Below, in pieces: positions 1-64,000 of a DNA stretch of 64,000 nucleotides. The DNA is taken from positions 1-64,000 of the forward strand of contig NZ_QHLX01000003.1 in the NCBI RefSeq assembly GCF_004135675.1, read 5' to 3'. This DNA is from Marinitoga lauensis (GTDB lineage Bacteria; Thermotogota; Thermotogae; Petrotogales; Petrotogaceae). A model generated the notes under the pieces. That model did not search any database and was not told the origin of the DNA. It saw nothing but the letters and a program-made list of their open reading frames with translations. Position 1 is the first letter of the stretch, and every line of letters begins with the position of its first letter. Position numbers and translations under genes: made by a program.

Positions 1-545
1 CATAATTACCATTAGAATGTCCCAGAGATATTATTATGTCTTTTCTCTTTAAATATTCAACACAATCAAAAAATTTTTCTATTTCTGGTGCCATAGTTAT
101 TAGTTTTACATAATCATTTATTATAGCTTTTAAATCTTTGATTTTTGGTGGATATATATACTCTTCATTTTGGGCCCCTTTTTTTGCTTTATTTATATAT
201 GGACCTTCTAAATGAATACCCGCAATGGATAATATTGGTTGAAATTTAGAGGTAATTTTTTTAATTGTTCAATAGACGCAGAAACCGTTGTGGGGTAAAA
301 TCTCGTTACACCATGAGAAAAGTTTAATTCCACCCATTTTTTTAACTCTTCTTTACTTGCTGTCATAAAATCTATTCCCATATAGCCATGAGTATGCGTA
401 TCAACAAATCCAGGCATAAGAATATAGTCATAACTATATTCTCTTTCTTTTTTTATAACTTTTTCTATTTTATTGTTTTGATTATTATATCTCCAATATA
501 TTCTCCGTCTATAGGATCAACAATCAGGGCATTTTTTATTTCCAT
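1..545 (-). CDS. nagA: N-acetylglucosamine-6-phosphate deacetylase, partial
   Basis: NagA removes the acetyl group from GlcNAc-6-phosphate in the cytoplasm, feeding amino-sugar catabolism and cell-wall recycling. The N-terminal part is visible; the C-terminus lies beyond the left edge. After the start (ATG at 545, RBS AGAGGTG) come a short beta segment, the amidohydrolase metal motif PGFVDTHTHG and, further on, HLEGPYIN, typical of NagA. Two frameshifts break it, near 475 and 245. Each is repaired by adding one A to an A run, so I treat the gene as intact. It starts about 10 bp after the SIS gene, last in an amino-sugar operon, which supports the assignment. Confidence 0.85.
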
Positions 546-554
546 AATACACCT

Positions 555-1482
555 CTAATCTAAAATAACAGATTTGCTTAAATTCCTTGGTTGATCTGGG
601 TCATAACCTTCAATTAAAGCCTTTTTATAACCTATATATTGAGGTATTATCATTTTTAATGGAGATTCAAACCCATCATTATATGGTATATCAATATCTT
701 TATTTTTACCTATAAGAATGGTCTTAGCTCCAAATTCTTTCAATTCCTTTGCTAATTTCAATTCCTCTTCTGTATCCTTGGAATTTATTATAACAATAGA
801 ATGTTCCGTCAATGTAGACTTTGGTCCATGTCTGTATTCAAGTGGCTCATGAAATTCTACATTTTGTATAGCCATTTCTTGAATCTTTAATGCTCCTTCT
901 TTTGAAACACCATATTGTTCATCAAAACCGAGAAATACAAAATGATTATATTTTTTTAAATCAATTGAGTCTATATAATTCTTAATATTTAATAGAAGTT
1001 GCTCTGACTCATTTGCAATATCGTTGAATTTAATGCCATTTAAAAGAAAATTGAGTATAAAACAAATGAACCGGTCATAACTACACTTTCTTCATTAGCA
1101 AAATCAAAAACAAATGTTTCATCACATATCTTAGTTAAGGAAGAATCAGGAGTACATGTAATACCTATTGTTTTAATATTTCTCTTTTTAAAATTATCAA
1201 CAGCCTTTACCGTTTCTGTGGATTCACCTGTTCGAGATAAAAATATGGCAATATCCGTTTCTGGAATTGTATCAAAAACTATCACTTCACCGCCTGAAAT
1301 TATATTTGAATAATAACCATATTTTTTTAGCATTTTAGTGATAATCAATCCAAGATTATAAGATGAACCGCAACCTACAAATGTATATTTCTTATTTTTA
1401 TCAAATGTAATTTTATAATCCTTTGCTTTTTTAATAACTCAGGTATTTTATTTATTTCTCTTATTGTATATTTACCATTCAT
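555..1482 (-). CDS. SIS-domain sugar isomerase/deaminase (AgaS/GlmS-C-like)
   Basis: A reconstructed protein of about 309 residues with two SIS (sugar isomerase) domains. The first carries the phosphosugar-binding motifs GCGSSYN and SRTGEST; the second ends with a HGPKS-type motif (EYRHGPKSTL), as in the C-terminal isomerase half of GlmS and in AgaS/FrlB proteins. There is no glutaminase domain. Next to nagA and with no nagB visible, it probably acts as a glucosamine-6-phosphate deaminase (ammonia release, fructose-6-phosphate product); that substrate is inferred. It starts 3 bp after the upstream permease stop. Frameshifts near 1045 and 1438 are repaired by one T and one A. Confidence 0.8.
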
Positions 1483-1486
1483 CCTT

Positions 1487-2709
1487 TCACCGCCCTTGTG
1501 TAATTCCAGAAATTATATGTTTCTGGAATATTAAAAATGCGATTATAACTGGTATACCTATTATAGATGAGGCTGCCATTAATGTCGGCCAATCTACCTG
1601 ATTGAACTTTTGAAACAGTGCAAGCCCTACCTGAACAGTTCTCATCTCTTTTGAAGTAGTCATAACCAATGGATAAAACAACATATTCCATGAAGTTATA
1701 AACGTGTTTATAGCCATAACCGCTATCGCAGGTTTTGATAATGGAAAGATGATTTTAAATAATATTTGAAATGTATTTGCTCCATCCACATATGCAGCCT
1801 GTTCTAACTCAATAGGTAATTGTTCTATATACTGTTTAAGTAAAAATATACCAAATGGCGTTACTAAAAATGGAATTGTTAATGCATAATATGTGTCAAT
1901 CCAACCAAGATTTTTCATGATTATAAATATAGGGATAATAGTTGTTTGTGGAGGTATCATCATCGTTGCAAGCACTATCATAAACAATACATTCTTACCA
2001 AAGAATTCCCTTCTTGCAAATCCATATGCAACCATTGTGGAAAATATAATATTACCTATAACAACAATAATAGCCACAATTAAACTATTGAATATATATA
2101 TTGCAAAATTATTTTCCTTCCATACATTTATAAAATTCAATAAAGTGGGATACTTATATTCTATCTTAAAATCGTCCAAAAATACACTTGTTTCCTTAGT
2201 AGGTGTAAATGAAAAAACTATTTTTGTTATATGCTTTAAATCAACCTCTCTATTTTTCAATAGTTTATAACTTATAGAAATTTTATGCCATTTATCTGAA
2301 TCATTATTAATTTCTATTTTGTCTGGTTTTCATCAACATCATAAAAAATAATATTAAAATCTTTAATATCAGACTTAATAAAAAAACTCAAATTTTTCAT
2401 CATTCTTAAATCCAGATCATTTGTTAATAATGCAATTCTTTGAGTTTTGTCTGGTTCTAAATCTATTTTCAAACTTTGTTTTGTTTCAGGTGAATCCTTT
2501 GAAATAGAAATCTTTGCCCCATCATAGGTTTTCACTTTTCTTTTTATATATCTTATATACTTTATCTCAAAATCATTTAAATACTTTTCTTTTATAACGT
2601 GTGTAAGGTTTCCTTCTGGTATAATTGCAGTATAAAACATGGTTATTAATGGAAATAAAGACATAATCAACAATGTGAACATAAGGATTAAAAATAAAAA
2701 TCTTTTCAT
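1487..2709 (-). CDS. ABC sugar permease, MalG type, with inserted extracytoplasmic domain
   Basis: Inner-membrane permease of a CUT1 sugar importer. The reconstructed protein is about 407 residues against roughly 280 usual for MalG. TM1 spans residues 3-25. Then comes an insertion of about 130-140 residues, followed by the remaining TM helices and the ATPase-contact EAA loop (EQAAYVDGAN...IIFPLSKP). The insertion has alternating beta-strand pattern and phrases such as LSFFIKSD, WHKISISY and VFLDDFKIEY, resembling galactose-binding-like carbohydrate-binding modules. It would face outside the membrane. A frameshift near 2330 inside the insertion is repaired by one A. Its start overlaps the previous permease stop (TAATG). 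The importer ATPase is not in the window. Confidence 0.85.
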
Positions 2710-3584
2710 TATATATCACTCCTGAGAAGACGCTTTTGAATTATGGTAAATACCATTATTATCGCCATTAAAATATATGCTATTGCAGATGCATATCCCA
2801 TTTCAAATTGCCTAAATGAAGTCTGGTATAGATAATGAACTACCGTTTGTGTTGAATTGGAAGGTCCACCACCTGTCATTGTAAATATTTCAGCAAATAT
2901 CTGAAATGATCTTATTGTATTTAATGAAATAATGAAAAACAATGTTGGTTTTAATAAGGGTAGAGTAATATTGAAAAACGTTTGTTTTTTTGAAGCTCCA
3001 TCAATAGATGCCGCCTCATATACCTCTCCAGGTATTCCCTGAAGACCTGCTAAGAATAATATGGTATAATAACCTATAGCGGCCCAAATATCCATTATCA
3101 TTATCGATATAAGTGCGGTTTTAGTGGAAGCAAGCCAGCTGGTATCCAGCGCATGCATTCCAAATAACTTCATCATATTATTGAAGAAACCATTTGCGCT
3201 GTATAGATAGATCCATATTGTGGATATAACAACCATTGATATAACCGATGGTAAAAAGAACCCTGCTTTAAAAAGTCCTTTGAAAGGCAGATGCTTGCTA
3301 TTTATCAATAACGCAAGTAATAATGAAAATGTTGTTGTAAATGGGATTGTCCCAATAACAAAGATAAATGTATTCTTTAATGCAATGAGAAAAACCTCAT
3401 CTTGAAATGCTCTTATATAATTTGACAGACCAACAAAATTATAGTGAGGATTTATTCCACTATAATCGGTAAAACTCATAAAAAATGAATAACCTATGGG
3501 GAAAATTCCAAATATCATGAATATAATTAAGAATGGTAATAATAGAATAAATGTTTCAAGATTATATTTTGTTTGTCTTTTCAT
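2709..3584 (-). CDS. ABC sugar permease, MalF/UgpA type
   Basis: First permease subunit of the same CUT1 importer, about 291 residues with six predicted TM helices and a good EAA loop (EVYEAASIDGASKKQ...ITLPLLKP) that docks to the ATPase. I place the start at 3584 because CTTAAGGAG precedes it; the longer frame back to 3632 would run through the hairpin at 3603-3630 and lacks a ribosome site. It follows the binding-protein gene by about 50 bp and overlaps the MalG-type gene. No large periplasmic loop is present here, unlike enterobacterial MalF; the extra domain is in the partner instead. Confidence 0.9.
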   Translation of the reverse strand: MKRQTKYNLETFILLLPFLIIFMIFGIFPIGYSFFMSFTDYSGINPHYNFVGLSNYIRAFQDEVFLIALKNTFIFVIGTIPFTTTFSLLLALLINSKHLPFKGLFKAGFFLPSVISMVVISTIWIYLYSANGFFNNMMKLFGMHALDTSWLASTKTALISIMIMDIWAAIGYYTILFLAGLQGIPGEVYEAASIDGASKKQTFFNITLPLLKPTLFFIISLNTIRSFQIFAEIFTMTGGGPSNSTQTVVHYLYQTSFRQFEMGYASAIAYILMAIIMVFTIIQKRLLRSDI

Positions 3585-3602
3585 TTTTTCACTCCTTAAG
3601 AC

Positions 3603-3630
3603 GCCTGTGCAAGGGGGACTTTGCACAGGC
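3603..3630 (-). promoter_or_regulatory. Intercistronic stem-loop between binding protein and permease genes
   Basis: A perfect 10-bp inverted repeat (GCCTGTGCAA / TTGCACAGGC, 8-nt loop) lies between the binding-protein stop and the permease RBS. On the transcribed strand no T-run follows it, so it is unlikely to be a full terminator. Such hairpins commonly protect the 3' end of abundant binding-protein mRNA and lower downstream permease expression; that role is inferred. Confidence 0.6.
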
Positions 3631-3637
3631 ACTTTTT

Positions 3638-4845
3638 TTAATGGTTCAATAATTGTTGGATTTTTAAATTATAGTATCTTAATGTGCTTTCAACGTTTTC
3701 ATTTTCAAGAACGATTTTTTCAATAGCTTCTGTTAAATATTGTTGTATTTTAAACCATTGTGGATGTGATGGAGCAGGTTTTGCGTATTTATTTTGTTCA
3801 TAGAAAACCTGATGCATTGGATGATCTTCAAACCATGGATCTTTATCTGCACCAACCACTGATGGGAATACAGATGGAACTAATTTTGTTACCTGCATTG
3901 CAACATCAGATCTCAATAAGTATTCAATTAACTTTAAAGCTGCTTCCTGATTTTTTGATTGTTTTGTTATAGCCAATACTTCTGCACCTGCAAATGAAGC
4001 ATGGGTTCCACTCCATTTATTTGGTTTTGGTAATAATGCTACATCAAATAAAATATTTGGATAATTGCTTTCTATACCTGATATATCCCATGCACCACTA
4101 ACATACATACCTAATTTTCCTTCACCAAATGCTTTAGCTAAATCTGCTTGTTTTGTTTTTAAGGAATATTTGGATAATGCTTGATAGAATTTTGCTGTTT
4201 CTATAACCTTTGTTGAGTATAACAATGATTTTTTCATATCTTTTGATAAAATTGATGCTTCATTTCCCAGACTGCTGGTAAAAACCATTGTTGCCACGGA
4301 CTGAAACTTTCTCCTGCACACATACCAAAACCATATATATCATCACCTAAAGCATCGATTTTTTGTGCAGCATCATATAATTCTTCCCATGTTTCTGGTG
4401 GGGTATTTGGATCTAATCCTGCTTTTTCAAATAAGTCTAAATTAAAAAATAAAGCTCTTGTTCCCAATAACCATGGTAATGCCCAGTAATGTCCATTATA
4501 TTCTACTGAATCCCAGCCAAAATATTTATCTTTTACTTTTGATGCATAATCGTCCATTTTTAAAATAGCGTCCTGACTTGCAAAGTTAGCTACCCATGTA
4601 TTACCAAGTTCTACAACATCTGGTGCGTTATTTGCTGCAATTGAAGTAACGATTTTGTCAAAACCATTTGACCAGGATAACTGAACATACTCAACTTCAA
4701 TATCTGGATTTTCCTTCATAAATTCTCCAAGAATCTTTTTAGAAGATTCATCATTCAACATAAATCCCCAGAAAGTTATCCTGGTTTTACCAAAAGCAAA
4801 TACTACTAACACACTTAACAATACTACCAATACCAACTTTTTCAT
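3638..4845 (-). CDS. ABC sugar-binding protein (extracellular, CUT1 family)
   Basis: Solute-binding protein, about 402 residues. It has an N-terminal signal peptide (MKKLVLVVLLSVLVVFAFG) without a lipobox cysteine, then a cluster-B fold: ITFWGFM at the mature start, APDVVELGNTW, and GKLGMYVSGAWDISG in the hinge/C-lobe. It delivers sugar to the two permeases encoded next. With NagZ and NagA in the operon the ligand is probably GlcNAc-containing oligosaccharide, an inference. Its ATG overlaps the nagZ stop by 4 bp (ATGA). One frameshift near 4275 is repaired by adding a G to GGG, giving a continuous protein. Confidence 0.88.
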
Positions 4846-6271
4846 AATGAAACCTCCCCTTTTAAAATGTTCTTTTTAATAGCTTTAATAGCCTGATATA
4901 TTGAAATTAATTTCGTTGAATACGTAACTATATATGATTCTAAAATATAATGTTCTAAATCTTCATCATTTCTAATAATCACATAAATAACATCATCAGA
5001 AAAACTCTTTAATTTCTTTTGTAAATTTAATTGTTTCTCAAACCTAAAGGAATCAAGGACAAAAGAAATAACCGTTTCGTCTTTGTTGGGAAGTTCATTA
5101 ACTACTCCATTAAATGGGTCATATTTTATAACTTTACTGCCTTTAAACTCAAATTGTATTAAAGTTTCCAACTTTTCTAAATCATTTGCTGTTGTATCGG
5201 CTGGACTTAAATTTTTTGCTTCTGGAATTAAGAAAACCAACTTCTTTGAATTGATATTTCCTTTAATATTCATTTTTAATGCTTTTTTAGATATATCCAT
5301 TAAAATTTTTCCTGTATAGTTTTTGTTATAATATTCTTTCTGTAATTTATTGATTTTTTCTATCTTTTGATTTAATATATTCTCATCTATTTTTTTCTCT
5401 TCTACCAGCTCTTCAAGATATCTGTATAATGGTTTAAAGTTCTTTCGTGCTTCTGCCACTAATAATATATCTCCACCGCTATTAAAAAATTTTGATACCC
5501 CTTCTTTAGAAAAATAATTATTATAAAAAGCCTTCATCTCTATTGCATCACTAATAATTAAGCCTTCGTACTTTAAATATTTTTTCAATAATTCATCCAT
5601 TATTACCTTTGATACACTTGCAATATCATCATCAAGAGGCTTATAAATAACATGCGAAGTCATTATCATTTCTACATCATTTAATACTTCTTTAAATGGA
5701 ATAATATCCTCATCTTCAAAAGAAAAATCGTTTACTATAGTAGTTTCTTCATGAGAATCCTGTGTAGCCTTTCCGTGACCCGGGAAATGTTTTGCAGTAG
5801 GTAATATCCCTGTTCTTTTAATCCTTTTATATAACTTAATCCATATTCCGCTACAATATCGGCAGATGTTGAAAATGCCCTAAATCCGGTAACTGCACTG
5901 GAATTTTTGTGTAAAACATCAAGAACAGGAGAAAAAACCATATTAAAACCATATTCTTTTAACTTATTTCCAAGATATTTTCCGTATTCATATGCTATCT
6001 CTGGTTTATTTAATCTTCCCATAGCATAATTACCTGAAAAAGAAAGAATTCCCGGTACAGTTTCCAATTGTCCTCCTTCGTGATCTGAAGATATCAATAA
6101 TGGCAAATCCAATGAGTATAATTTATCCATAGATATCTGTAATTCTTCTAAACTTTTCATATTATCTGGATATAAAATAATCCCGGCCGGTTTATATTTA
6201 CTTATGATTTCCAATGCTTCATCATCAAGGCCATCTGGAAATCCAAGAAAAAAAAGTTTACCAAATTTCAT
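4842..6271 (-). CDS. nagZ: Beta-N-acetylhexosaminidase, glycoside hydrolase family 3
   Basis: Reconstructed 476-residue GH3 enzyme that removes terminal N-acetylglucosamine from muropeptides or chitooligosaccharides. It contains the NagZ signature KHFPGHG (about residues 161-167, bearing the general acid/base His-Asp pair region), SSDHEGG near residue 62 and the catalytic nucleophile region SDAIEMKA (Asp about residue 242). No signal peptide is seen, so it is cytoplasmic. A C-terminal extension of about 130 residues follows the core, longer than the enterobacterial enzyme. The frameshift near 5800 is repaired by adding a G to GGG, which regenerates the KHFPGHG motif. It starts 2 nt after the corrected ROK stop with GAGGGA as RBS. 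Confidence 0.88.
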
Positions 6272-6272
6272 A

Positions 6273-7366
6273 TTATCCCTCTTTTTCAAATATTTAGTTA
6301 AGAATTTTTCTATGCCGTCATTTGTGGAAAATAATTTATGTAAAATAAGCGATGCCGCACCATGAGAGGTTAAAAAATCCTGAGAAGATGCATAATCTAT
6401 ACATAACTTTCTTATTTCATTTAAAAAGATTTTTTTATTTATATTATCAATAAAAGTATCCATAAATCTTTTTGGAAGTAATGTAATATTTCCTCCAATT
6501 AATACAGCATCCGGATCAAAAACACTTATAATCTTTGCTAACTCATATGAATAAAAATCTAAAAATTCCTTTCCTTCAGATAATATTTTCTCTTCATCGT
6601 ATTTCAATACATCAGCAAAGGTAATATTATTTTTCACATTAAGCAATGGATGTCTAATTTCAACCTCACCTGATAAATTATTGCTGCCATGATATAGTTT
6701 ATTTTTTATAATAATCCCGGTACCTATACCTATTGAATCTTTAATATGATACGGAATAGAAATATGAAAATATAACACATTTTTTGATTTTTTCTTGTTA
6801 TTTAAATTAAAATATAACGCTCCACAATTACTATCATTTTCTATAAAAATAGGAATATCAATATACTTCTCAATTTCAGAAACTAAAGCGAAATCTTTAA
6901 TTTTAAGAGCTTTTGAATGTATGATTATTCCCTCTTTTGAATCTATAATTCCAGGAACAGAAATCCCTATACCATATACATTTTCATCCATGTTTATGTT
7001 TATAACTTCTAAAATCTTTTGAATAATATTCTCTTCCGAAATTTCTTCATTTATTCTTTCTTTTTTTATCATATTGCCATTTAAATAAGTTATTACATAT
7101 TCTATTCCATCCTGTTCTACCGATATTCCCATTATTTTTCCAGCAGTATGATTTAAAGACAAAATGTTGGTTTTTCTTCCACCCTGTGGTGAAGCGTCTA
7201 TTTCACCGATTTTTTTAACTAAATTTATTTCTTTTAATTTGTTTAATGTCCTTGATACAGTAGATTTCTCTAACTTTGTTTTTTTCGATATTTCCATTAA
7301 TGATGTTTGTTCGTTTTTCCATATAAAATTGAGTACCTTTATCAATGAATCTGTTATTTTTATCAT
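6273..7366 (-). CDS. ROK-family transcriptional repressor
   Basis: First gene of the amino-sugar operon, about 364 residues. An N-terminal winged helix-turn-helix (SLMEISKKTKLEKSTVSRTL, residues about 22-41) is followed by a ROK sugar-kinase-like domain with GRKTNILSLN, GIGTGIIIKN and VLIGGNITLLP. The usual ROK zinc-site cysteines (CxCGxxGCxE) are absent; the equivalent stretch reads GEVEIRHPLL. It probably represses the operon and is induced by an amino sugar. As read, it is fused in frame to nagZ; adding one A to the A run near 6280 gives a normal stop and leaves the nagZ RBS intact, so I call separate genes. Confidence 0.85.
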
Positions 7367-7379
7367 TATTTCACCCCAT

Positions 7380-7412
7380 TTAATTAGTTGGTTGTTTCAA
7401 TCAACTAATTAA
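7380..7412. promoter_or_regulatory. Palindromic operator upstream of the ROK operon
   Basis: A perfect 11-bp inverted repeat, TTAATTAGTTG / CAACTAATTAA with an 11-nt centre, sits 14 bp before the ROK start and just upstream of its RBS (GGGGTGA). The position suggests autoregulation by the ROK repressor. A possible -10 (TATATT on the minus strand, about 7417-7422) lies directly beside it. Confidence 0.65.
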
Positions 7413-7576
7413 AATATAACACAGTTAACATAAAAAATAAAATGGAAATTTTATGAATTAAGAATGATTAAAAGAGATTAAGAGAAATTAGACAAAAATA
7501 TTTAAAGAAAGGTTAAAAACTTTATTTTTATTATTTTAAACAAATTTTAATTTTAAAGTAATGAATGTGCTGTAAA

Positions 7577-7591
7577 ATGAACAGTGTTCAT
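7577..7591. promoter_or_regulatory. Palindromic operator upstream of tetR-hsmA
   Basis: ATGAACAGTGTTCAT is a perfect 6-bp palindrome with a 3-nt centre, placed directly before the RBS (GAGGTGAG) of the TetR gene. This is a typical position for autorepression by a TetR dimer; binding is inferred. Confidence 0.6.
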
Positions 7592-7609
7592 ATAAAGTGA
7601 GGTGAGATG

Positions 7610-8104
7610 ATGCCAAAGATTATTAGAAATTTAGAAAAAAGAATTTTAGAAGTAGCAATGAAGATTATAAAAGATGATGGAATAAATAAATTGAGTATAA
7701 GACATATAGCAAAAATTTCCAGAATAGGAAGCGGAACTATATACAATTATTTTAAAAATAAAGAGGAAATCATATTGAGAACTATAGAAATATATTGGAA
7801 AGAGAAACTAAAAATGATGAAAAATAAGAAATACAATAATATATCAGATTTTATTGATGATTTATACGAAGCAATTTATAACTATCAAAAGATGTATAAG
7901 GATATGTGGAGGAATAATAACCTTAAAAAAATTCCTGAAAACAGAAATTTAATGATAAAAGAAATAGAAAATCTTATTAAAGAGAAAACAAAATTTAAAA
8001 ATCCTGGGTTTATTATTCAAAATTTGATGGCAACGGCAACGTGGAATTTTGTAAATTATGAAGAATTAAAAAAAATACTATTGAAAGGAATGATAGAATG
8101 TTAA
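7610..8104 (+). CDS. TetR-family transcriptional regulator
   Basis: About 164 residues. The N-terminal TetR helix-turn-helix is clear (LSIRHIAKISRIGSGTIYNYF, about residues 28-48), followed by KNKEEII and an all-helical, lysine-rich C-terminal ligand domain without recognisable signature. Two adjacent ATGs exist (7607, 7610); the second has better spacing from GAGGTGA. Its end overlaps the HsmA-like gene by 7 bp, so the two are translationally coupled and the regulator probably controls that membrane protein. The palindrome at 7577-7591 is the likely operator. The ligand is unknown; heme is a guess from the partner gene. Confidence 0.85.
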   Translation: MPKIIRNLEKRILEVAMKIIKDDGINKLSIRHIAKISRIGSGTIYNYFKNKEEIILRTIEIYWKEKLKMMKNKKYNNISDFIDDLYEAIYNYQKMYKDMWRNNNLKKIPENRNLMIKEIENLIKEKTKFKNPGFIIQNLMATATWNFVNYEELKKILLKGMIEC

Positions 8105-8460
8105 TAATAGCAGTAGTAAGTATTGTATTGGCTTTTATTTTTTATACATGGGGTGTTTGGGGAGAAAAGATTAAAAAAATCTTAAATAAGAAGTTTTTAT
8201 CTTTATTTTGGATAGGTTTATTTTTTGATACTACAGGGACATCTTTTATGGCCATGATTTCAAAAAATCCACAACCATTTCATAAAATTACAGGAATGGC
8301 TGCAATAATTTTAATGTTAATTCATGCATTATGGGGAACAACTGTTTATTTAAAGAAAGATGAAAAATGGCTTAAAAATTTTCATAAATTTAGTTTTTTT
8401 GTTTGGCTTGTCTGGCTTATCCCATTTTTAAGTGGTATGTTTTTTGGAGTGAGCAGATAA
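8098..8460 (+). CDS. hsmA: HsmA-family small membrane protein
   Basis: A 120-residue integral membrane protein with four predicted helices. It matches my recollection of the HsmA/TIGR03987 family: DTTGTSFMA after helix 2, HKITGMAA, HALWGT, and NFHKFSFFVWLVWLIPF in the last segment. Several histidines at helix ends could coordinate heme. In Clostridioides difficile HsmA, encoded with its own regulator, binds heme and limits heme and redox toxicity. Here the gene is coupled to a TetR regulator in the same arrangement. A heme role is inferred from the family; no assay-level evidence can be seen in sequence. Confidence 0.75.
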   Translation: MLIIAVVSIVLAFIFYTWGVWGEKIKKILNKKFLSLFWIGLFFDTTGTSFMAMISKNPQPFHKITGMAAIILMLIHALWGTTVYLKKDEKWLKNFHKFSFFVWLVWLIPFLSGMFFGVSR

Positions 8461-8494
8461 TAGTTTAACTATTTGTTATGATTGTGGATTATAT

Positions 8495-8535
8495 AACAAT
8501 GGAAGTGTGATATCTACACTTCCATTGTTTCTTTT
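8495..8535. terminator. Bidirectional terminator between hsmA and the GAF protein
   Basis: A 14-bp inverted repeat (AACAATGGAAGTGT / ACACTTCCATTGTT) with a 7-nt loop is followed by a T-rich tract on the plus strand. It ends the tetR-hsmA unit. The stop codon of the convergent GAF gene (8514) lies inside the hairpin, so it probably serves both directions. Confidence 0.75.
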
Positions 8536-9452
8536 AATTCTTTTATATTTTTTAAATCCTCTGGTATGTTATAGAAGTAATATTCAAAATCAGGTATTAT
8601 TAAAGAATTCCAATATAATGGTTCTTTGAGTTTATTGGTCACTTCGTTTTTTAGAAAATAATCTGAAATGTATTCAGATAATACAAAAAATGTATTATTT
8701 TCAAAAGCAACAAAGTCATCTTCAAATAGTGAATTTACCCGTCTTATAATACATTTTAATGATTTTCTATCCATTTGAGATTTTAGTTTTATTATTAAAA
8801 AAACAAATTCTTCATAATTTTCAAAAAATTCTTCAGCTTTTTTTAGGATAAAGTTTTTTGTATATAAATTATTATTATTTATAATTTCAGCTTTTTTTAA
8901 CATTTCATTTCTAATACATAATTCTCTCTTTATCAAGATATTATGGTACAAAATTCCCATAAAATCAGCAAAAACTTTAGCCATGCTTATAATATTATTT
9001 GTAAAGATGTTTTTTTCGCTGTAATTATCGAGATTTAAAAAACCAATGGTATTATTATTTACATAGATAGGGATTGAAAGGTAAGACTTTAGCTTCAATA
9101 AATTTCCACCTTTTACAAGCAATTCAATCTGTTCTTTTGATTCTTTTAGCATTTTTGATTTTATAAGGCGAATACCATGAAAACTTTCTTCGGATATATT
9201 GTCTTTGCTGAATTTAATTTCTTTTAATATGGACATATCATGGCCCTTTACAGCAATGTATTTAAAATAACCATCAATATCACGAAGAATAATGCTTCCG
9301 CTTGTTAATATCGGATTTAGTGAAAGTATTTTTGATAAAAGAGGTTCAAAAATGCACTGCATATCATAAAAATCTTTAAATGTCTTTTTTCCAAAAGTCT
9401 TAAGCAAGGTTGAAAAAAATGATATAATATTTTCATCTTTAATTATAACCAT
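8514..9452 (-). CDS. GAF domain protein with degenerate GGDEF-like C-terminus
   Basis: 312 residues, probably cytoplasmic. Residues about 20-175 look like a GAF sensor domain (SGSIILRDIDGYF, LSIPIYVNNNTIGFLNLDN). After a short helical linker, residues about 195-290 follow the GGDEF pattern (NNNLYTKNFILKKAEEF, FVFLIIKLKS, DDFVAFENNTFFVLSEY), but the catalytic GGDEF is replaced by ENNTFF and the metal-binding acidic residues are missing. It should therefore not make cyclic-di-GMP and may act as a binding or scaffold domain. The ATG at 9452 is uncertain because AGGGG lies too close to it; a slightly different start is possible. Confidence 0.65.
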   Translation of the reverse strand: MVIIKDENIISFFSTLLKTFGKKTFKDFYDMQCIFEPLLSKILSLNPILTSGSIILRDIDGYFKYIAVKGHDMSILKEIKFSKDNISEESFHGIRLIKSKMLKESKEQIELLVKGGNLLKLKSYLSIPIYVNNNTIGFLNLDNYSEKNIFTNNIISMAKVFADFMGILYHNILIKRELCIRNEMLKKAEIINNNNLYTKNFILKKAEEFFENYEEFVFLIIKLKSQMDRKSLKCIIRRVNSLFEDDFVAFENNTFFVLSEYISDYFLKNEVTNKLKEPLYWNSLIIPDFEYYFYNIPEDLKNIKELKETMEV

Positions 9453-9556
9453 CCCCTATTTTTCATGTATAAATTGATTATATCAAAAAAAAATAATATT
9501 TGTCAAATAAAAATCATCAATAATGAATATTTTAACATATATAATATAAAAAATAG

Positions 9557-9576
9557 AAAAACTCCCAAAGGAGTTT

Positions 9577-9578
<2 letters not shown>
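9557..9578 (-). terminator. Terminator of the suf operon
   Basis: Minus-strand hairpin AAAAACTCC / GGAGTTTTT with a 4-nt loop, ending in a T-run immediately after (and overlapping) the sufU stop. It closes the sufCBDSU transcript. Confidence 0.75.
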
Positions 9579-11212
<1,634 letters not shown>

Positions 11213-12441
11213 ATAATTCCCCGCTAATTTAGAATTGAATTTTCTTAAAATTTCTATTGCTGGTTCAAATATACCTGAAGCAATTTCCTTTTTTGCAGCA
11301 CTTTTTGAGTAACCTCTTGTCATCATATAATATAGTTTATCTTCATCAATACTACCAATACTTGCAGCATGTCCGGCATTCACATCATTTTCATCAACAT
11401 ATAATGAAGGATATGCCATAACTTTTGCTTTATCTGAAAGAACCAGATTAAAATCCTGTTCACCGGCATCAGCGTTTTTTGCACCTTTTTTATATCAAGA
11501 TTGCCTCTGAATATTACTCTTGATTCGTCCATTAAAACGCCATGACCAATAATATGACCAAATGTTTCAGGTGCATAATATCTAATTAAATAGAACATAT
11601 CTATTATTTCATCATTTTGAGTTAAATAATATGGATATATGTTTACATTACCATTTTCTTCGGCCATTCTTATTACAATATGTGGAGCAGTTACTTTTCC
11701 GCCTATATTAATATCATACATTGTTAGTTTCGCATTTTTACCTATATCAAAAAATATATTATCTGTAGAAATATCATTTTTAAATAAGTTTAAGTTAATT
11801 ACAGTTAATTCTGAGTTTTCTTTTAATTTTCCTCTTAATGAGGAAATTTTTGAACTGTTTCCATTGGACTTTGTAAATCTAATCAAAGTAGCTTTACTAT
11901 TTTCAGCTAAATTAATTATACCTAAATCATATAATGGATTATTATTATCAATTGATGATTCTACTGTATAAATAGCATTTTCCTGATTTTCTGTAGTTTT
12001 TAAATAAAATCCACTGTTAAAAAATACATCAGACATTAAAAGAAACTTTCTGTGGGAACCATCAAAATCCATTTTATTTAAAATTTCAATACCTTCATCA
12101 TCCAGATCATTTAAGCTTTTTAAATTTTCCGAATTTAGAGAATTGAATTTTGGAACAAATGGAAGTGGATCAAAACCGTTTAACTTTGATCTTTTCCATT
12201 TCGGGAACCCTAATTTTTTATATTCTTCAAATCTATTTAATCTAAAATTATTTAATTTTCATTTATGAAATATTTTTTGATTTATCTATTTCAATTATAC
12301 CATATTCTTTTTCTGATTTTACTTCTGGCACTTTCCATTCTGTTGCAAAAAATCATTATGCTTTAAAATAAGAGCCTTTTCATACATAAACACACCTCCG
12401 GTGATGATAATTTATTTAAATTTTTAAATCAAAATAGAGTT

Positions 12442-13857
12442 TTATCCTATAGATGACTCAACTTCTAAATTAATTAGTTTATTTAATTCAAGTGCATATT
12501 CAAGAGGTAATTCTTTTACCAACGGTTCAATAAATCCTCTTACAATCATGTTTTTTGCATCTATTTCTGATAATCCTCTTGACATTAAATAATAAATTTG
12601 TTCTTCACTGATTCTTCCAATTTTTGCTTCATGACCAACGTCTGCATCATCGGTAAATACTTCTATTAAAGGAACAGTATCACTTTTTGATTTATTATCA
12701 AGCATTAAAGCATTACATTCAACAGAGGATTTTGCTCCTTTTGCGTTTTCTCCAATTTTTACCCAGCCTCTATAAAATGCCCATCCTCCACCAATACTAA
12801 TACTTCTTGCATTTACAATAGAGCTTGTATATGGAGCAAGATGAAAAACTTTTGAGCCGGTATCTAAATGTTGATTTGGTCCTGCATAGGTTAGAGTTAC
12901 AGAGCTGTTTTTAGCGCCTTTTCCTCTTAATATTGTCATTGGGTATAACATCGTTTTAAAACTACCTAAGGAACCGGATACCCATTCCATTGATCCATCT
13001 TCATCTACAATTGCTCTTTTGGTATTTAAATTGTATGTGTTTTTACTCCAGTTTTGAATTGTAGAATATTTCATTTTAGCACCCTTTTTTACATATATTT
13101 CCACCATGCCAGCATGCAAGTTAGTTACATTATAAAATGGTGCAGAACATCCTTCTATAAATTCAACTTCAGATCCTTCATCAGCGATTATTAATGTATG
13201 CTCTAATTGGCTCATACCAGGATTATTCATTCTAAAATATGCTTGAAGAGGTAAAGGTACTTTAACCCCTTTCGGGACATATAGAAATGAACCTCCACTC
13301 CACAATGCTCCATGAATAGCAGCATATCTATGATTATGTGAAGGGACAAGTTTCATAAAGTATTCTTTGACAAGATCAGGGTATTCTTTTACGGCTGTTT
13401 CCATATCAAGGAAAATAACTCCTAAATCATTTAATTCTTTTTGTATATGTTGATATACAACTTCTGAATCGTATTGGGCACCCACCCCGGCTAATGCTTT
13501 TCTTTCAGCTTCTGGAATACCGAGTTTTTCAAATGTATCTTTTATTTCTTCTGGAACGTCATCCCATGATGTGGATTTTTTTGCATCTGGTTTCATATAT
13601 GCTATTAATTTGCTTAAATCTAAATTTGTTATATCCACACCAAAATGTGGTTCATGATAATTTTCAAATATTTTAAAAGCCTGTAATCTATGTTCTAACA
13701 TCCATTTAGGCTCATTTTTAGCTTCTGATATTTCTCTTATAACCTTTTCATTTAATCCTGGAGGGGTTTTGTAAGCATATTTAGCTTCATTTCTAAAATC
13801 AAACTTTGATTGATTTATCATTAAATCTTCATAATTTATTTCATTAACATCTTTCAT
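12442..13857 (-). CDS. sufB: SUF scaffold subunit SufB
   Basis: 471-residue uninterrupted SufB, the main scaffold on which nascent Fe-S clusters are built. It shows the SufB N-terminal region (PPGLNEKVIREISEAKNEP), EGCSAPFYNVTNLHAG, the beta-helix core, SVECNALMLDNKSKSDTVP and DADVGHEAKIGRISEEQIYY near the end. The conserved cysteine in VECNALML is present. Its RBS (AAGGAG) lies inside the sufC 3' end, the stop of which is 2 nt away. Order sufC-sufB-sufD-sufS-sufU matches the Firmicutes-type SUF operon. Confidence 0.95.
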   Translation of the reverse strand: MKDVNEINYEDLMINQSKFDFRNEAKYAYKTPPGLNEKVIREISEAKNEPKWMLEHRLQAFKIFENYHEPHFGVDITNLDLSKLIAYMKPDAKKSTSWDDVPEEIKDTFEKLGIPEAERKALAGVGAQYDSEVVYQHIQKELNDLGVIFLDMETAVKEYPDLVKEYFMKLVPSHNHRYAAIHGALWSGGSFLYVPKGVKVPLPLQAYFRMNNPGMSQLEHTLIIADEGSEVEFIEGCSAPFYNVTNLHAGMVEIYVKKGAKMKYSTIQNWSKNTYNLNTKRAIVDEDGSMEWVSGSLGSFKTMLYPMTILRGKGAKNSSVTLTYAGPNQHLDTGSKVFHLAPYTSSIVNARSISIGGGWAFYRGWVKIGENAKGAKSSVECNALMLDNKSKSDTVPLIEVFTDDADVGHEAKIGRISEEQIYYLMSRGLSEIDAKNMIVRGFIEPLVKELPLEYALELNKLINLEVESSIG

Positions 13858-13858
13858 A

Positions 13859-14634
13859 TTACCACTCCTTTACAGTATTTGCATCTACATCAACATATTC
13901 GCTTAATACTGTATAACCTTTTTCTTCAATTTCTTCTGCTAATTTTGCATCACCAGTATATACTATTTTTCCGTCAACATAAACATGTACGAAATCTGGA
14001 TGTAAATATTTTAATATTCGTTGATAGTGAGTAATCATTAATATACTCATATCATCTGTTTTTAATTTATTTATAGCTTCAGCTACATCACGTAAAGCAT
14101 CAACATCAAGTCCGGAATCAATTTCATCTATAATAACTAATTTTGGTTGTAAAAAGAATAATTGTAATATTTCACTTTTTTCTTTTCTCCGCCAGAAAAT
14201 CCAGAATTTACATATCTATCTAAAAATTCCGGTTTAAGATTTATTTTTTCACATAGTTTTTTTAATCTTTTGTTTAATTCAATTGGTGAAACCTTTTCGT
14301 CTGGATGCATGTGCCTATATGCATTAATAAGGAATTGTCTCATTTTAACTCCTTCTATTTCTTGTGGATGCTGAAAGGTTAAGAATATTCCTTTTTTTGC
14401 TCTTTCGTTTGTGTCTAATTCGAGGATATTTTCACCTTCGAATAAAACTTCACCGTCGGTTACTTCAAACTTTGGTGATCCCATTATTACGTTTGATAAT
14501 GTTGATTTTCCTGAGCCATTTGGGCCCATTAATACATGTATTTCTCCCGGTTTTATATTCAAATTAACTCCTTTTAATATTTCTTTGTCATCTTCAATAA
14601 CTTTAGCTCTAAGATTCTTCACTTCTAACAACAT
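13859..14634 (-). CDS. sufC: SUF ATPase SufC
   Basis: Reconstructed 258-residue ABC-type ATPase of the SufBC2D complex. Walker A GPNGSGKSTL, signature SGGEKKKS, Walker B LVIIDEIDSGLD and the switch H in MITHYQRIL are visible. SufC hydrolyses ATP to remodel SufB-SufD during cluster assembly; it has no membrane partner. The frameshift near 14175, immediately after the signature motif, is repaired by one A in an A run. GGGAGG precedes the ATG at 14634. First gene of the operon, behind a strong promoter. Confidence 0.93.
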
Positions 14635-14673
14635 TTTAATTCCTCCCTTTTTTGTCGTATTTATTCTACTATC

Positions 14674-14702
14674 ATTATACTAAATTAGATAAAAAAAGTC
14701 AA
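14674..14702 (-). promoter_or_regulatory. Sigma-A-type promoter of the suf operon
   Basis: On the minus strand TTGACT, 17 bp, TATAAT: almost consensus, about 40 bp upstream of the sufC start codon. No operator palindrome is obvious beside it. Confidence 0.8.
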
Positions 14703-14746
14703 ATTATATTTTGTACTTTTTGTAACTAATATGAGGAATTTATATT

Positions 14747-14772
14747 AAAAAAATCGACTCCTTTGAGTCGAT
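14747..14772 (-). terminator. Terminator of the apeB-unknown-unknown operon
   Basis: Minus-strand hairpin ATCGACTC / GAGTCGAT with a 4-nt loop followed by seven Ts. As read, the upstream ORF runs through it; with one A restored the ORF stops at 14778, just before the stem. That agreement supports both the terminator and the frame correction. Confidence 0.8.
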
Positions 14773-14777
14773 TATAA

Positions 14778-15487
14778 TTATATGTATTTGAGTAATATTT
14801 CCAGTTTTTTTCATCTAATTTTGTTATTCCATTTTTGAATTTTGTAAGAGTGTTTAGATTAAATTTTAGAATAAAATGTTCTTTTAGTTTATATTCAATG
14901 GGTTTATTATTTTCAGGTTTAAAAATAGTAATTTTATTATTATCGAAAGATAATAAATATGTAGATAATGAAGAAGAAATAGCATTTTGCTCCAGATTAT
15001 CCAGATTACAATGTAAATTATTCACCATTAAGAAATCCGGATTTTCCAATCGGATGTCCATTAACTGATATAATAGTTCAGAAGAATTATTTAAAAAATA
15101 AAATTTTGTAGTTTTAAGGTAAATAGAATCGTTATTATTTACTTTCTTTAAAGTATTTTCTTTTAATAAGTATGTATCTTTTTTAATAATAGCAATAAGA
15201 GGAATATCGAAAATTTCTGCAATTTCTGATATATAACGTATATATTTTGATGGACAATTATTCAATGTGATAATTCCCAGCTTGTTTCTAAAATTAATGC
15301 TATTTCTTAGCTGTTGAGTTAAGTTGGATAAAGATTTTAATTTAAAGAAATTAAGTGATAATGTTCCAAAATTTATAAAGTAAAAGTGAGAATCATCATT
15401 TCTGATTTCTGTGAAAGGTTTATAATAAGCGCTTTTTATTATTTTAAATAGCCATTTTTCAATTAAGATATCAATTATATTTTTCAT
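14778..15487 (-). CDS. Unrecognised protein 2 downstream of M18 aminopeptidase
   Basis: About 236 residues after correction. I do not recognise a family. The protein is rich in Asn, Lys, Ile and Leu. No signal peptide or convincing TM helix is seen. The middle has alternating hydrophobic strands and helices (NKLGIITLNNCPSKYI, IFDIPLIAIIKKD), compatible with a Rossmann-like alpha/beta fold. The printed frame continues to 14726 through a terminator; adding one A in the run near 14815 gives the ending LEILLKYI and a stop at 14778. It overlaps the preceding gene by 17 bp; RBS GGGTGA favours ATG 15487 over GTG 15496. Function unknown. Confidence 0.6.
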
Positions 15488-16070
15488 TGTAGTCACCCAC
15501 TTTTTTCAAGAAGGAAGACAATTTGTTGTGAAGCATATTTCTATAATATCCATGCAACATAATAATATTATCTTTTGCTTTATTTATTTCAATATAAGCA
15601 TATGGAGAATCTTTGAAAATAACATAATCGTTTCTATCTGGATAGAAATAAGATATATCATGAGCATCTTTAAATATTTTAAATAATAAAATTGGTATTT
15701 TTACAAGAAACATGTTTGAAATAATAACGTTTAAAAGATAATCATAATGAGATTTGTTTAAAAGATCTATTCTCAAAACAATTAAATCAATATTTCTCAT
15801 TTTTGCATAAAAGTAATTTTCAAATTTAAAACCTTCCTGTTGTAAAAGAAAACAAATTTTATTTTCGTCATTTATGTTTATTATTCTTTCTTCAAATAGG
15901 TTTAAATTTTCTTCAGATAAGCCGTCAAAAAGATTTATCATATCTTTATTTAATATTACAGAAACCCCACTCTGGCCTAAAAAAGACCAGGAGTGGGATG
16001 TAATATTTAGATTTATATTTTCATTTTCAAATTCCATTAAATGAATGGGGTGACCTGCAAAAATTTTCAA
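15471..16070 (-). CDS. Unrecognised protein 1 downstream of M18 aminopeptidase
   Basis: 199 residues, family not recognised. It begins MKIFAGHPIHLMEFENENI and contains HSWSFLGQSGVSVILNKDM and a hydrophobic stretch (LLNVIISNMFLVKIPILLF, about residues 118-136) that could be a buried strand-helix or a single membrane segment. Spacing of 14 bp after apeB and overlap with the next unknown gene put all three in one operon with a shared terminator. The two unknown genes probably work together; nothing in the sequence reveals how. They may be lineage-restricted. Confidence 0.6.
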   Translation of the reverse strand: MKIFAGHPIHLMEFENENINLNITSHSWSFLGQSGVSVILNKDMINLFDGLSEENLNLFEERIININDENKICFLLQQEGFKFENYFYAKMRNIDLIVLRIDLLNKSHYDYLLNVIISNMFLVKIPILLFKIFKDAHDISYFYPDRNDYVIFKDSPYAYIEINKAKDNIIMLHGYYRNMLHNKLSSFLKKVGDYNEKYN

Positions 16071-16084
16071 ATTTTCACTCCCAA

Positions 16085-17494
16085 TTAATTTTTATTTAAA
16101 AACACCTTATAAGCATAATATGTTTCATATAAATCAGCTTTTGAAGCCAGTTCATATGGAGAATGCATTCCATAAAGTGCAACACCTGCATCGATAACGC
16201 TGAGACCTTTTTCGGCAAAGAATTTTGCTATTGTTCCGCCACCACCTTGATCTACTTTACCCAATTCACCTGTCTGCCATATAACACCATTTTCGTTAAA
16301 TATTTTTCTTAATTTGCCAAAAACTTCAGCATTTGCATCATTAGTTGATACTTTTCCTCTGGCTCCAGTGTATTTTGCTATTGCTATTCCATAACCTAAT
16401 TTTGGTGCATTAGCTGGATCATGGACATCCTTAAAGTTTGGATCAAGTGCAGCAGAAACATCCGCTGATAATAAAGTAGAATTTAATAATGTATCGTCTA
16501 TATCTAATTCAATATTAGTGCTTCCCTGAAGTTTTAATAGTTTCTTTAATATAGTAATCCAAAAGTGATGTTTTGCACCTGTATTTCCATCACTTCCAAT
16601 TTCTTCTTTATCTACTAACAATATGGCAGCACTTCTTACTTCAGGTTCTGCTTCTATCAAAGCAGTTAATGCTGTGTAAGAACATATTCTATCGTCATGT
16701 CCATAAGCAGCGATTAATGATCTATCCAATCCGACATCTCTTGCAGGTAATGAAGGGACTACTTCTAATTCTGCAGAAATTAAATCTTCTTCAACAATAC
16801 CATATTTTTCATGTAAGATATTTAAGATATTTAATTTTACTCCTTCTTTTACTTCTTCTTCATAAGATATAGATATTGTTCCTAATAATAGGTTTAAATT
16901 TTCTCCTTTAAATACTTCAGAAACTTCACCTTTTCTCCTATCAAGATGTGGTAATAGATCCGAAATTACAAATACAGGGTCTTCGAGGCTATCTCCTATG
17001 GATACATCTATTTTTGTTCCGTCATCTTTAATAACAACACCATGTAGTTCAAGAGGAATATTTAACCATTGATATTTTTTTATTCCACCATAATAATGGG
17101 TTTTTGCCATAGCTATACCTGTATCTTCCACTATTGGCTCTGGTTTTAAATCAAGTCTTGGAGCATCAAGATGAGCGCCAACAAGGCTAATTCCATTTGT
17201 TATGTTGCCCTTTATTTTAATAGCAAAGATTGCTTTAGAATTGTTAATGTAATATACTTTATCACCGTCTTCTATTTTTCCCTTTTCCAGATAATAATCT
17301 AAAGGTTTAAATCCATGTTTTTCTAATTCTTTTACGCTATATTCAACAGCTTTTCTTTCTGTTTTTGAGTAATCAATAAAATTTTTGTAACCTTTAGAAT
17401 ACTCATCAATAATTTTCCTATCTCTTTTTTCCCATACGGATACTTTTTTTCTTGTAAGTTTTTCTTTAAGCTTTTTTATCTCCACCTTTTTCAC
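16085..17494 (-). CDS. M18-family zinc aminopeptidase
   Basis: 469 residues, uninterrupted. M18 (aspartyl aminopeptidase/aminopeptidase I) enzymes are cytosolic dizinc exopeptidases forming tetrahedral dodecamers. Metal and catalytic motifs are visible: GAHLDAPRLDLK (first zinc His and the catalytic Asp), HDDRICSYTAL, DKEEIGSDGNTGA (catalytic Glu and zinc Glu) and YGMHSPYELASKAD with the last zinc His. N-terminal helices are Lys/Glu-rich. A promoter at 17534-17561 and an AGGTG RBS precede it. It heads a three-gene operon with two unknown genes. Confidence 0.93.
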   Translation of the reverse strand: MKKVEIKKLKEKLTRKKVSVWEKRDRKIIDEYSKGYKNFIDYSKTERKAVEYSVKELEKHGFKPLDYYLEKGKIEDGDKVYYINNSKAIFAIKIKGNITNGISLVGAHLDAPRLDLKPEPIVEDTGIAMAKTHYYGGIKKYQWLNIPLELHGVVIKDDGTKIDVSIGDSLEDPVFVISDLLPHLDRRKGEVSEVFKGENLNLLLGTISISYEEEVKEGVKLNILNILHEKYGIVEEDLISAELEVVPSLPARDVGLDRSLIAAYGHDDRICSYTALTALIEAEPEVRSAAILLVDKEEIGSDGNTGAKHHFWITILKKLLKLQGSTNIELDIDDTLLNSTLLSADVSAALDPNFKDVHDPANAPKLGYGIAIAKYTGARGKVSTNDANAEVFGKLRKIFNENGVIWQTGELGKVDQGGGGTIAKFFAEKGLSVIDAGVALYGMHSPYELASKADLYETYYAYKVFLNKN

Positions 17495-17533
17495 CTCCAG
17501 AAAATATGATTAAAATTATTCAATTACAATTAG

Positions 17534-17561
17534 ATTGTATCATATTGATGTTTTTTTTCAA
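17534..17561 (-). promoter_or_regulatory. Promoter of the M18 aminopeptidase operon
   Basis: Minus-strand TTGAAA, 16 bp, TACAAT about 40 bp upstream of the start. The spacer contains an A run, so the true spacing may be 17. Divergent from glpX, whose -10 (TATAAT, about 17661) lies on the plus strand. Confidence 0.55.
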
Positions 17562-17714
17562 AGTATGTAAAGAGGGTCATAAAATCTGTTATTAATTATA
17601 ATTACATTTATTCAATTTATATGGGTAAAAACAGAGGTTCAAAAAAAAATTTTTTTTTAGTATAATAATAATGCTGATATTGGTTAAAAAATATTTATTA
17701 TAGGGGGGGATTTC

Positions 17715-18766
17715 ATGCCAGATAAAGTAGATAGAGAAATAACGCTTGATTTGGTTAGAGTAACTGAAGCGGCAGCTTTAACGAGCAGTTTACATTTGGG
17801 GATGGGGGATAAAAATGCTGTGGATCAGGCAGCTGTTGATGCTATGAGGGGAATGCTGGATTACATAGAAATAAAGGGTACTGTAATAATTGGTGAGGGT
17901 GAAAAAGATGAAGCGCCAATGTTGTATATTGGCGAAAAGGTTGGAACATGGGCAGAAGATGATGAGGAATACGATATAGCCGTTGATCCTATAGACGGTA
18001 CAAGACTTGTGGCTTATGGATTACCAAATGCTATTAGTGTTATGACTTTAGCGGAAAAGGGTAAATTAGCCTATTTACCAACGTTTTATTCATATAAGCT
18101 TGCAGTTGGTCCAGAATTAAGGGGTTATTGGATATTAGAAGTTCTATTAGAGAAAATTTAAGAGTTGCAGCAGCAGCATTAAAGGTTCCAGTTAGTGAAA
18201 TAACAGTAGTTGTTTTAAATAGGGATAGACATAAGAAAATTATTGAAGAAATAAGAGAAGTTGGAGCAAGAATAAAATTAATTGGTGATGGGGATATTGC
18301 AGCAGCTCTTGCAACCGCTATGCCAGATAGTGGAGTTGATATTTATATTGGGATAGGGGGTTCTCCAGAAGCAGTATTGGCTGCAGGGGCTTTAAGAACA
18401 TTGGGTGGTGAATTACAGGTTCAATTGTGGCCTCAAACTGAGGAAGAAAAGGAGAAGCTGTTAAGTGAAGGTTGGGATTTAAATAAGGTATATTATACAG
18501 AAGATTTAGCTGGAGGAGAAAATGTTTTATTTTCAGCAACTGGTGTAACTGATGGAGACTTTTTAAAGGGAGTACATTTTTATAAGGGTAAAGCTATTAC
18601 TGAAAGTATAGTTATGAGATCTAAAACCAGAACAATAAGGAGAATTACTACATATCATGATTTGAAATATAAAACAATTAGGTTGAAATCTACAGATGGT
18701 GACTCTAAATTGTTGAATATTCACAAAAAAAGAGAGGATTATATGGGGGAGGTATATAATAAATGA
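17715..18766 (+). CDS. glpX: Fructose-1,6-bisphosphatase, class II
   Basis: Reconstructed at about 350 residues. It hydrolyses fructose-1,6-bisphosphate in gluconeogenesis. Class II motifs: GEGEKDEAPMLYIGE, DIAVDPIDGTRL (metal-binding DPIDG), GDGDIAAALATAMPDSGVD and IGIGGSPEAVLAA. Start at 17715 has a strong GGGGGG-A RBS. The frameshift near 18122 is repaired by adding one G to GGGG, joining ELRG to LLDIRSS. Stop overlaps the next start (AATGA). The neighbouring SAM hydrolase and kinase are not pathway partners, so the operon is probably a housekeeping grouping. Confidence 0.93.
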
Positions 18767-19565
18767 TAGCCTTTTTCACTGATTGGGGAATGATAGTTAT
18801 TATGTAGGTGTTTGTAAAGCAGTAATGAAAACTATCAATAAAAATGCTGAGATAATAGATGTTTTGCATGATACAAGAAAGTTTGATCCTAAAATTAATG
18901 CACATATTTTATACAGATTTTCTAAGGACTTTCCAGAAGGAACAATATTTTTAAGTGTTATAGATGCCGGTGTGGGAAGCAGTAGAAAACCCATTATTTT
19001 AAAAGCAAAAAAAAGGAATTTTTATTTTGTTGCACCGGACAATGGATTATTAACTCTAGTAGCGGAAGAATACGGAATTGATAAATTAATAGAAATTAAT
19101 AATGAAAAATATTATTTTAGGAAGAGATATTCTACAACATTTCATGGAAGAGATATATTTTCTCCTGTAGCCGCATATTTATCAAAAGGAGTTCCAATTG
19201 AGGATTTTGGTATTGAAATCGATACTATAAATCTATTTAGATATAAAGCACCAGAGATTAAAAATGATGCAATTGAAGGTGAGATAATATTCTTCGATAC
19301 ATTTGGAAATGTTCAAACAAATATACCTGCTGAGCTTGGTGAAACATTATTTAAAAAAGATGATGAGATTATACTTCATTTTGAAAATAAAAAGTTTAAA
19401 GCATATTATGAAAAAGTATTTAGTGATGTATTACCTGGAGAGCTTTTAATTCATCCGGAAAGTTCCGGGTATTTAGAAATTGCAATAAATCAGGGTAATG
19501 CAAAGGAATTTTTAGGATTAAATTCAGAAGGAGTGGAGATTACATTAAGAAAAGAAACATATTAG
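18763..19565 (+). CDS. SAM hydrolase / SAM-hydroxide adenosyltransferase (DUF62 family)
   Basis: About 267 residues. The family cleaves S-adenosylmethionine to adenosine and methionine using water or hydroxide. Expected features: MIAFFTDWG at the start (substrate Asp), FLSVIDAGVGSSRKPI, FVAPDNGLLTLV, TFHGRDIFSPVAAYL and DTFGNVQTNI in the C-terminal domain. The gene begins inside the glpX stop (ATGA). One G must be added to GGGG near 18790 to join DWG to NDSYYVG. Related fluorinases and chlorinases use halide instead, but nothing here suggests halide use. Confidence 0.9.
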
Positions 19566-19606
19566 GTTGGGATTTATCGGAAAAAATATCTGTTATACAT
19601 ACTATA

Positions 19607-20813
19607 GTGATGTTTTTTATTTTTTATTTTTTGCATCTTTTAGCTTATTGGTATTTAATACCAATGAGCTTTGTATTTTTATATTTTATTGTATATATAT
19701 TTATAGAAAAAAGGCTCAGGAGAATATTGCATAAAGGTAATGCTTATACTACCAGGCATTATAACCTTGAATATTCTGGTTTATTACGCGAATTGGATGA
19801 AATGATCAGAACATATTCGTTATTATTATTAAGAGAGAGAGAAGGATTAAAAGAATATTATGAAAAGTTTAATGCTATTTTTGATAGTATAGGTTCCGGT
19901 TTATTGGTATTTAATGAAAATGGTATTTTACAAAGGTCCAATCGCAAAGCTAAAGAAATTTTTCATAATATTACATTAAAATATGGGATGCAACTTTCAA
20001 AAATATTTATTAAAAGTGGGATAAAAATTACATTAGAATCTGGTATATACGAGGTATATTCTAAGAGACTAAGAAAGAATTTACAATTGATTATAAGTAA
20101 AAGGAGCAATTTTATTATTATAGCTGTGAATGACATTACTACCTATAAAAAGTTAAAAAAGAATCTTGAAAATGCAAGGCATTTTGCAAGGCTTGGTGAA
20201 ATACTTGCTAATGCAGCTCATGGTTTAAAAACACCAATAGCAAGGTTAAAAATGACGTTCCAAATGTATGAATTGACAAATGATAAAGAGTATTTAAATC
20301 AGGTAAAAAATGAAATTAACAATATTCAAAATGTAGTTCAGGAAACGCTGGAATTGTTTAAAATACCAGAAGATATAAAATTATTTAGTTTAAATCAGGT
20401 ATTAAATGAAGTAGTAAATAATTTTAAAAGAGTATATCCGCAAATTAAATTTATTGTTCAGGATAAAATAAATGTTGAAATTAAAAGTGATGAATGGCTT
20501 TTTAAGTCAGCGATGTTTAATGTGATTCAAAATTCTATAGATGCTGTTTTGGTGAAAAAAGCCAGAGTATTATAATTATAAAGATATTGGAAAAAAGCGA
20601 TGTTATAAAATTATGCTAGCTGATAATGGAATAGGTATGGATAAAATCGAGAAAGAGAAATATTTGAAACCATTTTTTACAACAAAGGATAATGGTACGG
20701 GGCTTGGAACTGTTTTTTTAGAAAGATTTGTTATTTTTCAAAATGCACGGTTGCGGATTAGTTCAATAAAAGGCAAAGGGACAATAATAAGTCTAATAAT
20801 AGATAAATTTTAA
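19607..20813 (+). CDS. Membrane-bound sensor histidine kinase
   Basis: About 402 residues from GTG 19607. Two adjacent hydrophobic segments near the N-terminus, a PAS-like domain (FDSIGSGLLVFNENGILQRSN), the phospho-acceptor H-box AAHGLKTPIARLK, N-box NVIQNSIDA, G1 DNGIGM, F-box PFFTTK and G2 GTGLGT are in order, as in NtrB-type kinases. Two A-run deletions near 20560 and 20610 split the ATPase domain; repair gives a smooth reading. No SD precedes the GTG; the open frame continues upstream into the SAM hydrolase end, where AAGGAGTGG lies, so the true start may be earlier. No response regulator is adjacent. Confidence 0.82.
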
Positions 20814-20840
20814 TCGGCTCTTAAAGAGCCGAATTATTTT
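20814..20840 (+). terminator. Terminator after glpX-SAM hydrolase-kinase
   Basis: TCGGCTC / GAGCCGA hairpin with a 5-nt loop, followed by a T-rich tract, beginning next to the kinase stop. Confidence 0.75.
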
Positions 20841-20942
20841 AGTTGGAAATAATGTAAAATTTATATTTTTTATTTTCTAAAATAACAATGAAATAGGAAA
20901 AATATGTTATAATTATAATTAGACTTATTTTAGGAGGAGAGC

Positions 20943-22246
20943 ATGAAAGAAAAAGTATATATTCTGACATTAGGCTGCCCGAAAAATGAGGCAGACATGG
21001 ATGTTTTAAAAGGAATTTTTTTACAAAAAGGATATGAAATAACAGATAATCCTATTGAAGCCAATTACTCTATTATAGATACCTGTGGGTTTATTGAACC
21101 AGCAAAAGAAGAATCTATCAATGAGATTTTTAATATTGTTTCTTTAAAAGAAGAAAATCCTGATATGAAGATTATTCCTATTGGTTGTTTGGTTGAGAGA
21201 TATTATGATGATTTAAAAAAGGAATTAATAGAGGTTGATGGTTTAATAGGTGTAGTTCCACCAGAAAAAATTGTTGAGGCAATAGAAAAAAGAATTATTA
21301 TTTTAAATTATCAAGGCCATATGATGTTTATAAATGTGATTATCGTATAGTTCAAGATAAGCCATATGCATATATTAAGATTGCAGATGGGTGTAATAGA
21401 AAATGCGCATTTTGTTCTATTCCTTATTTTAAGGGAGAGCCTGTCAGTAGAGAAATTGAAGATATCAAGAAAGAAGCAGAATTTTTGGTAAAAAATGGAG
21501 TAAAAGAAATTGTCCTGGTTTCCCAGGATAATACATTGTATGGTGTTGATTTATATAAAAAACAGGCATTACCAGAATTATTAAAAGCTATAAATTCAAT
21601 TGAAGGTGATTTCTGGATAAGGGTTATGTATTTACATCCGGATTTTATTAATGATGAAATAATAGAGGCAATAAATTCCCTGGATAAAGTAGTTAAATAT
21701 TTTGATATTCCAATGCAACATGGTTCAGATAAGATTTTATCTTTAATGGGAAGGGTCAGAAAAAGTAAGCAACTAAAAGAAATAATATCAAAAATCAGAA
21801 AAAATCCAGAATCAATAATTAGAACAACAATTATTGTAGGATTTCCAGGAGAGACAGACGAAAATTTTGAGGAATTGTTAGATTTTGTAGATGAAGTCGA
21901 GTTTGATAGATTAGGTGCATTTACATATTTTGATGAAGAAGGAACACCTTCTTATTCATTACCCAATAAAGTGGATGATAAAATAAAAGAAAAAAGACTT
22001 GGAGAATTGATGGAGTTGCAAAAAGAGATATCTGCTGAAAGACTTGAAAGATTTGTTGGCATAACTTTAAAAGTTTTAGTTGAAGAATATGAAAATGGTG
22101 TGTATATAGGCAGGGCTTATTCTGATGCGCCGGAAATAGACGGAAATGTATTTTTTAAATCTGAAAAAGAATTAAAGATAGGTGAATTTGTTACAGTTGA
22201 AATAGTAAACACTTCAGAATATGATTTGGAGGGTATACTAAGATGA
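20943..22246 (+). CDS. rimO: Ribosomal protein S12 methylthiotransferase RimO
   Basis: Reconstructed 434-residue radical-SAM enzyme that methylthiolates an Asp of ribosomal protein S12. UPF0004 domain with three cluster cysteines (LGCPKNEAD, DTCGFIEPAKEES, IGCLVERY), radical SAM motif CNRKCAFCSIP, then SQDNTLYG, PMQHGSDKIL, TTIIVGFPGETDENFEELL and a C-terminal TRAM domain. The DTCGFI and QDNTLYG signatures separate RimO from MiaB. One A missing near 21297 explains the break. AGGAGG precedes the ATG; a TATAAT lies about 30 bp upstream. First gene of a six-gene operon. Confidence 0.93.
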
Positions 22247-22778
22247 CGTTATGGACGGCACCAAATATATTAACGTTTATAAGAATATTGGCAACAATAC
22301 CTATGTTTATTATAACATATGATGAAAAAAATTATTTAATTGCTTTTTTTGTATATATTCTTGTTTCTCTAACAGATCTACTTGATGGATATATAGCCAG
22401 AAAATATAATCTTGTTAGCGATTTTGGGAAATTTATGGATCAAATTGCAGATAAAATACTCATTAATGCTTTATTTATCGCTTTTTTGGAAATGCATAAA
22501 GTACCAGGGTGGTTTGTCGCTGTTATAATTGTTAGAGATATTTTTATTAGCGGGTTGAGAATGTTTTTGGCCAATAAGAATGTTGTAGTAGCTGCAGATA
22601 AGTGGGGGAAATTAAAAACCTTTTCACAAACAATTTTAATTGCCTCACTTTATTTGACTCCATTATTTTTGTTTTTGAATATAGTTAATATTGTGCTTAT
22701 TATTTTAACAACATTCTTTTCATTATTTTCTGGTTATAACTATTTAGTAAAGAATTTAGTCTATCTTAAGGGGAGTAA
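22243..22778 (+). CDS. pgsA: CDP-diacylglycerol-glycerol-3-phosphate 3-phosphatidyltransferase
   Basis: About 178 residues with several TM helices. It makes phosphatidylglycerol-phosphate at the membrane. The CDP-alcohol phosphotransferase motif D-G-x2-A-R-x8-G-x3-D-x3-D is complete: DLLDGYIARKYNLVSDFGKF followed by MDQIADK. The start overlaps the rimO stop by 4 bp. As printed, it reads straight into the next gene; adding one G to GGGG at 22770-22773 ends it as LKGE with TAA at 22776-22778, 1 nt before the next ATG. The fusion is thus probably artefactual. Confidence 0.88.
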
Positions 22779-22779
22779 T

Positions 22780-23373
22780 ATGAATAACAAAAATAAACAT
22801 TTACGGACATTCATAGCACTCGATGTAAATCAAAGTGTTAGAGATATTTTAAGAGATATAATTTTAAAACTTGAAAGAATGGGTTTTAAAGGTAATTGGA
22901 CAAAACCCGAGAATGTTCATTTGACATTATATTTTATGGGGGATACTTATATTACTAAAATTACAGAAGTAGCCAAAAGAATGGAAGAAAGAATAACAGG
23001 ATTTCCAACATTTGCATTTACTTTAAATAAAGTTGGATATTTTAAAACAAGAGATTTTCCAAGGGTTATCTGGTTGGGTATTGAGGGTGGAAATACATTA
23101 AAACAATTACATAATGAAGTTATAAAATCCTTAAAATTATCAAATGTTCAGATTTCAGATAATGAAAAGGATTTTCAGCCTCATTTAACTGTTGGGAGAA
23201 TAAAAAAAGCTCCGGATTTCTGGGAAAAACTTATAAAGGTTTTAGATGTTGAAAAGGTTATTGTTCCTGTAAATGCGGTTCATATATATTCATCCACTTT
23301 AACAAAAACCGGACCAATATATAAGAAGATGTATACTATTGATTTTGAGGGAGGAATGATTATTAATGGCTAA
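22780..23373 (+). CDS. thpR: RNA 2',3'-cyclic phosphodiesterase (LigT/ThpR, 2H superfamily)
   Basis: About 197 residues. The two catalytic HxTx motifs are HLTLYF (with the typical preceding ENVH) and HLTVGR. The N-terminal LRTFIALDV is also characteristic. The family opens 2',3'-cyclic phosphates on RNA ends. The reverse ligase activity found in E. coli is of unclear relevance. GGGGAG serves as RBS 5 nt before the ATG. Its end overlaps recA by 8 bp. Position between pgsA and recA gives no functional hint. Confidence 0.88.
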
Positions 23374-24481
23374 AAAACCAGCTAAAAAAGACGCCATAAA
23401 TAAAGAGGATATGTTAGATAAATTAGTAAAAGAATTAGAGAAGAATTATGGCGAAGGTTCAATAATGATTTTAGGTAAAGGCTTGGAAGAAGAAAGAAAA
23501 TTGGATATAGTTCCAAGTGGCGTATTATCTGTTGATGTTGCTCTTGGTGTTGGTGGATATCCAAGAGGTAGGATTATAGAAATATATGGTAATGAATCAA
23601 GTGGTAAAACTACACTTGCATTGCATTCTATTGCAGAAGTTCAAAAGAGAGGTGGAATTGCTGCATTTATCGATGCAGAACATGCACTTGACCTTGAATA
23701 TGCTAAGAAATTAGGAGTAAATCCTGATACTTTAATACTATCACAACCAGATTTTGGAGAACAGGCTTTAGAAATTGTTGATAGTATTGTAAGATCTAAT
23801 ATTGTTGATCTGGTGGTTATTGACTCTGTAGCTGCATTAGTGCCAAGAGCTGAAATAGAAGGTAGCATGGGAGATTCACATATGGGTCTACAGGCAAGAT
23901 TAATGTCACAGGCATTAAGAAAATTGGCAGGAAGCATTAATAAATCAAAAACCATTGTGATTTTTATTAATCAAACTCGTATGAAAATAGGTGTTGTGTA
24001 TGGGAATCCTGAAACTACAGCAGGCGGTGTTGCATTAAAATTTTATTCTACAATAAGAATGGAAGTTAGAAAAGGAACAGCTTTAAGAGAAGGTAAAGAA
24101 GCTTATGGTAACGAAGTAAATATTAAAGTTGTTAAAAACAAGGTAGCTCCACCATTTAAAGAAGTAAAAGTGGATATGATTTATGGCGAAGGATTGGCAA
24201 AAGAAAATGATATTTTTAATCTGGCAGTTGCAAATGATATTGTTAAAAGAAGCGGAGCATGGTTCTCCTATACTGATTTAGATGGAAATGAAATCAGTCT
24301 TGGTCAGGGCAAAATAAAGGCTTTAGATTATTTAAAGAAAAATCCGCATTTTTTTGATGAAATAGAATACAGGATTAGAGAAAAATTAGGGCTTGTTATT
24401 CCAGAAGATTTGAAAGAAAAAATTGAGAATGCATCTAAAGAAGTGTCTGAGGTAAAAGATGAAGAAAAAAAGGATAATTGA
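23366..24481 (+). CDS. recA: Recombinase RecA
   Basis: 371 residues, no frameshift. RecA forms filaments on single-stranded DNA for homologous recombination and repair. Walker [11 protein letters not shown], Walker [13 protein letters not shown], the MAW-like loop and L1/L2 loop regions ([32 protein letters not shown]) are present. The C-terminal tail is acidic and Lys-rich. The canonical FGNPETT reads YGNPETT. It overlaps thpR at its start and recX by 23 bp at its end. I see no LexA box, consistent with operon transcription from upstream of rimO. Confidence 0.97.
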
Positions 24482-24932
24482 CCCTTTTGATGAGGAAGCG
24501 GCTCAAAGAGCGGCAGTTAATTTGTTAAAATATAGAGCCAGATCAGAGTTTGAGATGAAAAATAGACTTCTTGAAAAAGGTTTTAATATAACCGTAGTAG
24601 ATCGGGTTATTGAAAAATTAAAAGAATTTAAGATGATTGATGATGAACTGTTTGCTTATTTATATGCATATGATAAATTAACCTTAAATAAAAAAGGGCC
24701 ATTTGTTATAAAAATGGAATTATCAAACAAGTTTCATATAGAAGAAGATACTATTTATAATGCTATAAATAAGGTATTGGAAGATATTAATTTGAAAGAA
24801 ATTATTCGTGATATAGTTTTATCCCAGATGAGACTAAAAAAAGATAAAAGAAAAATAAAAGAGTATGTTTATAAAAGAGGATTTGAATCATATTTAATTG
24901 AAGAAGTATTAGACGAAGTTGGAGGTGAATAA
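24459..24932 (+). CDS. recX: Regulatory protein RecX
   Basis: 157 residues. RecX binds the RecA filament and moderates its activity. The three-helix repeats show typical phrases: [43 protein letters not shown] and the C-terminal [16 protein letters not shown]. The 5' end overlaps recA, a common arrangement that couples expression. Two bases separate it from rny. Confidence 0.9.
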
Positions 24933-24934
24933 AG

Positions 24935-26504
24935 ATGGATGTTTTATATATAATTATTATTGTACTTTTAGCAATAATATCTGGTGTTTTATATAAAATA
25001 GGGGTAAATAAGGGATTAGAAAAAGGAAATAAAGAATTTATTGAGAAATTGAGATCTGAAAAAGAGCAGCTAAAAATGGAAATAGAAATAGCAAAAAGAG
25101 AAAAAAATGAGATATTAAGAAATGCCGAAAAGGAAGCTGACAATATTGTAAAATCAGCACTTATTGAAAGCAAAGAAGAAATTCAGAAGATGAAAGAAGA
25201 ATTCAATAGGGAATTAAAACTTGAAAAAGAAGAATTAAAATCAATGGAAGAAAGATTGATTAGAAGAGAAGAAATGATTGATAGAAAGGAACAAAATCTT
25301 GAAGAATTAAAAATAAGTTGGACAAAGAAAAGAAGAAACACAAAAACTAAAAGATGAATTGGAAAATAAATTATATGAGATAGCTAATTTAACAATGGAA
25401 GAGGCAAGAGAAAAGGTTTTAAAAGAAGCAAAGGAAAAATACGAATTAGAATTAGCTCAAAAATATAAATCTTTGAAGGAAGAATATGAAGAAGATGCAA
25501 AAAAGCATGCACAGTGGGTAGTAAGCATAGCTGTACAAAGATATGCTTCAGATGTTACTTCTGAAATTACAACATCAACGGTAGCACTTCCTACTGATGA
25601 TATGAAAGGTAGGATTATCGGAAGAGAAGGAAGAAATATCAGAGCTTTTGAAAAAATGACAGGTTGTGATTTGATTATCGATGATACACCTGAAGTTGTA
25701 GTTATTTCTGGTTTTAATCCATTAAGAAGAGAAATAGCTAAAAGGACACTTGAAGCATTGGTAGCAGATGGTAGAATTCATCCAGCCAGAATAGAAGAAG
25801 TTTATGAAAAAACAAAGAAAGAATTGGAAGATATAATTAAAGAAGCAGGTAAAGAAGCAGTAATGAGAGTTGGAATTAAACCATTACATCCAGAATTAGT
25901 AAAATTATTAGGAAGATTAAAATTCAGAACAAGTTATGGTCAGGATGTATTGGAACATTCAATTGAAGTGGCGAATTTTGCAGGCTTAATGGCTGCTGAA
26001 TTGGGATTAAATGTTGAATTAGCTAAAAGAGCTGCATTGCTTCACGATATTGGGAAGGCAATTGACCATGAAGTTGAAGGATCGCATGCTATAGTTGGTG
26101 GTCAAATTGCAAAAAGATATAATGAAAAATTAGAAGTAGTAAATGCAATTCAATATCATCATAATGAAGTGGATCCAATGACACCAGAGGCTGTGATTGT
26201 AGGAGCAGCTGATGCGGTTTCCGCAGCAAGACCTGGTGCCAGAAGAGAAACGCTTGAAAATTATATTAGAAGAATAGAACAATTAGAAGAAATAGCAAAA
26301 GGATTCAGGCATGTTGATAAGGCATATGCAATTCAGGCTGGAAGAGAATTAAGGGTTATAGTACAACCGGATAAAATAGATGATGCTTTAGCGGATAAAT
26401 TAGCAAGGGATATTTCAGCTCAAATAGAGGAGACAATGGAATATCCAGGAGTTATTAAAGTTACAGTTATAAGAGAAAAAAGAAGTGTGGCATACGCTTC
26501 ATAA
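24935..26504 (+). CDS. rny: Ribonuclease Y
   Basis: About 523 residues after repair. RNase Y is a membrane-anchored endoribonuclease starting mRNA decay. N-terminal TM helix (residues 2-20), long charged coiled coil (to about 190), KH domain (GRIIGREGRNIRAFEKMTG) and HD domain (LLHDIGKAIDHEVEGSHA, metal His-Asp) are in the family order. Two A-run deletions near 25315 and 25335 break the coiled coil; adding both As gives continuous heptads. Last gene of the rimO-rny operon. Confidence 0.94.
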
Positions 26505-26511
26505 AAATTGG

Positions 26512-26540
26512 CAGCGGCAGTTATGCCGCTGTTTGTATAA
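26512..26540 (+). terminator. Terminator of the rimO-rny operon
   Basis: CAGCGGCA / TGCCGCTG hairpin with a GTTA loop, then TTTGT. It follows the rny stop by a few bases. The T-tract is short, so termination may be partial. Confidence 0.7.
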
Positions 26541-26553
26541 TTAGAGGTGATTT

Positions 26554-27981
26554 ATGAGAAAAATAAATCTTTTTTTAATGCTTTTATTACTGGCATTGTT
26601 TTTATCTTCGTGTATAAACTTTAATAAGCAAAGTCCATTGGTTACTCAGGAATATTTAGAAGGTATGCCATTAATTCTTGAATTTTCAAGACCAGTGGTT
26701 GGTGTAGATATTTATAATGGGGAAAAAAAGATCTATTCATATAATGGGGATATAATTTATAAATTAAAAACAAATTTAATTTTACATGGCGATATAACAG
26801 TAAAAACTACAGAATTTTATAAGAATAGACAATATATAAATACTGTAAAAAAGGTAGAACCAAAATTGCAATTTTTATTATATGGTGGTGCTGATAATAG
26901 CCTGGATGTGAAATACCAGGATCCACTAACAAATGAAACAGACTATTTTTTTGACCTGGATATTGACGAAATTGAAAGGTCCATACAAAAATCAATGATG
27001 AATATATCAGTTGTTATTTTGGGAGATAGAAGTGCAAAGAGCGATGAAATAATATTTATTTCAAAATTTAATGGGGATTATATAGAACAGAGATTTTCAC
27101 CGGAAGATTTTGGATTTTCCAGTGAATTGAGTTCAGCATCGACGAAAACATTATTTGAATTTATAGATAAATTTGCTGTAAGAAATAGTAATACTGTAAA
27201 GGCATTGGATTTATGGGATCATGGCAATGGTTGGGCATGGGAGTCAAAAGGGCTATCAATCCAACCTAAGGCGATTATTCAGGATGATACTACAAATAAA
27301 GTTTTAAAAATAAAAGATATAAAGGATGTTATTAATGAATATGAGAAAAAATATAATACAAAGATTAATATTCTTGCTTTTGACGCATGTAATATGACCA
27401 GTTTAGAAATAATATATGAATTTAGAAATTTGGTTGATTATTTTGTTGGGTCAGTATATTCAATTGCAGGATTTGGATTTTATTATGATTTTTTTCATGG
27501 TTTAGATGAAAAAAATTTAGAGGAATCTCTGGTATATAAAATAGTGGATAAATATAAATATTATTATACACAGGAATATAATATGCTTAATAGATTAAGT
27601 TTAGTTGGATTTAATCTAAAAAGTTTTTCCGGATGGAATAATATTAATAATATAGCAGGGGTAAAATATGGATATACTTTGTATAGGAATGATGGTAATA
27701 ATTATGTTTCTGAACCAACAGATATGATTGATGTTAATAATTTGATATTAAATACAGGAGAATTCTTAAGCAGTTATATTAATCCTGCTATTGTAAATGC
27801 TGTAGTCAGAATTGATGGTGTTGATTATCCTGGTTATAGTGGAATAGGGATAATGTTTGAAGATATATTTGATACTAATCCAAATGGGTATTATGATGAT
27901 TATAAAGCTCTTGATTTTTATAAGGAATATCAAAATTGGATAGAAGGTACCTGGAAGAATATTATAAAAAATAATAATTAA
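26554..27981 (+). CDS. Clostripain-like (C11 family) cysteine protease, lipoprotein
   Basis: 475 residues. Signal peptide with lipobox LSSC (Cys about residue 20) predicts a membrane-anchored exported protein. The C11 catalytic pair is recognisable: His in ALDLWDHGNGWAWE and Cys in LAFDACNMTSLEI. An N-terminal beta-rich segment (residues 30-105) precedes the protease domain (LYGGADNSLD onward). Clostripain-type enzymes cut after Arg or Lys and often self-activate by calcium-dependent cleavage; specificity here is unknown. It stands alone between terminators, with RBS GAGGTGA. Confidence 0.85.
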   Translation: MRKINLFLMLLLLALFLSSCINFNKQSPLVTQEYLEGMPLILEFSRPVVGVDIYNGEKKIYSYNGDIIYKLKTNLILHGDITVKTTEFYKNRQYINTVKKVEPKLQFLLYGGADNSLDVKYQDPLTNETDYFFDLDIDEIERSIQKSMMNISVVILGDRSAKSDEIIFISKFNGDYIEQRFSPEDFGFSSELSSASTKTLFEFIDKFAVRNSNTVKALDLWDHGNGWAWESKGLSIQPKAIIQDDTTNKVLKIKDIKDVINEYEKKYNTKINILAFDACNMTSLEIIYEFRNLVDYFVGSVYSIAGFGFYYDFFHGLDEKNLEESLVYKIVDKYKYYYTQEYNMLNRLSLVGFNLKSFSGWNNINNIAGVKYGYTLYRNDGNNYVSEPTDMIDVNNLILNTGEFLSSYINPAIVNAVVRIDGVDYPGYSGIGIMFEDIFDTNPNGYYDDYKALDFYKEYQNWIEGTWKNIIKNNN

Positions 27982-27983
27982 AA

Positions 27984-28016
27984 AACTTTTTATTTTATAT
28001 AAAAGTTGTTTTTTTT
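27984..28016 (+). terminator. Possible weak terminator after the C11 protease
   Basis: A/T-only 7-bp stem (AACTTTT / AAAAGTT) with a 10-nt loop followed by GTTTTTTTT. Weak stem but good T-tract. A TATAAT at about 28031 then probably serves mreB. Confidence 0.45.
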
Positions 28017-28065
28017 AGAGAAATCTTGTATAATATTAGAAGAATAGAGTGCGGGAGGAAAGAAT

Positions 28066-29067
28066 ATGGCAAAACATGATTTAGGTATAGATTTAGGAAC
28101 AGCAACATTTATTGTGTATAAAAAAGGAGAAGGTATAATAATAAATGAACCATCTGTGGTAGCGGTTGATAAATTGACAAATACAATAACAGCTTTTGGT
28201 AATGAAGCAAAAGCAATGATAGGGAAAACACCATATGGTGTTGAAATAATTCATCCAATGCAGGACGGAGTTATTGCTTATCCTTCTTTAATTGAACAAT
28301 TGTTAAGATATTTTATAAAACAGGCGAAAACAGGATTTTTGCCATCAAAACCGAATCTTGTAATAGGAATTCCTGCAAGAACTACTGACGTAGAAAGAAG
28401 AGCAGTTAAGGATGCTGCAGAAAAAGTAGGGGCAAATAAAGCATTTTTAGTTTTAGAACCAATTATAGCCGCAATAGGTATAGGACTTGATATAACAAAA
28501 CCTAATGGACATTTAATAGTAGATTTAGGTGGTGGAACTACAGATATTGCTGTTATTAGTTTAAGTGGAAGTGTTATTTCTGAATCAATAAAATTAGCTG
28601 GAGAAGCTATGGATACAGAAATCATTAAATATATTAAAAGAAAATATAAGTTCTTAATTGGTGAAGCTACGGCAGAATTTTTAAAGAAAGAAATAGGAAA
28701 GGCGCATAAAGATGTTGAAACTTTAGAAATAGAAGTAAGAGGTCAGGATATAGCAAGTGGAATGCCATCATCAAGAGTAATAAATTCTGATGATATTTTT
28801 GAAGCTATAGAAGGAGTTTTAGATGAAATAATTCAAAAAACAAAGACCGTATTGGAAAATACACCGCCAGAATTATCAGCAGATATATTGAAAAATGGTA
28901 TTTATCTTGCAGGTGGAACAGCAAATTTGCGTGGATTAGCACAACTATTTGAAGAAAAAACAGGAGTTAAAACAGAAGTTGCAGAAAGTCCACAATTATG
29001 TGTTGCGCAGGGTGCAGGGATATTATTAGACAATCCAGAATTATTATCTAAAGTAGCGGTAATATAA
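28066..29067 (+). CDS. mreB: Rod-shape actin homologue MreB
   Basis: 333 residues. MreB polymerises under the inner membrane and guides lateral wall synthesis. Actin-fold nucleotide motifs are visible: phosphate 1 DLGIDLGTATF, phosphate 2 LIVDLGGGTTDIAVI and adenosine motif IYLAGGTANLRGL, plus EPIIAAIGIG. Strong RBS GGGAGG. It stands alone rather than with mreC/mreD, as found in several Thermotogota. It could be one of two MreB/Mbl-type paralogues in the genome; the window cannot tell. Confidence 0.94.
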   Translation: MAKHDLGIDLGTATFIVYKKGEGIIINEPSVVAVDKLTNTITAFGNEAKAMIGKTPYGVEIIHPMQDGVIAYPSLIEQLLRYFIKQAKTGFLPSKPNLVIGIPARTTDVERRAVKDAAEKVGANKAFLVLEPIIAAIGIGLDITKPNGHLIVDLGGGTTDIAVISLSGSVISESIKLAGEAMDTEIIKYIKRKYKFLIGEATAEFLKKEIGKAHKDVETLEIEVRGQDIASGMPSSRVINSDDIFEAIEGVLDEIIQKTKTVLENTPPELSADILKNGIYLAGGTANLRGLAQLFEEKTGVKTEVAESPQLCVAQGAGILLDNPELLSKVAVI

Positions 29068-29072
29068 AAAAT

Positions 29073-29103
29073 AAAGAAGGCACTAATTGCCTTCTTTGTT
29101 TTT
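29073..29103. terminator. Bidirectional terminator between mreB and mscS
   Basis: AAAGAAGGCA / TGCCTTCTTT stem with a 5-nt loop; T-rich on both strands. The mscS stop codon (29083) lies inside it. Confidence 0.8.
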
Positions 29104-29886
29104 TATGTATATATCAACCTGATTAAATGGAATTTCAATATTTTTTTCATTTAACAGCTCAAAAATCTCTGCAGCTATTTTTCTCGTGCCATCGAAAAAA
29201 TCCTCTTTTTTTAACCAGAATTTTATAGAAAAATCTATTGAAGAAGAGCCAAATCCTGAAAACCAAACAACAGGATTATGATTTTCATCTTTATATATAA
29301 GGCTGGAATTATTAAGATAGTCATTAATTATTTCCAAAAAACTATTTAAATTTGTGCTATATGAAACACCAATATTTATTTCACTCCTCCTGATATTTGA
29401 AGGCCAGTAATTAGTAATAGAACTGCTCCACATAGTTTTATTTGGTATTCTCACAAGTTTTCCGTCAAAAGTGTTTATCACAGTATGATTTAAATCAATC
29501 TGTTTAACACTTCCTGAAATACCATTTACTTCAATTGCATCCCCTTCTTTTATCGTTTTTGAAAACATTAAAAGAATTCCACAAATAAAATTAGACAGAG
29601 GTTCTTGTACTGCAAAAGCAACAATTACACCAGAAACCCCTAAACCAGTTAAAAATGGCATGAAATCTTTAAATATTAAAGATAAAATAATAAAACCACC
29701 AAGTGTGTAGGAAGCAATATTTACCAGAACTCGTAAAGTATTTTTATAAGCCAAAGATTTTCCTGTTTTTTCAATAAATTTTATAACTGAGGAATAGGTA
29801 ATTTTTGAGAATATTTTGGTTAATATTAAAACCAATATACTAATTCCTATTCTTATTGAATAATCTATAATTAACTCTACATTCAT
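29083..29886 (-). CDS. mscS: MscS-family mechanosensitive channel
   Basis: 267 residues. Three N-terminal TM helices with the pore-lining TM3 (LTGLGVSGVIVAFAVQEPLSNF), then the beta domain (IKEGDAIEVNGISGSVKQIDLNHTVINTFDGKLVRIPNK) and the alpha/beta vestibule domain. It opens on membrane tension to release solutes during hypo-osmotic shock. It begins 21 bp after flgG, so it shares that transcript; there is no obvious functional link. Size is close to E. coli MscS (286). Confidence 0.92.
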   Translation of the reverse strand: MNVELIIDYSIRIGISILVLILTKIFSKITYSSVIKFIEKTGKSLAYKNTLRVLVNIASYTLGGFIILSLIFKDFMPFLTGLGVSGVIVAFAVQEPLSNFICGILLMFSKTIKEGDAIEVNGISGSVKQIDLNHTVINTFDGKLVRIPNKTMWSSSITNYWPSNIRRSEINIGVSYSTNLNSFLEIINDYLNNSSLIYKDENHNPVVWFSGFGSSSIDFSIKFWLKKEDFFDGTRKIAAEIFELLNEKNIEIPFNQVDIYIKNKEGN

Positions 29887-29907
29887 AATTTTAACTCCTA
29901 ATAGTTA

Positions 29908-30693
29908 TTATCTCTTCAATGTTCCAACTGTTCTTAAGAAATCATCTGCTGTTTGTACAGCTCTTGCATTTAAGTCATAAGTTCTTTGAGCAACTATCAT
30001 ATTAACCATTTCTTTTACAACATCAACATTGGATTTTTCTAAAGATCCTTGCTCAATTGAACCATATCCATCTTGATTTGGAATACCTTCAGTTGCAACA
30101 CCAGATGCAGGAGTAGCTAAAAAAAGATTTCCTCCTATGGCTTTTAATCCTGCTGGATTTACGAATTTTACAAGTGTAATGTTACCAACATTCTGAATTG
30201 TACCATCTGGTAATTTTGCACTGATAATTCCATCAGGAGAAACATTAACACTTTCTGCATTTGTTGGTAAAGTAATGTTTGGAACAAACAATAATCCCTG
30301 AGAATTCACAAGTCTTCCATTGGCATCTACTTTAAATGAGCCATCTCTTGTGTATGCAATTCTTCCATCTTGTAACTGAATCTGAAAAAATCCATCTCCC
30401 ATAATAGCCATATCAAATGTTCCACCAGTTTGCTCAATATTTCCCTGTGTAAAAATTCTATTTGTAGCACCTATTTTCACACCATGTCCAACATATTCTC
30501 CAGTAGGTAACACGGAATTTTGAGCTGTTGGAGTTCCTGCTTCTTTTATTGGAGTATATAATAAGTCTTGAAACTCAATCCTTTGAGCTTTGTAACCTGT
30601 AGTGTCTACGTTAGATAAATTATTTGATATTGTGTCGAGTCTTCTTTGTTGTGCAATCATCCCTGTAGATGCTGAATAAAGAGATACTAACAT
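29908..30693 (-). CDS. flgG: Flagellar distal rod protein FlgG
   Basis: 261 residues, typical length. N-terminal rod motif LYSASTGMIAQQRRLDTISNNLSNVDTTGYK, split here as LYSASTGMIAQQRRLD and NNLSNVDTTGYKAQR; a central FGDGFFQ-type motif (IMGDGFFQIQL); C-terminal SNVDVVKEMVNMIVAQRTYD. Both termini form the coiled coils that build the rod. AAGGAGG precedes the ATG. Second gene after flgF, before mscS. Other flagellar genes are not in the window. Confidence 0.95.
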   Translation of the reverse strand: MLVSLYSASTGMIAQQRRLDTISNNLSNVDTTGYKAQRIEFQDLLYTPIKEAGTPTAQNSVLPTGEYVGHGVKIGATNRIFTQGNIEQTGGTFDMAIMGDGFFQIQLQDGRIAYTRDGSFKVDANGRLVNSQGLLFVPNITLPTNAESVNVSPDGIISAKLPDGTIQNVGNITLVKFVNPAGLKAIGGNLFLATPASGVATEGIPNQDGYGSIEQGSLEKSNVDVVKEMVNMIVAQRTYDLNARAVQTADDFLRTVGTLKR

Positions 30694-30723
30694 ATTCTTT
30701 TCCTCCTTGAAATTATATTATTT

Positions 30724-31458
30724 TTATATTCTTTGAGCACTTTCTATAATTTTTCCGGTCATTGTATCCTGAGTTTGTACGGATTTTTCTAATATACTAA
30801 AAGCTCTATTGGCATTTATTAAATTTATCATTTCTTTTAATGTGTTAACGTTTGATTTTTCTATGCTACCCTGTATTACTTTATAGTTACTTGATATAGT
30901 TTCATTTCCAGTAAAAAGGTTAATACCGAATTTGGAAGGGTTTTTAAGGTTTACTATTGAAATTTTTTGTCCTGTAGATTGAGTACCATTATAGATAGTT
31001 CCTGATTCATCAACGGTAAAATTTTCCGGTACCTGAATATGTTTATTATTCGAATCCAGAACATAATCTCCGTCTGAGGTAATCAAAAAACCATCTTGAT
31101 TTCTTTTGAATTCACCGTTTCGAGAATAATAAATTTCCCCATTTTTTTCAATTTTAAAAAAACCATCACCAAAAATGGAAAAATCTGTTGGATTATTTGT
31201 TTTTACAATTTGTCCCTGTGAAATTATGGGTTTTGTTTCGTCGGCGACTAAAGCTGTTTCCATATAACCAACATGTTTTCCTTTTTTTATGTCTACTGAA
31301 TCATAGTTTCTAAATTCTTTCTTTAAATATGCTTTAAAGGTTATCTCATCTTTTTTATATCCTGTTGTATCAGCATTTGCAAGATTATTTGAAATTGTAT
31401 CTAATTGTGCCATATTTGCAAGCATTCCCATAGTGGAAATATAAAGCCCTCTATTCAT
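30724..31458 (-). CDS. flgF: Flagellar basal-body rod protein, FlgF-like
   Basis: 244 residues. N-terminal NRGLYISTMGMLANMAQLD and NNLANADTTGYK, central FGDGFFKIEKNGEIYYSRNG and C-terminal KSNVNTLKEMINLINANRAF show the flgF/flgG rod family. The order before flgG and lower similarity favour FlgF (proximal rod) or a second FlgG. The start is close to the palindromic repeat island at 31502, so the promoter must lie in the 40 bp between or inside the repeat. Confidence 0.85.
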   Translation of the reverse strand: MNRGLYISTMGMLANMAQLDTISNNLANADTTGYKKDEITFKAYLKKEFRNYDSVDIKKGKHVGYMETALVADETKPIISQGQIVKTNNPTDFSIFGDGFFKIEKNGEIYYSRNGEFKRNQDGFLITSDGDYVLDSNNKHIQVPENFTVDESGTIYNGTQSTGQKISIVNLKNPSKFGINLFTGNETISSNYKVIQGSIEKSNVNTLKEMINLINANRAFSILEKSVQTQDTMTGKIIESAQRI

Positions 31459-31501
31459 TTAATCGCCTCCTGCGATAATACTCATTAATATATTTCTTTA
31501 A

Positions 31502-31767
31502 AAAAATAAATATATCCTAAACATTTCGCTTCGCGAAAGGTTTAAGGTTATTTTTTTATTTTATAATAAAGATATTTATCCTAAACATTTCGCTTCGCGA
31601 AAGGTTTAAGGTTATTTTTTTATTTTATAATAAAAATATTTATCCTAAACATTTCGCTCCGCGAAAGGTTTAAGGTTATTTTTTTTATTTTATAATAAAA
31701 ATATTTATCCTAAAATCCTTCACGAAGTGAAGAGTTTTAGAAATAAAATATTATTAAATAAAAAACA
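31502..31767. repeat. Left 266-bp target duplication made of 64-bp hairpin repeats
   Basis: Direct repeat of 33694-33959 with a single mismatch that I can see (CGCTTCGCGAAA here, CGCTTCACGAAA there). It holds units beginning CCTAAA at 31516, 31580, 31644 and 31709, a 64-64-65 bp period. Each of the first three has an imperfect stem around TTTCGCTTCGCGAAA or TTTCGCTCCGCGAAA, then GGTTTAAGGTTATTTTTTT; the fourth has CTTCACGAAGTGAAG. It abuts the left end of the insertion sequence exactly. Confidence 0.88.
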
Positions 31768-33693
31768 CCTGCCTTTGACAGCAATTTGGCGATTTTAAGG
31801 GAAATGGAACGGTAGAATGCGGGTTTGAGGCGTGTATTTTTCAGGAAGTCGAAAAATTGTGTGGCTAACTTTTGTTACAGAGAATTAACTATAATTAGTA
31901 ATATATTAGTCCTTTTGGTGGTATAATATATATGACAACCACTGAAAGGAGATGTTTTAAAATGTATCCTAAAATATCAAAAGTGAAAGGAAAAAGATAT
32001 TTAAGGATAATGGAAAGCAAAAGAGAAAATGGAAAAGTGAAACAGCATACAGTAATAAATTTTGGAAATATAGATAAGTATAGTAAAAAAGATATAACAA
32101 AACTTGTAGATAGTCTTTTTAAAATATTTGAAATAGATGAATATGAAAAAATAGAAGATGATTTAATGGAAGAAATAGCAAGAAGAAATTACGGAGCCAA
32201 AGTAATAGTAAATAAGATATTTGAAAGATATGAGATGAAAAGATATTTTGAAAGACTGGATAAAGAAATAAAATACAATGCAGAAGAAATGTTAAAAATA
32301 ATGGTGATGAATAGAATAGTAGAACCGAAGAGTAAATTGGGAATATTTAATAATTTAGAGTATTTTGGATATAACAAAGTGGAAGTTAAAAAAGAAAAAG
32401 ACCTGGAAGAAAAAGATGTAATGTTGCACTGGTTATACAGAACATTGGATATATTAGCAGATAATAAAGAGTCGATAGAAAAACATATGTATAATCAAAG
32501 GATAAGTTTGTTTAATACAACGGTAGATTTAGTATTTTACGATGTAACAACATTAGCGTTTGAAACACAACAAACAAATGAAATATTACAAATGGGATAT
32601 TCAAAAGATAAGAAATTCAATGAGTCGCAAGTAGTATTAGGAATGTCAATAGATCAAGATAGAATGCCAGTTAGTTTTGATATATATGCAGGAAATACAT
32701 TCGAAGGGCATACATTCAAAGATTCAATAGAAAAAATGAAAAAAGAATATCAATTAGGAAAAGTAATAGTAGTAGCAGATAGAGGAATGATGAGTAAAAA
32801 AATATAGAAGTAGTAGAAAATTCTAATTATGAATTCATAGTAGGAAAATCAATAAAACAAATAAAAAAAGTAAATATATTTGAAGGAGAATTCATAGAAC
32901 TAGCAAAAGGAATAAAATATAGAGAAGTAGAATATGAAAATAAAAGATTACTCATAATATATTCAGAAGAAAGAGCCAAAAAAGACAGAGCAGATAGACT
33001 ACGATTAATAGAAAAAGCGAAAAAAATGTTAGAAGAAGGAAATATAGATTCCAAAAGTAAAAGAGGAGCGAAAAAATATTTAAAAGAACAGAACAAACAA
33101 AATTATATACTGGACATAGAAAAAATAGAAAATGATGAAAAATACGATGGATACTATGGAATAATAACAAACACAAAACTATCGCCAAAAGAAATATTAG
33201 AACAATATCATACATTATGGAAAGTAGAAGAAACATTTAGAACATTAAAAATTATCTTGAAACAAGACCGGTATTTCATTGGACACCGAAAAGAATAAAA
33301 GGACATATTGTAATGAGTTTCATATCTTACATAATTCAAAGAACATTAGAATTAGAACTGGAAAAAATAATATTGAATACTCTCATGAAAAAATAAGAGA
33401 AGCTATAAAAAAAATGGAATACTCTGAAATAAGATTAAAAGACAAATTATTTGCATTAAGAGCCAATTTAAACGATTTTCAAAAAGCCATATTAAAAACA
33501 TTAAAAATAGAAAAACCGAAAAAATGATGGAATTAGATGAATTTAAAAAAATAATCTCCTAAAACACGCATGAAAAGCCAAAAAGGAGGAGGTGTGTGGC
33601 TAATTTCTCTTTTTATAAAAAGTTAACAATAGCTATTTTTTGAATAATTCTACTTTTTAGAATTTTGTTGATAATAATAGTGTCAAACTCAGG
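31768..33693 (+). mobile_element. IS1634-family insertion sequence
   Basis: 1926-bp element bounded by imperfect inverted ends: CCTGCCTTTGACA on the left and, read inward from the right, CCTGAGTTTGACA (11 of 13 identical). It encodes one DDE transposase. It is flanked by a 266-bp direct repeat. IS1634 (Mycoplasma mycoides) and the related IS1549 are known for very long, variable target duplications, and IS1634 is of similar length. The near-identity of the flanks suggests a recent insertion. An 11-bp direct repeat, TGTGTGGCTAA, also occurs in both terminal non-coding regions (31858, 33593). Confidence 0.88.
31962..33527 (+). CDS. IS1634-family transposase (DDE, IS4 superfamily)
   Basis: About 522 residues after repair. 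Catalytic regions: first Asp in VFYDVTTLAFE (about residue 194), second Asp in VVADRGMMSK (about 272), and the Y-R-E-K-like signature YHTLWKVEETFRTLK with the Glu. The N-terminal part (KVKGKRYLRIMESKRENGK) matches IS1634-type enzymes. Three frame breaks near 32800, 33250 and 33370 are each repaired by one A. Because the rest of the window has the same error type, the transposase may be intact and active. AAGGAG favours the start at 31962 over 31932. A TATAAT lies at 31922. Confidence 0.88.
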
Positions 33694-33959
33694 AAAAATA
33701 AATATATCCTAAACATTTCGCTTCGCGAAAGGTTTAAGGTTATTTTTTTATTTTATAATAAAGATATTTATCCTAAACATTTCGCTTCACGAAAGGTTTA
33801 AGGTTATTTTTTTATTTTATAATAAAAATATTTATCCTAAACATTTCGCTCCGCGAAAGGTTTAAGGTTATTTTTTTTATTTTATAATAAAAATATTTAT
33901 CCTAAAATCCTTCACGAAGTGAAGAGTTTTAGAAATAAAATATTATTAAATAAAAAACA
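33694..33959. repeat. Right 266-bp target duplication made of 64-bp hairpin repeats
   Basis: Second copy of 31502-31767; units begin at 33708, 33772, 33836 and 33901. The second unit has CGCTTCACGAAA, the only difference from the left copy that I found. It begins directly after the insertion sequence's terminal CAGG and continues without break into further palindromes, so this side is presumably the original continuation of the array. Confidence 0.88.
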
Positions 33960-34318
33960 CTTCACTTCGTGAAGTGTTTATGGAAAATGTTTTAATAATA
34001 AAAATTATTAGTTCTTTCGAGAAGTGAAGAATTATTATGAAAAATAAAAAATTTTTCAACCCTTCACGAAGTGAAGAGTATTTGTAAAACAAAAAGCTTC
34101 CGCGAAGCGGAAGGTTTAAGTTTATTTTTTTTATTTTATAATAAAGATATTTATCCTAAACATTTCGCTTCGCGAAAGGTTTAAGTTTATTTTTTTATTT
34201 TATAATAAAAACATTCATCCTAAAATCCTTCACGAAGTGAAGAGTTTTAGAAAGAAGTGAAGTGTTTAGAGAAAATGTTTAATAATAAAAATTATTAGAT
34301 CTTTCACGAAGCGAATGT
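33960..34318. repeat. Palindromic repeat cluster, continuation of the array
   Basis: No gene seen. Short hairpins of the same design recur: CTTCACTTCGTGAAG (about 33962), CTTCACGAAGTGAAG (about 34062 and 34228), CTTCCGCGAAGCGGAAG (about 34098) and TTTCGCTTCGCGAAA (about 34163). The 64-bp unit start CCTAAA occurs at 34155 and 34219. A further A/T stem around AATAATAAAAATTATT appears twice (33993 and about 34280). The cluster ends against the stop codon of the membrane-protein gene. Terminator-like T-tracts follow several stems. Confidence 0.8.
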
Positions 34319-35260
34319 TCAGCTCATAAAAGAGGATATTTTTGACATTTCAGATGAAATATTTATTTTACATGTATATTGTGATTTTTCAAAATTGTTT
34401 GATACAAGTGTAGAATCATCTTTTTGTATAAAATTATTTAGGTCTTTTAATGTTAAGTCACCAATAAAGTTTATTACAACAAAAACATTAGATGGGATTT
34501 CTAATATTAGATTACTTACCTGAATATTAATATCAATATTAGAGTCATTTTTAGATGAAGGTATTAAATGTATTTTTGATGCTTTTGAATTGATTTTTAC
34601 ATAGTTTGAATTTATTTCATATAAATCCAATATTAAATCACTTACATTAGATTGAACGTCTAAAATAGCATTGGTTTTATAGGGAATATAGATACTACTT
34701 CGAGCCCTTTCAGGTATATTAATTGAATTAATTCTTAATTTTTCTTCAAAGTTTAAAATATTATCCTTAAAATCAATTTTTTGTTTAAATATGGACTTAT
34801 TATATTCGCTGTTTATTTGCAAGTTTTTTTCACTATGTGATGTAATATTACATTTATTCCAATCAAGGTCAAGCTTTAATTCTAATGTTTTATCTGTTTG
34901 AATTTCAAAACTATTATTGTTTTTTGTTTGATAATTTTTTGAATATTTCAATGAAAGATCTCTTAAAAATAAGCTTACCAGACCACTTGATAATAATTGA
35001 GAACCTATAAACAATAGAATTAATTCACCAACAGAAGCATTAAAATTAAAGAGATTGAAAAGATCAAAAAGTAAAATAATACCAAATATAAGATTCCCTA
35101 AATTTTCACTTTTTATTTTTTTAAATATTTTCATTCCATCAAAAATAAATATTAATGCCAGAATCAATTCTATTACAGCACTTATAGTAAAAGAAACTTT
35201 AAAAATTAAACTTGCAAATATTAGAATACCTATGAGTACAGAAATAATTCCCATTATCAT
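34319..35260 (-). CDS. LiaF-like membrane protein with beta-rich C-terminal domain
   Basis: 313 residues. Four hydrophobic segments in the first 100 residues (GIISVLIGILIFASLIF and onward), then a polar beta-repeat domain of about 200 residues with alternating strands (LELKLDLDWNKCNI, NAILDVQSNVSDLILDL, IQVSNLILEIPSN). This layout fits the LiaF/DUF2154-type envelope-stress proteins, in which the C-terminal domain is a beta-helix-like fold. No residue-level signature confirms it. GGAGG precedes the start, which lies 1 bp after the upstream paralogue-like gene. It sits beside the repeat island. Confidence 0.55.
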   Translation of the reverse strand: MIMGIISVLIGILIFASLIFKVSFTISAVIELILALIFIFDGMKIFKKIKSENLGNLIFGIILLFDLFNLFNFNASVGELILLFIGSQLLSSGLVSLFLRDLSLKYSKNYQTKNNNSFEIQTDKTLELKLDLDWNKCNITSHSEKNLQINSEYNKSIFKQKIDFKDNILNFEEKLRINSINIPERARSSIYIPYKTNAILDVQSNVSDLILDLYEINSNYVKINSKASKIHLIPSSKNDSNIDINIQVSNLILEIPSNVFVVINFIGDLTLKDLNNFIQKDDSTLVSNNFEKSQYTCKINISSEMSKISSFMS

Positions 35261-35261
35261 T

Positions 35262-35702
35262 TTATTTCCTCCTTAGAAATATTCTGGAAAGTCCTGAAGC
35301 TATTAACCATGCTGCTATTATTACTAATAATATTTCCCAGAAATTTAATTCGGTTTTAATGATGTTTAAACTATCCAATATTAATGTTATTCCTGATATT
35401 AAACCAAATATAAGACTTTTAAACCTGAAATTTTTATGGGTTCTTTTTAATACTTTAAAAAACCAACCATTTTGAGGTTCTAAAATATCATCTATTACTT
35501 CTTCTGCGTCTTTACCATTTAAAATTACTTTTCTTTTATTTTTTGTAATTTCAACTTTTTGTGTAGGATTAAATCCTGCAATAATAAATCCACAACCAAC
35601 AATAAATTCAATAATTCTCCAAAAGGTTAAAGAATATCCCAGGAAAACCGATAATATAATTACTAATCCAATAATTATAAAAACTAAAGCTAATAATTTC
35701 AT
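35262..35702 (-). CDS. Small membrane protein, LiaI/LiaF transmembrane-like
   Basis: 146 residues with two hydrophobic hairpins (residues 2-45 and 95-140) separated by a charged stretch (VEITKNKRKVILNGKDAEEV). The end, LLVIIAAWLIASGLSRIFLR, resembles the end of the TM region of the downstream gene (LLFIGSQLLSSGLVSLFLR), suggesting the pair arose by duplication. The two genes are nearly contiguous and probably cotranscribed. Family placement is tentative; an envelope-stress or generic membrane-domain role is possible. Confidence 0.55.
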   Translation of the reverse strand: MKLLALVFIIIGLVIILSVFLGYSLTFWRIIEFIVGCGFIIAGFNPTQKVEITKNKRKVILNGKDAEEVIDDILEPQNGWFFKVLKRTHKNFRFKSLIFGLISGITLILDSLNIIKTELNFWEILLVIIAAWLIASGLSRIFLRRK

Positions 35703-35855
35703 AATTCACCCCCATCAAAAAATTTTTTATATAAAAGTAATATACCACATTCTTTTAAAAAAATCAATGTTGAATTCAAAAAAATTAAAAAAAGAATAAA
35801 TTTTTTTATGTAAAAACAAGGGAAAAATTGAAATAATTGAAAATATATTCTTTAT

Positions 35856-35883
35856 TTGAATATTCAAAAAAATATGTTATAAT
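35856..35883 (+). promoter_or_regulatory. Promoter of the STAS gene
   Basis: TTGAAT, 16 bp, TATAAT about 40 bp upstream of the ATG at 35921. The spacer contains an A run, so true spacing may be 17. Confidence 0.6.
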
Positions 35884-35920
35884 TTATTTAAGACATAAAA
35901 ATGAAAATGGAGGTGTAATA

Positions 35921-36250
35921 ATGGATTTTACAGTAGATTTTTCTGAACAGGAAAATTTTTATTTAATTAAGGTTGAAGGAGAAATTGACGCTTATCATTC
36001 TGCAACATTCAAACAAAAAACTAAAGAAAAATTAACAGAATTATCTCATACTAAATATGTGATTGATATGTCTTTGGTTTCTTATATTGATAGTGCTGGA
36101 TTAGGTGCAATTGTGAGTTTATTAAAAGAATCAAGGAATTTGAAAAAGGAATTAATTTTAGTTGGATTACAGCCACAGGTTAGAAAAATATTTGAAATGA
36201 CAAAACTTGATAAAATTGTAAAAATTGTAGATACCATAGATGAAATATAA
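35921..36250 (+). CDS. STAS-domain anti-anti-sigma factor (SpoIIAA/RsbV-like)
   Basis: 109 residues from ATG 35921, chosen because GGAGGTG precedes it and the upstream extension covers the promoter. The STAS fold shows VEGEIDAYHSATFKQKT and the phosphorylatable serine in SYIDSAGLGAIVSLL. Such proteins bind or release an anti-sigma kinase depending on Ser phosphorylation; a PP2C phosphatase can reset them. A candidate phosphatase lies in this window at 50349-51494. No anti-sigma kinase or sigma factor is adjacent. Confidence 0.9.
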   Translation: MDFTVDFSEQENFYLIKVEGEIDAYHSATFKQKTKEKLTELSHTKYVIDMSLVSYIDSAGLGAIVSLLKESRNLKKELILVGLQPQVRKIFEMTKLDKIVKIVDTIDEI

Positions 36251-36280
36251 AACCGCTCCAGATAGGAGCGGTTTTATATT
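36250..36280. terminator. Bidirectional terminator between the STAS gene and murC
   Basis: AAACCGCTCC / GGAGCGGTTT perfect stem with a 5-nt loop followed by T-rich sequence on the plus strand. It also lies right after the murC stop on the minus strand. Confidence 0.85.
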
Positions 36281-36282
36281 TT

Positions 36283-37626
36283 TTATACCACGCTTTCATA
36301 TTTTTTTATAAATATATCACTAATTCTCTTTGCGACATTTGTTATATCTCCAGCGCCAAGAAATAAGAATACCCCATCGCTTATATCCAGAATTTTATCT
36401 ATCATTTTATTTTCTGAATCGATAAATTCAGAATTTTCAATTAATCTTGCCATTTTTAATTCATCAATACCTTCAATGGGATCTTCAAAAGCAGAATAAA
36501 TTCTATACACAAAAACCTTATCAGCATTTTTTAAAACATGACTGAATTTTTTATAATGTCTGAATAATCTTGTGTATCTATGTGGCTGAAATACTGCAAT
36601 TATAGGATATCCTGGAAAATATTCTCTGGCAGCTTTAATTGTATGTTCTACTTCTTCCGGAGTATGTGCATAATCGTCTACAACGAAAATATGGCTATTT
36701 TTAAATAGTACATTAAATCTTCTATTAACAGAATTAAATGTTTCAAATGCAGCTTTTATTTTCTCAAAACTAACACCAGCTTCTAATGCATATGCGATAG
36801 CTGCAATTGCATCATAGGCATAATGAATACCTGGTAGATTCATCTTTATTTTTCCTATGAATTTATTTTTGTAATTAACATCAAATGTTTGATAATAACC
36901 ATGTGGTATTCTGTTTGTGAAATAATACTCTGATTTATCCGTTGCTCCAAATCTGATTACTAAATTATCATAAAATGTGTTTAATATAGAGTCATCACCA
37001 TTTAGTAAAACAAAATCTCTGGCGTTTGACGCATGGGTATAGATAGAATCTACAAGATTTTCAAATGAATTATTATAATGTTCTAAATGATCAGGTCTTA
37101 AATTTGTTATTATAGAAACATCTGAAACTGTATTTCTGATGAAACCATCGCTTTCGTCAACTTCGCTAACTATAGGACCTGAACCTATTCTGAAATTGCC
37201 ATCTTCTAAACTATCATGTATTCCTCCAAGAAATACTGTTGGATCAAAATGAGCTTTTCTTAAGATATGAGATATCATAGCTGTAGTTGTTGTTTTTCCA
37301 TCGGTTCCAGTAATACCAATACTATAATTGCTTTTTAATATATAATTTAAATACTCCATTCTATTTAAAATAGGTATGTTGAATTTTTTGGCATATTGTA
37401 TTTCAGGGTTTGTGTCTTTGATAGCTGTACTTTTTATAAGCATATCTATATCTTCTACATTTTTTTCACTATGTCCTATTTTAACGTTTATATCTTTATT
37501 TTGTAGATATTTTGTTCTTTCACTTTCAAGATTGTTTGAACCGGAAACATCAAAGCCTTTATATTTTGTATAAAGAGCCAAAGAGCTCATTCCAATTCCG
37601 CCAATACCGGAAAAAAAGTATTTCAT
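36283..37626 (-). CDS. murC: UDP-N-acetylmuramate-L-alanine ligase
   Basis: 447 residues, uninterrupted. First Mur ligase of cytoplasmic peptidoglycan precursor synthesis. N-terminal GIGGIGMSSLAL (UDP-binding), ATP loop GITGTDGKTTTTAM, SEVDESDGF and C-terminal VDDYAHTPEEVEHTI and FQPHRYTRL are MurC-type. The usual GTHGKTTT reads GTDGKTTT, a change seen in Mur ligases of other families. Last gene of the mur cluster; start 1 bp after the corrected murG stop. Confidence 0.94.
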   Translation of the reverse strand: MKYFFSGIGGIGMSSLALYTKYKGFDVSGSNNLESERTKYLQNKDINVKIGHSEKNVEDIDMLIKSTAIKDTNPEIQYAKKFNIPILNRMEYLNYILKSNYSIGITGTDGKTTTTAMISHILRKAHFDPTVFLGGIHDSLEDGNFRIGSGPIVSEVDESDGFIRNTVSDVSIITNLRPDHLEHYNNSFENLVDSIYTHASNARDFVLLNGDDSILNTFYDNLVIRFGATDKSEYYFTNRIPHGYYQTFDVNYKNKFIGKIKMNLPGIHYAYDAIAAIAYALEAGVSFEKIKAAFETFNSVNRRFNVLFKNSHIFVVDDYAHTPEEVEHTIKAAREYFPGYPIIAVFQPHRYTRLFRHYKKFSHVLKNADKVFVYRIYSAFEDPIEGIDELKMARLIENSEFIDSENKMIDKILDISDGVFLFLGAGDITNVAKRISDIFIKKYESVV

Positions 37627-37627
37627 T

Positions 37628-38663
37628 TTAGGCGCCTCCTAATGAATCTAGAATAGTTTTGACAATAATTTCTGAAGGATTTTTCTTTTTTATAACATAA
37701 TCTTTTCTTTTTGTATATTAGATATTATATCAATTATATTTTTTGAATTTATGTCATTTTCAGTAAATATATGTATATTTTCTTTATTAAAGCTCTTTGC
37801 ATTTAAAAATTGTTGATTTTCTGCTGAATTTCCCCACGGTATAATTATAGCAGGTAATTCAAAAAAGTCAATCTCCGATAAACTTGTTGCTCCACCACGA
37901 CTGATTGCCATGTCACTGATAGAAAGGTATTCTGTTAGATTATCTAAATATTCAAATACTCTTACATTGCTCCATCGCGACTTTATATTTTTTGATATAT
38001 GTAAGAAATTAATGTTATTGATATAATCATAGACATTTATCATCAAATTGTCAATAAATTCTGATCCAAGACTCCCACCAAATACAGTTATTAATGGTTT
38101 ATCACTATCAAAATTCAAATTCTTCAGTAATTTCTCTCTATTAATATTTTTTGGTATCCTTAAAGGATTTCCGCTAATTATACTTTTTTCTGGATATTTG
38201 TTTCCAATTGTATTTTCAAAAGTTAAAAATATTTTTTTGCATATTTGCTTAGAACTTTATTAGCTATTCCCATAATTTTATTTTGTTCAAGTATGAATAT
38301 AGGAATTTTCAAATCTTTTGCAGCTAATCCTACAGGAACTGTTACATATCCTCCAGTTAAAATTACAAAATCTATTTTTTCTTTTTTGAGAATATTTTTT
38401 ACTTTGACATAGTTTGAAAATGTATTAATTAACACATTGATATTTTTTAATGAGTGTAAAGGCCTTATTAATCCTTTTACTTTTAAAGGAATATGTATAG
38501 CTTCCGGGAAATCCTGAGGTACTTTAAAGTAATCTAATCTGTTGTATATAGTAAAATATGTTAAATTAAAATTTATATTATTTTTTAACTCTTTGATAAT
38601 TGAATAAGCGGGATAATAATGTCCACCGGTACCACCACCTGACACCACAATATTATACTTCAT
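37628..38663 (-). CDS. murG: UDP-GlcNAc:undecaprenyl-pyrophosphoryl-MurNAc-pentapeptide GlcNAc transferase
   Basis: About 345 residues after repair. It makes lipid II at the inner membrane face. Glycine-rich VSGGGTGGHYYPA near the N-terminus, GGYVTVPVGLAA, EQNKIMGIANK, SGNPLR, VFGGSLGSEFID and ISRGGATSLSEI-(E)-AIIIPWGNSAENQQ (UDP-GlcNAc site) are present. One T is missing near 38235 and one A near 37705. Start at 38663 overlaps the ftsW end; the longer frame to 38687 is unlikely. It lies between ftsW and murC, the standard dcw order. Confidence 0.94.
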
Positions 38664-39813
38664 CTGTATTTTCCACCTTTTTTTCATTTTTTATTTCATC
38701 AATTGGTTGTTCTTCTATAATTTCGTAATAAATCATCCCCATAATATAGCCAATTGAAACAATAGTTATTAGTAATGAGGAATTTCCATAACTCATTAAA
38801 GGTAATGTAACTCCTGTTGTGGGTAACATACCAACAGAGACGCCAATATTTATAAAGCTCTGGAAAAATATCCAGAATGCAAAAATTACCATAAAATTTC
38901 GAGCAGCTGAGTTTTTAATATAATGGGATATTAAAATTAATTCTCTTGAGATTAAGAAATATAAAGTAATAACCATTATAATGCCTATTTTTCCCCATTC
39001 TTCTCCGATTACAGCTATAATGAAATCGCTATATGAATAAGGTACTGTATATTTTTCTTCTCCTATAAAGGTTCCAGAACCAAACAATCCACCATTGGTA
39101 ATAGCATCAAGAGATTGTTGAAGTTGATAATTTTCTTCCTTGTTTGAAAACTTTTCTAAACGAGATTTTTGATATCCCTGCAAAAAATCTGTATTTGTTA
39201 TAATAAATATTCCCACAATTATTATCAATGCTATAGTTAGATAAAAATGTATATTTTTTACACCATTTACATAGATCGTAAGTATTGAAAGTATAAATAT
39301 AAGAATAGATGCGCTTAAATCAGGTTCTAAAAATATTAATGCAACTTCTAAAAAGATAATGAATAAAGGAATTATAATTCCAAAAGTAAAATTAGATTTT
39401 TTTTCTTTGATTTTATAATAGTACCAGGATAAATATAATGGCAAAAATAGTTTTATAAATTCTGATGGTTGAATTTGAATTCCTAACAATGTTATCCAGC
39501 GCTTTGTTCCATTTATAGGTGTTTGAGTTAAAACCAAAACCAGCAACATTGTAAAAAATATAAAGAGTAAATTCATAAAGTGTTTGCTTTTTGTAATGAA
39601 CCTGGATAAAACAAAGGCAATAAATCCTAAAAATGATGATAACAGAATGGTAAAAATGTGTTTTTGAAACATTTTATCGATTTGAACAGATGAGAAAGTA
39701 TATTCCATGGCTTTTAAAGAACTATAAACGAAAAATGTTCCTAATGTCAGAGCCATCCCCACTGTAATTATAAATAAAATAATTCTATTTTTTAATACTT
39801 TGTTTTTATTCAC
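38653..39813 (-). CDS. ftsW: SEDS-family cell-division protein FtsW (lipid II polymerase)
   Basis: 386 residues, about ten TM helices. SEDS glycosyltransferase that works with a class B penicillin-binding protein at the septum. Motifs: TPINGTKRWITLLGIQIQPSE, FLEPDLSASIL (catalytic Asp region), QGYQKSRLEKF, ALDAITNGGLFGSG-like segment and GMLPTTGVTLPLMSYGNSSL. The canonical SYGGSS reads SYGNSS. GTG start at 39813 overlaps the murD stop (TAGTG). Its place between murD and murG favours FtsW over RodA. Confidence 0.92.
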   Translation of the reverse strand: MNKNKVLKNRIILFIITVGMALTLGTFFVYSSLKAMEYTFSSVQIDKMFQKHIFTILLSSFLGFIAFVLSRFITKSKHFMNLLFIFFTMLLVLVLTQTPINGTKRWITLLGIQIQPSEFIKLFLPLYLSWYYYKIKEKKSNFTFGIIIPLFIIFLEVALIFLEPDLSASILIFILSILTIYVNGVKNIHFYLTIALIIIVGIFIITNTDFLQGYQKSRLEKFSNKEENYQLQQSLDAITNGGLFGSGTFIGEEKYTVPYSYSDFIIAVIGEEWGKIGIIMVITLYFLISRELILISHYIKNSAARNFMVIFAFWIFFQSFINIGVSVGMLPTTGVTLPLMSYGNSSLLITIVSIGYIMGMIYYEIIEEQPIDEIKNEKKVENTDEV

Positions 39814-41119
39814 TATACCATCTCCATTAATCTATACACTTCTTTTTTAAAGGCTTTTCCGCGTTCTTTATAATTTTTAAAAAGATCATAACTTGCGCCT
39901 GCAGGCGATAATATTATATAATAACCTTCATCAGCCAGTGAAACTGCTTTTTTAAACGCAGAATTTAAATTTTTTTCTATAATATAGTTTGTGAAAAAAG
40001 GATATTTTTTTATTTCATTAATCATTTCTCCAAATACAATTGTCTTTCTTGCATTTTTCTGCAGTTCCTTCAAAAATTCTGTCATATCCTCATTTTTGGG
40101 ACGTCCGGATAATAAAGCAATATAATCTTTATTCCTGAAAGATTTATATGCTGAAAATGCAGCATGTACATTGGTTGCTTTTGAGTCGTTGTAAAATTTA
40201 ATATTTTTGTATTCTCCAACAAATTCTAACCTATGTTCTAATGTTTTAAATGTTTTTAAACTTTCTTCAATTAAGTCTTTTGATATGTCAAGATTTAGAG
40301 CTATTGCTACAGCGGCTAAAACATCTTCTTTATATATATCTAAATTTAATGCGTTATTTTTTATTGTTATGTTAATATTGTTTTTTGTTTTTATCATGTT
40401 ATTATTCCATAAATAATCACCATTTTCCCCGAAGAAGAATAGATTTTTATTATTGAAATCGAAATAGGATTTAAGGTTTGCATTAACAAAACCAAGTCCT
40501 TTGTTGTTGATACTTTTTAAAATTAAATCTATTTTTGTATTATAGTATTCTTCAAGTGAAGAATGCCAATCTAAATGGTCTGGCATAAGATTTATTAAAG
40601 CAGAAATCTCTGGAGTAAATTCTTTACTCCAGAATAATTGAAAGCTTGAAACTTCAACTATATATATTTCTTTGTTAAATTCAGCAGTTGAAAGGGTGTT
40701 CCCAGATTTCCTCCAATAAATGTATTATATGCATTTTTCAATATATGACCTATTAATTTAGTAGTTGTAGATTTTCCATTTGTTCCTGTAATGGCTATAA
40801 AAATTGATTCTGGATTTTTATCCTTTATTTTTTTCCAGACATATTCAATTTCTGTAGTATATGAAATATTATTTTCTTTTATAATTTTTACAGGAAGGCT
40901 TTCAGGATTTATTCCCGGGCTGATTATTGCCAGATCAGAATTTTTTAATAATTCTCCGTGTTTTTCTTCGTACAAAATATTATTATTTTCAAAAAAGAAA
41001 ATTTCTTTATCAGAAAAAGGTTTATTATTACTTACATATATTTCATCATCTTCATTTATCAAAATTTTTTTTAAAAGTTCTTCATTACTTATACCATATC
41101 CAACAAGACAAATTTTCAT
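39813..41119 (-). CDS. murD: UDP-N-acetylmuramoyl-L-alanine-D-glutamate ligase
   Basis: Reconstructed 435 residues. It adds D-glutamate to UDP-MurNAc-L-Ala. N-terminal Rossmann segment [14 protein letters not shown] loop [41 protein letters not shown] and [12 protein letters not shown] are typical. The break near 40690 is repaired by adding a C to CCC, giving [18 protein letters not shown]. The ATG overlaps the mraY stop (ATGA). Slightly divergent GGN-(L)-G reading is normal. Confidence 0.93.
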
Positions 41120-42066
41120 AATATACCTCCAAGAGCTATTATAGAAAATATTAAATTAATAAGAATAAATCTAAATGTAATATTTTCTTCTGGCCATTTT
41201 TTCAATTCAAAGTGATGGTGTATTGGTGACATTAAAAAAACTCTTTTGCCTCTTAATTTAAATGAAGTAACCTGGATAATAACGCTTAATGTTTCAATGA
41301 TGAATATAAAGCCTGTAAAAAACAGGAAAAACTCTATATGATAATATGTAGTTAAAGCGCTTAAAATTGCTCCGAGAGCTAAAGATCCTGTATCACCCAT
41401 AAAAATTTTTGCGGGTTTAACATTAAAAATGAGGAAAATAGATATGGGTAGAATAATAGAAAATAACAAAAATATAGGTGCATTAAATAGTATAACTCCA
41501 ATGAGAATAGTAAATATAGAAGAAATTACAAATGTTCCACCAGCTAATCCATCGAGTCCATCTGTAAGGTTTGTTGCATTGGAAAATCCAGTATAAAGAA
41601 ATATATATAGAATAAAATATATTATGGAGTTAATATCAATTGCACTTTTTATAAAAGGGATATTCAATTTAAAAGGAGAAAAAAATTTTGAAAAAAGTAA
41701 ATATAATATTATTGAAAATGATATCTGTAATATTAATTTTCCTTTTGGGGTTAATCCCATAGCATCTTTTTTCAATATAGATTTGAAATCATCGAAAAAA
41801 CCTATAAAACTGAATAACAATGCTGAAACTGATATATATAAAAATATAAAATCCTTTAAAAACACAAAACCCAAAATATTTAATATAGCAATTGTTGGAA
41901 TAAAAATTATTCCTCCAGCAGTAGGTGTTCCCTGTTTATAACCGTGTAAATCAGGACCTTCTGGTCTAATATACTGTCCAAATTGTTTTTTTCTTGCCCA
42001 GAGGATATATTTTGGATATAATAAAAATTCAATAAAAATAATGATAAGAGATATCAATAATAACAT
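41116..42066 (-). CDS. mraY: Phospho-N-acetylmuramoyl-pentapeptide transferase
   Basis: 316 residues, ten predicted TM helices. It transfers the precursor to undecaprenyl phosphate, forming lipid I. Family motifs: [23 protein letters not shown] (catalytic DD region), [14 protein letters not shown] (NxxxxDGxDGL), [18 protein letters not shown] and [15 protein letters not shown]. Start at 42066 is chosen for its AGGAGG; the longer open frame to 42129 would overlap murF and lacks a signal. Confidence 0.95.
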
Positions 42067-42076
42067 TTTTTCCTCC

Positions 42077-43333
42077 TTAATCTTTGTTATTAAAAATTTC
42101 TTCAACAAATTTCCATAAGCCAGTTCCATTGGAGCCTTTTACGTAAATAAAAGCTTTTGGAATATTTAAAATTCTAAAAACCTCATTTTTATCTCGCAAG
42201 AATTTTATATCTTTGAAATCAAATTTCTTTTGTGGATCGTAAAAATAAATTTCATCAAAAAAATCCTTAGCTTTTTCAATTATTTCTTGATGATATTCAT
42301 AGCTTTGTTCTCCTATTTCCAGAACTTCCGCCATTAATAATATCTTTTTATTATCAAAATCCATTTTTTTAAAACTTTCAAAAGCAGCCAAAAAAGCTTC
42401 TTTTGAAGCATTATATGCATCGTTTATAATAATAGAATCCTTAAATTGTTTCAATTTAAATCTTTTTTCCGGTAATTTAAAACCTGAAATATAAAAAGGA
42501 TCTAAAGGTATTTCGAAATAAAGAGAAACCATTAAAGCGGCTAATGCATCCATTAATTGTCCTTTATTCCATATTCCGGTAAATGTAAGCATTAAATTTT
42601 CACCATAAATATTATAAAAAACTCGTGTATTTCCATTTAGATATTCAAAATCAATTAGATAACCATCATTTTCTTTTTTTTCGCCAAACTTAAAAACTTT
42701 AATATCTGAAGGATATTTTATATTTAATAACGGCTCATCGCCGTTAATAAATACAATACCGGGTTTTTCAGCGTATGACAAAATTTTTAATTTTTCTTCT
42801 GCTATTTTTTCTCTTGTTTTGAAAAATTCCAGATGTGAACTTCCTATATTAAGTATTATAGAAACATTTGGATTGTAATATTTAGAGAGATATTTTATAT
42901 CATTTTCCTTTCTTAAACCCATTTCCAGGATTGAAACTGGTTGATTTTTATAGTTATTTAATATACTTAGAGGAATACCTATCTCAGTATTATAGTTTTT
43001 TTCTGTTGTAAAAACATTAAATCCATATGATAATAAATGAAAAAGGAAAAACTTTGTAGTAGTTTTTCCATTTGAACCTGTAATGCCTATTCTAATTTTG
43101 GAATATTTTTTTAAGTTTTTTGAGGCAATATCATTTATATAATTAATTACATTATCCACCAGAATAATATTATTTTTAATATAATTTCTTTTTTCTTCAA
43201 CTATAGCGCTATTAGCTCCTTTGTTAAAGGCATCATTGACAAAGTCATGACCGTTACTATGTTCTCCTTTTATAGCAATAAAAATATCTCCTTCTTTAAC
43301 ACTTCTTGAATCTATTTCATAATGATTATTCAT
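42077..43333 (-). CDS. murF: UDP-N-acetylmuramoyl-tripeptide-D-alanyl-D-alanine ligase
   Basis: 418 residues. It adds D-Ala-D-Ala to the precursor. N-terminal DSRSVKEGDIFIAIKGEHSNGHDFV, ATP loop GITGSNGKTTTKFF, TEKNYNTEIGIPLSIL, EMGLRKENDI and IINDAYNASKEAF are MurF signatures. Uninterrupted. Its start overlaps the murE stop (ATGA). Confidence 0.94.
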   Translation of the reverse strand: MNNHYEIDSRSVKEGDIFIAIKGEHSNGHDFVNDAFNKGANSAIVEEKRNYIKNNIILVDNVINYINDIASKNLKKYSKIRIGITGSNGKTTTKFFLFHLLSYGFNVFTTEKNYNTEIGIPLSILNNYKNQPVSILEMGLRKENDIKYLSKYYNPNVSIILNIGSSHLEFFKTREKIAEEKLKILSYAEKPGIVFINGDEPLLNIKYPSDIKVFKFGEKKENDGYLIDFEYLNGNTRVFYNIYGENLMLTFTGIWNKGQLMDALAALMVSLYFEIPLDPFYISGFKLPEKRFKLKQFKDSIIINDAYNASKEAFLAAFESFKKMDFDNKKILLMAEVLEIGEQSYEYHQEIIEKAKDFFDEIYFYDPQKKFDFKDIKFLRDKNEVFRILNIPKAFIYVKGSNGTGLWKFVEEIFNNKD

Positions 43334-44817
43334 CTCTTCATCACCTTTCTGAATTTTTGAACAATATCATATGCAACTTCATAATCATTAAAAAGTATTT
43401 TTTTCCCATTTTCATAGAGTTGAAATTTTTCGTGTCCTCTTCCAGCAATAATAACGATGTCATCTCTTGAAGCAAAACTAACTGCTGCTTTTATAGCAGT
43501 TTTTCTATCTCTGATAACAATAAATGTTTTTTCTTTATCTATTCCTTCTAATATATGTTCTACTATTTCATCGGGATCGTCATCTTTTGGATCATCATCT
43601 GTAATTACTATTAAATCACTATATCTGGAAGCAATTTCTCCCATTATTTTTCTTTTGCCAATGTCAGCAGCACCTCCGGCACCGAATACAAGAATAATTC
43701 TCCCTTTTGTGATTTTTCTGGCGCTTTTTAAAACCTTTTCTAAAGCGTCTGGAGTATGTGCAAAATCAATATACACCTTATACTCAATATCTTTTGTATT
43801 TTCAACAAGTTGGAATCTTCCTGGAACACCATTGAAAGTTAAAAATCCGTGTCTTATTGTTTCATTATCTACCTTCATTAATTTTAAAGCGATAAATGCA
43901 GCAGTGATATTTTGTGCGTTATATTCGCCAATTAAATGTGTGTGGATTTTATTTTCTGTCCCATCGGGTTCTGTTATAATAAAACTCATTTGAGAATTAT
44001 TATATTCAACATTTGATATCTTATAATCTGCAACTTTATTAAAGCCATAAGTTATAATATTATCCTTCTCCAATGGAACTTCATTTAGATTTATACAGTC
44101 TAAATTAATGATTCCATATCCTGTATTTTTTAATTGTTTAAATAGAGATAATTTTGTTTTTTTGTATTCTTTAAAGTCTTTATGATAGTCAAGATGGTCT
44201 CTTGTTATATTTGTTAAAATTGCAATGGAAAAAGGGATTTTGTATATCCTTTTTTGATCGATAGCATGTGATGAAACTTCAAGGCAGATATTTTTTATGG
44301 ACCTTTCTCTTGAAAGACTTAAGATTTTTGCAATTTCATCTACACCTGGCGTGGTGTTATATGGTTCATAAAGTAATTCGTCTCCAACTTTAATCCCAAC
44401 TGTACTTATCAAAGAACTATTTTTTTCTCCCTGCGTCAAAACATAATGAATTAAAGAAATTACTGTTGTTTTTCCGTTCGTTCCAGTAACTCCTATAATA
44501 TTAAAATCATCAAAGTTTATGTTATAATATGCATAATTAAGCAAAGCATAAGCTTTTTTTGTATCGCTAACCAGAATATATGGATGAGATTGTGGCACTT
44601 TTTTCGGATTTTCAGCAATGATTAAAGCAGCTTTAAATTCTATTGCGGTTTTTATAAAATCGTGGCCATCAAAATATGTTCCTTTTATACAAACAAAAAC
44701 CGATCCCGGTTTTATTTTATTTGTATTATTGGTAAAGAATGTATATTCTTTTTCCAAAGGAAAATTGTATTCAATGATTAAGTTATCCAACACATCAATA
44801 ATCTTATGGCCAATCAT
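43330..44817 (-). CDS. murE: UDP-MurNAc-L-Ala-D-Glu ligase MurE (third-residue adding)
   Basis: 495 residues; first gene of the mur cluster. N-terminal KIKPGSVFVCIKGTYFDGHDF, ATP loop GVTGTNGKTTVISLI, NTTPG, EVSSHAIDQKRI, NITRDHLDYHKDF and VYIDFAHTPDALEKVL are typical. The amino-acid specificity loop, DNPR in diaminopimelate enzymes, reads ITDDDPKDDDP here. Thermotoga maritima MurE, which adds lysine (D and L), also departs from DNPR, so the third peptide residue is probably lysine rather than diaminopimelate; this is inference. Confidence 0.93.
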   Translation of the reverse strand: MIGHKIIDVLDNLIIEYNFPLEKEYTFFTNNTNKIKPGSVFVCIKGTYFDGHDFIKTAIEFKAALIIAENPKKVPQSHPYILVSDTKKAYALLNYAYYNINFDDFNIIGVTGTNGKTTVISLIHYVLTQGEKNSSLISTVGIKVGDELLYEPYNTTPGVDEIAKILSLSRERSIKNICLEVSSHAIDQKRIYKIPFSIAILTNITRDHLDYHKDFKEYKKTKLSLFKQLKNTGYGIINLDCINLNEVPLEKDNIITYGFNKVADYKISNVEYNNSQMSFIITEPDGTENKIHTHLIGEYNAQNITAAFIALKLMKVDNETIRHGFLTFNGVPGRFQLVENTKDIEYKVYIDFAHTPDALEKVLKSARKITKGRIILVFGAGGAADIGKRKIMGEIASRYSDLIVITDDDPKDDDPDEIVEHILEGIDKEKTFIVIRDRKTAIKAAVSFASRDDIVIIAGRGHEKFQLYENGKKILFNDYEVAYDIVQKFRKVMKR

Positions 44818-44850
44818 AATATCACGCTCCCATATATCATTTCTTAACTA

Positions 44851-44879
44851 ATTTTACACCAATAATTAATTTTTTACAA
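44851..44879 (-). promoter_or_regulatory. Promoter of the mur cluster
   Basis: Minus-strand TTGTAA, 17 bp, TAAAAT ending about 33 bp before the murE ATG. It is divergent from the hrcA promoter and CIRCE. Confidence 0.55.
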
Positions 44880-44903
44880 CCCTTTTTTTATGTTATCATA
44901 TAA

Positions 44904-44929
44904 TTAGCACTCAAAAAAAGGAGTGATAA
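44904..44929 (+). promoter_or_regulatory. CIRCE operator of hrcA-grpE-dnaJ
   Basis: TTAGCACTC, 8 nt (AAAAAAAG), GAGTGATAA. The CIRCE consensus is TTAGCACTC-N9-GAGTGCTAA: one base differs in the right arm, and the spacer is one short, which an A-run deletion would explain. A TATAAT (44899-44904) abuts the left arm and the RBS (GGAG) lies in the right arm, so HrcA binding would block both transcription and translation initiation. Confidence 0.9.
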
Positions 44930-44930
44930 A

Positions 44931-45941
44931 ATGCCGAAAGAATTGAGCAACAGACAAAAAAAAGTTTTATTTTCTATAATAGAAAATTTCATAAAAGAAA
45001 AAAAACCTATAAGTTCATCGGAAATATTAAAAAAATCTAATTTAAGTGTTAGCTCTGCTACTATCAGGAATGATATGCAGAAATTGCAACATCTTGATCT
45101 TATATTCCAACCGCATTCAAGCGCTGGAAGAATCCCCACAGATAAGGCTTTAAGATTATATTTTGAAGCAATAAAAGAGAGTTTTTCTGTGAAAAGTAAA
45201 AATATTGAATTGCCACAGGATTATAAGTTTTATGATATAAATATTATGTTTGATAAGTTTTCAAAGATGCTTTCTGAGCTAACTAATAGTCTGGTTATTC
45301 TGGAATTGCCAGACTCAAGGTATATATATATAACAAGAGCTGTGGTTTCAGATTTAACGAATGATTTTTATCAAATAACCTTGATGACGAATTTAGGATT
45401 ATCTATTACAAGAACTGTGGAAAAATTCGGATTTCCATCTCCTAAAGAACTTGAAAAAATATTAAATAATGGATTGATTGGAAAATCCATGCATGAAATT
45501 ATTAATATTATAAAGTCAAAAAGTATAGAAAAAGAACAGGATATTAGATTAATGAATTTATATAATCTTGTATTTTTATTGGCGGAAGAATTTTTTAGGA
45601 ATAAATTTATTGTAAATGGATTGGCAAAAGTTATCTCTTCAGGATATTTTAACACAAAAGAGATAGTTTTTCTATCTAAAGTTGTAGAGGAAGATAAAAT
45701 GAAAGTTCAGTTATTATCATTGAAACCTTTTGATATTGAAATAAAAACTACTATAGGAAATGAATTTGGCATTAATGAATTGAGAAATTTTATAATGATT
45801 GAAACGTCATACTGTCATAATGCAAATCCTCTCGGAAAAGTTGCGCTATTGACATTTAAATATAGCAATTATAAAAGAATATACACTATTTTAAATGAAT
45901 ATACTTCCAGATTATCTAAAATAATATCAAAAAATTTATAA
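44931..45941 (+). CDS. hrcA: Heat-inducible repressor HrcA
   Basis: 336 residues. HrcA dimers bind CIRCE and repress chaperone genes; GroEL helps keep HrcA active. N-terminal winged helix (LSVSSATIRNDMQKLQHLDL, followed by QPHSSAGRIPTDKALRLYF) and a C-terminal GAF-like dimerisation domain ending with the typical GKVALLTFKYSNYKRI-type phrase are present. The CIRCE site overlaps its own RBS. First gene of a ten-gene same-strand run. Confidence 0.95.
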   Translation: MPKELSNRQKKVLFSIIENFIKEKKPISSSEILKKSNLSVSSATIRNDMQKLQHLDLIFQPHSSAGRIPTDKALRLYFEAIKESFSVKSKNIELPQDYKFYDINIMFDKFSKMLSELTNSLVILELPDSRYIYITRAVVSDLTNDFYQITLMTNLGLSITRTVEKFGFPSPKELEKILNNGLIGKSMHEIINIIKSKSIEKEQDIRLMNLYNLVFLLAEEFFRNKFIVNGLAKVISSGYFNTKEIVFLSKVVEEDKMKVQLLSLKPFDIEIKTTIGNEFGINELRNFIMIETSYCHNANPLGKVALLTFKYSNYKRIYTILNEYTSRLSKIISKNL

Positions 45942-45953
45942 GGAGGGATTTTA

Positions 45954-46603
45954 ATGCCACAGAAAAAAAGAAAATGGAAGTTGAAAATAAAAGCGTAAAA
46001 AGAAAAGAACAGGAGTTAGATAAAGATATGGAGGATTTAAAAAAAGAAATAGAAGAGTTAAAAAAGGAACTGGAAAATCAAAAAGGTGAAAAAGAAAAAT
46101 TGATAGGGGAATATGAAAAAATAAAGAATTATGCTATTAATTTAAAAGTAGATTTTGAAAATTATAAAGACATTGTTCAGAAAGAAAAAATTAGAATAAA
46201 AAAAGAAGCAAAAGAAAGCGTAATAAAGCAATTATTACCGATATATAAAAACTTTTCAATTGTAATGAATAATAGAGAAAATCTTGATATCTTCGCCCAG
46301 GGGTTGAAATGGTTTATAAATCATTTGTTAAAACAATTGAAGATATTGGTGTTGAATTTATTAACCCTAACAAAAATGATAAATTTGATCCTTTTGAACA
46401 TGATGCTATTGAGAAAGTTGAAACTGATGAGGTAGAAGAATATCATATATATAGTCTGGAATCACCAGGAATAAAATTAGATGGTAAAATAATTGAACCG
46501 GCAAAGGTAAAAGTTGCCATAAAACCTTCAAATAAAAGGAAGAAGTCAAAGAGAAAGAAGAATCAAAAGAGGAAGAAACAAATGAAAAAGAAAGGGTGAA
46601 TGA
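45954..46603 (+). CDS. grpE: Nucleotide-exchange factor GrpE
   Basis: About 217 residues after four single-base repairs (near 45966, 46312, 46537 and 46595). GrpE releases ADP from DnaK. It has an N-terminal long Lys/Glu coiled coil ([19 protein letters not shown]), then [44 protein letters not shown] and FDPFEHDAI in the order of the family. Strong AGGAGGG RBS at the start. The corrected C-terminus is very Glu/Lys-rich, and its stop overlaps the dnaJ ATG. The number of breaks makes the exact protein sequence uncertain. Confidence 0.88.
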
Positions 46604-47736
46604 TATTGAATCAGAAGAAGGATTATTATGGGATATTAGGAATTTCCAAAAACGCAACACCAGAAGAGATAAAAAAAGCATATAGACAATTGGTTAAAAA
46701 ATGGCATCCAGATAGACATCAGGAAAACAAAAAAGAAGCAGAAGAAAAATTTAAGGAAATACAAGAAGCATATGAAGTTTTAAGCGATCCTCAGAAAAAA
46801 GCTCTTTATGATAGATTTGGTTTTGTTCCAGAAAACGGTATGCCGCCTCCTGGCCAGGGGGAGGAAGAGGTGGATTTGAAGATTTATTTGAAGACCTATT
46901 TGGCAATTTTGGAGATTTTGGTGGAACATTTTCTGATATATTTGATATGTTTATGGGTGGAGGAACTTCTTCTCAGAAAAGGCAGAGAACATCAAAACCT
47001 CCAGTTAGAGGAGAAGATAAATTTTTCTCAATTACAGTTGATTTAAAGGATGTATTAAATGATATAAAAAAGCATATAGAATACGATAGGTATACTGTAT
47101 GTAAGGCATGTAATGGAACTGGAGCAAAAAATGGGACAAGTTTCACCACATGTCCAAGATGTAATGGAACAGGTACAATAAAGGAAGAAGAAAGAACCTT
47201 TTTTGGAGTATTTGTTAGAAATTATCAATGTCCAACCTGTCATGGTGAAGGAAAAATAATAAATGAACGCTGTGACGTGTGTCATGGTAGTGGAAAAATA
47301 TTACATAGGGAAAAATAGATATAACAATACCAGCAGGTGTGGAAGATGGATACACTTTTAGAATACCAAATAAAGGAAATGACGGTAAAAATGGTGGGCC
47401 ATCGGGAGATTTGATAATTAAGGTTAATGTAAGAAGACATCCGAAATTTGTAAGAAATGGTAACAATTTAGAAACTACAGTAGATATTGATTATGTACAG
47501 GCTTTATTAGGTGCAACTATAGATTTAGAATTGTTAAATGGAAAAACAACACTAAAGATTCCAGAAGGGATAAATCCCGGCACAGTTCTTGTTTTAAAAG
47601 GACATGGGTTGCCCGATTTTAGAACAGGAAAATTTGGTGATTTATATGTAAAGATAAATGTTAGAATTAAAAAACCAGGCTTAAGGGAAAAGAAACTGTT
47701 GAAAGAAATTGCTAAATTAAAAAGACTGGGGAATAA
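46600..47736 (+). CDS. dnaJ: Chaperone DnaJ
   Basis: About 379 residues after repair. J domain with WHPDRH, Gly/Phe-rich linker ([19 protein letters not shown] after adding a G near 46860), zinc domain with four CxxCxGxG repeats ([32 protein letters not shown]) and the substrate-binding C-terminal domains ([22 protein letters not shown]). An A is missing near 47315. A G missing near 47730 explains the apparent run-on into the next gene; with it the protein ends KRLGE. The dnaK gene is not in the window. Confidence 0.94.
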
Positions 47737-47739
47737 ATT

Positions 47740-48629
47740 TTGGAAAAAAGATTTGACCTTAAAAAGGAAACTGTTAATTATATTATAATAACAATTGGAA
47801 CTTTATTAACAGCATTGGGAATTGTGTTATTTCTTGATCCATTTTCTATAGTTGCTGGTGGCGTCAGTGGCCTTGCTATTGTTTTAAAGAATTTATTCGG
47901 TTGGTGGCTTGGATTACAAATGTTAATTTATAATATAATCCTTTTTGCTTTGGGATTTTGGCTATTAGGTGTGGGTTTGGTTTTAAAAGTATATATGCAG
48001 CACTATTGTTATCATTTTCAATTGATTACTTTGAACAGGTCTGGCATTTGGATTCAAAAATGAAATCATTATTATTAAATTCAAATTTTAATATTGATCC
48101 ATTACTGATAAGTGCAATTTATGGTGGTGTTTTAGCAGGTATTGGTATAGGACTTGTTATATGGAGAAATGCCTCAACCGGCGGTACTGATATTATAGCA
48201 ATGATAATAAACAAATATTTTCACGTTTCAACTGGAAAAGGCCTTTTGCTGGTTGATACATTGGTTACAATGTCAGCATTTTTGATTAATCCAATTGTTC
48301 CTATGTTTGGCGTCATTACCATTTTTGTTACGTCAAAAATGATAGACACTGTGGTTGAAGGATTTGAGGCAACAAGAACAGTGTTGGTTATAAGCGAAAA
48401 ATATGATAAAATTAAAGAGATGATATTTGAAAAACTCGATAGAGGAGTTACTTTTTTAAATGGTGAGGGTGGATATACATCAAAAGAACGAAAGATTTTA
48501 ATGGTTGTATTAACAAGAAGAGAAATCGGAGAGTTGAGAAGGATAATAAAAAATATTGATGATAAAGCGTTTGTAAGTATATTTCCAAATTCAGAGACTT
48601 TGGGATATGGATTTAAGAGGTTAAGATAG
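47740..48629 (+). CDS. YitT-family membrane protein (DUF161 + DUF2179)
   Basis: About 296 residues from a TTG start, chosen because GGGGAA lies 8 nt upstream and the reading matches the family (MEKRFDLKKETVNYIIITIG). Five or six TM helices, GIVLFLDPFSIVAGGVSGLAI, a conserved RNASTGGTDIIAMIINK and a cytoplasmic C-terminal DUF2179 domain (GVTFLNGEGGYTSKERKILMVVL). Function is unknown across the family. One G missing near 47975 explains the break. Coupled to dnaJ by a 3-bp gap. Confidence 0.88.
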
Positions 48630-48640
48630 GAGGTTGAGTT

Positions 48641-49975
48641 GTGGACGACCCCAGTAGTTATAAGGATATTATAGTTATGATTTTAGAAATAGTTACATTG
48701 TTGTTTTTATCAGCGTTTTTTTCTGCATCGGAGACAGCATTAACTTCTATGAGCAGATTGAAGATAAAGGATTTAATAGAAAGTGAAGATGATGAAAAAT
48801 CCAAAGAAAATCTTCACAACTTTTTGCATCATCCGAATCAATTATTGACCACGATTCTTGTGATGAATAATCTGGTAAATATTCTGGTTTCTTCTTTGAC
48901 AACGGCCTTTATTATTGAATTGGTACCAGGAAATGCAGGAAAAGCTGTGGGAATAGTTACTGGCGTTTTGACATTAATGATACTAATTTTTGGTGAAATA
49001 ACACCTAAAGTTTATGCAAGAGAAAATACAGAAAAATTCTTTAATTTTGTATTTCCTGTAATTTCATTTTTAACCTATATATTAAAACCAATAATATGGT
49101 TGCTGGTAAATATTTCTAATTTTTTCATTAAATTATTTGGTGGAGAAAAGATAAGTGAAGCACCTTTTATAACAGAAGACGAAATAATGAATTATCTTGA
49201 TATTGGACATGAAGAAGGAGTTATAGAAAAAGATGAAAAATTCATAATGAAAAGGGGTTTAGAATTAAAAGAAATTTCTGTAAAAGAAATAATGACTCCA
49301 AGGGTTGATATAATTGCTATTTCAGAGGAAGATACATTAAATGAGTTAATAAAAATAATAAATGAAGAAGGATACTCAAGGATACCAATATACAAAGAAT
49401 CAATAGATAATATAATAGGGGTTTGTTATGCAAAAGATGTATTTAAAATTCTTGAAAAAGAAGGATTAAATGAAGATGTTTTGAAGATTAATATAAAAAA
49501 TATTATGCACAAAGTAGAATTTATTCCTTTAACTATGAAAGTTAGAGATGTTATGAAATTGTTTTTAGAGAAACATACTCATATGGCTATTGTAGTTGAT
49601 GAATATGGTGGAACAGCAGGATTGGTAACCCTGGAAGATATATTGGAAGAATTAACAGGAGAAATACTGGATGAATACGATATAGTATCTGAAGAAATTA
49701 ATATAGTAAAGCTTGGTAAAAATATATATCTGGTTAATGGGACAACCCCTATTAATGACGTAGAAAGAGAATTAGATCTGGAATTGCCAGATACTGATTT
49801 TGAAACAATAGGTGGACTATTATTAGAGGAATTTGAGAGATTTCCAAAAGCAGGAGAAAAGATTACATTAGAAGGAGTTATTTTTGAAATTGTATCTGTA
49901 TCAAAAAATAAAATTGATAAAGTAAAAATTACTGTTAAGGAGGATTTTAATGAAAACAAATCAAGAGAAGTTTGA
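48641..49975 (+). CDS. CNNM/CorC-type hemolysin-family transporter (DUF21-CBS-CorC_HlyC)
   Basis: 444 residues from GTG 48641 (GGAGGT upstream). N-terminal DUF21 with four TM helices (FFSASETALTSMSRLKIKDL), two CBS domains (MTPRVDIIAISEEDTLNEL and ..MHKVEFIPLTMKVRDVMKL), and a C-terminal CorC/HlyC domain (DEYGGTAGLVTLEDILEELTGEI; FETIGGLLLEEFERFPKAGE). Homologues move Mg2+ or help cobalt/magnesium resistance; the hemolysin name is historical. The end overlaps cdd by 26 bp. Confidence 0.9.
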   Translation: MDDPSSYKDIIVMILEIVTLLFLSAFFSASETALTSMSRLKIKDLIESEDDEKSKENLHNFLHHPNQLLTTILVMNNLVNILVSSLTTAFIIELVPGNAGKAVGIVTGVLTLMILIFGEITPKVYARENTEKFFNFVFPVISFLTYILKPIIWLLVNISNFFIKLFGGEKISEAPFITEDEIMNYLDIGHEEGVIEKDEKFIMKRGLELKEISVKEIMTPRVDIIAISEEDTLNELIKIINEEGYSRIPIYKESIDNIIGVCYAKDVFKILEKEGLNEDVLKINIKNIMHKVEFIPLTMKVRDVMKLFLEKHTHMAIVVDEYGGTAGLVTLEDILEELTGEILDEYDIVSEEINIVKLGKNIYLVNGTTPINDVERELDLELPDTDFETIGGLLLEEFERFPKAGEKITLEGVIFEIVSVSKNKIDKVKITVKEDFNENKSREV

Positions 49976-50348
49976 ACTATTATATAAAAAGGCTAAAGAA
50001 GCGTTAAATAATTCTTATTCTCCATATTCAAAATTTAAAGTCGGAGCGGCTTTAATTACAAAAAGCGGTAAAATATATACAGGTACAAATGTTGAAAATG
50101 CATCTTATGGATTATCAATGTGTGCAGAAAGAATAGCAATATTTAAGGCAGTGTCAGAAGGGGAAAAGGATTTTGAGGCATTAGTTGTAATTGGGGATAC
50201 AGATGAACCAATAAGCCCATGTGGCGCGTGTAGACAGGTTATTGCAGAATTTGGTGTAGACGAAGTTATACTAACAAATTTAAAAAAAGATTTAAAAATC
50301 ATGAGTGTTGAAGAATTACTTCCGTATGGTTTTTCCGGGAAGAGCTAA
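49950..50348 (+). CDS. cdd: Cytidine deaminase
   Basis: 132 residues. It deaminates cytidine and deoxycytidine for pyrimidine salvage. Zinc site: NASYGLSMCAERIAI (Cys and catalytic Glu) and ISPCGACRQVIAEF (two Cys). YSPYSKFKVGAALI near the N-terminus is typical. Short tetrameric form. RBS AAGGAGG within the upstream gene. Confidence 0.95.
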   Translation: MKTNQEKFELLYKKAKEALNNSYSPYSKFKVGAALITKSGKIYTGTNVENASYGLSMCAERIAIFKAVSEGEKDFEALVVIGDTDEPISPCGACRQVIAEFGVDEVILTNLKKDLKIMSVEELLPYGFSGKS

Positions 50349-51494
50349 ATGATAAAAATACTGATAATAGATGAAAATGAAGACCATCGTTTCTTTTTAA
50401 AGTATTTGTTTTCAAATGAAAATGAGATTCTGAAAATATTGGAGTTCAATGAAGAATTTAAGGTATATGAAGCAAAGAACGGATTAGAAGGTATAAGGAT
50501 GGCTCAATTACATGAGCCAAATATTGTTATATTAGAAGAAAAACTCCCTGAAATGAATGGAATTGAAGTTTGTGAGAAACTAAAATTGATGAAAAGAAAT
50601 TTCGATGTTCCTATAATCTTTTTTACAGCAGTAAATGATTTAAATACTAAAGAAAAAGCTTTTAAAATTGGGGCATCTGATTATATTGTAAAACCAGCTC
50701 ATCCGTATGAAATTTTAATAAGGGTGAAAAAACACCTTGATTTTTATAATACGCAAAAAAAGCTAAAACAAACACTGAAAAACTATGAAAAAGATTTAAA
50801 AATAGCAAGAAATGTTCAAAGAAATTTATTGCCAAAAACAAAGAAAATTAATAATATTATGTTTGACTATATATATATTTCGTCGCATAATACCTCTGGA
50901 GATATGCTTGAAATAATTCCTATGGCTGATAATAAAACATTTGCATATATATATGATATTTCCGGTCACGGCGTAACTTCTGCTCTTTTGTCGATAATTG
51001 TTAAACAGGAAATAGATAGAATAGTAAATAATGAGAATATGACTGATTTAAAGGAGATAATATTAAAATTAGAGGAGAGCATAAAGGAATATTTTTTTGA
51101 TGGTAGATATTTTACAGGTATTTTTTCAATAATATCAGAGAATACTATTGAATATGTAAACTTAGCACATAGGGAAGTAATATTTTTAAAAAATAACCAT
51201 ATTGAATATGATAGAAGAACTGATTTCCCAATGGGAGTAGGTTTAATTAATTCAGATAATATAAATATATTTAAAAAAGAAATAGATAAAGATACATTTA
51301 TTGTATTTTATACTGATGGAATTTTAGATATGACTGATTTTACTGAAAAAGAATTATATAATATTCTGATTGCGAAAGAGTATAAAAGCATTAAGGAGAT
51401 AATAGATATATTGAAAGAAGCAATAGAAGGACATCTTGAGTGGAATTTCCCAAATGACGATATAACGGTGTTAGCATTAAAATGGGAGGAATAA
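50349..51494 (+). CDS. Receiver-like domain plus PP2C/SpoIIE phosphatase (RsbU-like)
   Basis: 381 residues. Residues 1-125 resemble a response-regulator receiver (acidic pair DE at 8-9, FFTA, YIVKPAHP), but the phospho-acceptor Asp is replaced by Glu63 (VILEEKLPEMNG), so it may be locked in an active-like state or not phosphorylated. A coiled-coil linker (to about 160) leads to a PP2C-type domain with SGDMLEIIPM, YIYDISGHGVTSALLS, FDGRYFTGIFSII and FYTDGILDM, and NDDITVLALK at the end, as in RsbU/SpoIIE. The likely substrate is a phospho-STAS protein such as that at 35921. It directly follows cdd. Confidence 0.88.
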   Translation: MIKILIIDENEDHRFFLKYLFSNENEILKILEFNEEFKVYEAKNGLEGIRMAQLHEPNIVILEEKLPEMNGIEVCEKLKLMKRNFDVPIIFFTAVNDLNTKEKAFKIGASDYIVKPAHPYEILIRVKKHLDFYNTQKKLKQTLKNYEKDLKIARNVQRNLLPKTKKINNIMFDYIYISSHNTSGDMLEIIPMADNKTFAYIYDISGHGVTSALLSIIVKQEIDRIVNNENMTDLKEIILKLEESIKEYFFDGRYFTGIFSIISENTIEYVNLAHREVIFLKNNHIEYDRRTDFPMGVGLINSDNINIFKKEIDKDTFIVFYTDGILDMTDFTEKELYNILIAKEYKSIKEIIDILKEAIEGHLEWNFPNDDITVLALKWEE

Positions 51495-51496
51495 GT

Positions 51497-52031
51497 ATGA
51501 ATTTTGAAGAAAAAGCATTGAATGAAGAAAAAGTATTTAAAGGGTTTTGCTTGATGTAAGAAAAGCAACTGTTGAATTGCCCAATGGGAAAAAATCAACA
51601 AGGGAGTTTGTTGTTCATCCTGGAGCTGTTGCAATTTTACCAATTGAAAGCAATAACGTATATTTAGTAGAGCAATATAGATTTCCAATAGGAAAGCACT
51701 TATTGGAAATACCAGCTGGAAAATTTGATGAACCTGGTGAAGTGCCGTTGGAATGTGGTAAAAGAGAATTGGAAGAAGAAATAGGGAAAAAAGCTAAAAC
51801 CTGGATATATCTTGGATATATTTATACAACCCCTGGATTTTCAAATGAAATAATTCATCTTTATTTAGCTAAGGATCTTGAGGAATCTAAAATGAATCTG
51901 GATGAAGATGAATTTTTAGAAGTAAAAAGATTTCAATTGATGAATTTGAAAAAATGGTGTTGAACAATGAAATAACAGATGCTAAAACAATAGCAGCGTA
52001 TACAAGAGCTAAATTACTAGGAGGGATATAA
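51497..52031 (+). CDS. NUDIX hydrolase, ADP-ribose pyrophosphatase type
   Basis: About 178 residues after repair. The Nudix box is complete: G in [10 protein letters not shown], then RELEEEIG. The preceding [18 protein letters not shown] and [14 protein letters not shown] are typical of ADP-ribose diphosphatases, which split ADP-ribose into AMP and ribose-5-phosphate. One G near 51542 and one G near 51940 are needed. With them the C-terminus reads [24 protein letters not shown]. It sits 2 bp after the RsbU-like gene and 2 bp before gltX. Confidence 0.88.
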
Positions 52032-52033
52032 AA

Positions 52034-53494
52034 ATGAGTGTTAGGGTAAGATTTGCACCAAGTCCAACAGGTTTTTTACATGTAGGAGGAGCCAGAACTG
52101 CATTATATAATTATCTTTTTGCAAAGAAACACGATGGCGTGTTTGTATTAAGAATTGAAGATACGGATATTGAAAGATCAACAAAGGAATCAGAGAATCA
52201 ATTAATTGAAGCTTTAACATGGTTAGGGTTAGACTGGGATGAAGGACCTAATGTAAAAGGGGAATATGGACCTTACAGACAAAGCGAAAGAACATATATA
52301 TATAAACAAATGACAGAAAAATTAATTAATGAAGGTAAAGCATATTATTCATATGTATATCCAGAAGAATTAGAAGAAATAAAGGAAAAATTAGCTAAAG
52401 AAGGGAAACCACCACATTATTCATATGAATTATTGGAACCATATAATACAGAAGAAAGAAAAAAAGAATTTGAAGAAAAAGGACTAAAACCAGTTGTATT
52501 TTTTAAGATGCCAAGAAAACCATTTTCTATTAATGACTTAATTAAAGGACCTGTAACATTTGGGGAAGGAGCTATTGGCGATTTTATAATTATGAGAAGT
52601 AATGGGTTACCAACCTATAATTATGCTGTTGTTATAGATGATATGACAATGGAAATTACGCATGTTATTCGTGGAGATGACCATTTGTCAAATACATTAA
52701 GGCAGGTTGCATTATATGAAGCATTTGGAGTTAAAGTTCCAGAATTTGCACATGTTTCAATGATTTTGGGGCCAGATGGCAAAAAATTATCCAAAAGACA
52801 TGGCGCAACTTCTGTAGAAGAATTCAGAAATAAAGGATATTTACCAGAAGCATTGGTTAATTATTTAGCCTTATTGGGTTGGTCGCACCCTGAAGGAAAA
52901 GAAATAATGCCTTTAAATGAAATGATAGAAAACTTCGATTTAAATAGGGTAAATTCAAGTCCAGCTATCTTTGATAATGAAAAGTTAAAATGGATGAATG
53001 GAGTATATATAAGAAATGCAAATTTAGATAGAATTGTAAAATTATCAAAACCATTTATTCTTGAAAAAGGATTATTAACAGAAGAACAATTTGAGAACAA
53101 TAAAAAATGGGTAACAGAAGCAGTTGATATTGTAAGAGAATCTGTTGAAGATTTATCCCAAATTCCTGATAAATTGGAAATATTTTTAAATGATTTTGAA
53201 GTCGAGCTTGAAAATGAAGAACTAAAAGAATTTTTAGATGCAGAAGGTGTAAAAAATACAATAAAATTAATACATGAAAAAGTATTAAATGATCCAGACT
53301 GGAAAGTAGAAACAATATTAAAGAACATTAAAGAAGCAATGAAAGAAGCAAAACCAAAGAAAAAACCATTTTATATGTCCTTAAGAAAGATATTGACTAA
53401 TTCCTTTGAAGGTCCTGATTTAGTAAAAACCATTCATTTAATAGGAAGGACAAGAGTTCTTCAAAGATTGGAAAGAGTGGTGGCTAAATGGTGA
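52034..53494 (+). CDS. gltX: Glutamyl-tRNA synthetase
   Basis: 486 residues, uninterrupted. Class I synthetase with the HIGH-like [20 protein letters not shown] and KMSKS-like [16 protein letters not shown]. Full-length discriminating or non-discriminating enzyme; bacteria lacking GlnRS, including many Thermotogota, charge tRNA-Gln with Glu by such an enzyme, and some carry two copies. Specificity cannot be read from the window. Overlaps cysS by 7 bp. Confidence 0.95.
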
Positions 53495-54891
53495 AGACTA
53501 TAAAAATATTTGATACTTTAAAAAGCGAATTGGTTGATTTTGAACCTATTGAAAAAAATCATGTTCGCATGTATGTATGTGGTCCTACTATCTACAATTT
53601 AATTCATGTTGGAAATGCAAGACCTATGATAGTTTTTGATGCATTTAGAAGATTTTTAGAATATGTAGGATATAAAGTAACCATGGTTCAAAATTTTACA
53701 GATATAGATGATAAAATAATAAATAAGGCAAATGAAGAAGGAGTGCCTTTTGAGGAAATAGCTGAAAGATATATAGTTGAATATTGGAAGGATTCATATT
53801 ATTTAAGAATTAGATCTGCAAATTATCATCCGAAAACATCAAATTATGTATCGGAAATAATAGAATTTATTGAGGATTTAATAAATAAAGGTTATGCGTA
53901 TGAATCTGATAGTGATGTATATTTCGATGTTGCAAAGTTTGAAAAATACGGTGAATTATCCCATAGAAATCCAGATGATATGATATCTGGAGCGAGAATA
54001 GAAATATCAGAAAAAAAGAGGAATCCGCTTGATTTTACATTGTGGAAAGCAGCGAAAGAAGGAGAACCATATTGGGAAAGTCCATGGGGTAAAGGAAGGC
54101 CAGGATGGCATATTGAATGTTCTGTTATGTCAAATTGTTTATTAGGAGACTCTTTTGATATACATGCAGGTGGAAATGATTTAATTTTCCCACATCATGA
54201 AAATGAAAAGGCTCAATCAGAAGCCAGACATGGAAAAACATTTGCAAAATATTGGATGCATAATGGAATGATAAGATTCTCAGGAGAAAAAATGTCAAAG
54301 TCTATTGGAAATATATGGCTTGTAAGAGAATTGATAAAAGCATATGATCCTGATACTATCAAAACATTTATATTATCAAAACATTATAGATCACCGTTAG
54401 ATTTTACAGAAGAAGGATTAAATGCTCAAAAGAAAGCTGTAAAAAGAGTAAATGAAGCATTAAAAAGAGTAGAAGAAAAATATGATGATCATGTGCCATA
54501 TATTCCAAAATCTGATTATATGAAAGAAAAGATAAATAATTTTGTAGATTATTTATCCATTGATTTTAATACACCAAAAGCGATAGCATTGATTTTTGAT
54601 CTGGTAAATGAATTAAATAGAGCATTTGATGAAAGCAATGAACAAAGAGTATTAGAAACATATCATTTAATTAGAAATGAATTTGGACCGGTATTGGGTA
54701 TTTTTGAATTGCCTACAAAAGAAGAAAAAGCGATGAAGACAGAAGAATTGATGAATATTTTAATTGATGTAAGAAACTCGTTAAGAAAAGAAAAGAACTT
54801 TCAGTTAAGTGATTATATTAGGGATACATTAAAGAATATTGGGATAACATTAAAAGATACACCAGAAGGAACAAAATATACTATTGACTAA
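53488..54891 (+). CDS. cysS: Cysteinyl-tRNA synthetase
   Basis: 467 residues, uninterrupted class I synthetase. [19 protein letters not shown] (zinc Cys and HIGH-like), [11 protein letters not shown] with zinc Cys, [16 protein letters not shown] (zinc His) and [10 protein letters not shown] (KMSKS). DALR-type C-terminal helical region follows. Last gene of the run from hrcA, with a strong terminator after it. Confidence 0.96.
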
Positions 54892-54892
54892 A

Positions 54893-54921
54893 AAACTCTG
54901 CTGTTTCAGCAGAGTTTTTTT
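54893..54921 (+). terminator. Terminator after cysS
   Basis: AACTCTGCTG / CAGCAGAGTT stem with a TTT loop and seven Ts. It closes the hrcA-cysS run. Confidence 0.85.
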
Positions 54922-55278
54922 ATACTAATATGGTTCAAAATAAAATAATCAAAATAATATTCGCTCATATTATTTTTTCTTATTTTATTTTGACTATTAT
55001 TAAGATAATTAATAAATATAATAAAGGAAATAATTTATAAATGGAATTAAAAAAATAAAACGAATGATGACTCGCAGATTGCCTTATCATTTCGCTTCGC
55101 GAAAGGATAAATATGTTTAAAAATAAGAATTTAATAAAAATTTTCTAAAATCCTTAACCCCTTCGCTCCGCGAAGAGTTTAAGCAATCAAGCGTCTGAAT
55201 GAGTTTTATTTTTTATTCTATTCATTATATTTTGTTTATTTTGTACTTTATTATTATGAAAAAATCTTCATCTTAGAT
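54922..55278. repeat. Intergenic region with two palindromic repeat units
   Basis: No gene seen. An AATATTCGCTCA word at about 54956 belongs to the repeat family also found at 58914 and 63888. TTTCGCTTCGCGAAA lies at about 55090 and a CTTCGCTCCGCGAAG stem with flanking CCTTAA / GTTTAAG at 55152-55182. Both match the hairpin design of the island at 31502-34320. The rest is A/T-rich with no further signal. Confidence 0.65.
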
Positions 55279-55306
55279 TTGACATGTGTAAAAAATGTGT
55301 TATAAT
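55279..55306 (+). promoter_or_regulatory. Consensus promoter of the GAF histidine kinase
   Basis: TTGACA, 16 bp, TATAAT: both hexamers match the sigma-A consensus exactly. The spacer has an A run, so 17 bp is possible. It ends about 33 bp before the ATG. Confidence 0.8.
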
Positions 55307-55338
55307 TGTAAAGAAATAGAAAAAATGGAGGTAGGGTG

Positions 55339-56559
55339 ATGAATTGCGAAAATGATATTTTATCTAATTTTGAGTTAATGGCGGAATTATCTTTAAAGCT
55401 AACAGGCGAAGAAAATGAAAAAGAATTTATGAAGAAACTTTTATCTGTAGCAATTGAAAGTATTCCAGAAGCAGAAGCCGGAACAATTTGGCTTATTGAT
55501 AATACGCTATATAAAGCAGTAGTTGGATATAATTATAATGATGATGTTGTTGAAAACCTTGTAGTTCCTCTTGAAGATTCTTATATATATAAATATATGG
55601 ATTCTATGGATATTATAGAGATTGATTCGTTTGAAGAGTTTAAAAGTCCATCAAGATTATTTAAAGAAAATTTGAAGGTATTGCATGCTAAACATGAAAC
55701 AATGATAACTCTCGCATATCCGTTAAAAGTAGGAAATACGATAAAAGGGCACATTTACATAGATAATTTCCAATTAAAAAAATTTAGTGAGACTGCAAAA
55801 AAGTCATTAAAAATATTTGGCAGTTTTGCATCTACTTTTTTAACTCTAAAATCATTACGGGATGAAGAAAAAAAAGCAAATGAATTAAATAGAATATATT
55901 TGAGTTTTATTACACATGAGGTAAGGACTCCGTTAACAGCAATTTTAGGTTATGCAGAAAGTATATTGAGAGGAAAAGACGATTTTTCTAAAGAAGAAAT
56001 TTTAGATTTAGTAAAAAGAATATATTTAAGTTCTAAACATATGAATTCTTTGATTTCAGATTTATCTACTTTTAATAAGTTAAATAGAGAAGAAGAATTA
56101 AATATTACAGAATTACATTTAAAATTCCTTGTATATGAATCAATTTCTATTGTTGAACCACAATTATCTCCAGAAGTTGAATTAAATATCAAATTTGGTG
56201 AAAATATTCCCGAGATGATAGAAACTGATCCAATTAAAATGAAACAAATATTGGTAAATATAGTTGGAAATGCAATAAAATACACTGATAAAGGATATGT
56301 TAATGTGTATATAGATTTTGATAAAAAAACAAAAGAATATATTATTGTTGTGAAAGATAGTGGCCCGGGTATGCCAAAAGATAAGTTAGATGAGATATTT
56401 AAACCTTTTGTTAGATTGGCAAAAAATAAGCCTGGTAGCGGATTGGGTTTGGCTATTGTAAAAAAATTGATAGAAAAGTTAAAAGGAAGAATTCATATTG
56501 ATTCTGAGGTTGATAAAGGTACTACAGTAGAACTTAGATTTCCGCAAAGAATAAGCTAA
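55339..56559 (+). CDS. Cytoplasmic GAF-domain sensor histidine kinase
   Basis: About 406 residues. No TM helix, so soluble. GAF domain at residues about 20-175 (AEAGTIWLIDNTLYKAV; TLAYPLKVGNTIKGHIYIDN), H-box SFITHEVRTPLTAILGYAE, N-box QILVNIVGNAIKYTDKG, G1 VKDSGPGMP, F-box EIFKPFVRL and G2 GSGLGLAIVKKL. GTG at 55336 and ATG at 55339 are both possible; GGAGGTAGGG fits either. It stands alone with its own strong promoter and terminator; no response regulator is adjacent, so the partner is unknown. Confidence 0.9.
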   Translation: MNCENDILSNFELMAELSLKLTGEENEKEFMKKLLSVAIESIPEAEAGTIWLIDNTLYKAVVGYNYNDDVVENLVVPLEDSYIYKYMDSMDIIEIDSFEEFKSPSRLFKENLKVLHAKHETMITLAYPLKVGNTIKGHIYIDNFQLKKFSETAKKSLKIFGSFASTFLTLKSLRDEEKKANELNRIYLSFITHEVRTPLTAILGYAESILRGKDDFSKEEILDLVKRIYLSSKHMNSLISDLSTFNKLNREEELNITELHLKFLVYESISIVEPQLSPEVELNIKFGENIPEMIETDPIKMKQILVNIVGNAIKYTDKGYVNVYIDFDKKTKEYIIVVKDSGPGMPKDKLDEIFKPFVRLAKNKPGSGLGLAIVKKLIEKLKGRIHIDSEVDKGTTVELRFPQRIS

Positions 56560-56562
56560 AAT

Positions 56563-56590
56563 AAAAATGGCCCATCATGGGCCATTTTTA
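56563..56590. terminator. Bidirectional terminator
   Basis: AAAAATGGCCCA / TGGGCCATTTTT perfect stem with a 3-nt loop between the convergent kinase and radical-SAM genes; T-rich on both strands. Confidence 0.85.
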
Positions 56591-58036
56591 TTAACCTTTT
56601 TTATCTAAAGCAAGTTTTTCTTCATTGTCAGCATATCTTTTCATTCTGGTTTCATAATTATAGATTCCTCGTTTGGATGGATATTTTTCTGCATAACCTC
56701 TTTCATACCATAATTTGTCTGCATATGGTTTCCATCCTTCTGCTAATTTATCCAATTCTGGTGCTAATTCTGTAATTGTTTTTTCACTTCCTGGATGTTG
56801 CGGTATTGCATTAAACTTTTTAACCATTGACCTGAATACTTTTGGATTATCTATAATTGGACATGGTCTGAATAAATTATTTGAATATGGTATTGTTCTC
56901 TTATATGCTTCAAAGAATGGTGATTTTAATATTTCTATTATTGATTTTTCTCTTATATTATCTACTGCAAATTGTTGGAATACACATGGTTCTGCATATC
57001 CTTTGGCATTAATATGTAAGTATTTTGAACCTGCTGCTAAACATCCATGAGTTAAGAATCCATGATTCCAGAAATCTGCTACAAATGCAAAGTCTCCACC
57101 TAATCTTTCTTTTTCTGTTACTTCAAATCTTTCATATCTTTGTTCTGGTGTTGGTACCAATTCCATTGTTGGATCCATTCCTACTGGCATAAATTGATAT
57201 ATCCATACATATGCAACATTATGCTCTTTTAAGAATGTCCAGAATTCATCACTCATTATTAAATCGTGATTCTTTCTTGTTGCCGTTACTGATGCTCCAT
57301 ATATTACTCCGTATTTTGTTAATAAATCCCATGCATTTAATACTTTTTTGAATACCCCTTTTCCTCTTCTCCAGTCGGTCATTTCTTCAAAACCTTCAAC
57401 AGATATTGAAAGTGTTGCATTTCCTAATTCCGCTAATCTTTTTGCTTTTTCTTCTGTTATTAATGTACCGTTTGAATATATCATGAAATAAGAATCATTG
57501 AATTCTTCTAACATTTCGAATAAGTGTGGATATATGAATGGTTCTCCTCCTGTAATAACAAAGAAATATATTCCAAGTTCATTGAATTGTCTGATTATAC
57601 TGAATAATTCATCTTTTGATAATTGATATTTGTGTCCATATAATCCTGCATAACATCCAACACATCTTAAGTTACATGCATATGTTGGACTGATAACTGC
57701 TAATTTTGGTAATACTACTTTATGTTCATGCATCTTTTCCTGTCTTACTTTTTCTCCTATTGCAAATTCATTGATAATCAAATTGTTTATAACCTTTTCT
57801 ACAACTTTTGGATTGGATCTTTTAAATAAGTTTGACCAGTTAACAAGCATTGGATCTCTATTTTCTGCACCTTCTGCTAATTTTCTTAAACCACTTTTTG
57901 CTGGTTCTTTTGCTAAGTTGGAAAGTGTTCTCAAAAGTTTTGCTAAATCTTCTACTTCTGAATTTCTTACAACGTTGGTTACGAGTTTGGATGCTTGTTT
58001 TAACATCATTGTTTTCATGCTATCAAGGATTTTCAT
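56591..58036 (-). CDS. Radical SAM protein with SPASM-like C-terminal region
   Basis: 481 residues, uninterrupted. The [4Fe-4S]-SAM motif is YACNLRCVGCYAG (residues about 117-129), followed by FVITGGEPFIYPH and ATLSISVEGFEE, all canonical. A downstream Cys-containing stretch, HGCLAAGSKYLHINAKGYAE and PCVFQQF, then FRPCPIID, resembles the auxiliary-cluster SPASM/twitch region of PqqE and NirJ-type enzymes. Around 110 residues precede the core. The substrate is unknown; no peptide precursor is seen nearby. It starts 13 bp after a TetR gene and probably belongs to its regulon. Confidence 0.82.
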   Translation of the reverse strand: MKILDSMKTMMLKQASKLVTNVVRNSEVEDLAKLLRTLSNLAKEPAKSGLRKLAEGAENRDPMLVNWSNLFKRSNPKVVEKVINNLIINEFAIGEKVRQEKMHEHKVVLPKLAVISPTYACNLRCVGCYAGLYGHKYQLSKDELFSIIRQFNELGIYFFVITGGEPFIYPHLFEMLEEFNDSYFMIYSNGTLITEEKAKRLAELGNATLSISVEGFEEMTDWRRGKGVFKKVLNAWDLLTKYGVIYGASVTATRKNHDLIMSDEFWTFLKEHNVAYVWIYQFMPVGMDPTMELVPTPEQRYERFEVTEKERLGGDFAFVADFWNHGFLTHGCLAAGSKYLHINAKGYAEPCVFQQFAVDNIREKSIIEILKSPFFEAYKRTIPYSNNLFRPCPIIDNPKVFRSMVKKFNAIPQHPGSEKTITELAPELDKLAEGWKPYADKLWYERGYAEKYPSKRGIYNYETRMKRYADNEEKLALDKKG

Positions 58037-58049
58037 AAAAACCCCTCCT

Positions 58050-58634
58050 TTATGATATAATTTTTCCTATTATATATTCTAAAGATGTACATAATTCCCC
58101 TTCTTTAAAATTAACGCCTACAGATTTATAAATACCAATTCCATCAATCATTGCCTGCAATATAATTGCTGTTGTTTTGTTTGGAACAAATTCAGACCAT
58201 AAGTCAAATAGCTGTGAATAATAATCATGAAATAAGTCACCGAGTTCTTTCAGCCGTTTTTTATCATGAATAGAATTTATTAAAATTTCAAAAAGCCTTA
58301 AAAGATCGTCTGAAGGAAATTCCTTAATTATTTTTGAATATAATTTAATAATAGCTTTTGCTTTTTCTTCTTTTGGTGTTTCTTCAGGTAAAAGATTACT
58401 GATATAATTTTTTAAGCGTTCTACCAATATACCAAATGCGGTTATTATTAAAGTATCTTTGCTATCAAAATATAGATATAATGTTCCTTTTGAGACACCA
58501 GTTTCTCTGGCAACATCATCCATGGTGAAATGAGATAATCCTTTAGTCAAAATTAAATCCAATGCATTTTCTGCTATTTTTTTCTTTTTTTGTGCTTTAT
58601 ATGTACTTTTTTTACTTTTTGTATCCGATACCAT
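58050..58634 (-). CDS. TetR-family regulator of the radical SAM gene
   Basis: 194 residues. Lys-rich N-terminus, then the TetR HTH (FTMDDVARETGVSKGTLYLYF, about residues 37-57) with DSKDTL. The C-terminal all-helical domain (IIKLYSKIIKEFP... ILQAMIDGIGIYKSVG) binds an unknown ligand. The 20-bp palindrome TTGACTGACTGGTTAGTCAA lies between its promoter -10 and RBS, and a second copy occurs 140 bp upstream. Both fit the TTGACT-N8-AGTCAA style of fatty-acid/efflux TetR operators. First gene of a two-gene operon with the radical SAM enzyme. Confidence 0.88.
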   Translation of the reverse strand: MVSDTKSKKSTYKAQKKKKIAENALDLILTKGLSHFTMDDVARETGVSKGTLYLYFDSKDTLIITAFGILVERLKNYISNLLPEETPKEEKAKAIIKLYSKIIKEFPSDDLLRLFEILINSIHDKKRLKELGDLFHDYYSQLFDLWSEFVPNKTTAIILQAMIDGIGIYKSVGVNFKEGELCTSLEYIIGKIIS

Positions 58635-58648
58635 TTATGATCACCTCT

Positions 58649-58668
58649 TTGACTGACTGGTTAGTCAA
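58649..58668. promoter_or_regulatory. TetR operator, copy 1
   Basis: TTGACTGACTGGTTAGTCAA: inverted arms TTGACT / AGTCAA. It lies just downstream of the -10 and 15 bp before the TetR start codon, where bound repressor would block the transcript. Confidence 0.78.
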
Positions 58669-58672
58669 TAAC

Positions 58673-58701
58673 ATTATAATACAATTCACATTTCGTTTCA
58701 A
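58673..58701 (-). promoter_or_regulatory. Promoter of the tetR-radical SAM operon
   Basis: Minus-strand TTGAAA, 17 bp, TATAAT, with operator copy 1 immediately downstream. Confidence 0.75.
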
Positions 58702-58788
58702 ATATGACAAATAAAGTCATAAAATTGAACTGTCATTAATATGTTTTATTGAACCCGCAAATTGAACAATTTTTAGTAAGCAAAAAAA

Positions 58789-58808
58789 CTGACTGACTGG
58801 TTAGTCAA
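58789..58808. promoter_or_regulatory. TetR operator, copy 2
   Basis: CTGACTGACTGGTTAGTCAA repeats 19 of 20 bases of copy 1, in the same orientation, 140 bp upstream. No gene starts from here on either strand, so it may support looping, or control a promoter for a short or non-coding transcript toward 58810. Confidence 0.7.
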
Positions 58809-59118
58809 ATATATAACATAATCGCAAAAAGATTGTTACGCAAAAATAATAATAAATAATATATTGATTCAGATTGTGGACAAACTTATTTACCTATAAA
58901 GAAATTAAAAATAATATTCGTTCAGGTGGTGAATTTTCTTTATCCTCAAAAAATATTCGTTTTCATTAGTCGCTCAAACTCACATCCATGTTCGGTTTCG
59001 CTCAATTTTGCATCCATGCAAAATTGACTAATTTCACTCATATTTTTTTCGGGAAAATTCAAGCCTTCACTCACATTATTTTTTAATACTTTATCGACAG
59101 TTTGAATCAATATATTAT
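58809..59118. repeat. Intergenic region with degenerate repeats
   Basis: No gene seen. Positions 58877-58936 (GACAAACTTATTTACCTATA and on through AATATTCGTTCAGGTGGTGAA) match 63849-63908 near the right end. Further words TCGCTCAA, TTCGCTCAA, TTCACTCA follow. A perfect 10-bp stem CAATTTTGCA / TGCAAAATTG with a 4-nt loop spans 59003-59026. Confidence 0.65.
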
Positions 59119-59147
59119 TGATTTTTGTGTTTTTTAGTGATATAATT
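59119..59147 (+). promoter_or_regulatory. Promoter of the thiamine riboswitch transcript
   Basis: TTGATT, 17 bp, TATAAT immediately upstream of the TPP riboswitch. Confidence 0.7.
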
Positions 59148-59157
59148 ATGGATGGAT

Positions 59158-59254
59158 AACCGCCGGGGAGCTCCTAGTCCGGAGCTGAGATTAAGGCGGA
59201 AGCCTTAGACCCCAGCACCTGATCCGGGTAATACCGGCGTAGGGAGAGCGGAGC
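59158..59254 (+). promoter_or_regulatory. TPP riboswitch (THI element)
   Basis: Closing stem CCGC / GCGG (59160, 59248), then CGGGGAGC, the conserved CTGAGA, a P3 hairpin AAGGCGGAAGCCTT, ACCCC-like side, and the hallmark ACCTGATCCGGGTAATACC with GCGTAGGGAG. These are the pyrimidine- and pyrophosphate-binding segments of the thiamine pyrophosphate aptamer. The terminator at 59274-59306 completes an OFF switch in front of the thiamine-binding protein. Confidence 0.95.
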
Positions 59255-59273
59255 ATAAATGAAGATTTAATTA

Positions 59274-59306
59274 ACGCCTTCCATTGCCGGAAGGCGTATT
59301 TTTTTA
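59274..59306 (+). terminator. Riboswitch-controlled terminator
   Basis: CGCCTTCC / GGAAGGCG hairpin with a 6-nt loop and seven Ts, between the TPP aptamer and the thiB RBS. GGCGGAAGCCTT inside the aptamer could pair with part of the terminator, as an antiterminator would. Confidence 0.85.
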
Positions 59307-59332
59307 TAAAAATTTTTAAGGAGGTAAGATGA

Positions 59333-60310
59333 ATGAAAAAAGCTTTAATGATTTTAATCAGTGTTTTAGTTGTAGGTATAGTTATGGCAAATACTCTTAC
59401 TGTATATGTCTATGATAGTTTAGATTGGATAAAGAAAGGAACTATTCAAAGATTTGAAAGTATGTATGGAGTAAAGGTGAATATTGTTGTTTTAGGTGAT
59501 GGTGGAAATGTGTTAGCAAGATTAAAACTGGAAAAAAAGAATCCCAAAGCTGATGTAGTAATTGGATTGGATCAATCATTATCTGTTTTAGCTATAAATG
59601 AAGATTTGATAATTCCATATAAGCCATTGAATATTAATAAAATCAAAGATACTAGTTTGATTTATGATAAAACATATCATTTAATTCCATATGATTATGG
59701 AGCCATTGCAATTGTTTATGATCCAGAAAAATTAAATACTGTTCCTAAAAGTTTTGAAGATTTAACTAATATGAAGAAAAAGCTTATTATTGAAGATCCA
59801 AGAACATCGAGTACAGGGCAGGCATTTTTATTATGGACAATTGCTATTTACAAAAATCAGTGGAAAGATTTCTGGAGAAGATTAAAACCTGCTATTTTAA
59901 CAGTAACTCCAGGTTGGAGTGAAGCCTTTGCAAAATTTGAATCTGGTGAAGCTCCAATGATGGTGAGTTATGCCACTGATGGAGCATATTCATACTATTA
60001 TTATAAATCAACAAAATATAAGGCATTTATTCCAGAAGAAGGTGCATATGTTCAAATAGAGGGTGCAGGAATTGTAAAAGGTACAAAAAATTTGGAATTG
60101 TCTAAAAGGTTTATAGAGTTTTTATTATTTGATGATTTTCAAGAAGAGATACCATTAAACCAATGGATGTTTCCTGTAACAAAAGTTGAATTACCTGAAG
60201 CTTTTAATTATGCAATAATTCCAGAAAAAATAGTTACAGTAAATGCTCAGGATATTGATAAAAATATGGAGAAGTGGATTGAAGAATGGGAGGAAATAAT
60301 GTTGCAATAA
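59333..60310 (+). CDS. thiB: Thiamine ABC transporter substrate-binding protein
   Basis: 325 residues. Signal peptide without lipobox Cys (MKKALMILISVLVVGIVMA), then LTVYVYDSLDWIKKG, DVVIGLDQSLSVLA, IPYDYGAIAIVYD, IIEDPRTSSTGQAFLLWT and the WSEAFAKFESGEAPMMVSYATDGAY region, typical of ThiB/TbpA periplasmic thiamine-binding proteins. The TPP riboswitch upstream confirms the ligand class. The permease (thiP) and ATPase (thiQ) do not follow; a terminator lies directly after. Their genes must be elsewhere, or this protein delivers to another importer. Confidence 0.92.
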   Translation: MKKALMILISVLVVGIVMANTLTVYVYDSLDWIKKGTIQRFESMYGVKVNIVVLGDGGNVLARLKLEKKNPKADVVIGLDQSLSVLAINEDLIIPYKPLNINKIKDTSLIYDKTYHLIPYDYGAIAIVYDPEKLNTVPKSFEDLTNMKKKLIIEDPRTSSTGQAFLLWTIAIYKNQWKDFWRRLKPAILTVTPGWSEAFAKFESGEAPMMVSYATDGAYSYYYYKSTKYKAFIPEEGAYVQIEGAGIVKGTKNLELSKRFIEFLLFDDFQEEIPLNQWMFPVTKVELPEAFNYAIIPEKIVTVNAQDIDKNMEKWIEEWEEIMLQ

Positions 60311-60313
60311 AAA

Positions 60314-60338
60314 GATGAGGCCAAAAGGCCTCATTTTT
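60314..60338 (+). terminator. Terminator after thiB
   Basis: ATGAGGCC / GGCCTCAT stem with an AAAA loop and six Ts, right after the thiB stop. Confidence 0.85.
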
Positions 60339-60395
60339 TATTGCAACATTATTAATATTTGGAGTATAATAGAGGTATAGAGGCAGGGGGATGCT

Positions 60396-61671
60396 ATGAT
60401 AGCTAAAATAATATCATTACTTATTTTTTTCTTTACTTATTATTTGATTATTTTTGGAAAAGGAAATAAAGCAGTAATTGCTTTTAGTATGGGTCTTTTA
60501 GTTTCTCTTGTAAAGGTTTCTGATACTTTGCGTGTTTCGAATGTAGGGGATTTTATAGATTTTAATACTCTTGGAATTTTACTTGGAATGATGATTGTTG
60601 TAGGAATATTGAAGACAACAGGTTTATTTCAAGCAATAGCAATATACATTGTTCGAAAGTCAAAAGGAAATGTTATATCAATATTTATTTTTACAATGCT
60701 TGTAGTTGCTATACTCTCCAGTTTTCTGGATAATGTAACTACATTAATACTTTTTTCGCCAGTTATTATATATATCTGTCAGGAAATAGAAATTAAACCG
60801 GAAACATTTCTATTTCCTATGATATTTTCAGCCAATATTGGTGGTACTGCAACAATGATAGGCGACCCTCCAAATATTTTAGTTGGCAGTGCTTCAGGAA
60901 AAAGCTTTTTGGAATTTCTACTCATAATGTCCATACCTTCATTCATAGCGCTTTTTTTATCTATAATATATTTTTTATCCATTCATAAAGAATTAAAAGT
61001 AATAGAAAGAAAGAAATTAGATAATTTAATGAAAGCCGATCCAGGAAAGGCTATTGTAGATTATGCATTATTAAAAAAAGGATTGTTTGTGTTTGGACTG
61101 GTAATATTGGGTTTCTTTATACATGAATATTTGGATTATGAAGCCGCATTAATAGCATTAACAGGTGGAGCGGTTATGTTATTATTATCAAAAAAGGATT
61201 TTGATGAAATTTCAGGCGAAGTAGAATGGGATACACTGTTTTTCTTTGTAGGACTTTTTGCAATAGTAAAGGCGCTTGAAGATGTTCATGTTATAGAAGA
61301 TGTAACAAATTTGATATATAATTTTACTTCCCACCCGTATATTTTATTGATAATAGTATTATGGGGATCAGGACTTTTAGCAGCCTTTATGGTGCAGTTC
61401 CAGTGGTAACAATTTTTATTCCTATTGTTAGGGCTTTAATGGGAGCTTTTCCCATAGTGAATTGTTGTGGTGGTCTTTAGCTTTGGGAGCAAGTTTTGGA
61501 GGTAATGGTACTATAAGCGGAGCGGCTTCAAATATGGTTATTATAGGAATGATAGAAAGTAATTTTAATAGAAAGATTAAATTTTTTGATTTTATGAAAA
61601 TTGGAATGAAGATAGCCATTTTAGGATTATTGCTTTCATCATTGTACTTATATATATTGATAAAAATATAA
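60396..61671 (+). CDS. ArsB/NhaD-type ion transporter (SLC13-like permease)
   Basis: About 425 residues after repair, about eleven TM helices. IT-superfamily signatures: ILSSFLDNVTTLILFSP, ANIGGTATMIGDPPNILVGSA in the first half, and WSLALGASFGGNGTISGAAS in the inverted second repeat. Such proteins are arsenite, Na+/H+ or dicarboxylate transporters; the TMIGDPPN motif favours ArsB/NhaD. No arsR or arsC lies nearby. A T near 61385 and a C near 61452 are missing. TATAAT at 60365 and GGGGG before the ATG support the start. Confidence 0.85.
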
Positions 61672-61700
61672 ATTTTATATTGTAAAAAAGGGGTGAAAGA

Positions 61701-63354
61701 ATGGGATATGTTGTAAAGACTGATTTTGGAACTATTAAAATAAGTAAGGGGAACAGTTTTTTAAAATAGCAGATGAATTACAAAAAAATAACAAACACAC
61801 AATTCTAGCTATAAAATTTAATAATGAGATCAAAGAGTTATGGAAAAAAATTCATGATAATGGTTATGCAAAAGCTATTGATATTACATCTAATGAAGGT
61901 ATGAGAATATACAGAAGGGCTTTGTTATTTATTATATATATTGCTTTAAAAAGATTGCATAAAAAAGGGCGTTTGGTAGTTCATCATGCTATTGGACCAG
62001 GTCTGTATTTTGAAATTAAAGGTATGAGAAATACTGTAAAAAATATAAACAACTTAAAAGAAGAAATGAGAAAAATTATAAATGAAAATATACTTTTTGA
62101 GAAAATCACATTGAGCAAATTTGATGCTATAAGGTATTTTGAAGAGGTTGAAGAACATGATAAGGCATTACTATTTAAGTATAGAAAAAAAACAACAGTA
62201 AAAGTTTATAAATGTGGAGAGTATATAAATTATTTTTATGAATATATGCCACCATCGACAGGGTATATTGATAAATTTGATATTATTTCATACGATAAAG
62301 GATTTATACTATTACACCCAACCAATATAAATCCAGATGAAATACCTGAATTTAAGCCATTACCCAAGTTGTCAGCAACGTTTATAGAATACAAAAAATG
62401 GCTTGATATATTAAATATAAAAAGCGTTGGAGAATTAAATTCATTAATAGCTAAAGGTGTAAAAAAAAGTGGGGAATTAATTAGAATTTCAGAAGCTTTA
62501 CACGAAAAAAATATGCAAACATTGCAGATGAAATAATTAAAAGAAAACATGTCAGGTTAATATGTTTAGCGGGTCCTTCTTCTTCAGGAAAAACTACAAG
62601 TGCCAAAAGAATAGCTCTGGAATTAAAAGTTCATGGAAAGGAACCATTGCAAATATCGTTGGATAATTATTATATGGATTATGAAAAAATACCATTAACT
62701 CCTGAAGGCAAAAAGGATCTTGAATCATTGAGAGCTTTAGATCTTGATTTACTAAATAGAAATTTAAAAGATTTAATAGAGGGAAAGGAAGTTGAATTAC
62801 CATATTATAACTTTATTACTGGAAAAAGAGAATGGACTGGAAAAAAGGTGAAAGTGGGCAAAAATCAGCCTATTATAATAGAAGGTATTCATGGGTTAAA
62901 TGAAAAATTGACAGAAAGTATTCCCAGAGATCAAAAGTTTAAAGTATATGTAAGCGCATTAATTCAAATGAATCTTGATGAAATGAATAGAATTCCAACT
63001 ACAGATACAAGATTAATTAGAAGGATAGTTAGAGATTATAATTTTAGGGGTGCAACAGCATTAAGGACTCTACAATTGTGGCCAGAAGTAAGAAAGGGTG
63101 AAGAAGAAAATATTTTCCCATATCAGGAAGAAGCAGATATAATGTTTAATTCATATTTAATATATGAGCTTCCTATATTAAAATTGTTTGCAGAGCCATT
63201 GCTATTGGAAATTGACAATACTTTATCTGAATATACAGAAGCAAAACGATTGCTGAGATTTTTAGACTATTTCTTGCCATTACCTGCAATTAATGAAGTG
63301 CCAAGAATATCTGTTTTAAGAGAGTTTATTGGAGACAGTGCATTTGAATATTAA
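61701..63354 (+). CDS. udk: Uridine kinase-like protein with ThrRS-like N-terminal domain
   Basis: About 551 residues after repair. The N-terminal half resembles the TGS and second additional domain of threonyl-tRNA synthetase (HHAIGPGLYFEIKG; LLHPTNINPDEIPEF), and the C-terminal part is a P-loop nucleoside kinase: Walker A AGPSSSGKTTSAKRIAL, SLDNYYMD, PIIIEGIHGLNEKL and RRIVRDYNFRGATA. This fused architecture is common in Thermotogota and Clostridia and is annotated as uridine kinase; true substrate is not certain. A G near 61756 and an A near 62512 are missing. It begins 30 bp after the permease gene. Confidence 0.85.
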
Positions 63355-63465
63355 GTTTGTCTAATGTACAAGATATTTTTATATATGTATGATATAATTG
63401 AAATATAAGACAAAAATTGTTTTAATTATTTGTAAAAAATTTAAAAGGATTTTGGAGGGTTATAT

Positions 63466-63822
63466 ATGCCGGGTTATGGAAGAGGACAGGGAAGATTTAG
63501 AAGAGGGTGGATTGAATCTTTTGTTCTTTTGATAATAGCAGAAGAACCTGCACATGGTTATGAAATAGCCAATAAATTATCTGATTTTGGGGTTATATTA
63601 AGTGGTATAGGTCAAATGGGTAATTTATATAGAACGCTGGCTAAGTTAGAAGATATGGGCTTGTTGTTACTGATTGGGACACAACTGATTCTGGGCCATC
63701 AAAGAAAATATACAAGATTACAGAAGATGGAATGAAGTTTTTAAAGAATTCAAAAAAGAGTTTGAAGAGTTTAAAAAATTATTGATATATATATTCAAAG
63801 AGTTGAGAAATTTGAAAAATAA
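63466..63822 (+). CDS. PadR-family transcriptional regulator
   Basis: About 119 residues after three single-base repairs (T near 63665, A near 63754, A near 63818). N-terminal Gly/Arg-rich stretch (MPGYGRGQGRFRRGW), then the PadR winged helix: ESFVLLIIAEEPAHGYEIANKL, GNLYRTLAKLEDMG and, after repair, FVVTDWDTTDSGPSKKIYKI. The C-terminal helix is Lys/Glu-rich and would mediate dimerisation. GGAGG RBS. PadR regulators usually repress adjacent transporter genes; nothing suitable follows within the window, so the target is unknown. Confidence 0.85.
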
Positions 63823-63842
63823 GTGCCGAAAGGCACTTATTT
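63821..63842 (+). terminator. Terminator after the padR gene
   Basis: AAGTGCC / GGCACTT stem with a GAAA tetraloop followed by ATTT. With the corrected frame, the padR stop overlaps its first bases. Confidence 0.7.
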
Positions 63843-63848
63843 CACTTT

Positions 63849-64000
63849 GTAGACAAACTTATCTACTTATAAAGTATTTAAAAATAATATTCGCTCAGGC
63901 GGTGAAAATTCTTAAACTCTTCGCTTCGCGAAGGGTTTTAGGAAAAATATTTTTATTATAAAATAAAAAAACAACCTTAAACCTTTCGCTCCGCGAAATG
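63849..64000. repeat. Palindromic repeats at the right edge
   Basis: No gene seen. 63849-63908 repeats the module at 58877-58936, including AATATTCGCTCAGGCGGTGAA. It is followed by CTTCGCTTCGCGAAG (about 63920) and, in inverted orientation, ACAACCTTAAACCTTTCGCT with GCGAAATG at the edge, the reverse complement of the 64-bp unit of the island at 31502-34320. The array continues beyond the window. Confidence 0.7.

Follow-up and report, generated by a model that had tools for sequence, protein, structure and literature searches.

The element at the window locus and its family

In the window, i.e. the whole stretch of 64,000 nucleotides analysed here, an insertion sequence of 1926 bp (denoted type E1) occupies positions 31768–33693 of the plus strand, with boundaries common to its copies. 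Its left terminal inverted repeat CCTGCCTTTGACA is located at 31768–31780 and the right one (CCTGAGTTTGACA on the minus strand) at 33681–33693, both read directly and common to the copies, and the inverted-ended element named in a preliminary description of this DNA is present with exactly these ends. The left flank, an intergenic segment at 31502–31767, and the right flank at 33694–33959 match at 265 of 266 positions in an ungapped comparison and adjoin the element ends exactly, just as had been described.

Three tandem units of a dispersed palindromic repeat of about 64 bp lie inside the left flank. Such palindrome-bearing repeats (core TTTCGCTTCGCGAAA) are intergenic and are found at 31502–31713, 33694–33905, 34107–34256 and 63909–64000; in this genome the 266-bp stretch gave 69 matches, whether partial or full, while the full 266 bp occur, in a search of the same genome, only at the window locus and there two times. 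Two minus-strand genes beside the insertion (29908–31458) presumably encode flagellar hook/rod proteins, judging from their motifs.

The transposase gene (31932–33562, plus strand) is split into several open frames, its frame being broken in the assembly by single-base losses within A/T homopolymer runs as well as by substitutions. Single-base losses in A/T runs are a pattern typical of long-read errors. Other copies in this genome contain intact frames of 541–554 amino acids, with 544 residues in intact copies of the element (e.g. L006).

The IS1634-family model NF033559 is matched by two of the three window transposase frames scanned and scores 181 bits (E 3.3e-53) with the first frame of the window at a cut-off of 100, which bears out the family identity proposed earlier. 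Intact E1 copies reach 377 bits, and the best match of the genome (E 2.5e-115) is a copy of a second type, E2. Asp204, Asp283 and Glu433 (D204, D283, E433), which we take to be the catalytic residues, are invariant in transposase alignment A2, and a characteristic spacing from this glutamate to the lysine of the YREK motif is likewise assumed. In the intact E1 protein Y426 and K440 are present and a leucine takes the place of the arginine, leaving an incomplete YREK motif. A search of solved structures returned two matches only, both to thioredoxin reductase with an E-value of 0.065, which were taken as chance.

According to a 2008 survey (PMC2266710), an incomplete YREK lacking the arginine is a mark of the IS1634 family, whose members measure 1500–2000 bp, have ends of the type C-----YT and are tabulated with direct repeats of 5–6 bp, IS1634 and IS1549 being listed with 8–514 bp. 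E1 fits the family in size (1926 bp) and ends (CCTGCCTT / CCTGAGTT). The direct repeats of 5–6 bp, which are typical of the family but do not define it, are not found with E1 and E2, where they measure 28–1301 bp at 35 of 37 loci. In summary, the data support the assignment of the window element to the IS1634 family and its possession of a true long target-site duplication.

Copies and direct repeats across the genome

The stretches of this genome that were fetched and read contain 51 pieces of the two related types, with E1 at 30 loci (98–100% identity, window locus included). E2 is about 92% like E1 over positions 420–1926 and differs at its ends. The transposase core is nearly identical in both types, and the N-terminal parts, the C-terminal parts and the ends differ, as if by gene conversion. 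Eight pieces, either fragmentary or truncated by a contig end, were set aside. Of the 43 complete or near-complete elements left, 37 are bordered by direct repeats abutting their ends. Seven of the 43 (four on contig C6, two on C15, one on C11) represent a single locus present in redundant contigs, which reduces the total to 37 distinct loci; direct repeats of 28–1301 bp (median 207 bp) are found at 35 of them. The preliminary description had proposed aligning the flanks of other copies, and this alignment yields long direct repeats of variable length throughout these 35 loci, so that the behaviour claimed for a member of the Thermotogota holds at the window locus and genome-wide.

The individual lengths are 28, 43, 74, 91, 95, 100, 101, 103, 103, 109, 110, 117, 127, 166, 167, 198, 204, 207, 212, 215, 266, 277, 289, 291, 292, 310, 314, ~337, 398, 415, 420, 433, 453, ~550 and 1301 bp, of which those of at least nine pairs are good to a few bases because the pairs differ by small insertions or deletions. 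The length differs from copy to copy, and two values (~550 and 1301 bp) exceed the published 514 bp. Only three of the 35 are shorter than 90 bp. With the 1301-bp value left out, the distribution is described by a gamma function of shape 2.6 (KS p 0.70), whereas an exponential does not fit (p 0.027). Neither a 10.5 nor an 11 bp helical period is detectable in the 35 lengths; an apparent period of about 107 bp remained below the 95% null level and was discarded. Element orientation relative to local GC skew is unbiased (21 to 16 for the 37 loci).

No duplication is observed at C11:342737 and C2:35527. The latter element is situated at the border of a stretch of about 1.5 kb that has many copies (~77–92% alike) across the genus; such stretches occur at ~12540–14070 and 14920–16440 of L042 and also in six further genomes from the genus (G001–G006). 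At two loci an E2 element has duplicated part of an E1 copy, namely ~78 of 415 bp at C7:317051 and ~550 bp at C11:382646.

Empty sites were looked for at 15 loci in G001–G006, and among the matches listed single-copy empty sites were found for eight of them. These are C7:246052 (G002, with a 27-bp overlap compared to the 28-bp repeat), C11:277153 (all six relatives), C10:4298 (five relatives), C7:4716 (G001 and G004), C12:311771 (G001 and G005), C7:449671 (G002) and, judged by spacing, C11:104684 (G002, 252 versus 253 expected) and C9:119880 (110 in G002 and 111 in G006 versus 112, with a longer spacer in the other four relatives). Furthermore, the same assembly includes an empty allele of C10, namely contig C1, which is 99.2% identical and has a single copy of the 74-bp repeat. 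Among the same matches, no clear empty site was seen at the window locus, C7:249313, C7:256973, C15, C16:54165, C17:6591 and C7:319302. In G001 the element is absent from the window locus and the intergenic stretch is shorter (297 bp). The empty site expected in relatives was obtained at the eight other loci and not, in clean form, at the window locus itself.

The comparison with relatives shows that at these eight loci the duplicated segment was single-copy before insertion. Because of these sites and of the empty allele on C1, the long repeats are almost certainly target-site duplications made at insertion. Repeats that were pre-existing, part of the element, or derived from later tandem duplication or misassembly are highly improbable: the window repeat does hold dispersed 64-bp units, and some contigs of the assembly are redundant and one (C6) is palindromic, but flanks vary among copies, the repeat is single at empty sites, both repeat borders abut the element ends and mostly obey the joint rule described below, and long repeats of this kind are also seen in sequences that are complete, namely an Emticicia chromosome and plasmid records. 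That the flanks travel with the element is rejected, as the 266 bp occur only at the window locus and the other copies in this genome are flanked differently, and no relative has two repeat copies without an element among the matches listed. As to the redundancy, C1 and C10 are empty and filled alleles, C8 overlaps C7 by 6.4 kb at 99.3%, C15 is a further redundant contig, and C6 repeats itself in inverted orientation around tandem elements. The mostly identical duplications and the allele found with and without the element fit recent activity, in agreement with the earlier view of a recent, possibly active element.

Joint preference and distribution of long duplications

The joints were analysed at 33 of the 35 loci (C13:21728 and C11:382646, for which repeats were only detected at a later stage, were left out). 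A is the first base within the duplication at 29 of 33 right ends and 26 of 33 left ends against a background of 36%, and AA, AG or TG is found at 29 of 33 joints at either end, the background in this genome being 25%. Outside the duplication no such base preference is apparent by eye at the same loci. The same dinucleotides occur at 24 of 30 ends of 15 further long events in other organisms (background 23%) and at 19 of 24 ends of 12 elements (including L171) whose ends are of the same kind but which lack a duplication, compared to only 3 of 30 ends of 15 short-duplication or presumed short insertions, nine of which are copies of one G014 element. Both element ends, joined to opposite strands, thus have one and the same local preference, and each would seem to choose its site for itself under a common rule. 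The stronger A at the right end (p 0.07 in this genome, 0.37 elsewhere, 0.047 pooled) is weak; as it is what would be expected if one end always came first, its weak expression counts against an ordered model.

Scans of genome contigs retrieved no relative with alignment A1 and 67 loci with alignment A2, of which nine have long repeats and many have too little flank to judge. Within the phylum, long repeats of the same family are present in G049 (104–105 bp) and G046 (~155 bp), and short ones in G014 (6–7 bp in eight of nine copies) and G031 (5 bp, 4 bp and none, at one copy each), the short duplications having been read from comparison of copies and ends. A transposase of G039, a genome of the same order, is shared without any difference by a Kosmotogaceae MAG, which places the host in Thermotogota. 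More distant long repeats are those of Desulfallas (439 bp), three Bacteroidota MAGs (54, 104 and 49 bp) and a complete Emticicia chromosome, where all five full copies have them (371, 482, 44, 120 and ~127 bp). Eight records of a plasmid collection were read, giving four long, two short and two without a call. Long repeats are found in Persicobacter pPP7 (33 bp) and pPP1 (406 bp), Aliarcobacter pCNAC48 (~680 bp) and an IS1634-family element of Mycoplasmopsis gallopavonis (43 bp), and short ones of 6 bp in Cupriavidus pMTS3 and Alicyclobacillus SO9 p1. A search of phage records gave three distant matches.

Two copies in G001, separated by 7 kb, have no repeats of their own, whereas an identical 166-bp sequence is found in both outer flanks. 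On these flanks the pair is read as a composite element that was mobilised as a whole and produced one long duplication (L167/L168, G001:C1:1743316–1754448), with two inverted bounding copies and the 166-bp duplication outside. It encloses other transposase genes and a pair of genes that, by their motifs, presumably encode an ABC-2-type permease and an ATPase.

In a tree of 55 transposases, 14 rows with long duplications (two of them from G001, called long from the single 166-bp repeat of the composite) are separated by a 100/100 branch from seven rows with short ones (4–7 bp); 34 rows are unlabelled, three labelled rows stand on long branches, and the tree omits 18 rows that an earlier one had contained. 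That earlier tree (65 rows, 14 long and five short) agrees, with a branch of 100/99. The long rows belong to five phyla, namely Thermotogota, Bacillota, Bacteroidota, Campylobacterota and Mycoplasmatota. The third base of the ends is C in short-duplication elements and T in long ones, C also being found in a few long-side rows without a duplication call (L184, L190, L224). Eleven elements with the same kind of ends and with flanks longer than 600 bp on either side are free of duplications, long or short; nine of them fall on the long side of the 65-row tree (L176 and L193 are not in it), and eight are in MAGs by title. Collectively, the tree supports long duplications as the mark of a subgroup of the IS1634 family found in several phyla. 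Because G014 and G031 of the same phylum make short duplications and distant phyla make long ones, duplication length seems to depend more on the element than on the host.

Insertion mechanism and relation to known elements

Two joints on opposite strands that mostly obey one rule, lie at very variable distances and leave a duplication at 35 of 37 loci are what the alignments show. We consider it probable that E1 is a recently active DDE element from the long-variable-duplication subgroup of the IS1634 family. Insertion by sequential strand transfers with displacement synthesis, in the order of steps given here, is put forward tentatively, at somewhat less than even odds, from the sequence patterns. 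The transposase would join one 3' end to one target strand, and the exposed target 3'-OH would be extended with strand displacement. The second end would then be joined to the other strand at a point tens to hundreds of bases ahead, within DNA that this synthesis has opened or copied, and filling of the two single-stranded arms from the free 3' ends would leave the segment in between on either side of the element. Duplications and not deletions would arise because the synthesis runs in one direction only, and strand-displacement synthesis between the transfers would account for both the one-way polarity and the lack of phasing. Counted against this proposal are the two loci C11:342737 and C2:35527 and the eleven other elements without duplication, as well as the absence of a GC-skew bias.

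Alternatively, both ends could strike an intact duplex at once on a bent target, fill-in producing the duplication and the opposite geometry leaving 3' flaps that are lost. The common site rule at both ends would suit such an attack, as would the scarcity of lengths below 90 bp and the gamma-shaped distribution described above, but a stiff loop would tend to impose a period of 10.5 or 11 bp that is not observed, and the near-universal duplications need an added filter against deletions; we regard this as unlikely. Still less likely is an insertion at replication forks or other host single-stranded regions with a duplication length reflecting the gap. Variable, unphased lengths agree with it, whereas the orientation of the elements is unbiased with respect to GC skew, and other genera of the phylum (G014, G031) make 4–7 bp while distant phyla make long duplications. 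These two are the main rivals of sequential transfer with displacement synthesis.

Long variable duplications are already known for IS1634 of Mycoplasma mycoides and IS1549 of Mycobacterium smegmatis, which like E1 belong to the IS1634 family and have repeats of 8–514 bp according to PMC2266710, which states that no mechanistic model had been proposed for them. The hosts differ, and repeats of 28–1301 bp are seen here at 35 loci of one genome, together with empty sites and a joint rule. The Mycoplasmopsis protein is positioned on the long-duplication side on a long branch; the IS1634 and IS1549 proteins are not in the tree. Copy number and rearrangements of IS1634 are treated in PMC3053259. 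Short-duplication members of the family (ISGka5, 6 bp in PMC8024623; G014; G031; Cupriavidus pMTS3; Alicyclobacillus SO9 p1) share the transposase family with E1 and, in G031 and Alicyclobacillus SO9, resembling ends (TTTGACA), those of G014 (CCCACTTTCCGCA) and Cupriavidus (TTCGACA) being less similar. They differ from E1 in duplications of 4–7 bp, in the 3 of 30 ends fitting AA/AG/TG among those analysed here and in their place across the 100/100 branch (ISGka5 is not in the tree). IS10 and IS50 of the IS4 family proper are DDE transposases of the same superfamily, but with duplications of 7–13 bp and a full YREK (PMC2266710). In the literature search, outside of which most subscription papers lay, nothing was found on long duplications in Thermotogota, on such duplications as a subgroup property or on the joint rule.

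It is conceivable, though less likely than not, that long duplications are the inherited mark of one ancient IS1634-family subgroup spread over at least five phyla, whose strand transfers are uncoupled, with strand-displacement synthesis between them; such integration would differ from the concerted attack at a fixed stagger made by other DDE transposases. Together with long- and short-duplication relatives, the 35 loci of this genome offer a testable comparison as to which part of the transposase uncouples the strand transfers, and they supply numerous natural cases from which a still unsolved mechanism of insertion could be worked out. Moreover, long duplications may allow recombination to remove the element precisely or to amplify it in tandem.
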